Below are positions 1 to 34,517 of a stretch of DNA of 34,517 nt, one piece after another. The notes under the pieces were generated by a model, which did not search any database, had not been told where the DNA came from, and was given only the letters and a program-made list of their open reading frames with translations. Each line of letters opens with the position of its first letter. Position 1 is the stretch's first letter. Origin of the DNA: Pseudohongiella sp. (lineage in GTDB: Bacteria > Pseudomonadota > Gammaproteobacteria > Pseudomonadales > Pseudohongiellaceae); NCBI GenBank assembly GCA_030696315.1, contig JAUYSM010000009.1:1-34517 (forward strand), read 5' to 3'. Position numbers and translations under genes: made by a program.

Positions 1-75
1 AGGCGCGAAGCGCCGCCCTGAGGAACTGCCGCCTTGCCGCCGCCACCGCCACCGCCACTGTCGAACAAAAAAAAA
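1..75. other. Window-edge low-complexity GC-rich stretch, no gene called
   Basis: Positions 2-14 form a short hairpin (GGCGC, GAA, GCGCC). Positions 38-57 are a GCC/ACC triplet run followed by an A-run (65-75). Read on minus, the triplet run would encode a glycine string; read on plus, an Ala/Thr string ending at a TGA at 81-83. Too little sequence is visible to say whether this is the end of a neighbouring gene or an intergenic repeat. The T-run on minus lies directly after the kinase stop but has no stem before it, so it is not called a terminator. Confidence 0.3.
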
Positions 76-1887
76 CTAACTGACCATCGCCTTCACAATT
101 GCCCTTCTCAGCACCTCATAATCCACCGGCTTCACCAACACCTCAAACCCCGCCGCCTTGATCTCTGCAAGCCGCGCACTCGCCGCATTGGCTGTTGCCA
201 TGATGATGTGTTGTTTCGGGATTTTTGCGGACAGCTGTATTGCAATATCCAGCCCCATTACATCGTCATGCAACATGTCATCCATCAAGACCAGATCAAA
301 GTCACTTTCATAAGATAACAAGCGATCCACCTGTTCTGGCGACGATGCGCTGATGGCCGAGCAACCCCAGGTCCTTAAAAGGCCCGTCATCGCATCCAGA
401 ATTGACGCATCATCATCGACAATCAGAATCCTCAAACCGGCAAAATCCATTTGAACGGTATCCATTTCGTCATCACTGATCTCTTCCATATCCGGCAGAT
501 CAACGAGTGCGGACAGCGGCACATGCACATTAAACGTGCTACCTGATCCTACCTGAGATTTGAGCGTTATTTTTAATGCCAGAAGCGCCGCAATGCGTTT
601 AACAATTGCCAGGCCCAGGCCGGAACCTTTGCTTTTGCTACGCGCTTTATTACTGACCTGAAAGTAATCACGGAAAATCTTGTCCTGATCCTCAAGGGAG
701 ATACCAACACCGGTATCAATAACTGAAATTACCAGACCATTGCGCTGGCGTCGCATTTGAATACTGACCGAACCTTTGTCGGTGTACCGCACGGCATTAT
801 TAACAAGATTGCGCAGCAATCGTTCCATCAGCAACATATCGGATTTCACCACAACCGGTATGCTGTACAAATGCAAGGCTACGTTCTTTTGCTGTGCATC
901 CTGCGCAGCACCATCCGCGATGTTTTTTAGCATCAGATCCAAGCGGAACCTTGATTCGTCTGCGGTCACAACACCGGCATCAAACTTGGACAAGTCCAAC
1001 AGACTGTTAAATTGTTCATGCAAAATTGTGCTGGTTTCGTCAATTTTATCGAGCAGTTCCTGGGTACGACCATCGGTGACCGTGTGTCGCAAACTACCCA
1101 AAAACAAAGTCATTGCATGCAAAGGCTGGCGCAGATCATGACTGGCAGCCGCCATAAACCGATTTTTTTCCTCATTGGCCTGACGCGCTACGTTTAACGA
1201 CTTTTCAACCAGCAGTTTGTCTTTTTCCAATCGGATGTTTTGTTCACGATTTTCCTCTCGAATACGAATAGATTCGTTAAACACCTCTGCGCTTCGCTTG
1301 CCAAACTCCGTTAACAGAATGGTAATGGCCAGCATGGCAACGCCGGCCTCCATATCGGCCGGCTCAGAAACCAACAGCAGAAAAACCACCCCCTGCCCCA
1401 GGTTGCTGACTAGCAACCAGGTAAACCCGCGGTTCTGAATAGATGAGTTGATGGTTGTCCCAATCGCATAAATTAGCGTAAGCAACGCCACTGCAAAAAC
1501 AACGCGCTCGTCACCTCCCAAACAAATCCACCAGTATCCCGACCCAACAGCAAGTGTGCTGAGCAGCGAACTGAAGTACAGCATCAGCTCATTGCGATAC
1601 AACACGGGAACTGTACTGTGGGCAATGCGCTTTTCAATCTTTCGGCAGATCAACGCTCTGATGATAGCCAGCACCACAATGATGCCAAGCCAGGCTGACA
1701 GTCGGTCAGTGTCCACCTCGTTCCAAAGCCCGCCGAGATAAAACAGACTGCTGACAACAACCAGAATCAGCGCACGCTCCGACTGAAGCACCCGCATGCG
1801 CTGAGACTCAACAATTTGACTGAACAGCAGCGGTTCCAGCACTTGATCATAGCGCGAGAATCCGGTGATTTTTTCCAAGAGCTTCAC
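76..1887 (-). CDS. Membrane-bound hybrid sensor histidine kinase
   Basis: This 603-residue inner-membrane sensor kinase has a fused receiver. Residues about 40-195 hold roughly six hydrophobic segments with no recognisable periplasmic sensor domain, and a helical linker follows (about 205-245). The HisKA domain carries the phosphoacceptor His250 in the motif SHDLRQPLHAM, typical of one hybrid-kinase subgroup. The ATPase domain shows the N box (RNLVNNAVRYT, 359-369), G1 (DTGVGI, 391-396) and G2 (GSGLGL, 421-426). The C-terminal receiver (about 486-600) keeps the acidic pocket D491-D492, phosphoacceptor D536, T565 and K586, so it looks phosphorylation-competent. Translation starts at a GTG with AAGGAG seven bases upstream. 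The gene is 22 bp after the large fusion gene on the same strand, with the LuxR-type regulator as first gene, so kinase and regulator probably form one pathway. The signal sensed is unknown. Confidence 0.93.
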   Translation of the reverse strand: MKLLEKITGFSRYDQVLEPLLFSQIVESQRMRVLQSERALILVVVSSLFYLGGLWNEVDTDRLSAWLGIIVVLAIIRALICRKIEKRIAHSTVPVLYRNELMLYFSSLLSTLAVGSGYWWICLGGDERVVFAVALLTLIYAIGTTINSSIQNRGFTWLLVSNLGQGVVFLLLVSEPADMEAGVAMLAITILLTEFGKRSAEVFNESIRIREENREQNIRLEKDKLLVEKSLNVARQANEEKNRFMAAASHDLRQPLHAMTLFLGSLRHTVTDGRTQELLDKIDETSTILHEQFNSLLDLSKFDAGVVTADESRFRLDLMLKNIADGAAQDAQQKNVALHLYSIPVVVKSDMLLMERLLRNLVNNAVRYTDKGSVSIQMRRQRNGLVISVIDTGVGISLEDQDKIFRDYFQVSNKARSKSKGSGLGLAIVKRIAALLALKITLKSQVGSGSTFNVHVPLSALVDLPDMEEISDDEMDTVQMDFAGLRILIVDDDASILDAMTGLLRTWGCSAISASSPEQVDRLLSYESDFDLVLMDDMLHDDVMGLDIAIQLSAKIPKQHIIMATANAASARLAEIKAAGFEVLVKPVDYEVLRRAIVKAMVS

Positions 1888-1909
1888 AATAAAAACTCCT
1901 TGCTACAAC

Positions 1910-4900
1910 TTAGTGACCTGCTTTGACTAACGCGCTTTGGTAGGCACGGCCTGACATCGAACCATCGGCAGCATAGGCTTGCACCGTCAATTGCATGCCA
2001 TCATCTGGATCAATATCGAGCCGGACAAAGTGTCTGGGGTGATCCGTCAACAGATATTGCCGACCCGTCCACTGAATAGCACTTTGCCCATCTTCCAGCA
2101 ACAACCCAAACGAGGTACCCCAATCATAAGCTGCAGCTTGCGAGTTGATAAACGGGAGCGGCGCATTTAATCCAGAGCAACAGATCTGCGTGATAGATAC
2201 CGACCCTTGATCACTGTTCGCGCTCAGCTCAACCACACAGGACAGATGAGGGTCGCCGGTCAACCATATCACGTGGGAATCTGCGGCGTGCTGCAGAATC
2301 AATGCAACCACTTTCGCCAGGAAACCTGGATATGCCAACAAACCATCTTCACGGCACAACAGATCCGGGTACGCGACCTTGGATCTGGAAACAGGGCCGA
2401 TTGGCGACCCACTGCACAGCAGGATCACCGGGCTACCGCTTTGTTTGATCAGCCATTTTTCAAGGGCTTCAAGTTGTTTGTTGCTCAACAACCCAGACGT
2501 GAGGCTGTCCGATGCGTCACTATCGCTGCGCGTATCAAACACAAAGGCTGGATACCCGGCACACTGGAAGTTGTACCAAAGGTCAGCACGCTCTGTATCC
2601 CAATGCGGATGCTGATGCATTTGATACAACCCTGCCATTCTGCGCGCATATGTCAGGGTGTCATCATAGGGACCGCGCCAGTTATCCCTGAACTCGTGGT
2701 CATCAAGTACCAGCCAGGTCGGTAGATGGGAAAACACATATGCCACATCGGGATGAGAGAATGCCAATCGGTAGGCGTTGCGATAGCGCTCGTAATGTGA
2801 CTTGGGATCAAACAGATCAGCACTGGCATCTGCATAGATTTGATCACCGAGCAGTATCAATCCATCCACCCCGCGTAAGGCAGAACCGGCAGGTTCGGTC
2901 AGATGTGAGCGCATGCCTGCAAACGCAGAGAACGCGCCATGCCTGTCAAACGGCAAACCCGGATACAGGCAGGAACCTGCCAAGATACTCAAGGGGCGAT
3001 GTTTGCCAGCCTGATTGTCACCCGCAACCGGATATTCGCCTGTGCACACGCGCTGAAACCAGGCCATGTCTGACCAGTCAACGACCGCACTTTGCCTGGG
3101 CATAAGACTGCCCGCCGGCGTGAGCTTGCCGTAATCCAGTGAAAAATTGAATTTGCCGTCAGCAGAACCCGGAAATTCAACATCGTGCAACCAGAATTCG
3201 TGGCGCCACAACGCTGACTCGTCAAATTGGAAAGTGACAGGATTTAAAGCAAGGTCACCGCCAGTGTCGTCTTTATACGGCAAATGGCTGACCATCACCT
3301 CGCAGGAAGCAGACTCCACTCGCACGCCGCTTGCGGCGTGCACCTGAAAGTCTTCGGCTTCTACCCAGAGTCGGACGGACACCCGGCCATCTGACTGGCG
3401 TTGCGGTGACGATATGATCGGCCCCGTCCTCGGCGCGGATGTTACACAATGCTGAACAGGATTGTGTGAACTGGCACGGCAATTGTTCATGAACCACGCA
3501 CGCGCCGCCGCCGACGACAGCCGCTTTTTTGCAAACCCGGTAAGATCGTCTTGTGTTGCAGCCGTAAAAAATTCATGTAAGCGCGGATACACCTCCAGGT
3601 TGGCGCGCTTGCTGAAAATCATGTCCATATGGCCGTAGTCATTCAACACTTCAATCCAGACCTTGTGCGCCGCATAATCTTCCGGCGCCAGCTCATCTGT
3701 GCAGGTGTTGCCGGTGTCGCGGAATCGTCTGAGGCGGGTCAACTGATCCGCAGACTGACGCGAAGATTCCTTATCAAACACTGTGTTCCGGTTGCCATGT
3801 AAAAACAGTGTCGGGAATTGCCAGTACTGATTAAACGCACTTTCGCGCACGTAGGCGTTTGCGCCTTCGTGATTTGACAGCAAACCGCGCGTCATTGAGA
3901 AATACACCTGCTGCATGACACCAATGGGTACCGGCCCAATCATGCCAGCAAATTCTTCACGGGTTGCTCGAGCAAGGTTTTTGTTGAACCATTGTCTCCC
4001 CCAGAAAATGGTGTAGCGCGTGTAGATGCTTTGCGCAAATCCGGGACCTCGCCAATCACCAAATCCGCGCAAGCTGCTCCATTGTTTACGCTCATCAGCG
4101 GTCATCGCCAAGGCTGCGAGCCGATCATAAACCGTCTCAAGAAATTCCGGTTCCTTATGTGGCAAGGGTTCGATTGTTTGAATGGGCTCAAACTCTTTAA
4201 ACCAGGCCCAGACATTCGCACGTGCACGATTCTCCGCAGACGCGTGCAACCACGGTGTGACCGCATGCGGTACTAAAGATGCCAGCATACTGCGACGCAC
4301 AAATGATCCGTCTGGCAGGCGCTGTTCATAGTCCAGTTTGCCCGCCAGCACCGCCATGGCAACAGCGCCCGCACCAATACAATGCGAGAACACGTGAATG
4401 TGACGCTCGTCGCCGGGTGGGGATAACTGGTTGACCTGATTAAAAATGGTCTTGACCGCCCAAGGCACGTCCACCAAGGCAATGTCATCCCAGCGATCTT
4501 CAGGATTTATTTCGGTGACATAGTTGGCACTGGCGCGATGATCCAGCACCCAGACATCATAGTTTCTCGCCAGAAAGTACTGCACAAAATTGCAGGCGAT
4601 GGTGTCAGTCCAGAACACACGACTGCTATGCGCCAGACCATGCACCAACAACAATGTTTGACGATTGCCTGAATTGCCATCGCATGGCTGGTAACGAACA
4701 AGGCGGCTGAGCGGCTGTGGTTTACCCGCATGCCCGTTGCTTTGTTCATACTTTTCGCGCGGCAGACTTTGTTTTTTACCGCCCGGCCCATAGTGAACAA
4801 AAGCAGGTGGTGCAGCAAATCGCCCTTGTTTGGGCGCTCTTTCAATGTCACTGCGCTGTGCAAATTGTTTGTAAGCCGGGGCAGCAAATGACCAGAAATG

Positions 4901-7666
4901 TGTATTCATGATCATACGCAAAAAGTACATGGCAACGCCGCTGGCTGCCATGACCGAACTGGGCGTGTCGGGTGATGAGGTAATCTGTAAGGCCGAAGGG
5001 CCATTGCTGATGCGCACAGCATCAATTTCAAAGTTTAGTTTTCGGGAAAAGCCACGGCTGTTCTGTGCCTGCACCGGCAATACCATGAGCGCCGCCAGCA
5101 GGTCTGGTAACACAATGCTGTAGGCCAGCGTTTTTTTACCAGTCAGCGTCAGGCCTTGGTCCGAACTGAACCCATAACGCAAATAGCGCGGCTGAGATTG
5201 CAGACGCGCTATTCTCAGAAAGTCTTTGAGCTGTTGCAGCAGCGTTTTATCCGAAGGTTTTGTCAGCACATCCTTGCGGTTTCGCCAACTTTGTTCAGAC
5301 AGCAATAGCGCCTGCAACCGGGCAGGCAGTTTGACCAGCACGTCCATACTGCGGTAGCGAAGAAACCTGAGTACCGCAGCACACAGGCGAATGTTTTGCC
5401 GGATGGCACCCGGCGCACTTTGATCTGCCACACCCAGAAAAACCTGACCATTCAATTCAGCAAGCTTCACCAGATCGACATCCGGTGTCGTAAACACACC
5501 ACCTTTAGTATCTGCGCTAAACACTGCTCGGGCAGTCAGCCCGTGATGCGGATGCATGATCCACTGATCAAGCGATTGTTCTCCTGAAAACGCAACACTG
5601 ACGTCAAGCACCAGCGCTTTAATATCGGGCGGCAGGCGGACATCCGGCAACAGGCGCTGTATATCCGCTTGCCTCGGCACTACAGCGGAACTCCAGGGGA
5701 AAACCGAGCGTTTGCGGGTATCCACGTGACACACAAGGCGCTCGTTAAAACGCGCCTCAACTTTTCGAGCATCCGGCTTGGGAATGGGCCAAGGAACGCC
5801 TGCCGGTATCTTTCTGAACATGGTCAGCGCCGGAAAGCTGTTGGTATCCATGGCACCGGGCTGAGGGCTGGCCATTGATTCAGCCTGCTTGCACAGCATC
5901 GGCAGACAGATCTCTGTTGCCAGCGCATAACTGACACTGGCAATCGTCAACATCGGGTTAGTGCCAATTGCCCCCGGGATGATTGAGCCATCCAGCACAT
6001 ACAGATTTTTATACACCGCAAGGGTATCGGAGTCGGTGTTGTCATTGATAAACACTTGACCGCGTGTGTTCACAACGCCGTTGTTTACAGACTCGGCCAT
6101 ACAACAGCCGCCCAGTGGATGGACAGATATCAGCGTGCCCTGCAGCGCGTCGGCACCCTCAACTATCCCGGCGAAACCGGCCGGCAATGGCTGTGAAATC
6201 AAATTGGGCGAAAACAGTCCGCCATCAAAAACATCTGTTTGTTTGTTGAACAACGTGGCATGCAAACGCTCAAAATAATCCCCTGGTGTGCGTCGCCAGT
6301 CTGGTTTTAATTCATCCTTGTGCCAGCGCAGTTGCCCACTGGCGTTGTCGTGGCCCATCACCAGCAGGGTCTGGGAATGTTCAGCCAGTTTATTGGAAAT
6401 TGCCAATGGATCGTGTGTCGGGTTCTGTGTATGCCAGGCCGATAGTACGCCATCGGCAAAACGCCCCAGCAAGGTCTGTGACACAATCATTTCTTGCCAG
6501 ATCTGGTGCAATGGAAACGGCACCAAGGCATCTTCCAAGCGGAAGCGCTGCTTGAATGCCGGCCCGGAAGCATCTTGCGAACCGGCAGGTTCAAGTGCAA
6601 TGGCTGCGATACCACTGATGGTGGGGCCAGGCTGAGTACTGGCGGGCAATTCGCCAGGTATCGATGCCAGGTCATTCACTTTCTGACGCTGCCCGGTCGC
6701 AGCAAGCAATGCATCACCGTTTAGCGAGAACTGTTGACCCAGTTTTTCTGACAGACGCAAACCTTTTTGTTCAGCGGAACGCTTCAGAATCTCGGTGCTG
6801 CCCAAGGTGCCAGCCGCGAGCACAACAGTCCCTGCGTGAACACGCACCAACTCATTGCTGTTGGCGGTTGGCGCGCATTCAATCAGCCAGCTGCCATCCG
6901 CCAAGGGATAGAGACTGCGGACTCGGATGCCGGTAAACAAGGACGCTCCCAACTGCCGCGCCAATGGCCAGGCATTCATATTCAGGGAGCCTTTGGCACC
7001 GGAGTGACAGCCAATCACACAATTGCCACAGTGGTTGCACTTCTGATGATCTGCGCTGTGCTCTGACGGCCCATTAAAATTGATCGACACAGGTGCTGCG
7101 TCCGCCTTGCTACCGAGTGCTGCCGCGCTGGCAGCCATGGCACTGAAGCTGCCATTACTTGCGATCAATGGGTTAGTGTTCACACCCAACAGCTTTTCGA
7201 TTTTGCGGTACACCAGCGACAGGCGAGTGTGCCAGTCAATCTCAGCATTGCCGGGCCAGTGCGCTAACACCTCCGCCTCTACCCGCGCCGCCACATTGGC
7301 GTTGACCAGTGAGGTGCCGCCCAGACCACGCGCACTGATGGTGACAGCCCCCTCTCCGACGCGTACATCCCACAGTGCCGAATTATTGAGCGTGTTAACA
7401 CCCACATATCCCGGCATTTCCGACATGGTTTTAGGGAAATCATCTGGCAGATACTCACGGCCCGCTTCAAACACCCACACGGCGGGTTGCGTCGGGGTCT
7501 GTCGCGATTCCAGCAAGCCCAGCGCAGCCATAGCCGCGCCGTAACCGGACCCCACAATCAACACATCGGTTTTGATTTCAAACTGCTGTTGAGCCTGGTT
7601 GTCAGAAAAAGGGAACCCCTGCCTGGCGAGCAAGGATTCTATCGGTTCTGACAACCAGTGACTCAC
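1910..7666 (-). CDS. GMC oxidoreductase / alpha-beta hydrolase / PhoD-like phosphatase fusion
   Basis: This 1918-residue protein carries three enzyme modules. Module 1 (about 30-600) is a GMC-type FAD oxidoreductase of the cholesterol-oxidase-like branch. It has the dinucleotide motif GSGYGA (39-44), a ferredoxin-like cysteine motif C210/C213/C216/C220, HPLGGC (516-521), and GTNPMLTIAS near the module end. Residues about 600-960 match no family I recognise. Module 2 (about 970-1350) is an alpha/beta hydrolase, with LLLVHGLAHSSR near 1005 and a nucleophile elbow SHCIG that puts Cys1096 where Ser is usual; a late GHMD supplies the likely catalytic His. Module 3 (about 1400-1900) resembles PhoD alkaline phosphatases (GDQIYAD near 1605, DDHEFRDN near 1655, TGDPHLSC near 1800). 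No signal peptide is visible, so it is probably cytoplasmic, unlike exported PhoD enzymes. The GTG start overlaps the regulator stop by four bases (GTGA), implying translational coupling. Substrate unknown; an alcohol/sterol- or lipid-like compound is an inference. Confidence 0.88.
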   Translation of the reverse strand: MSHWLSEPIESLLARQGFPFSDNQAQQQFEIKTDVLIVGSGYGAAMAALGLLESRQTPTQPAVWVFEAGREYLPDDFPKTMSEMPGYVGVNTLNNSALWDVRVGEGAVTISARGLGGTSLVNANVAARVEAEVLAHWPGNAEIDWHTRLSLVYRKIEKLLGVNTNPLIASNGSFSAMAASAAALGSKADAAPVSINFNGPSEHSADHQKCNHCGNCVIGCHSGAKGSLNMNAWPLARQLGASLFTGIRVRSLYPLADGSWLIECAPTANSNELVRVHAGTVVLAAGTLGSTEILKRSAEQKGLRLSEKLGQQFSLNGDALLAATGQRQKVNDLASIPGELPASTQPGPTISGIAAIALEPAGSQDASGPAFKQRFRLEDALVPFPLHQIWQEMIVSQTLLGRFADGVLSAWHTQNPTHDPLAISNKLAEHSQTLLVMGHDNASGQLRWHKDELKPDWRRTPGDYFERLHATLFNKQTDVFDGGLFSPNLISQPLPAGFAGIVEGADALQGTLISVHPLGGCCMAESVNNGVVNTRGQVFINDNTDSDTLAVYKNLYVLDGSIIPGAIGTNPMLTIASVSYALATEICLPMLCKQAESMASPQPGAMDTNSFPALTMFRKIPAGVPWPIPKPDARKVEARFNERLVCHVDTRKRSVFPWSSAVVPRQADIQRLLPDVRLPPDIKALVLDVSVAFSGEQSLDQWIMHPHHGLTARAVFSADTKGGVFTTPDVDLVKLAELNGQVFLGVADQSAPGAIRQNIRLCAAVLRFLRYRSMDVLVKLPARLQALLLSEQSWRNRKDVLTKPSDKTLLQQLKDFLRIARLQSQPRYLRYGFSSDQGLTLTGKKTLAYSIVLPDLLAALMVLPVQAQNSRGFSRKLNFEIDAVRISNGPSALQITSSPDTPSSVMAASGVAMYFLRMIMNTHFWSFAAPAYKQFAQRSDIERAPKQGRFAAPPAFVHYGPGGKKQSLPREKYEQSNGHAGKPQPLSRLVRYQPCDGNSGNRQTLLLVHGLAHSSRVFWTDTIACNFVQYFLARNYDVWVLDHRASANYVTEINPEDRWDDIALVDVPWAVKTIFNQVNQLSPPGDERHIHVFSHCIGAGAVAMAVLAGKLDYEQRLPDGSFVRRSMLASLVPHAVTPWLHASAENRARANVWAWFKEFEPIQTIEPLPHKEPEFLETVYDRLAALAMTADERKQWSSLRGFGDWRGPGFAQSIYTRYTIFWGRQWFNKNLARATREEFAGMIGPVPIGVMQQVYFSMTRGLLSNHEGANAYVRESAFNQYWQFPTLFLHGNRNTVFDKESSRQSADQLTRLRRFRDTGNTCTDELAPEDYAAHKVWIEVLNDYGHMDMIFSKRANLEVYPRLHEFFTAATQDDLTGFAKKRLSSAAARAWFMNNCRASSHNPVQHCVTSAPRTGPIISSPQRQSDGRVSVRLWVEAEDFQVHAASGVRVESASCEVMVSHLPYKDDTGGDLALNPVTFQFDESALWRHEFWLHDVEFPGSADGKFNFSLDYGKLTPAGSLMPRQSAVVDWSDMAWFQRVCTGEYPVAGDNQAGKHRPLSILAGSCLYPGLPFDRHGAFSAFAGMRSHLTEPAGSALRGVDGLILLGDQIYADASADLFDPKSHYERYRNAYRLAFSHPDVAYVFSHLPTWLVLDDHEFRDNWRGPYDDTLTYARRMAGLYQMHQHPHWDTERADLWYNFQCAGYPAFVFDTRSDSDASDSLTSGLLSNKQLEALEKWLIKQSGSPVILLCSGSPIGPVSRSKVAYPDLLCREDGLLAYPGFLAKVVALILQHAADSHVIWLTGDPHLSCVVELSANSDQGSVSITQICCSGLNAPLPFINSQAAAYDWGTSFGLLLEDGQSAIQWTGRQYLLTDHPRHFVRLDIDPDDGMQLTVQAYAADGSMSGRAYQSALVKAGH

Positions 7667-8433
7667 TGCAACTGACTCTCTTCAATGGAGGGATTTTGAC
7701 TATACCGATCCGCCTGATCCGGTTGAAAACCTAGTTTGGCAGCTGCATACACGGCCTCGGTGCGGTTTTGAACACCCAGACTGCGATACGCCATTGACAG
7801 GTGCGCTTTGACGGTGTGGTCTGAAATATCCAACTCTTTTGCGATGGTTTTGTTTGACTTACCCTGGATTGCCCTCATCAGCACCGCAAACTGGCGGCGT
7901 GACAAGGTGTGCCCGTTGTCCTGCATCGCACTATCAGGCATCGAACTATCAGCCATTGAACTATCAGCCATTGAACTATCAGGCATCGCAATGTCAGGCA
8001 TCGAGCTGGCTGAAATTTGCGGCAGACGGACTGCGCCGAGGGGTTTGAGGGCATGGCTTGGCAAGTAGGTTCCCCCACCCAGCACCACCTGCAACGCGCT
8101 GACCAGCACATCGCGTGACGACGACTTTGGGATAAAACCCGCTGCGCCATGTTCGATGGCCTCTCTGATGATGCGCGCATCCTCTTCACCAGAAACCACC
8201 ACCAGACTGGCACTCTCAAAATGTTCACGACATCGATTCAGCGCTTGCATGCCATCCACACCCGGCATGTAGAGATCCAGCAGCACCAGATCAAACCCGA
8301 TACCCGGGTCCAACGCCAGCGCACTGTCCAGATCTCGAGCCTCGGAGTACTGAACTTTGTTGTCCAGTACCGGCAACAAATACTTTAGCCCTTCACGGAA
8401 CAGATCGTGATCATCAATTAATAGAATCCGCAT
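7663..8433 (-). CDS. LuxR/NarL-type response regulator with a pentapeptide-repeat linker
   Basis: This 256-residue DNA-binding response regulator has a receiver at residues 1-125 (acidic pocket D7-D8, phosphoacceptor D53, conserved K103) and a LuxR-type helix-turn-helix at about 176-240 (TLSRRQFAVL, then KTIAKELDISDHTVKAH). The linker between them (144-173) is six pentapeptides of the form [SA]M[PAQ]D[SIN], encoded by a 15-bp tandem repeat. The ATG at 8433 is preferred over an upstream in-frame start at 8523 because it has GGAG eight bases upstream and begins directly at the first beta strand (MRILLIDDHD). It is the first gene of the operon with the fusion enzyme and hybrid kinase, and is probably the kinase's partner. 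Its own promoter was not identified. Confidence 0.93.
   Translation of the reverse strand: MRILLIDDHDLFREGLKYLLPVLDNKVQYSEARDLDSALALDPGIGFDLVLLDLYMPGVDGMQALNRCREHFESASLVVVSGEEDARIIREAIEHGAAGFIPKSSSRDVLVSALQVVLGGGTYLPSHALKPLGAVRLPQISASSMPDIAMPDSSMADSSMADSSMPDSAMQDNGHTLSRRQFAVLMRAIQGKSNKTIAKELDISDHTVKAHLSMAYRSLGVQNRTEAVYAAAKLGFQPDQADRYSQNPSIEESQLQ
7926..8000 (-). repeat. 15-bp tandem repeat (about 5 copies) inside the response regulator
   Basis: Five consecutive 15-bp units lie at 7926, 7941, 7956, 7971 and 7986. They vary around TTGAACTATCAGCCA on plus and decay outward into similar but diverged units. Because the unit is a multiple of three, copy-number change would lengthen or shorten the receiver-HTH linker without breaking the frame. 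The two central units differ least, as expected of recent slippage. Confidence 0.85.
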
Positions 8434-8541
8434 CCGTATTCTCCTTGCCGTCTCGCCAATGATTGTAGTCGGGCAAGCATACCTATGTTGTTGTTTGTTT
8501 GGTAAGGCCGAACTGTGGCACAAGTGCGCGCATCCAGCGAC

Positions 8542-8566
8542 TAGCCAGATGGCTAATTGACGTCAA
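8542..8566. promoter_or_regulatory. Adjacent palindromes in divergent control region
   Basis: TAGCCAGATGGCTA (8542-8555) is an inverted repeat with 5-bp arms. One base later, TTGACGTCAA (8557-8566) is a perfect 10-bp palindrome. They lie between the regulator operon (minus) and the lptM-lysA promoter (plus), a natural place for operator sites. No binding protein can be named from sequence alone. Confidence 0.35.
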
Positions 8567-8588
8567 AAAAGCCTGATGTTTTAAGGCT
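8565..8588 (-). terminator. Possible weak intrinsic terminator or attenuator (minus)
   Basis: Read on minus, AGCCT (loop of nine) AGGCT is followed by six T residues. The stem is only five base pairs. No gene lies upstream on minus, so if functional it would act in the leader of the response-regulator operon or block antisense reading from lysA. Alternatively it is a chance hairpin. Confidence 0.3.
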
Positions 8589-8591
8589 GGA

Positions 8592-8621
8592 TTAGCCGCA
8601 CCGAGGATAACCGGCTATAAT
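8592..8621 (+). promoter_or_regulatory. Sigma-70-type promoter for lptM-lysA-dapF
   Basis: A perfect TATAAT -10 box at 8616-8621 (context GGCTATAATCG) is preceded, 18 bp upstream, by a weak -35 (TTAGCC, 8592-8597). Transcription would begin near 8628, about 40 bp before the lptM start. This is the only strong promoter-like signal before the lysine genes. Confidence 0.5.
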
Positions 8622-8668
8622 CGCGCGCAACTTAACAGGCAAAACCACAGACTACGGGGACTCAACAG

Positions 8669-8851
8669 GTGTACAGAGCAGCGCTCATCATTATCATCAG
8701 CCTGACGGCAGGCGGATTGAGTGCTTGCGGCCAAAAAGGGCCGCTGCAACGACCTGCACCCTTACCCCCCGCCCAATCTCTGATATTGCCGATCACTGAT
8801 TCAGGACACCATGAACCCATTTCAATACCAGAACGGCGAGCTGTCAGCTGA
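8669..8851 (+). CDS. lptM: Small lipoprotein of the LptM (YifL) family
   Basis: This is a 60-residue lipoprotein with a hydrophobic signal peptide and a lipobox LSAC with Cys20 as the lipidated residue, followed by GQKGPL, the hallmark of LptM/YifL. The family is an outer-membrane lipoprotein linked in E. coli to maturation of the LptD LPS translocon, and it is characteristically encoded just upstream of lysA or dapF, as here. Translation starts at a GTG with GGGGA eight bases upstream. The 3' end overlaps the start of lysA by 41 bp in another frame, so the two are probably translationally linked. Confidence 0.88.
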   Translation: MYRAALIIIISLTAGGLSACGQKGPLQRPAPLPPAQSLILPITDSGHHEPISIPERRAVS

Positions 8852-10079
8852 AAATCTGCCGTTAAGCGCGCTTGCGGAACAATTCGGCACCCCATGTTAC
8901 GTCTATTCCAGAGCAGCGCTGGAACATAACCTGCTGTCATACGAGCGGGCTTTTGAAGGCATCGAACATCTGACCTGTTTTGCAGTAAAGGCTAATTCCA
9001 ATCTGGCCGTGCTCAACGTGCTGGCCCGTATCGGAGCAGGTTTTGATATTGTGTCTGGTGGTGAATTAACGCGTGTCCTGCGGGCTGGCGGAGACCCAGC
9101 CAAAGTCATTTTTTCAGGACTGGGTAAAACTGAAATCGAAATTGAGCAGGCACTGAACGCGGGCATCCTGTGTTTTAACGTGGAATCAGATGCCGAACTG
9201 GATCGTATCAATGCGGTTGCTCAGCGAACAGGCAAGCGCGCTGCCATCTCCTTGCGCGTCAACCCGGACGTTGATGCCGGCACACACCCTTATATCTCGA
9301 CGGGACTGAAAGAAAATAAATTTGGTATCGATATCGCGGCAGCGTTTGCGGTTTACCAGCGCGCCGCCACCATGAGCCACATAGATATCACGGGCATTGA
9401 CTGCCATATCGGCTCGCAACTGACCACAATTGCGCCGTATCTGGACGCCATCGACAAGATTCTGTCCTTGATCGATCGACTGGCACAGGCGGGTATAAAC
9501 CTGCAGCATCTTGATATCGGTGGCGGCCTTGGCGTGGTCTACAATCAGGAAACACCACCCGAACCGGGTGAACTGATCCGCGCGGTAAAGGAAAAAATTC
9601 AGGGCCGCAATCTGACGCTGATCATGGAGCCTGGCCGATCAATTTGTGCCAATGCCGGTATTCTGCTAACGCGTGTTGAGTTTCTCAAGCACACCGCTCA
9701 CAAGCATTTTGCCATCATAGACGCGGCCATGAACGATTTGCTGAGACCTTCCTTGTATGGAGCCTGGCAAGAAATTGTGCCGGTCAGACAACAGTTTTCT
9801 GCCTCAGAACAGGCCGTGCGGCCTGCACATACCTACGATGTTGTGGGACCGGTTTGTGAGTCTGGCGATTTTCTTGGCAAGGAACGCACATTGAGTATTG
9901 CCGCCGGTGATCTTCTGGCAGTACGCTCGGCGGGTGCTTATGGCTTTGTCATGAGTTCCAATTACAACACGCGCAACCGGGCGGCCGAAGTGATGGTCGA
10001 TAACAATCGTGCCACCGTGGTTCGCCAGAGGGAAACAATTGACTATCAGCTCAGTCTCGAACAAGTCCTGGCAGACTGA
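8811..10079 (+). CDS. lysA: Diaminopimelate decarboxylase
   Basis: This 422-residue, PLP-dependent fold-III enzyme decarboxylates meso-diaminopimelate to L-lysine, the last step of lysine synthesis, in the cytoplasm. The PLP lysine is Lys60 in CFAVKAN. The glycine-rich phosphate-binding motif DIGGGLGV lies near residue 240, MEPGRSI follows, and the C-terminal barrel carries GPVCESGDF and AGAYGFVMSSNYN, which contribute the second-subunit active-site residues. Length is normal for the family. The start at 8811 lies inside lptM, and the stop is four bases before dapF. Confidence 0.97.
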   Translation: MNPFQYQNGELSAENLPLSALAEQFGTPCYVYSRAALEHNLLSYERAFEGIEHLTCFAVKANSNLAVLNVLARIGAGFDIVSGGELTRVLRAGGDPAKVIFSGLGKTEIEIEQALNAGILCFNVESDAELDRINAVAQRTGKRAAISLRVNPDVDAGTHPYISTGLKENKFGIDIAAAFAVYQRAATMSHIDITGIDCHIGSQLTTIAPYLDAIDKILSLIDRLAQAGINLQHLDIGGGLGVVYNQETPPEPGELIRAVKEKIQGRNLTLIMEPGRSICANAGILLTRVEFLKHTAHKHFAIIDAAMNDLLRPSLYGAWQEIVPVRQQFSASEQAVRPAHTYDVVGPVCESGDFLGKERTLSIAAGDLLAVRSAGAYGFVMSSNYNTRNRAAEVMVDNNRATVVRQRETIDYQLSLEQVLAD

Positions 10080-10083
10080 CACC

Positions 10084-10956
10084 ATGACCCAATCCAAGGC
10101 ATATCAACGCATTCCATTTACCAAAATGCATGGCCTCGGCAATGATTTTGTTGTGCTGGACACCATTTCGCACCCGGTAGAGCTCACCCCGGAGCAAGTG
10201 CGGCAGCTCGGCGATCGCAAACGAGGCATCGGGTTTGACCAGCTACTGATCATTGGCCCGCCGCTGCGTCCGGACGCTGACTTCAGCTACCGCATTTTTA
10301 ATCCCGACGGCAGCGAAGTCGAACATTGCGGCAATGGCGCACGCTGCTTTGCGCGGTATGTGTTGCATCGGGGGCTGATTGCACGCAGCCCGATCAGAGT
10401 GCAAACCATGAACCGCTTACTCGAGCTGCACAGTCATCATAACGGTCTGGTCACCGTCGATATGGGCGCGCCGGATTTTTCACCCGCGTCCTTACCGTTT
10501 GACATCGAATCACAACAAGCGTTTTACACGCTTAGCGTGCCGCAACAGCCGGGTTCGGACGCGTTGACGGATGTGCAGTTTCAGGCAGTGTCGATGGGTA
10601 ACCCGCACATTGTCATCACCGTAGCGGATTGCAACACCGCCCCCGTCACCACACTGGGCGCGGTTTTGTGTCAATGGCCGGCCTTCCCGCAGGGGGTCAA
10701 TGTCGGCTTTATGCAGATAATTGATCGCAGTACAATCCGGCTGCGCGTGTTTGAACGGGGCGCGGGTGAAACTGAAGCGTGTGGAACCGGTACCTGCGCG
10801 GCCGTTGTGTGTGGCATCAACGCTGGTCTGCTGGATAACAAAGTGCGCGCAATACTGACCGGTGGCGAGCTTGAAATCGAGTGGCATGGAGCGCAGTCAT
10901 CGGTATTGATGACAGGGCCCGCCACCATGGTTTATGAAGGGGTTCTGCTGCTGTAA
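10084..10956 (+). CDS. dapF: Diaminopimelate epimerase
   Basis: This 290-residue, PLP-independent epimerase converts LL- to meso-diaminopimelate for peptidoglycan and lysine synthesis. The two catalytic cysteines are visible: Cys82 in EHCGNGARC and Cys233 in EACGTGTCAA. The N-terminal MHGLGNDFVVLD signature is intact. The ATG at 10084 is chosen because it follows lysA by four bases and places the family start correctly; an upstream in-frame ATG at 10009 lies inside lysA and would add 25 unrelated residues. There is no strong ribosome-binding site, consistent with coupling to lysA. Confidence 0.97.
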   Translation: MTQSKAYQRIPFTKMHGLGNDFVVLDTISHPVELTPEQVRQLGDRKRGIGFDQLLIIGPPLRPDADFSYRIFNPDGSEVEHCGNGARCFARYVLHRGLIARSPIRVQTMNRLLELHSHHNGLVTVDMGAPDFSPASLPFDIESQQAFYTLSVPQQPGSDALTDVQFQAVSMGNPHIVITVADCNTAPVTTLGAVLCQWPAFPQGVNVGFMQIIDRSTIRLRVFERGAGETEACGTGTCAAVVCGINAGLLDNKVRAILTGGELEIEWHGAQSSVLMTGPATMVYEGVLLL

Positions 10957-11012
10957 ACGCGCAGCCTTGATCACAACATAATGGATAACAACAAACCTAA
11001 CAGGAAGCAGAT

Positions 11013-11714
11013 ATGAGCAATGAGTTCTCGCCCGCACGTAAGTCGGGAGGCTCCGGCAGTGATGACAAAACCCCGATGCTGGATGCCGAAGATGTTGCTG
11101 CGTACCTGAAAGCCAATCCTGACTTTTTCAGTGACCGCGATGTACTGCTGGCTGACATGACCGTACCCCATGAAAGTGGTAAGGCAGTATCGCTGCTGGA
11201 ACGCCAGGTAAAAATTTTGCGGGACCGCAGCATTGAGTCACGACATACGCTTAATGCTTTGCTGGAAAACGCCCGCTATAACGATCAGCTGTTCAGTGTC
11301 ACGCGCAACCTCATACTCATGTTGCTGGAAGAGGACAATCTGGTGCAATTGGCCAGTGTCACCGAATGCAATCTGGCAACCCAGCCAGGCATTGATGCCT
11401 GCAAACTGATTCTGGTAGATACACCGGCCACCGCCAGTGAATTTCAAAAGCGCTTCCCCTCGTTGTTCAGAAGCAAACGCGTCCTGTGCCAACAACTCGA
11501 CAAGGAAACGTCGCAGCTGCTGTTCCCTGAAATGTTGCCAGCCCTGCGCTCTGCAGCATTGTGTCCGGTCACACACGGCAACAACCTGTTGGCCATTCTT
11601 GCGATCGGCAATCAATCTCAGGACTATTTTAATGATGAGCTGGACACACTGTTTCTGGACTTCATTGCAGAAGTGCTGGGTTCGCTGGTTAATCGCCTGC
11701 AGATGTTGAGCTGA
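11013..11714 (+). CDS. DUF484 family protein
   Basis: This 233-residue cytoplasmic protein belongs to DUF484, a GAF-like family of unknown role normally encoded between dapF and xerC in gammaproteobacteria. Visible family features are the N-terminal DVAAYLKANPDFFSDRDVLL, a helical segment with SLLERQVKILRDR, and a C-terminal GAF-like half with ILAIGNQSQDYFNDELDTLF. AGGAAG precedes the ATG at good spacing. It lies 56 bp after dapF. The gene after it is a glycosyltransferase eight bases away, not xerC. Confidence 0.9.
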   Translation: MSNEFSPARKSGGSGSDDKTPMLDAEDVAAYLKANPDFFSDRDVLLADMTVPHESGKAVSLLERQVKILRDRSIESRHTLNALLENARYNDQLFSVTRNLILMLLEEDNLVQLASVTECNLATQPGIDACKLILVDTPATASEFQKRFPSLFRSKRVLCQQLDKETSQLLFPEMLPALRSAALCPVTHGNNLLAILAIGNQSQDYFNDELDTLFLDFIAEVLGSLVNRLQMLS

Positions 11715-11722
11715 ACCTAAGA

Positions 11723-14700
11723 ATGGAAACACCTTTGCGCTCTGAAAAAAGCCCTGTGCTCATTTCGATTATTTGCCGCAGCGTCAACCGCCCGACTCTC
11801 GCTCAAACCCTGGACTCTGTGTGTCAGCAGAGCTGGAAAAATATTGAGCTGGTCGTGGTTGATGCGCTTGGCACTGGCGCAATCACACTGCCAACGCTAC
11901 CAGCGCATATCACCTTACGTCTGGTCTGCACTGGCAAACAGCTGGATCGACCCAAAGCAGCAAACGCCGGCTTAAAGGCTGCACAAGGCGAGTATCTGTT
12001 GTTTCTTGACGACGACGACTGGATAGATGCCAAACACCTGCAGTCACTGATGCGCGTGATGCAGGCAGAGCCGGCAGTCAAAGTTGTCTACAGCGCAACA
12101 CAAATGGTCAGCGAACAAGGCATCAACACCGAGGACATCATCGCTGTCCCTTTTGATATCACAATGCTGCGGCGCGACAACTTTATCCCTATCCACTCGG
12201 CGCTTTTTTCGCGCGAGCTGTTGGATCTGGGCTGCTGTTTTGATGAGTCTCTGCCGATTTATGAAGATTGGGATTTCTGGCTGCAATGCGCCGAACACAC
12301 CCGATTTACCTTGCTGAACAAGGTCGGTGCCTATTACCGCATGGGCGGCGATTCTCGCACCATGCTTGAACAGCACCAGCAACGTTATCAGTCTGGTCAT
12401 CCCAGTGCGGACGCACGATCCAGGCTGCTCGAAAAATGGCGTTTGCGCTGGAGTGGCGCCGAATGGAATGCATTACTGGGTCTGGTTGATCAAACACCTG
12501 CACTGACTCAGCTGCACGACGAACTGAGTCAGAGCCATGGACTGCTGGATACACGCACGGCAGAACTCAACAAAACACGCAATCAACTCGAGCAGGTCGA
12601 GGCAAAACTCAAGGCTAAAAAAGCGGAGTTTCTGACCTTGCAACGCGCCCTTGCAGCGCTGCGCGGTGAGGCTGACTTACTCAGCGCCGCAGCAAATACC
12701 TTGCAAGAAAACAACCTGACTTTACATCGCGAGATTGAATCGCTGCAACGTGGCAGTGAGCTGCTGCGGCTGGATATTTCTGCACTGCACGATGACAAGC
12801 AGCAACTTTCCAGTGTGATCGAGCAGCTACAGTTTGAGCTGAACGAATCACAGCGTGCACTTGAGCAAACCACACAACGACTGTCGACATCACACGCACA
12901 GCTCGCAGCGACTGAACAAGCACTGGCGGACACGCAGGGGCAGCTTGACCACACAAGCGAGCAGTTGAACCTGAAAGTCAGCGAACTTGGCGATGCCAAC
13001 GCGGTCATTGCCCAAACGCAGCAACAATTACAAAGCACAGAGCACAAGATGCAGCTGCTGCAAAGCGACTATATCTCTTTGAACCTGGCTCATGAAGAAC
13101 TGGATCGCGGCGTCAAAGAGATCCTCAATTCGTTTTCATGGCGGGTGACAGCACCGTATCGCTGGATGCGCCACCGTCTTAACAAGTTGGTGGCCGCTGT
13201 CTTGCCGCGACGCACAGCCGGTAGCTTGTCCGGTGCTGTGCAACACCCGGCGCAACAGCCTGTCTCAAGCATTCAGGCGGGCATTGTGTGGCCGTCGGCT
13301 GAGCATACCGTGCTACCCGATCACTTCACTGTGCAGGGCTGGGCCTGGTCAAGCAACACGGTGGTCAGCGTACAGATATTTGTTGATCTGGATCTGTTTC
13401 ACGATGTCCACCCCCTGCCAGTTCATGACCGGCTTGAAGACGCTCAACGTATCGGTTTTGCGCGCCTGATCAGCACCATAGATCTGACGCCGGGGCAGCA
13501 TCAAATAAGCCTGGTGGCGTGTGACGAAAAGGGACAACAGACCCGTGTGTCACGCAACTTTATTTTTCAGCCGACAGTAACGGTATATCAGCGTTGGCTT
13601 CGTGACACCTCGCCAGATGCCGATGCATTACAGGCCCAGTCCGAAACATTGATTCCCTCTGATCGGACCTTCACCGTGCTGGTGCAATTTGATGATTCTA
13701 TCCATGCAGACGCGCGGCAACTGCCGGCACTTCGCGCTACGCTGATCAGCCTGGCCGCACAAACCTGCAGGGAGTTTGAATGCCTGATTTCAGCACCGAC
13801 AACTGATCAGACAGCGCTGCATGACCTGGTGCAATCCGTGTTGCCGGCCGCCAGACTCATCCGTCCGGACAACATCTGGCCGGCGCTGCAGGCCTGCAAC
13901 AGTACCGCGGTGTGTTTGCTGGCTGCGGGTGACGTGCTGCGACCCGATTGCCTGTGGCGGGTGGCGTTTGCATGGCAGGAAAACACCGTGCTGCTGTACT
14001 CTGACCATGATCAAATTGACAGCAATGGCAATGCCGTGTCGCCCATGTTTACCACGGAGTGGTCTCCGGATCGTCTGCTCAGTCAGAACTACGTTGGCAA
14101 CGTGTATTTTGCTGACACCCGGCACGTTGCCAATACAGACCCCGTTGACACACAAACCTCAAGCTGGCGCTTCAGCGTCTTGCTGGAACTGGGACTGCCG
14201 TGCAAATTCACTGACGTGACGCGCATCGCCGATGTGTTGTGGAGCGCTGCTGAACGCCCTCCCAGCGCGCGCGAGCATGAGCTGGCCGCAGAAACTCAGG
14301 CATTGACACGTTATCTGGAAAAACATGCGCTGCACGCCAAAGTTCAACCTATCGAAGGCAGTGAGTGCCGACGCGTGCAGTGGAGCCTAGCGCCGACACC
14401 ACTGGTATCCATCATTATCCCGACCACAGGAAATATGCGCTTCCTGAAGCCATGTCTGGACACCTTAAAAACCAGCACCTATCCGGCCATCGAGGTGGTG
14501 ATTCTTGATAACAGCCGCGGCAAATACCCGGATGGCATACAGTATGCGCACGAGCAAGGCGCCGTGGTCATCGATTGCAACGAAGCATTCAACTGGTCAC
14601 GCCTGAACAATATCGGGGCAGACAAAAGCCACGGCGAACTGCTGCTGTTTCTGAATGATGATATCGAGATTATTCAGCCAGACTGGCTGGAAGAACTGGT

Positions 14701-16387
14701 TGCGCAAGCATTAAGAGACGATGTGGGCACCGTAGGCGCGCTGCTGTTGTATCCCAATGGCGCGATACAGCATGGCGGCGTGTTTCTGGTGGATCATGGT
14801 GGCGGTGCCCGGCACTTGTTCCACAAGCAACTGCCCGGCAAAGGCATTTACGGTGAACTGGACAAATGTGTTCGTGAGGTATCCGGCAATACCGGTGCCT
14901 GCCAGATGATCAGGCGCGACCGCTTTGAACAACTCGGGCGCTTTGATGAAAAACTGTCGATTGTTGGCAACGACATAGATCTGTGTATGCGCGCCCTGGA
15001 AGCCGGACTTCGTAATGTGTGGACACCTCACAGCCGACTGATTCATCACGAAAGTGTCAGCCGCCAAAGCAAACCCATCGGGCAAGATGAAAAGGCCATG
15101 TGGGATCGCTGGCAGCATCGCTTTCTGGGCGGGGATCCTTACTTTAATCCTAATCTGGATCTGACCCGCGAAGACTATGTGCTGGCACCTGTGCCAAGCG
15201 CCAATCCCGTGGTAGTAGCAGCAACCGACACGCTGGCCGAAGGCGCAGCAACAGCAAATGAAAGCGGCGTGCACCTGATCGCCTATATCCGCGCCAGCAT
15301 GGGCGTTGGCGAAGCAGCGCGCGGCAACGCCGCCGCATTGGAAGCCTCCGGGGTGCCGTTTGGTATTTTGAACTACGAAAAGGGTAATCCATCACGCATG
15401 GATAACCTGCGCTGGCAGCACCGGGAAATTTCCAAGCCGCGCTATGGCATCAATCTCATCCACATCAATGCAGATCATACGCCCGGCGTCATGAAAGATC
15501 TGGGCAAAAATTGGTTTGGGCAGCACTACAACATCGGGTTCTGGGCGTGGGAAATGCCAGAGTTCCCTGACCGATGGCTGGAAAGTTTTGACCTGCTGGA
15601 TGAAGTGTGGGTACCGTCGGCTTATGTCAATCAGGCTGTCTCTGCCAAATCACCCATCCCTGTGGTCACAATTCCACATATCATCAACGTTGATGTTGAT
15701 AGCGCGCACCAGTATTCACGTGCGTACTTTGGAATTCCCGACAAGGCCTTTGTTTTTATCAGCATGTTTGATACACACAGTATTGCGCAGCGCAAGAATC
15801 CCTTCGGCTCAATCATGGCATTCCAGAAAGCCTTTGCAGCCGACGATTCCTCGGTGCAGTTGCTGATAAAAATCAATAATGCCGACGAAGGCAGCCTGAA
15901 GGTATTGCGCAGCCTGGTCGGTGATTATCAAAACATTGTATTGCTCGATACTCACTTTGACCGGACGCAAATTGATTCATTGATCAATTGTTGTGATTGT
16001 TATGTGTCTTTGCATCATGCAGAAGGTTTTGGATTGGGACCTGCAGAAGCAATGTCACTGGGCAAAGTTGCATTACTGACCGGTTGGTCTGGTAACACTG
16101 AGTACATGCGCAGCAATAACTGTGTCGCCATTCAGTACACACTCAAGAAACTGGGCAAAGATTATGGCCCGTATGAGGCGCATCAACATTGGGCAGTGCC
16201 CGACGTTGATCATGCCGCAACTGAAATGCGAGATCTCGCGCATAATCCTGCGCGCGTCAAAGCAATTGGCGAGCAGGCACGCAAGACCATCCAACAGGAG
16301 TTTTCTGCAGCGGCTGTGGGTGAGCGAATGCGCCAACGCCTGCAAAGTATTGAGCGCATTCTTGATGCGCGTCGCAAACAACAGTAG
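11723..16387 (+). CDS. Multi-domain glycosyltransferase (GT2, coiled coil, GT2-like, GT2, GT4)
   Basis: This 1554-residue enzyme likely builds several linkages of a surface polysaccharide. Residues 10-235 are a GT2 domain (LFLDDDDW at 94-100; EDWDFW at 181-186). Residues about 260-465 are a long coiled coil rich in Gln, Glu and Leu. A motif FSWRVTAPYRW (471-481), common in such proteins, follows, then a beta-rich segment (about 520-615). Residues about 650-870 are a diverged GT2 domain (YSDHDQID at 759-766; EWSPDRLLSQNYVG). Residues 893-1145 are a canonical GT2 (VSIIIPTT, FLNDD, GNDIDLCMR). Residues 1183-1554 are GT4 (EGFGLGPAEAMSLG with the E1434/E1442 pair). No signal peptide or transmembrane segment is seen, so it probably acts on the cytoplasmic membrane face. 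The ribosome-binding site is weak and the start is eight bases after DUF484. Sugars and acceptor cannot be deduced. Confidence 0.93.
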   Translation: METPLRSEKSPVLISIICRSVNRPTLAQTLDSVCQQSWKNIELVVVDALGTGAITLPTLPAHITLRLVCTGKQLDRPKAANAGLKAAQGEYLLFLDDDDWIDAKHLQSLMRVMQAEPAVKVVYSATQMVSEQGINTEDIIAVPFDITMLRRDNFIPIHSALFSRELLDLGCCFDESLPIYEDWDFWLQCAEHTRFTLLNKVGAYYRMGGDSRTMLEQHQQRYQSGHPSADARSRLLEKWRLRWSGAEWNALLGLVDQTPALTQLHDELSQSHGLLDTRTAELNKTRNQLEQVEAKLKAKKAEFLTLQRALAALRGEADLLSAAANTLQENNLTLHREIESLQRGSELLRLDISALHDDKQQLSSVIEQLQFELNESQRALEQTTQRLSTSHAQLAATEQALADTQGQLDHTSEQLNLKVSELGDANAVIAQTQQQLQSTEHKMQLLQSDYISLNLAHEELDRGVKEILNSFSWRVTAPYRWMRHRLNKLVAAVLPRRTAGSLSGAVQHPAQQPVSSIQAGIVWPSAEHTVLPDHFTVQGWAWSSNTVVSVQIFVDLDLFHDVHPLPVHDRLEDAQRIGFARLISTIDLTPGQHQISLVACDEKGQQTRVSRNFIFQPTVTVYQRWLRDTSPDADALQAQSETLIPSDRTFTVLVQFDDSIHADARQLPALRATLISLAAQTCREFECLISAPTTDQTALHDLVQSVLPAARLIRPDNIWPALQACNSTAVCLLAAGDVLRPDCLWRVAFAWQENTVLLYSDHDQIDSNGNAVSPMFTTEWSPDRLLSQNYVGNVYFADTRHVANTDPVDTQTSSWRFSVLLELGLPCKFTDVTRIADVLWSAAERPPSAREHELAAETQALTRYLEKHALHAKVQPIEGSECRRVQWSLAPTPLVSIIIPTTGNMRFLKPCLDTLKTSTYPAIEVVILDNSRGKYPDGIQYAHEQGAVVIDCNEAFNWSRLNNIGADKSHGELLLFLNDDIEIIQPDWLEELVAQALRDDVGTVGALLLYPNGAIQHGGVFLVDHGGGARHLFHKQLPGKGIYGELDKCVREVSGNTGACQMIRRDRFEQLGRFDEKLSIVGNDIDLCMRALEAGLRNVWTPHSRLIHHESVSRQSKPIGQDEKAMWDRWQHRFLGGDPYFNPNLDLTREDYVLAPVPSANPVVVAATDTLAEGAATANESGVHLIAYIRASMGVGEAARGNAAALEASGVPFGILNYEKGNPSRMDNLRWQHREISKPRYGINLIHINADHTPGVMKDLGKNWFGQHYNIGFWAWEMPEFPDRWLESFDLLDEVWVPSAYVNQAVSAKSPIPVVTIPHIINVDVDSAHQYSRAYFGIPDKAFVFISMFDTHSIAQRKNPFGSIMAFQKAFAADDSSVQLLIKINNADEGSLKVLRSLVGDYQNIVLLDTHFDRTQIDSLINCCDCYVSLHHAEGFGLGPAEAMSLGKVALLTGWSGNTEYMRSNNCVAIQYTLKKLGKDYGPYEAHQHWAVPDVDHAATEMRDLAHNPARVKAIGEQARKTIQQEFSAAAVGERMRQRLQSIERILDARRKQQ

Positions 16388-16394
16388 AGGCAAC

Positions 16395-17267
16395 ATGTTC
16401 AAGCGAAGCAGTAGATCAGGTGCAAGCCCTGATTTTTTGAGTGACGAACAAATAGATTATTTTGAAGAAAACGGTTACGTGATCGTGGATTTTGGTTTTG
16501 ACCCAGCCTGTATCGACGAGTTGGTCAGCACCCTGCAACCGCTTTATAACCCTGAACATTTACGTGCACCGGCATTTGGTGCACGGATTCAGGATGCCTG
16601 GCAGTTTGTGAAACCCGCACACACGCTGGCAACACACCCGTCGGTGCTGGCTGCCCTTGAACAACTGTTTGGTCGCCAGCCGCGTCCATTCCAGACCTTG
16701 AATTTCCCGCTTGGTACGCAACAGAAAATACATTCCGACACCATTCATTTCAGCAGCATGCCGAATGGTTTTATGGCGGGGGTGTGGGTCGCGCTTGAGG
16801 ATATTGATGAACACAACGGCCCATTGCGCTATTACCCGGGCACACACAAATTACCACAACTCAGTATGCAGGATGCCGGCCTGGCGCCCGGCTACGAACA
16901 CTACCCAGCTTACGAAAGTTTTATGGAAAACTATGTCAGCACACTTGGTATCAAGCAGTCATTTGGCATCATGCCCAAAGGCCATGCGCTGATCTGGCAC
17001 GCTAACCTGCTGCATGGCGGGGCAGAGCAAAAAGACCATCAACGCACCCGGCATTCTCAAGTAACACATTACTTTTTTGATGCGTGTCGTTATTACACGC
17101 CACTGCACAGCACGCCAGAGAAAATACACTACCGGCAACCCGTGTGGATCAAACCAGATAAATGGGTACAGCAGTTCCCGATCACACCGGAGATGCTGGC
17201 ACAGATGCCGTATCTGGCACGTCACACACTGCGCCTCAAACGTTGGTTGCAACGTAATCTGTCTTAG
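16395..17267 (+). CDS. Phytanoyl-CoA dioxygenase (PhyH) family protein
   Basis: This 290-residue protein belongs to the Fe(II)/2-oxoglutarate-dependent PhyH family. The likely iron ligands are His113 and Asp115 (IHSDTIHF) and His207 (LLHGGA), with Arg217 or Arg219 as probable 2-oxoglutarate anchor. The ATG at 16395 has AGAGG just upstream and follows the glycosyltransferase stop by seven bases; in-frame starts further upstream lie within that gene. Its position suggests it hydroxylates a glycan, lipid carrier or sugar precursor of the same pathway, but that is inference. The last bases are shared with the convergent minus-strand gene: TAG on plus and TAA on minus overlap within CTTAG. Confidence 0.88.
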   Translation: MFKRSSRSGASPDFLSDEQIDYFEENGYVIVDFGFDPACIDELVSTLQPLYNPEHLRAPAFGARIQDAWQFVKPAHTLATHPSVLAALEQLFGRQPRPFQTLNFPLGTQQKIHSDTIHFSSMPNGFMAGVWVALEDIDEHNGPLRYYPGTHKLPQLSMQDAGLAPGYEHYPAYESFMENYVSTLGIKQSFGIMPKGHALIWHANLLHGGAEQKDHQRTRHSQVTHYFFDACRYYTPLHSTPEKIHYRQPVWIKPDKWVQQFPITPEMLAQMPYLARHTLRLKRWLQRNLS

Positions 17268-18262
17268 CGCTTGCGCCGGAGTTGTCGAAACAGCAGGCGT
17301 TGCCCCCAAAGTCCTAAGGTGGGCAGGCGCATGACATCGCGCAAGGAATTGAGCTTGCCCGCAGTCAACTCCGGTGCAAATCGCTGGTGGAAAACACGCG
17401 CTTGAGCGGCCACTGCTTCAAACAACGTCTGCGCCTCTGGCTGCTGTTTTGCCTGGAAGACTTTGCCTAAGGTTTTGAAACTCAAGCTGGGGGGATGGTA
17501 GGCGCGTGCCCCTAGTGTATTGCGGCCATGCTGACGATACTCGACCAGAGATCGCTCAATAAACACCAACTTGCCAAAACTGCTGGCAACCAGTGATAAC
17601 CACCAGTCATGCATGACCGCGTCAGCAGGCACTGGCAATGCTTTTTGTAACAAGGCTTTATTCATCAACACGGTGCAACCCGTCACGGTATTGCTGATCA
17701 GCTGCGCAGCAAAGGCTGTGCGGGTGGGATCAAGGCCCTGAAAGCGCATCAGTGACGGTGACAAACGCCGTCCCTCTTTATCAACCACATTAAGATCACT
17801 GTGAATCAATACTGGAAGCTCGCCGCCCTCGATGTTGCTCATGGCGTTTAGCGTGGTTTCCAGTTTGTCGACATGCCAGATATCGTCCTGATCCGACAGC
17901 GCGACATACACCTGCTGCTCGGTGGACTGCATAAAAACCAATGCCCACTGCATGAGTGCAGAGAAGCTGCCGCTGGCGCCCAGATTGCCGTTATTGTCTT
18001 TTATAACAAGAAATCTGTCGTGATGAAGGCTTTGGTAGTGTTCAAGCACGGCGGGTGAGGTATCACTGGAACCGTCATCTCTGCACACCAGCATAAGATG
18101 CTGATGCGTCTGATTCAGAATGGAATCCAGCTGTTCACCCAGATAATCAGCACCGTTAAAAACTGGCAGCAACACCAGAATCAACGGCCCAGGGCTGGGG
18201 ATTTGAGCGGACGGCGCATCAACCGCCGTCGAGTACACTGTGTACTGCTCAGCACCGCTCAC
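17264..18262 (-). CDS. GT2 family glycosyltransferase, rhamnosyltransferase-like
   Basis: This 332-residue GT-A glycosyltransferase begins its domain at about residue 27 with ILVLLPVFNGADYLGEQLDSIL and carries RDDGSSD (61-67) and the metal-binding DQD (124-126, in ALSDQDDIW). A histidine/tryptophan segment VMHDWWLSLVA follows, as in O-antigen rhamnosyl or galactosyl transferases. The GTG start overlaps the upstream glycosyltransferase stop by four bases (GTGA), so the two are coupled. No transmembrane segments are visible; it is likely cytoplasmic or peripheral. Donor and acceptor sugars are unknown. Confidence 0.88.
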   Translation of the reverse strand: MSGAEQYTVYSTAVDAPSAQIPSPGPLILVLLPVFNGADYLGEQLDSILNQTHQHLMLVCRDDGSSDTSPAVLEHYQSLHHDRFLVIKDNNGNLGASGSFSALMQWALVFMQSTEQQVYVALSDQDDIWHVDKLETTLNAMSNIEGGELPVLIHSDLNVVDKEGRRLSPSLMRFQGLDPTRTAFAAQLISNTVTGCTVLMNKALLQKALPVPADAVMHDWWLSLVASSFGKLVFIERSLVEYRQHGRNTLGARAYHPPSLSFKTLGKVFQAKQQPEAQTLFEAVAAQARVFHQRFAPELTAGKLNSLRDVMRLPTLGLWGQRLLFRQLRRKR

Positions 18263-19242
18263 AGCAGCGTCTCCGCATCTTCAATGCCTCGTTGAATCTG
18301 CTGGCGATATTCCGCACGTTTTGCGGTGAAGTGTGTCAGCCAGAACGATTTGAGTGCAAAGCGCACGCTGTCGCGCAGCTTCCAGTCAAAGGGAACATAA
18401 CTTTGTCGACGCAAGTGCAGACGATTGCGTGTGGAGTAGTAACTGCGCAACGGACTGTGTTGCACCATGAGCCCGCTTTGAACCAGGGGATTCGCGCTGG
18501 GTTCACCAATACGATGATACAAAATCGCGCGGTCAGTGCCATACAAGGCATAGCCGCGCGCACGCGCCCGAAAACACCATTCGAGATCAATGTTATCGAT
18601 GAAGTATTCATCTTTCATCTGGCCAATAACAGACAAGGCCTTCATGCAGATCAATGTGCCAGAGCTGATCAGAAAGTCTGTTTTATAGAGACCGGGGAAC
18701 CCGGGGACAGGGCTGTCGGAGCGATTGCGCCAGCGAAAACAACGGAACGCGGTGCGACGACCGCTGTCAGGGTCCTGCAGGCGTGGGCCAATGGCGGCAG
18801 CCGGCAAGTGATACTGACCACTTTCTTGCAGTGCCTGCAAGTCAGACCACTGAGCAAGCATGGCCGGCACAAACCCGGCACTGATGGCACTATCCTGATC
18901 AAACAACAAGGCCATGGCAAAGTCATCGGCTTGTGCAATACGCAAACCTTCATTGAGTGCTGTTGCCAGCCCCTTATTCTCAGACCAGCTCACCAGCTGG
19001 GGGGTTGTTTGCCCAGGATACCGTATTGCCAATTGCTCAAGCAGTTGACGCAGTTCTGCACAATTGGATGAGCCGTTATCGACCAGAACTATGGGACAGA
19101 GTTGTTCTGATAATGCACTCAGCAGGTTTTGCAGGGACGACAGCTCTGGCTGCCAGGTGACGATGATGGCGCAGACTGTTTTAGCGCCGATACGAGTGGC
19201 GCCGATTGCAGAAATATCAGCCGGCTGCTCAGACCGGGACAT
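18259..19242 (-). CDS. GT2 family glycosyltransferase, rhamnosyltransferase-like
   Basis: This protein of about 327 residues is a GT2 enzyme with CAIIVTWQPELSSL at the first strand, VDNGSSN (54-60), a DQD metal site (115-117, in LLFDQDSAI) and NIDLEWCFRARARGY, the ED-like catalytic region typical of rhamnosyltransferases. The ATG at 19242 is chosen, overlapping the membrane-protein gene by 14 bp; an in-frame GTG at 19269 is an alternative that adds nine residues. Neither has a good ribosome-binding site, suggesting coupled translation. It is transcribed with the next glycosyltransferase, and the pair probably adds successive sugars. Confidence 0.87.
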   Translation of the reverse strand: MSRSEQPADISAIGATRIGAKTVCAIIVTWQPELSSLQNLLSALSEQLCPIVLVDNGSSNCAELRQLLEQLAIRYPGQTTPQLVSWSENKGLATALNEGLRIAQADDFAMALLFDQDSAISAGFVPAMLAQWSDLQALQESGQYHLPAAAIGPRLQDPDSGRRTAFRCFRWRNRSDSPVPGFPGLYKTDFLISSGTLICMKALSVIGQMKDEYFIDNIDLEWCFRARARGYALYGTDRAILYHRIGEPSANPLVQSGLMVQHSPLRSYYSTRNRLHLRRQSYVPFDWKLRDSVRFALKSFWLTHFTAKRAEYRQQIQRGIEDAETLL

Positions 19243-19735
19243 CTGTAGGTACCGGCAGACTGGCCGCACCAGCCTGCTTCAGTTGCAGGAGGTAATACAC
19301 AATCGAAGCAACACCTACGACCAGTCCGGCCACAACACCCACATCCACAATGCCACGCCAAGGTTGCGGGAGCATGCGAGCCAGCAGTACAAAACACACA
19401 ATCATGCAGCTGAGTGCAATCGACATGATGCGCCGTCGCGGTGTGGCATGTACATATCCCATACAAAACAGCGGTGCCAACAACACGTGAACCAGCTTGG
19501 GATTGGCAGCAAGATAACTGGCGCGCGCCACAACACGCGGCGCAAATGCCAGATGAAATCCTTTATATCCCTCAGCCCACACCATGTAGGCGAACCAGCC
19601 CAGCATCAACAGCCACTGCATAAGTGAAAGATCATAAGTATTCAGTTCCAGAGCCACACCGCCCAGCCTGACAATGGCAAAAGACAGCAGCAGCAAAATA
19701 CCACCCACACCCCAGATAAATCCGATAGATCTCAC
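19229..19735 (-). CDS. Small multi-pass membrane protein of unknown function
   Basis: This 168-residue protein has about four or five hydrophobic segments (roughly residues 5-25, 37-53, 84-95, 103-120 and 130-149), with a basic loop HATPRRR before the third-to-last helix. I do not recognise the family. The GTG start has no strong ribosome-binding site. It lies between the 710-residue pseudo-receiver gene (52 bp gap) and two glycosyltransferases it overlaps, so a part in polymer assembly or anchoring is plausible but unproven. Confidence 0.7.
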   Translation of the reverse strand: MRSIGFIWGVGGILLLLSFAIVRLGGVALELNTYDLSLMQWLLMLGWFAYMVWAEGYKGFHLAFAPRVVARASYLAANPKLVHVLLAPLFCMGYVHATPRRRIMSIALSCMIVCFVLLARMLPQPWRGIVDVGVVAGLVVGVASIVYYLLQLKQAGAASLPVPTDVPV

Positions 19736-19775
19736 AACACTGTAACCCGCTGACTACTTGGTTCAAGAAGCCAGC

Positions 19776-19781
19776 ATTATA
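19776..19781 (-). promoter_or_regulatory. Perfect -10 box upstream of membrane protein and glycosyltransferases
   Basis: Read on minus the sequence is GGCTATAATGC, with TATAAT at 19781-19776, nearly the same context as the lptM-lysA promoter. No clear -35 lies 16-18 bp upstream. It falls in the 52-bp gap and could allow the membrane-protein/glycosyltransferase genes to be expressed apart from the pseudo-receiver genes. Confidence 0.4.
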
Positions 19782-19787
19782 GCCAGT

Positions 19788-21920
19788 TTAGTCAGACGGC
19801 TGATAGGGAAGATATGGGCCAATCAAGGTGTGTTGCTCGCGCAAAAGTTCAAGCATGAGACTGCGGTATTCCTCCAGATTCCGCCGGTGACGCAATAACA
19901 GACGCAGGCGGCGATTAATCGAAACACACTGCGCCAGGCTTGCGTTTTGGGTAACAGAAAGCGCTGAAGCCCGCTCCGCGCGCTCAGGTTCTTGCCCTTG
20001 GCGCCAGGATTGCTGCTCAGGAAACATCTCAAACAATGCATTGATGGTTTTCCTGACAGACAACTCCAAGCCGCGCTCAGTCAAGGGCTGCCACGCGGCC
20101 GCCTGATCCAGCACGCGGCATAACACCCGATGAGCCCGATTGAAGGTCAACTTCAAGTCCCTGCGGCGCAGTAAATCAGGTTGTTTGCTGAGCAGTTGGT
20201 AAACGTCCTGCATCAGCCGCGACAGACTCTCGACACGCTCCACTCCCAACTGCTGCGCGATCTCTGACAACAAGTGCAACTCATGGCGAATTTCACTCAT
20301 CAAACTACCAGATTGCCAGACGTCATCCACCAATCCAGACACAATGGTGTCCGGCGTTGGCAAACGATGCAATCCGGCAGCCAAGGTTTGATGTTCATAT
20401 CGATCACCGCCTTGAAAACGTCTTGCAGTGCAAATCTCCGCTGCCGCCAAACTTAGAAATATGCGATCTGGTGGCAGCTTGCCTTGCTCGGCGCACTGCT
20501 GCAGATCATGGACATGCACACGCAGGTTTTTAAGGTCAAATTCAGACCATGCGTCGGATCGCAAAACCCCCAGACTGCAGTATTCGTAGAGACACCGTGC
20601 AATCATCTGCCATTGACGCCAGGCTGATCGGGCAAAGGCACACTGCTCAACCTGCATATCCAGGCGTGCACGTAGTTTGTAAACACTGACCATCACATGT
20701 GACAAGCGCTGATGGAACGGCTCCTGACTGTCCAGTTTGTAGCCAATAGCCGCGAGGCTCTCAACAAGCCAAGGGCTTGAGGGCTGCGCACCATCGTGCT
20801 TGTCTGGCACATCGGTTCCTGTGCAAAAGTAGCGCTCAGCCAGGCTTGCATTCAGTAACAATCGACATGGTTGAGGTGCGCCCAGGGCACTCAACATCAA
20901 ACACGCCTCTGCCAGAGTGGGTCGAACTGGCAGCCTGCGCAAAACGTGCATCATGCCCGCCAAACCTGCTGGCAGCTCACCTGCGTTTGAGTGTGGCTGC
21001 CAGGCGAGCAACCATTGTGTTTGTGTAATGAAGTCGCGAATGTTTAAACCGGGACCGGCTGCACCCACTGCCGCTCCCGTTTTGGGCAAAAACGACATAG
21101 CATTGAGCAGATCCCTGCATGGCAAAAACTGTGGCGAAGCCGTCAGCAAACTTGATTCATTAACACCCTGGACGGACGGCAAGTCATTCAAAATGTCTTC
21201 AGCGACCTCGCTGGCCAATTTTTGCAACACCCATGCGGGCTCGGGCATCAGCAAAAACAACACGCGTTGGTGCGCAAAAACGCTTGCCTCTGCGGAGGCA
21301 TGTTCCAGGTTGACCAGCCCTTTTATTGCATCGCGCAGCGCGGCTTGCCGGACAAAACACAACAGGTTTTTAAGCCAGTTCAGCGAATTCAATTGCCGCG
21401 TGGACACCACCCAGCGTTCACTGCCATGATCAGGGTTCCATTGCCGCAGATCTTCATACAGGCACGTCAACAAGGCCGCAGAGGGGCTGGCACACAGCTC
21501 ATCAATCCCGACCGGAGCAGCCAACACCGCTTTGTCCTCAACGGGCGGACTCACCTCACGACCAAGCAACACCTTGATGTCGTGCGCCAAAACAGCAAGG
21601 CCCCGATGACGGCTCAGCACACGCGGAATTCCTCTTGCAGACGCCCAGTGCAAGTCTGACATTTGCCTGCGATCACTCAACAGAACTACCGGTGTTTTTG
21701 ATTGCCTGGCAATTGCAGCCGCTATTGAAAACCCGTTTGACTGATGCCGCATCAGTTCTACCAGAATCAGATCGGCATGCCCTGTGCGCCGCCACACGCG
21801 ATAAGCGCTGACACCCGCCAGACACACAATGTTGTCGTGACCACCTAACGCAAGCCTTAAAGATTCTGCAAACTGCGTCGCGCCCGTAATGTCGTCATCA
21901 ACAATCAGAAGGCAAGACAT
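19788..21920 (-). CDS. Large protein with phosphomimetic-like pseudo-receiver and unknown helical C-terminus
   Basis: This 710-residue cytoplasmic protein has residues 1-120 that look like a response-regulator receiver (LLIVDDD at 4-10, HADLILVELMRH at 48-59, TPVVLLSD at 76-83). The phosphoacceptor position is Glu55, not Asp, judged by spacing to the conserved Gly eight residues later, and the conserved Lys is Arg104. Residues about 160-700 match nothing I can name with confidence. They are mostly helical; one stretch (about 200-260) is faintly like a degenerate nucleotide-cyclase fold, and one near 520-600 could be a four-helix Hpt-like bundle without the His, both speculative. The ATG at 21920 is preferred to a TTG at 21926; the gene overlaps the upstream pseudo-receiver gene by 23 bp. 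The pairing implies joint function, perhaps phosphorylation-independent signalling. Confidence 0.75.
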   Translation of the reverse strand: MSCLLIVDDDITGATQFAESLRLALGGHDNIVCLAGVSAYRVWRRTGHADLILVELMRHQSNGFSIAAAIARQSKTPVVLLSDRRQMSDLHWASARGIPRVLSRHRGLAVLAHDIKVLLGREVSPPVEDKAVLAAPVGIDELCASPSAALLTCLYEDLRQWNPDHGSERWVVSTRQLNSLNWLKNLLCFVRQAALRDAIKGLVNLEHASAEASVFAHQRVLFLLMPEPAWVLQKLASEVAEDILNDLPSVQGVNESSLLTASPQFLPCRDLLNAMSFLPKTGAAVGAAGPGLNIRDFITQTQWLLAWQPHSNAGELPAGLAGMMHVLRRLPVRPTLAEACLMLSALGAPQPCRLLLNASLAERYFCTGTDVPDKHDGAQPSSPWLVESLAAIGYKLDSQEPFHQRLSHVMVSVYKLRARLDMQVEQCAFARSAWRQWQMIARCLYEYCSLGVLRSDAWSEFDLKNLRVHVHDLQQCAEQGKLPPDRIFLSLAAAEICTARRFQGGDRYEHQTLAAGLHRLPTPDTIVSGLVDDVWQSGSLMSEIRHELHLLSEIAQQLGVERVESLSRLMQDVYQLLSKQPDLLRRRDLKLTFNRAHRVLCRVLDQAAAWQPLTERGLELSVRKTINALFEMFPEQQSWRQGQEPERAERASALSVTQNASLAQCVSINRRLRLLLRHRRNLEEYRSLMLELLREQHTLIGPYLPYQPSD

Positions 21921-22404
21921 GATCAACTGACTCTGTGGAACTCGCTCTGCCCGGGTTCAATTGCCCATCAAACACCGCGCTGAAGGCGGCCTGCAGCTCG
22001 CTGCGACGAAATGGCTTTTCCAGGCAGGCGTTTGCACCTGCCAATTCTGCTCTGACTCTGTCAACCAGTGCATTGGCTCCCGTCAGGATCAACACCGGCA
22101 GCGCCGCAAAATCAGGGCTTTGCCGCAATAACGAACACACTTGAATACCGCTGAGGCGAGGCAAGTCACTGGCGATCAGCAACACATCCGGGCGTAGCTC
22201 CGGCAAGCGGCACAACACTTCAAAGCCATCCGCAGCGGTCATCACCTCGCAATTGGCATCGGATAACATCGCGGTCAACTGTTGACGCAACAGTTCTCCG
22301 GTATCCGCCAACAGCACCCGAACCGGCTGCTGAGTCCTGCAAACGGGGATTGGATTGCCTGGCTCAAAAGCACCGTCTTTTACTGCATGGGTATTGCACT
22401 GCAT
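21898..22404 (-). CDS. Pseudo-receiver response-regulator-like protein at the pilG position
   Basis: This 168-residue single receiver domain (about residues 27-147) has flanking tails. The fold signature is clear: VRVLLADTGE, RPDVLLIASDLPRLSG, LPVLILTGAN, CLEKPF. Two key positions are changed: the acidic pair is Asp34-Thr35, and the phosphoacceptor position is Ala78 (the Gly of the LSG motif is eight residues later, as in normal receivers). Thr108 and Lys130 are kept. The ATG at 22404 has a strong GGGAGGA seven bases upstream, so it is preferred to the in-frame start at 22512. It is divergent from gshB, as pilG is in Pseudomonas, but the expected pilH-pilI-pilJ genes do not follow. It is probably not phosphorylated in the usual way. 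Confidence 0.82.
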   Translation of the reverse strand: MQCNTHAVKDGAFEPGNPIPVCRTQQPVRVLLADTGELLRQQLTAMLSDANCEVMTAADGFEVLCRLPELRPDVLLIASDLPRLSGIQVCSLLRQSPDFAALPVLILTGANALVDRVRAELAGANACLEKPFRRSELQAAFSAVFDGQLNPGRASSTESVDHVLPSDC

Positions 22405-22494
22405 GGCTTTTCCTCCCTGATCAGCCTGTTGGACAGTCACCTGTGAAGGTTGTAGCACAGCAGCATGGTCGGTGCCCGAAACCCTTGCACAGCA

Positions 22495-22503
22495 TGTTAT
22501 GAT
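22495..22503 (+). promoter_or_regulatory. Extended -10 promoter for gshB
   Basis: TGTTATGAT gives an extended -10 element (TG, one base, TATGAT) about 54 bp before the gshB start. No good -35 is seen, as is usual for extended -10 promoters. It lies in the 152-bp gap between the divergent pseudo-receiver gene and gshB. Confidence 0.4.
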
Positions 22504-22556
22504 GCCCGCCATTCAGGACTTGATGAACTTCTTACTGCTTTCAGAGAGATACAGCC

Positions 22557-23519
22557 ATGCAGATCAGACTCGGCATCGTGATGGACCCTATCGATCGTAT
22601 CAACTACAAAAAAGACACCAGTCTCGCCATGCTGGTGGCTGCACAGGAACGTGGCTGGGAACTGTACTACATGGAGCAGAGTGATCTTTACCTTGCCGGT
22701 GAAACTGCCATGGGGCATATGCGAAAGCTGTCTGTTGCCTATGATCCGCATCAGTGGTTTACCCTGGATGAGGTCGAACAACGCCCGTTGGCAGATCTGC
22801 ACGTGATCCTGATGCGCAAAGATCCGCCTTTTGATAACAATTACATTTACTCAACGTATTTGCTGGAACGTGCAGAGCAGGCGGGTTCTCTGGTTGTCAA
22901 CAAACCGCAGTCACTGCGCGACTGCAATGAAAAAATATTCGCGACACAATTCCCTCAGTGTTGCCCACCCTTCCTGGTCAGCAGCAGGGCAGATAAGTTA
23001 CGCGCGTTCCATAAAGAGCATGGCGATGTGATCTTCAAACCCCTGGATGGCATGGGTGGCAGCTCGATTTTCCGTCTCAGACCCGATGATGCCAACGTCA
23101 GTGTGATCATTGAAACACTCACTGAGCATGGCCGCAGCCCGATCATGGCACAGCGCTATATTCCGGAAATTGTCAAAGGTGACAAACGCATTCTGCTGGT
23201 CGATGGAGAGCCCGTGCCTTATGCCTTGGCGCGCGTGCCGGCTATTGGTGAGACGCGTGGCAATCTGGCGGCTGGCGGCAGCGGCATAGCCCAACCCTTG
23301 TCTGAACGTGATCGCTGGATTGCCGCTCAAGTCAAAGACACCATCAAATCCAAAGGCCTGCTGTTTGTTGGCCTTGATGTCATCGGTGACTACCTGACTG
23401 AAATCAATGTCACCAGCCCAACCTGTGTACGCGAAATCAACGCTGCCTATAATCTCGATATCGCAGGTGATCTGATGGCCATTATTGCGGAAAAACTGAG
23501 CAATGCCGGCAAGCAGTAA
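22557..23519 (+). CDS. gshB: Glutathione synthetase
   Basis: This 320-residue ATP-grasp ligase joins gamma-glutamylcysteine and glycine to form glutathione, in the cytoplasm. The N-terminus (MQIRLGIVMDPIDRINYKKD) is the standard GshB start. The ATP-binding loop FKPLDGMGGSSIFR lies near residues 160-172, and EINVTSPTCVREIN (about 281-294) carries the Mg-binding and glycine-site residues. Length is typical. The 3' end overlaps the tonB start by 17 bp. The gshB-tonB-yqgE-ruvX order matches Pseudomonas and relatives. Confidence 0.98.
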   Translation: MQIRLGIVMDPIDRINYKKDTSLAMLVAAQERGWELYYMEQSDLYLAGETAMGHMRKLSVAYDPHQWFTLDEVEQRPLADLHVILMRKDPPFDNNYIYSTYLLERAEQAGSLVVNKPQSLRDCNEKIFATQFPQCCPPFLVSSRADKLRAFHKEHGDVIFKPLDGMGGSSIFRLRPDDANVSVIIETLTEHGRSPIMAQRYIPEIVKGDKRILLVDGEPVPYALARVPAIGETRGNLAAGGSGIAQPLSERDRWIAAQVKDTIKSKGLLFVGLDVIGDYLTEINVTSPTCVREINAAYNLDIAGDLMAIIAEKLSNAGKQ

Positions 23520-24414
23520 TACTGGCAAACACAACCAGGCAACTACACTGGCCAGCCAGAATAATCTCGGCAACGAGCGCTTTGGTTTTACTGTGTTTAT
23601 GTCTGCATGCCTGCATGTCATTATCATTGCAGGCGTGGGTTTCAGCTTTATGACTGAAAGCGCCAGCATGCCAGCTATTGAAATAACACTCGCCCAGTAT
23701 CGCAGCGACACTGCACCGGAGCAGGCTGATTTTATAGCGCAAGAAAATCAGATTGGCAGCGGATCGGTTGATGAACGCATTGCACCAGCAACACCGTTTG
23801 AATCGGTACTCTATGATGAGCAGATACAGGAAGTGCAACCCATCCCAACGCCGGCTGCATCGGCGCAACAGATCCAGGATATCCGCATACTGAGCTCCAC
23901 AGAGGCCGATGAACTACTACGTCAGCAAATGGAATCACAATTGCCTGACGACAGCTCAGTATTGTCTGAACACTCTAGTCCTCAGGATATTGCGCTGGCA
24001 ATTGCCAGCCTGCAGGCTCAGCTGGATATTCAGCAACAGACCTATGCCAATCGCCCACGCCGATACACCATTTCATCGGCGTCGACACAGAAGCGCCACG
24101 ACGCCCTGTATCTGGACAACTGGCGAAAACGTATTGAGCTGGTTGGCAATCAGCATTATCCAGATGAAGCTCGCCAGAATGAAATTTTTGGTAGCCTGCG
24201 TATGATGGTGACCATCAGACCCGATGGCAGCGTTGCCGAAATCCGGGTGCTGCAAGGTTCAGGACATCAGGTGCTGGATCTGGCCGCAGTGGACATTGTC
24301 CGGCTGGCGGCACCGTTTGACGCCTTTCCCGACGAACTGCGTGGCAGTGTCGATTTGCTGGAGATCATCCGCACCTGGCGCTTCCGGCCAGGCAATGCCT
24401 TCAGCAGCCAGTAA
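23503..24414 (+). CDS. TonB family protein (TonB3-like by position)
   Basis: This 303-residue inner-membrane-anchored energy transducer has an N-terminal cytoplasmic tail of about 27 residues, one transmembrane helix (about 28-50, TVFMSACLHVIIIAGVGFSF), a long Gln/Glu/Ala-rich periplasmic linker and a C-terminal TonB domain (about 205-300, YPDEARQNEIFGSLRMMV to IIRTWRF). The linker lacks the long Pro-Glu/Pro-Lys run of classical TonB. No exbB or exbD is nearby. It takes the place of tonB3 in the Pseudomonas locus, a gene linked there to type IV pilus function, so an envelope-assembly role rather than iron uptake is possible. Confidence 0.9.
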   Translation: MPASSNTGKHNQATTLASQNNLGNERFGFTVFMSACLHVIIIAGVGFSFMTESASMPAIEITLAQYRSDTAPEQADFIAQENQIGSGSVDERIAPATPFESVLYDEQIQEVQPIPTPAASAQQIQDIRILSSTEADELLRQQMESQLPDDSSVLSEHSSPQDIALAIASLQAQLDIQQQTYANRPRRYTISSASTQKRHDALYLDNWRKRIELVGNQHYPDEARQNEIFGSLRMMVTIRPDGSVAEIRVLQGSGHQVLDLAAVDIVRLAAPFDAFPDELRGSVDLLEIIRTWRFRPGNAFSSQ

Positions 24415-24425
24415 ACTACCAGCCC

Positions 24426-25388
24426 TTAATGTTGAGGTGGCGGATAGCGTTTGCTATGCCAGAGGCTCACAATCACCGATACCAACAAAATAGTCCCCAC
24501 GGTGGTCAATGACACCACCACCGGTATTTTGTACCAGTCTACAATCAGCATTTTGATTCCGATGAACACCAGAATGACGGCCAGCCCATATTTGAGCATC
24601 GCAAAGCGATCACCAATATCGGCCAACAGGAAGTACATGGCGCGCAGACCCAGAATGGCAAACAGATTTGAAGTCAGCACAATAAACGGGTCATTGGTAA
24701 TTGCAAACACCGCAGGGATGCTGTCAACGGCAAAAATGACATCTGAAATTTCTACCAGGACCAATGCCAGAAACAGGGGAGTGATCATCAGCACCCCGTT
24801 ATGTCGGACAAAAAAACGTTCACCATCCAATTGCTCTGTAACCGGGTAGTGATTGCGTATCCATTTGATAATCGGGTTCTTGGACAGGTCCCCATCATGC
24901 TCGGCAAAAAACGCCATTTTTAATCCGGTCAGGATCAGGAAAACACCAAACACATAGAGAATCCAATGGAATTCGGTGATCAACCACGCGCCGGCCATAA
25001 TCATGACGGTTCGCAGAACAATAGCGCCAATAATGCCGTACAACAGCACCCGACGTTGAAGCTCCAGTGGAATCGCAAAATAACTGAAGATCATCATCCA
25101 GACAAAAACGTTATCAACAGCGAGCGATTTTTCGACCAGGTACCCGGTCAGAAACTCCAGCGCTTTGTCATTGGCGATCACGGGGCCGGCATTGATGTTG
25201 AGATACCACCACAGCCCGAGATTAAAAAGCAGCGCGACTGTCACCCAACCGAGGGACCATGCCGCGGCTTCTTTCAACGAAACCCGATGTTGATGTCCGC
25301 CTTTGAGTACAAACAGATCCAGCGCCAGCATGCCGACAACAATAGCTGCAAACACCAGCCATAATCCGGTATTTCCTACAGTTTCCAC
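24426..25388 (-). CDS. TerC/Alx family manganese-related membrane protein
   Basis: This 320-residue integral membrane protein of the TerC superfamily has about eight or nine helices and the acidic membrane motifs DNVFVW (92-97) and [14 protein letters not shown] (213-226, with Glu213, Asp216 and Asp222), which are thought to bind metal. Alx/TerC proteins export Mn(II) or help load manganese enzymes. The GTG at 25388, with AGGTGG upstream, is chosen over a TTG at 25415 because the latter lies in the terminator hairpin. A yybP-ykoY riboswitch and an intrinsic terminator precede it, so expression should rise with Mn(II). The gene is inserted between tonB and yqgE in reverse orientation; those genes adjoin directly in Pseudomonas. 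Confidence 0.93.
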
Positions 25389-25403
25389 GATGCCACCTGC
25401 AAT

Positions 25404-25436
25404 AAAAAAAGCCAAGGTCGGAGGGACATTGGCCTT
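25404..25436 (-). terminator. Riboswitch-controlled intrinsic terminator upstream of terC-family gene
   Basis: In the RNA, AAGGCCAA pairs with UUGGCUUU (eight pairs, one G-U); after one mismatch, GUC pairs with GAC around a five-base loop, and a run of seven U follows. The U-run ends 15 bases before the GTG start, immediately before the ribosome-binding site. This is the expected expression platform of the riboswitch just upstream. Confidence 0.8.
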
Positions 25437-25449
25437 TTGTTATTGCACG

Positions 25450-25623
25450 AGAGGGTTTCTCGCAGACAGACCTTGCCCCAGGGCAAGGTCTCGCTTGCAC
25501 TACTGTCACCACCTGAGCGCGTATTGTTACGGGCCGATGACTGCAGCACCCACGGCACCGGGAGGCGTCTGTTGACTGACCTGCCGTGTTGACGACACCG
25601 TGACGGAAAAGCTACTCCCCTCT
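25450..25623 (-). ncRNA. yybP-ykoY manganese riboswitch
   Basis: The RNA carries the class signatures. GGGGAGUAGC (25620-25611) lies at the 5' side, GUCAACA occurs in the first leg, and CGCUCAGGU (about 25521) precedes the second leg. That leg is AGCGAGACCUUGCC closed by GGCAAGGUC. Helix P1 can be drawn as AGAGGG (25623-25618) with CCCUCU (25455-25450). This class binds Mn(II) and typically turns on Mn exporters such as mntP, alx and yybP. It stands directly before a terminator and a TerC-family gene, which agrees with that role. The exact antiterminator pairing was not resolved. Confidence 0.9.
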
Positions 25624-25631
25624 GGCGCCTG

Positions 25632-25659
25632 AGTTTAGTCCTAGTCTCAGTGAAGTCAA
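25632..25659 (-). promoter_or_regulatory. Promoter of the riboswitch-terC transcript
   Basis: Read on minus, a -35 TTGACT (25659-25654) and a -10 TAAACT (25637-25632) are separated by 16 bp. A transcript from here would begin near 25625, just before helix P1 of the riboswitch, which supports the assignment. Confidence 0.6.
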
Positions 25660-25721
25660 GCCGGGCTTTAAAATAGATATTTTGACCCCATATCATCACC
25701 TTCAATCTGACTGTTGCTTCG

Positions 25722-25741
25722 CTGCATGCGTTACCATGCAG
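25722..25741 (+). promoter_or_regulatory. Perfect 7-bp inverted repeat in the yqgE leader
   Basis: CTGCATG and CATGCAG flank a six-base spacer, about 36 bp before the yqgE ATG. It may be an operator or a leader hairpin; there is no T-run after it, so it is not a terminator. Confidence 0.35.
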
Positions 25742-25777
25742 ATGAACCTGTAACCACGATGGGAGTGTGCGTAGCTC

Positions 25778-26392
25778 ATGCATAAGCATAATGAATCAAG
25801 TGCGTTTTCTGACATCAAAGCAGAAGATGGCAGCTGCCTTGAACACCATTTTTTGATTGCCATGCCCCAGTTACAGGATCCGCATTTTCAGGGTTCTGTT
25901 ACCTATTTATGGAAACACGATAAAAATGGCGCACTCGGCGTTGTAATCAATCGTCCGTCAAAACTGCCCATTACCGGCCTGATGGAAGAAATGAAAATTG
26001 CAGTCAGCGACAACATCGTACAAAAGCTCAGCGACAAAAAGGTGATGGCCGGTGGCCCGGTTGAAAAAAATAAAGGATTTATCCTGCATGATGCCGGGAC
26101 CGAGTGGGAATACACGCTGCCCATCAATGACATGATCAGCCTGTCGATGTCGCGCGACATTCTGCAGGATATCGCCAGCGGTGGCGGTCCAGCGCGATAT
26201 ATTGCCGCGCTCGGCTGCGCGGGCTGGGATGCCGGCCAGCTTGAACAGGAAATCAGCGACAATGTCTGGCTGACTGTGCCTGCCAATCCGGATCTGTTGT
26301 TTTCCGAAAATCATAAAACTATGGCTGAAGCAGCTGCCGCCATTCTGGGCGTCAACCTGAGCCAGTTATCCACACTGTCAGGACATTCTTAG
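25778..26392 (+). CDS. yqgE: YqgE/AlgH family protein
   Basis: This 204-residue cytoplasmic protein belongs to the UPF0301 (YqgE/AlgH) family, whose biochemical role is not settled. Visible signatures are HHFLIAMPQLQDPHFQGSVTYLWKHD, GALGVVINRP, VMAGGPVEKNKGFILH and ALGCAGWDAGQLEQEI. GGGAG lies twelve bases before the ATG, slightly far. It is nine bases upstream of ruvX, the partner found beside it across gammaproteobacteria. Confidence 0.95.
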   Translation: MHKHNESSAFSDIKAEDGSCLEHHFLIAMPQLQDPHFQGSVTYLWKHDKNGALGVVINRPSKLPITGLMEEMKIAVSDNIVQKLSDKKVMAGGPVEKNKGFILHDAGTEWEYTLPINDMISLSMSRDILQDIASGGGPARYIAALGCAGWDAGQLEQEISDNVWLTVPANPDLLFSENHKTMAEAAAAILGVNLSQLSTLSGHS

Positions 26393-26401
26393 CATCTGAA
26401 C

Positions 26402-26845
26402 ATGGAAGCCTACCCACAAAAATATACCCGACCACTCAAGATCCTGGCTTTTGATTTTGGCACCAAACGCATCGGTGTGGCTTATGGCCAGAGCCTGACC
26501 AACACAGCACAAGCGCTGCCCGTTGTGCCGGCAAAGGACGGTATCCCAGACTGGAGTCAGCTGGAAAAGCTGGTGTCCGAATGGAAACCTGATGCGTTTG
26601 TGGTGGGCTTGCCCTGGAACATGGATGACAGCGAAAGTGAATTGCTGGTTCGGGCCCGCAAGTTTGGCAATCGACTTGAAGGTCGATTGCACAAACCTTG
26701 TTATGGCATCGATGAACGACTCACCTCATTTGTCGCGCGCGGTGAGTTGCTGCGCGGAGAATCCAGCGGTGCAGTCGATAGCCTGGCCGCACGTCTGATG
26801 CTTGAAGCGTGGTTTGCTGGTTTGCCGGCGCTTACACCATCTTAA
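26402..26845 (+). CDS. ruvX: Putative pre-16S rRNA nuclease / Holliday-junction resolvase-like RuvX (YqgF)
   Basis: This 147-residue RNase H-fold protein of the YqgF family trims the 16S rRNA 5' end and is also annotated as a Holliday-junction resolvase. The first catalytic Asp is Asp18 in LAFDFGTKRIG; YGIDERLTS and VDSLAARLMLE supply further acidic residues. Length is typical. Its last five codons and stop lie in a sequence repeated at the 3' end of the FAH-family gene 630 bp away. Confidence 0.96.
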   Translation: MEAYPQKYTRPLKILAFDFGTKRIGVAYGQSLTNTAQALPVVPAKDGIPDWSQLEKLVSEWKPDAFVVGLPWNMDDSESELLVRARKFGNRLEGRLHKPCYGIDERLTSFVARGELLRGESSGAVDSLAARLMLEAWFAGLPALTPS

Positions 26846-26852
26846 AAACCAG
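26834..26852. repeat. Left copy of 19-bp direct repeat (18/19) flanking DUF4160-DUF2442
   Basis: The copy reads ACACCATCTTAAAAACCAG and overlaps the ruvX stop codon. The partner at 27464-27482 differs at one base. Read on minus, this copy still spells the last codons of the FAH-family gene (Leu-Val-Phe-Lys-Met-Val) followed by TAA, as if the FAH gene once ended here. Confidence 0.85.
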
Positions 26853-26936
26853 GTTCAAACAAATCTGCACGTACAGACTTCATCGGCTATACATAAGCAA
26901 GAACACTGAGCTGTCATCACAACAAGGATGTTGGAC

Positions 26937-27206
26937 ATGCCTGCGATCTCCATGTTTTACGGTTTGGTCATCTATATGTACTATCAGGACAATAAACAAC
27001 ACAAGTTGCCACACATACATGTCAGATATCAGGACAAGGAAGTAATTGTTGCCATACCAGAAGGTGTTGTACTTGAGGGAGGCATCCCTGCTTCCAAGTT
27101 GAAATTATTGTTTGCATGGGTAGAATTGCATCAGGACGAGCTGATGGCGGACTGGCAATTGGCCATCGCCGGTGAGCAACTTTATAAAATTGAACCATTA
27201 AGATAA
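26937..27206 (+). CDS. DUF4160 family protein
   Basis: This 89-residue protein starts with MPAISMFYGLVIYMYY and contains HKLPHIHVRYQDKEVIVAI, the DUF4160 signature with its PHIHV core. The ATG at 26937 has AAGGA eight bases upstream and matches the usual family start better than the ATG at 26928. It lies three bases from a DUF2442 gene, a pairing seen in many bacteria, often on mobile or accessory DNA; a toxin-antitoxin-like role has been suspected for such pairs but is unproven. The local DNA looks richer in A+T than neighbouring genes. Confidence 0.85.
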   Translation: MPAISMFYGLVIYMYYQDNKQHKLPHIHVRYQDKEVIVAIPEGVVLEGGIPASKLKLLFAWVELHQDELMADWQLAIAGEQLYKIEPLR

Positions 27207-27209
27207 GTT

Positions 27210-27446
27210 ATGAACCCAAGAGTCATTTCTGTTCAGACTATGCCAGGTCACCAACTGCTTATAAAATTCAGCAACGGAGAGACTGGCACTTATAACTGCA
27301 ATCCTTTGCTGAAATTTGGTGTTTTCTGTGAACTGCAGGATGAGAACTACTTTAGAAAAGCCCGAGCTGAACACGGGACCGTTGTATGGCCAAATGATCA
27401 GGATATCTGTCCAGATACCTTATACCTGGACTCAGTAAAATCCTGA
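27210..27446 (+). CDS. DUF2442 family protein
   Basis: This 78-residue protein has the DUF2442 pattern: VISVQTMPGHQLLIKFSNGETGTYNCNPLL, GVFCELQDENYFRKARAEHGTVVWPNDQDICPDTLYL. It follows the DUF4160 gene by three bases without a strong ribosome-binding site, so the two are probably co-translated. Function is unknown. Confidence 0.85.
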   Translation: MNPRVISVQTMPGHQLLIKFSNGETGTYNCNPLLKFGVFCELQDENYFRKARAEHGTVVWPNDQDICPDTLYLDSVKS

Positions 27447-27461
27447 ATTTAGTGCAAACCG

Positions 27462-28145
27462 TCACACCATCTTAAAAACTAGCCTGCCCACCCCTTCGAT
27501 CGCTGCATCCACCTCATCGCCTTGATTGGCAGCACCAACACCAGCGGGAGTCCCGGTAAAAATTACGTCACCGGCTTTTAGCGTGTAATAGGTAGAAAGC
27601 TCCGCAATAATTTCATCGACTTTCCAGATCAGATCTGACAGATCGCCACGTTGTTTTGGCTGCCCGTTTAAAGAAAGTGTGATGGCACCTTTATCCAGCC
27701 AACCTGTTTGACTGAGTGGAACCAATGCAGACACCGGACCTGAAAAATCAAAACCTTTGGCAGTATCCCAGGGACGGCCCTGTTTTTTGGCGTCAGCCTG
27801 CAGATCACGGCGGGTAAAATCTATCCCTACAGCATAGGCATATACCGCGTCACGCGCCTGCTCTAAAGTCAAAGAAGAACCGCCGGCTTTTAACGCCACT
27901 ACCAATTCGACCTCATGGTGTAAATCCTTGGTTCGCGTCGGATAAGGTACTTTGCCATCGGGCATAAACACCGCATCGGCAGGTTTGCCAAAAAAGAACG
28001 GCGCTTCCCGCGAAGGATCAGCACCCATTTCTTTGGCATGCTCTGCGTAATTCCGACCCACACAATACACCCTGTTTACCGGGAACTGCGCGTCTTCACC
28101 CTGCACCGGCAAGGTAACTTGTTTCAATTCAAATATGGTTTTCAC
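27462..28145 (-). CDS. Fumarylacetoacetate hydrolase (FAH) family protein
   Basis: This 227-residue member of the FAH superfamily covers acylpyruvases, oxaloacetate decarboxylases and 2-hydroxyhepta-2,4-diene-1,7-dioate isomerases. The metal ligands are visible as Glu78 and Glu80 (HHEVELVVAL) and Asp109 (GIDFTRRD). The GTG at 28145 is preferred to an in-frame start at 28217, which lies inside the metalloprotease gene; AGGA lies 12 bases upstream. The substrate cannot be told from sequence. Its 3' end holds the right copy of the direct repeat. Confidence 0.92.
   Translation of the reverse strand: MKTIFELKQVTLPVQGEDAQFPVNRVYCVGRNYAEHAKEMGADPSREAPFFFGKPADAVFMPDGKVPYPTRTKDLHHEVELVVALKAGGSSLTLEQARDAVYAYAVGIDFTRRDLQADAKKQGRPWDTAKGFDFSGPVSALVPLSQTGWLDKGAITLSLNGQPKQRGDLSDLIWKVDEIIAELSTYYTLKAGDVIFTGTPAGVGAANQGDEVDAAIEGVGRLVFKMV
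27464..27482. repeat. Right copy of 19-bp direct repeat (18/19) flanking DUF4160-DUF2442
   Basis: The copy reads ACACCATCTTAAAAACTAG and covers the last codons and part of the stop of the FAH-family gene. See the left copy at 26834. Recombination between the copies would remove exactly 630 bp and leave both ruvX and the FAH gene intact and convergent. Confidence 0.85.
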
Positions 28146-28179
28146 GCTCTCACTTTCCTGCACAATAATGTTTGGGTTT

Positions 28180-30636
28180 TTAAATAGGCGCGCCTGGCGG
28201 CATAGGCAGCGGCGCACTCAATAAACTGTTTTCAGCACCGCGTTCCAGGCGATTTTCAATTTCGTCACGCGCCATCTGATAGTGCGCCTTCCATGCACTA
28301 TCCGTCACCGAGTCGGCATCATCCAGCCACTCATCAAGATTGATCAGCGTCTGATTGATCATGGCTTTGACCTGATTGTCGACGCGTTCGGATTGCAGAA
28401 CCGCCAGCAAGCGATACAAAACAACATTGTTGACGCTGCGTTGCACACTGCCCAGCTGCGCACTTTGACGAGATGCATAAAACGTATTGTCCAGCAAGCG
28501 CGACAAGACCTGCTCAACCGACGGCAGCGAACTGTCCAGCATATTCAGATTGTTGATGCGCGCTAACCGTTCAGCCTGCAAGATCCCGGCGATGGTATGA
28601 TCTGCCGCGGTTTCTGCGATGGTGGCAAAGTCTACACCAAGCGATGTACGCAAGGGGAAACTCTCGCGGTTGCGTCCATACCCCGGTGGTTTGGGAGGAA
28701 TAATGGACAGAATGTCTGGCGACAGTGCAAGCAACTCCGGCCTCAGAGTCATCAACAGCGCATCCAGCGCACGCATTTGACGGGCTGCATCGACCGGCAC
28801 AATCAGCGGCGACTGCGGCGCACTGCCGTCGTAAACTGAATACTCATAATACGTGCCGCCAACCAGACGATGCACCGCTGATACCTGATAGCGATGCAAC
28901 AAATACAAGGGCACCAGAATTTCTTCCAGCTCGGCGTAGGGCTGCCCCACGCGCAGGTTATCCGAACCAAATCGCTGCAAGGCATCTGCACGCACATTCA
29001 GCAGACGCTGAAGTTCCTCGACCGGATCGGCACCGTTGTCCCACAGATGCGAAAGCGGATGCGCGCCACCGTCGGCGTTGGTATCCAGATCAGTAATGTA
29101 GTACAGACCTGCGTCTTTGTTCTCTTGCAGAATGGCAGCCAGACCTGTGGCCTCTTCAGCCGGGTCAGCAAACTGGCTGTAGCCGTATTTGATGGTCTGG
29201 AAATCCCACTGCCCCAGACCGATATCGTAGGCATTGAGCGCATCCAGAACCCCTTGATCGCTGATCTCCAACGACGGATGCGGATAATCCATCACCGACG
29301 CCCGATTGTTGACGCTGGCGGCAAAATTGTGGGCGATGCCCAAGGTATGCCCGATTTCATGCGCAGATAACTGCCGGATACGCGACAGCGCCAAGGCCTG
29401 AATCGCTTGATCTGAACCTTCAGTTGCCAATCCAATCAAGGATTGCGCAATGCGATAATCCTGCCGCACGCGTAATGACCCGAGAGTGACTTTGCCTTTG
29501 ATAATTTCTCCCGTGCGCGGGTCAACAATACTCGAGCCATATGACCAGCCGCGTGTCGAGCGATGTACCCACTGGATCACGTTGTAACGGATGTCCATGG
29601 GATCAGCGTCTTCCGGCAGGATTTCAACCTGAAAAGCGTTTTCAAAACCAATGGCTTCAAACGCAGCATTCCACCAACGTGCACCGTCCAGCAAGGCGCT
29701 GCGTACCGGTTCGGGCACGCCGGCATCCAGATAATAAATGATGGGTTCCACCGCTTCGCTGACAGCTGCATCGGGATTACGTTTTTCCAAGCGGTGACGG
29801 GAAATATACCGACGCGTCATATCCTCATTGATAGGCGCCGCAAAATCCATAAACCCACGCGACCAGTAACCGGACTCAGGATGATACGCGCGCGACTGGT
29901 AACCAGGGCCGGGCAGTTGCACAAAGGAATGGTGTTGTCGCACGGTGATACTTTCAGGCGTAGGCGTAACTGAACGCACAAGGCTACCAGGCTGATTACC
30001 GGCAAAAGTCAGCTGGGTTTCAAATTCTGTGTTCAAGGGGAAGTTGCGAGTGCGATCCATGTAAATCGCTGAGCGCTGCTTATCAACGCTGTAATTGCCC
30101 TGCTGGCTGCTGGCCAGCGTTGCTGACACACCGTGTGCATCGGTAAGCAGGAAATCCGTCATATCAATCAGAACCGCATCGCCGTCGCTGGCCAGCACGG
30201 TAAAACCGGCAAGAATGGACTCGGCAAATGCCTCCTGAACAGAGAGACGTTCAGCTGCGCTGTCCGAGTCTGCGCGATACGCCAGATTGATATGTTTTAG
30301 AAAAACTTTATTGCCATGGCGTTCAAAACGCACGACACGGCTGTCACCGACCTGGCCGCGATCCAGTCCAATATCGTTGGAACCAACTCCGGTAGACAGC
30401 GCATTGGCGTACAAAAAGTCCTCATTCCAACGCGCCACTTTCAGCAGCAATTGTCCGGTGGCGGGTTTGTAATAGAAGTCAAAATAGCCAGTCTGAAGCT
30501 CCGCACCGCTGATCACATCCTCCCAGCTGGCGGCCTGCGCAAACGCCTTTGCTGGCAGCTGACTTCCCGCCACAAACACCAGCAGCACAAACATCAGATG
30601 CGAAAAACGTCGGAGATTAAACGATAAGAACTTCAT
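28180..30636 (-). CDS. Secreted zinc-dependent metalloprotease (met-zincin, DUF4953/DUF5117 type)
   Basis: This 818-residue exported protein has residues 1-34 as a Sec signal peptide (basic start, hydrophobic LMFVLLVFVAGS, cleavage near AFAQ). The zinc motif HEIGHTLGIAH (426-436) supplies His426, His430 and His436 with catalytic Glu427. A Met-turn follows in SVMDYPHP. The N-terminal part (about 35-270) matches the DUF5117/5118-like region, with YMDRTRNFPLNTEFETQLTF. The C-terminal part is helical. GGGAG lies eight bases before the ATG. The natural substrate and final location (periplasm or outside) are unknown. Confidence 0.9.
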   Translation of the reverse strand: MKFLSFNLRRFSHLMFVLLVFVAGSQLPAKAFAQAASWEDVISGAELQTGYFDFYYKPATGQLLLKVARWNEDFLYANALSTGVGSNDIGLDRGQVGDSRVVRFERHGNKVFLKHINLAYRADSDSAAERLSVQEAFAESILAGFTVLASDGDAVLIDMTDFLLTDAHGVSATLASSQQGNYSVDKQRSAIYMDRTRNFPLNTEFETQLTFAGNQPGSLVRSVTPTPESITVRQHHSFVQLPGPGYQSRAYHPESGYWSRGFMDFAAPINEDMTRRYISRHRLEKRNPDAAVSEAVEPIIYYLDAGVPEPVRSALLDGARWWNAAFEAIGFENAFQVEILPEDADPMDIRYNVIQWVHRSTRGWSYGSSIVDPRTGEIIKGKVTLGSLRVRQDYRIAQSLIGLATEGSDQAIQALALSRIRQLSAHEIGHTLGIAHNFAASVNNRASVMDYPHPSLEISDQGVLDALNAYDIGLGQWDFQTIKYGYSQFADPAEEATGLAAILQENKDAGLYYITDLDTNADGGAHPLSHLWDNGADPVEELQRLLNVRADALQRFGSDNLRVGQPYAELEEILVPLYLLHRYQVSAVHRLVGGTYYEYSVYDGSAPQSPLIVPVDAARQMRALDALLMTLRPELLALSPDILSIIPPKPPGYGRNRESFPLRTSLGVDFATIAETAADHTIAGILQAERLARINNLNMLDSSLPSVEQVLSRLLDNTFYASRQSAQLGSVQRSVNNVVLYRLLAVLQSERVDNQVKAMINQTLINLDEWLDDADSVTDSAWKAHYQMARDEIENRLERGAENSLLSAPLPMPPGAPI

Positions 30637-30730
30637 GTGCGGGCTCCCGGGATTGGAATATCTGTCTGTTATCCGGAGCGTAACACAGCTGTTGGTGCCG
30701 GCAGAACTGCGTTAATTGACCCTGATGCAC

Positions 30731-33700
30731 TCAGGCAAGGTAGCTGCGCAGGCGCGGATTTACCTCATGACGTCTAAGCAACTGCTCCAATGCCCACTGA
30801 CACTCATCAGGCACCTCGCGCAGGAATTTGACCTGCTCGTTATCCAACACCGCAATCGGCACACCATCTTTGTACAACAGACGATTGCGAGCGGTTTTGG
30901 CAAGTTTTACATCTGGCAGAAACAGCGGCAGATTGTTGACCGGATCGACTGCTGACAAGCTGCAGTAGCTCGCCTCATTAAAATCACTGACGGTTTTTTC
31001 AATCTCGCTGCTGCCTGCGCGTGCCAGAAATGCTTTGCGCTCGCTCAGCTTTTTTGCAGCCTCTCGCAAGGGTGCAACATTCTCTGGCAAGGTGAACTGT
31101 TCGCCACCGAGGCCCTCAATAAAACGGCCACCACGCAAATTTCCACGCAGTTCCTGACGCCGCAGCACCGGCAACAGATCCCGCCAGGCCGGCGCGACAC
31201 TTTCACGTGCAACAATCTGACGACTGATGACTCCCCAACGCTGCAGGTATACAGAAACCAGGGTTTCCAAAGCCTGTTCATCAAGATCGGCCGGTTCAGG
31301 TTTGTACAACAATGACCAGCGTCCGGCGTCCTCCACGCTATAACCCGTTCGTCGAGTCCGCTGGCGAGCGGAGCCGGCATTGGCGCTTAATGCCCCGGAT
31401 CGTAAGGAAGGTTTGCGAGCATCCGGGGTCAGCAGCGCACGCAAGCCAGTAAAGCCATCACTGGTGAGCAAACCACTGGCAACCAGTTCCGACAGCGCCT
31501 GTTCCAACTGCGCCGGCAATAAGCCGGTACGCTGCCGGATCTCATTAAAAAAGCTGGCACCACGCTTTTTGAGATCATCAAAAACGCACTCGGCATTGGC
31601 AGATAAGTCCGGCCTGTTGGTTTGCGCAGGTGCTGCCAACTGTTGCCAGACATCCATATTCACCCGCGAGGCAATGCTGATGGGTGTGGACTTGATGGGT
31701 CCGCCGCTGCGTTTGTTACTTGCGCGTACCGCTGTCAACTGCGTCGGGCTGATAAAACGCCCCCACCCCAGACGACCGCTGACACAGAGCAGATCCAGCC
31801 AGGATGGATCATAAAAACTCAAACGTGCCGGCAAAATATCGCCTTCCCAGGACGCGGCGGGTGCTGACATGCCATCCAGTTTGTCCATGGTGCGTTGCAA
31901 TAGAGCCTGAGCTTCAGGACCCGATGGCAAAGGCACAGGTTTCGGTTTGATGGTCTGAGTGCGCAGTTCATGCAACTCAAACAAATACAGTGTGTAAGCC
32001 TGCAGAGACACCGGTTTGATCGATTCCCTGTGGGCATCCAGCGTGTAACGGTGTATGCGCTGCAATAATCGCCGCTCACACCACTCCAGCGAAGCGTCAT
32101 CGGTACGGGCGACATTGGCTTGCGTAAACCGACCCCGGAACACAAAACCTTCACGCTCCAAGCCCAGCAGCGCCATGTCGATTTTTTTAACACTGATTCC
32201 ACTTTGGGCGGCCAATTGCATGGCTGTAATCGGACCTGACACATCCAGACGTCGACGTACAAAGGTCTGTACCGCCGCATCGACCTCAATAGCCTGCAGC
32301 ATTTTGTCTGGTATCAATGGCTCCTGCTGGCAAGTAGCCAATGGAAAAACGGCGCGCCAGGCTGGCAACATCTCCGTGGTCATTAACAATGCCGGTGTCA
32401 CATCGGTGGCAAGTACCCGGCATACCCGGCCCTGTTGATGTAAGGCATCAAACAGGCGTTGCAGTGTGGCAGAGGACAACTCAGCGTCGGTCATAAATCC
32501 GGCGCAATACAGGCCATCATGTAATTCTTCCGGGTCGCGCATGAGCGGCCAGGCTTCATCACGTACTCGGGCAATTGCGCGCTCATCCAGCCGGCTGTAG
32601 GCATCGGTTTCCGCCGGATCAACCCAGCTGCGATTTTTGATGGCATTGGTGCGACGCTCTTCAAACGGCGCATCATCCAGAAATGCATACGGGCGCGCAT
32701 TGATAATTTCCTGCGCAAACGGTGAAGGCTCACGCAAGTCCAGCGCAATCAAAGTCAACTCTTTGGCTTCAAAACTGCGCAGCAAATCCAGCAGACCTTC
32801 AATGTCCATGGCTTCGGTCAGACAATCATGAATAGTCTGTTGTACCAGCGGATGGAATGGGATGTCGCGTTTGCCGGTGATATTTTCCTGACAGGCCAGT
32901 TGATCAGGGAACACCTGGGCGACCAGGTCTTCAGCGTCCATACGCTGAAACTGTGGTGGCACACGCTTGCCGGCACGATTACGCTGAATCGCCAGCGAGC
33001 GAGTGGCATTCCAGCGCCAGCGCACTTCAAACATCGGCGCATCCAGCAGGGCCTGCGTCAGCACATCGGTCACGGAGTTGCTGTGTAAATAATTAAACAC
33101 TTCTTCCAAAGGAAAACTGTGCACTGACCCCAACGAAATCACAATGCTGTCTTCGTTGGCAGCCGCCTGCAATTCAAAATTGAATGTGCGGCAAAAACGT
33201 TTGCGCAGCGCCAAGCCCCAGGCTTTGTTCAGGCGGCTGCCAAACGGCGCATGAATCACCACATGCATGTCGCCGACTTCGTCAAAAAAGCGTTCCATCA
33301 CAATGGTGTTTTGTGTCGGCATCACCTGCAGCGCCTTGCGCCCGGCATGCAGATAATCCACCAGTTGCTGCGCCGCAGAACGTGGCAGACCCAGCTCACC
33401 TGTCAGCCACAACACCGCACTGTCCGGACCTTCACTTAACAGATAATCGTCCACATTTGAGCGCAGCCGCGACACCGACAATGACAGCTCTGCTGTCCTG
33501 CCCGGTCCTTCACCAATCCAGAAAGGTACGGAGGGCTTCTGGCCGTGCGCATCACGCACCCGCACCTTGAGCCCATCCACTTTCATCATTTGCCAGCTGT
33601 GAGTGCCCAGCGTAAAAATATCGCCGGGCAGAGTCTCCAACGCAAAATCTTCATTGAGATTGCCCACCACAATATCATCGGGATCCAGCACCACCTGATA

Positions 33701-34517
33701 ATCAAACATATCCGGAATGGCGCCGCCGTTGGTCAAGGCTGTCAGCCGTGCACCGCGACGCGCACTCACTCGCTGATGAATCCGGTCAAGGTGTAACCAG
33801 GCGCCACGGCGCCCCAATCGCGTGGAATAACCGTCCGCCAACATCAGCACCAATTCGTCAAACACTGAACGCTCAAGATTGCGATACGGCCAGGCGCGTG
33901 TCATCAGAGCAAACAGCTCATCCATGGACTGTGGCGAGGGATCTTCGTCCTGTCGTGCCGCCAGCTCCGCCACAATCTGCTGAGACAAAATGTCCAGCGG
34001 CTGTTCTGGCATCAGAATTTTATCCAGCTCACCCCGGTGAATACTTTCTACCAATGCGGTGCATTCCACCAGATCGTCACGCGTGAGTGGAAACAGAATA
34101 CCTTTGGGTGTGCCACCCACAGAGTGACCACTACGACCTACGCGCTGCAAGAAAGTGGCAATGCTGTTGGGCGACGCAAATTGCACCACCAGATCCACTG
34201 CGCCAATATCAATACCCAGCTCCATGGATGCGGTAGCGACCAGCACCTTTAACTTGCCGGCCTTCAATTGCTGCTCAGCTTTGTGCCGGCGCTCCTTGCT
34301 CATACTGCCGTGATGCGAACTCACCAGGCTGGCGCCCGCATCACCAAACAGGCTGTCTGCGCCCAGCCGCTCGGACAAGGCCATGGCCAGACGCTCAGAC
34401 AAGCGGCGGGTATTCACAAACACCAGCGTTGTGTGGTGCTGCTTGATCAATTCCACCAGGCGCTCATACAGCTCTGCCCACACTTCATTGCTCATCAGCG
34501 CAGATAAAGGCGACGAA
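30731..34517 (-). CDS. lhr: Lhr-type large ATP-dependent helicase, 5' end outside window
   Basis: The frame is open through the window's right edge, leaving 1261 codons of a protein usually about 1400-1550 residues long; the N-terminal RecA-like domain with the Walker motifs is missing. Visible parts include the second RecA domain with TTLVFVNTRR, HHGSMSKERR, ATASMELGIDIG and FLQRVGRSGH (motifs IV-VI). They are followed by the winged-helix and Lhr-specific core, and a long C-terminal extension as in bacterial Lhr-CTD proteins. Lhr is a superfamily-2 3'-5' helicase tied to DNA repair. An internal ATG at 34495 aligns with MSNEVWAELY but is not the true start, because the upstream codons continue the family sequence (SPLSAL). 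Confidence 0.95.
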   Translation of the reverse strand, partial: SSPLSALMSNEVWAELYERLVELIKQHHTTLVFVNTRRLSERLAMALSERLGADSLFGDAGASLVSSHHGSMSKERRHKAEQQLKAGKLKVLVATASMELGIDIGAVDLVVQFASPNSIATFLQRVGRSGHSVGGTPKGILFPLTRDDLVECTALVESIHRGELDKILMPEQPLDILSQQIVAELAARQDEDPSPQSMDELFALMTRAWPYRNLERSVFDELVLMLADGYSTRLGRRGAWLHLDRIHQRVSARRGARLTALTNGGAIPDMFDYQVVLDPDDIVVGNLNEDFALETLPGDIFTLGTHSWQMMKVDGLKVRVRDAHGQKPSVPFWIGEGPGRTAELSLSVSRLRSNVDDYLLSEGPDSAVLWLTGELGLPRSAAQQLVDYLHAGRKALQVMPTQNTIVMERFFDEVGDMHVVIHAPFGSRLNKAWGLALRKRFCRTFNFELQAAANEDSIVISLGSVHSFPLEEVFNYLHSNSVTDVLTQALLDAPMFEVRWRWNATRSLAIQRNRAGKRVPPQFQRMDAEDLVAQVFPDQLACQENITGKRDIPFHPLVQQTIHDCLTEAMDIEGLLDLLRSFEAKELTLIALDLREPSPFAQEIINARPYAFLDDAPFEERRTNAIKNRSWVDPAETDAYSRLDERAIARVRDEAWPLMRDPEELHDGLYCAGFMTDAELSSATLQRLFDALHQQGRVCRVLATDVTPALLMTTEMLPAWRAVFPLATCQQEPLIPDKMLQAIEVDAAVQTFVRRRLDVSGPITAMQLAAQSGISVKKIDMALLGLEREGFVFRGRFTQANVARTDDASLEWCERRLLQRIHRYTLDAHRESIKPVSLQAYTLYLFELHELRTQTIKPKPVPLPSGPEAQALLQRTMDKLDGMSAPAASWEGDILPARLSFYDPSWLDLLCVSGRLGWGRFISPTQLTAVRASNKRSGGPIKSTPISIASRVNMDVWQQLAAPAQTNRPDLSANAECVFDDLKKRGASFFNEIRQRTGLLPAQLEQALSELVASGLLTSDGFTGLRALLTPDARKPSLRSGALSANAGSARQRTRRTGYSVEDAGRWSLLYKPEPADLDEQALETLVSVYLQRWGVISRQIVARESVAPAWRDLLPVLRRQELRGNLRGGRFIEGLGGEQFTLPENVAPLREAAKKLSERKAFLARAGSSEIEKTVSDFNEASYCSLSAVDPVNNLPLFLPDVKLAKTARNRLLYKDGVPIAVLDNEQVKFLREVPDECQWALEQLLRRHEVNPRLRSYLA

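Follow-up and report, generated by a model that had tools for sequence, protein, structure and literature searches.

A three-part protein of Pseudohongiella joins GMC oxidoreductase, cysteine-type hydrolase and PhoD-like modules and is encoded beside a hybrid histidine kinase

The window analysed here, a stretch of 34,517 nucleotides, is one contig (C114) of a Pseudohongiella genome of 117 contigs and 3.96 Mb. Three of its genes form an operon on the reverse strand (as do all features of the fusion given below) in the order LuxR-type response regulator, fusion and hybrid histidine kinase. The regulator (7663..8523), recognized by domain search, is the first gene, and its stop codon and the GTG start of the fusion overlap by four bases (GTGA). 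The fusion ORF itself occupies 1910..7666 and encodes 1918 residues. The kinase (76..1887) starts 22 bases past the fusion at a GTG preceded by AGGAG. Four transmembrane segments are predicted within its first 230 residues, ahead of HisKA, HATPase_c and receiver domains.

The fusion protein comprises a GMC oxidoreductase module (residues 1-600), a middle region designated LNK (about residues 630-935), an alpha/beta hydrolase module (residues 985-1400) and a PhoD-like module (residues 1405-1915). A preliminary description of this DNA had proposed, without naming a strand, that this single reading frame holds GMC and PhoD-like modules as well as an alpha/beta hydrolase of the Cys type, and a Pfam domain search bore this out. 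GMC_oxred_N matched residues 104-298 (E 7e-17, 62.3 bits against a cut-off of 23), GMC_oxred_C residues 512-577 (E 4e-9, 37.4 bits against 24.6), Abhydrolase_1 residues 1004-1316 (E 1e-5, with a score exactly at its cut-off, 25.8 bits) and PhoD (PF09423) residues 1576-1835 (E 4e-12, 46.4 bits against 27). A 1918-codon frame holding three kinds of domain far exceeds what chance could produce, and each enzyme module is a member of a known superfamily. The further proposal that all three catalytic modules are complete is supported by the near-complete conservation of active-site residues in each. A simple hydropathy scan detected no hydrophobic N-terminal signal, in agreement with the reported lack of an export signal. 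Among the matches listed, the closest relatives are from a Pseudohongiella sp. bin (98% identity over residues 1-1102) and UBA6173 (92%), and RefSeq labels one family member merely as an "alpha/beta fold hydrolase". A role in anti-phage defence was considered and dropped: the fusion had no match in PADLOC, and the regulator and kinase matched only weakly, which we put down to their generic domains.

The GMC module (5867..7666) is cholesterol-oxidase-like, cholesterol oxidase being the best match of its profile in the PDB (E 2.5e-48). The FAD dinucleotide-binding motif GSGYG (residues 39-43; 7538..7552) is invariant in 16 of 16 three-part proteins. Other conservation counts refer to the ORFs of the 80 loci described below plus the window, counting only rows with a letter at the position concerned. 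The catalytic His of GMC enzymes, found in HPLGGC (residues 516-521; 6104..6121) by alignment to cholesterol oxidase, is His516, which is H in 83 of 83 rows, and Asn570 (5957..5959), the second catalytic residue, is N in 82 of 83. The FAD motif, both Pfam domains above their cut-offs and the His/Asn pair place the module in the GMC oxidoreductase superfamily. Cholesterol oxidases (PDB 1b8s and 1b4v) share the GMC motifs, and their HPLGGC His and NP Asn align with those of the fusion. In contrast to cholesterol oxidase, the fusion chain joins further enzymes, falls well short of the cholesterol oxidase equivalog NF058674 (117 bits, with 850 needed) and has a four-Cys motif that is absent from the two cholesterol oxidase sequences compared. 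This C-x2-C-x2-C-x3-C motif (C210, C213, C216 and C220; 7007..7039) reads as originally reported and is a possible Fe-S site. Each Cys is kept in 83-84 of 84 rows, and Fer4 models on the fusion protein scored below the Pfam cut-off. The motif suggests that the GMC module probably contains an Fe-S cluster. The FAD glucose dehydrogenase of Burkholderia cepacia, also a GMC enzyme, is reported to have a 3Fe-4S cluster and a loop with Cys residues at 212, 213, 218 and 222 (PMC6719666). By comparison of motifs and residue numbers only, the two proteins have in common a four-Cys loop ending in C-x3-C, whereas the spacing of the first Cys differs and the B. cepacia enzyme passes its electrons to a multihaem subunit.

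The alpha/beta hydrolase module (3467..4714) is acid-lipase-like by Pfam, profile and predicted fold. Its nucleophile elbow reads SHCIG, as first described (S1094 to G1098 with Cys1096; 4373..4387), and Cys1096 is C in 72 of 73 rows. The catalytic His, H1346 (3629..3631), is conserved in 72 of 72 rows, and Asp1348 is kept in 70 of 72. In the predicted model N1294 (3785..3787) lies just past the strand at 697-702 (residues 1286-1291 of the window protein), the usual place of the acid after strand beta-7, and from this strand order we infer that position 1294 is the acid position. It is N in 66, S in five and T in one of 72 rows, and D in none. Since the residue at this position is Asn, Ser or Thr and never Asp in 72 sequences, the data suggest a Cys-His-Asn triad on an acid-lipase-like fold. 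In a profile search of the PDB with LNK plus the hydrolase, the matches were gastric lipase (2.8e-18), lysosomal acid lipase/cholesteryl ester hydrolase (8.8e-14) and PHA synthase (1.7e-4). Foldseek returned the same leading matches, the acid lipases, so profile and predicted fold both assign an acid-lipase-type alpha/beta hydrolase fold. The acid lipases 1hlg, 1k8q and 6v7n are thus the top matches, and 1hlg shares an HxD close to the C-terminus. However, the module lacks the Ser-Asp-His triad of these lipases, having Cys in place of Ser and Asn, Ser or Thr in place of the acid.

PHA synthases have a Cys nucleophile in a Cys-Asp-His triad. The preliminary description had likened the hydrolase to these enzymes, a comparison that holds in part. 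The PHA synthases 9knj and 5hz2 share the Cys nucleophile and gave a weaker profile match (the 1.7e-4 above), and a separate hydrolase homologue in locus L123 weakly matched the PHA synthase model TIGR01836 (1.3e-5). In contrast, among solved structures the module is closest to gastric and lysosomal acid lipases, the acid position of the module is never the Asp of PHA synthases (72 rows), the separate homologue reached 24.4 bits against a curated score of 365.3, and the window protein had no PHA synthase match among the curated (NCBIfam) models.

Between the GMC and hydrolase modules lies LNK (4862..5779), a stretch with no Pfam match at E values up to 1. Structure prediction for this part of the chain, residues 600-960 of which had been singled out at the start, gave a beta-rich domain with confident strands (AlphaFold mean pLDDT 80 for LNK alone and 85 for LNK plus hydrolase), and residues of about 630-935 are predicted by the model to be a domain of their own. 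The best Foldseek match of the LNK model in the PDB had an E value of 0.04, and nitrobindin, siderocalin and ADC-like barrels, all weak matches in that search, were rejected as its fold. In loci where the enzymes are separate genes, LNK mostly remains on the GMC protein (about 780 aa). The LNK model also matched the N-terminus of the hydrolase in L133 and proteins of a patatin-like cluster in four loci (L087, L091, L115 and L144; 44-58 bits), the Pfam patatin match behind the cluster label having come from another member, in L123. The first of these LNK-bearing proteins is at L087:13135-14676, and in three of the four loci a gene that is acetoacetate-decarboxylase-like by cluster lies nearby.

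The PhoD-like metallophosphoesterase module (1922..3454) was assigned by Pfam, conservation and a profile search of the PDB, in which Bacillus subtilis PhoD (2yeq) matched with an E value of 1.4e-19. C1566 (2969..2971), D1608 and Y1611 (2834..2845), D1655, D1656 and H1657 of the DDHE motif (2696..2704) and H1807 of the GDxH motif (2246..2248) are each present in 38 of 38 rows and, together with the domain score, place the module in the PhoD-like phosphatases (PF09423). C1566, D1608, Y1611 and the other conserved PhoD residues are candidate metal ligands. The DDHE, DTR and GDxH motifs align with those of 2yeq (the last reading GDVH there). Unlike B. subtilis PhoD, the module is fused and its identity to that protein is weak, and the hydropathy scan of the fusion gave no sign of the export signal of exported PhoD alkaline phosphatases. 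Eight separate PhoD-like ORFs also had N-termini without a clear signal, as judged by eye. PhoD modules elsewhere share 20-42% identity with that of the window.

The fusion was open over its full length in eight of 15 Pseudohongiella genomes, a set that includes the source genome itself (G000, G002, G005, G007, G009, G012, G013 and G014; about 30 residues of the G005 frame were unaligned). It was cut by contig ends in two (G004 and G011), interrupted in one (G001) and not found in four (G003, G006, G008 and G010, of which G003 is 85% complete). In a sample of 390 genomes of the order, seven outside the genus had long three-part frames (G044, G171, G264, G289, G308, G343 and G386). G054 was not counted as a true split version, its halves sitting at two contig ends. 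A scan of named genomes confirmed at least 563 relatives, and the loci of the best 80 of these, some from the same genomes as the numbered samples, were analysed. An intact three-part gene was present in 27 of the 80, 26 from Pseudomonadota and one (L075) from an uncultured bacterium of unstated phylum. In five loci (L089, L105, L118, L136 and L138) a two-part gene is accompanied by a kinase and a separate PhoD-like gene; five others were cut or interrupted (L071, L073, L083, L084 and L124) and 43 were unfused, with two-part genes, separate genes or, in seven, a GMC gene without a hydrolase found in the locus. Outside records labelled as metagenome bins, one-frame fusions occur in Hahella sp. 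HN01, Ramlibacter sp. Leaf400 and Acidovorax soli, and a plasmid of Ensifer sp. PDNC004 has the fusion annotated as one CDS.

These intact frames bear on the caution, raised at the outset, that the long frame might be an assembly artefact joining genes. Two-part and separate versions of the genes do exist. Because full-length single frames recur in other genomes (eight of 15 in the genus and 27 of 80 named-genome loci) and in an annotated plasmid CDS, and nothing in the window speaks for a frameshift, we consider an assembly join virtually excluded. The three-part fusion is real and is spread more widely than could have been known from one contig. In L073 (8010-15242, LSUCC0112) the fusion is interrupted into frames of 246 and 1597 aa and the kinase into 228 and 359 aa, which may reflect decay or sequencing error. 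Ramlibacter sp. Leaf400 has two divergent three-part paralogues (L077 and L126), each adjoined by a hybrid kinase.

The survey of homologues recommended earlier did find split forms, both two-part and separate-gene. The two-part GMC/hydrolase proteins (about 1130-1300 aa) have the same GMC module, the same Cys hydrolase and a shorter linker domain. They differ in lacking the PhoD module, often with a separate phosphoesterase gene nearby, and in lacking an adjoining hybrid kinase except at the five loci with a two-part and a separate PhoD-like gene noted above. Of the 43 unfused loci, 22 contain a phosphoesterase gene of PhoD or calcineurin type standing on its own (20 of these alongside a hydrolase), and none was found in the 27 three-part loci, indicating that the three-enzyme set recurs; in the other 21 unfused loci none was found within the flank read. 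This is not an independent count, because close relatives (e.g., several Cyclobacteriaceae) were counted separately and the models were partly built from such loci. Four of the 22 phosphoesterases are PhoD-like (those in L113 and L122 weakly so, below the Pfam cut-off) and 18 calcineurin-like. Of the latter, ten were assigned by membership of cluster 3, a single member of which was Pfam-tested (L123, 1.8e-4, just over the cut-off), and eight by a model whose three source sequences were Pfam-positive neighbours in other genomes; one of these eight, in L104, had no NCBIfam match. On an Azospirillum plasmid a gene annotated as a metallophosphoesterase (Pfam E 0.0014, below the cut-off) directly precedes the two-part gene.

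Split clusters also contain patatin-like and acetoacetate-decarboxylase (ADC)-like genes. Neither ADC-like genes nor relatives of the split-cluster patatins were found in the seven Pseudohongiella carriers tested. Of five carriers from outside the genus, two had ADC (G171 and G289), and G264 and G044 gave short patatin matches, as did the non-carriers G006 and G008. Given this patchy presence, the pathways of the fused and split forms need not be identical. Genes for RoxA-like cytochrome c lie near two-part or separate GMC genes at L065:13209-15140 and L098:14935-16830 (by Pfam) and in L104, L109 and L133 (by cluster membership), where the cytochrome is a possible electron acceptor.

A tree of the GMC module (83 rows after removal of two short rows, both from L073) was built by one quick method from one domain and is unrooted. 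All 28 three-part rows, window included, fell in one group of 36 (SH-aLRT 89, below 95), which further holds the five rows with a two-part and a separate PhoD-like gene and three contig-edge rows. Most two-part and separate forms, including the two-part gene of L149 with its separate PhoD-like gene, fell in another group of 43 rows (SH-aLRT 99). From these groupings, the fusion probably arose once, in Pseudomonadota. The tree would also fit later splits after a single fusion, although frameshifts in draft assemblies could mimic such splits.

Of the 27 three-part loci, 24 have a hybrid kinase, counted if it scored above 150 bits, no more than 400 bases from the fusion. One also adjoined five of the eight loci with a two-part and a separate PhoD-like gene, namely the five in the fused tree group, and none was found beside the other 43 unfused loci, including L113, L122 and L149, the remaining three of the eight. 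A receiver-type regulator ORF was nearby in 18 of 27 three-part loci by a crude rule that admits some of doubtful kind. The three-part loci without a hybrid kinase are L114, L116 and L119, the last two rhizobial and having instead a divergent guanylate-cyclase/AAA protein (L116:3630-7667 and L119:3677-7759); the Ensifer sp. PDNC004 plasmid (L068) has such a protein at 3597-7607. The kinase scored 316.4 bits against the 400 of the NahK/ErcS family NF041832, and four kinase N-termini matched no curated sensor family in NCBIfam. The kinase and regulator may control the fusion gene. In G008 (L157:3610-6164, one contig) the two genes adjoin one another beside lysA and no fusion lies between them, so the pair does not need the enzyme. 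Regulator, fusion and kinase were all absent from the stretches on the lysA side that were read in G006, G010 and G003, three genomes whose best kinase matches were distant (at most 31%).

What might the chain do? The explanation we favour, to which we give about even chances, is a cytoplasmic enzyme of three activities that probably serves a single pathway for an alcohol or ester of hydrophobic, lipid-like nature and was joined, probably once, in Pseudomonadota, mostly beside a hybrid kinase and often a response regulator. The GMC module would be an FAD-dependent, cholesterol-oxidase-type alcohol oxidase or dehydrogenase, the hydrolase, with its cysteine nucleophile, an acid-lipase-like hydrolase or acyltransferase, and the PhoD-type module a phosphomonoesterase or diesterase. 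The three activities would act in one pathway, and elsewhere neighbouring genes could supply the same three kinds of enzyme. A cytoplasmic lipid enzyme is favoured because two modules resemble lipid enzymes, patatin-like genes keep company with some split forms and an export signal is absent. Sequence data show the domains and their conserved catalytic residues, together with the gene order and the recurrence of the gene set, whereas one common substrate, its lipid nature and control or sensing by the kinase are what we infer. Bacteria of other phyla carry such enzymes as separate, adjacent genes, which probably act together, and this lends some weight to the original suggestion that the modules may take a single substrate through consecutive steps. 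It is rather unlikely that the modules were joined for co-regulation or scaffolding and have separate substrates, or that one of them just binds a ligand. The phosphoesterase may come from different families, and the two-part genes with a separate PhoD-like gene inside the fused group (the five named above) suggest that joining is not needed, unless these are draft-assembly frameshifts. Against this stand the joint conservation of the active-site residues of all three modules and the separate phosphoesterase that appears in unfused loci but never in fused ones.

The frequent company of the kinase raises the question of a signal. CqsA-CqsS is an enzyme-kinase pair, and the fusion could likewise make or destroy a diffusible or membrane lipid signal read by the adjoining multi-transmembrane hybrid kinase. 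This is consistent with the kinase beside 24 of 27 three-part genes and the five two-part genes with a separate PhoD-like gene of the same tree group, the regulator-fusion-kinase order with its four-base overlap, the four predicted transmembrane segments and the cyclase-AAA signalling protein divergent in two of the three kinase-less loci (the rhizobial ones). However, the four kinase N-termini tested matched no curated sensor family, G008 retains the regulator-kinase pair without the enzyme and it is common for a catabolic operon to have a two-component pair of its own, and we regard such a signal as distinctly unlikely. A bolder form, a widespread enzyme-plus-sensor cassette in which a single chain with phosphoesterase, flavin oxidoreductase and Cys-His-Asn acyl-transfer hydrolase activities, its orphan domain shared with patatin-like proteins and possibly recruiting lipid, makes or inactivates a lipid messenger for the kinase, seems improbable. 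Catabolism of sterol or steroid esters, in which the hydrolase would free the sterol, the GMC module oxidize it and the PhoD module strip phosphate, is quite improbable. Cholesterol oxidase and the acid lipases, cholesteryl ester hydrolase among them, are the nearest solved structures and would suit such a role, and G171 and G289, both three-part carriers from beyond the genus, have KshA_C (PF19298). This domain was not found in the other ten of 12 carriers (seven Pseudohongiella, G386, G044 and G264) in a check that covered the one steroid-degradation gene KshA, which argues against sterol degradation by the KshA route in Pseudohongiella, though not in G171 and G289. Moreover, the cholesterol oxidase equivalog was missed by far (117 against 850 bits), and both Ser and Asp of the hydrolase are replaced.

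Among the PMC articles listed in literature searches, titles and abstract openings yielded no description of the three-part protein, nor of the domain combination, the hydrolase Asn, the orphan domain or the kinase link. The two-component pair, the Asn at the acid position, the separate domain at residues of about 630-935 and the recurrent gene set all go beyond the preliminary description. If the favoured explanation of a cytoplasmic lipid enzyme is true, the locus would belong to an undescribed bacterial lipid pathway, often adjoining a two-component kinase; the acid-lipase fold would gain a Cys-His-Asn variant, and LNK would be a new beta-rich domain. The three-part chain indicates which enzymes probably work together ahead of any substrate, and the split clusters in other phyla offer independent genetic entry points. 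Elsewhere in the window, positions 11723-16387 encode a protein of 1554 aa in which, judged by eye, a coiled coil seems to join several glycosyltransferase domains.
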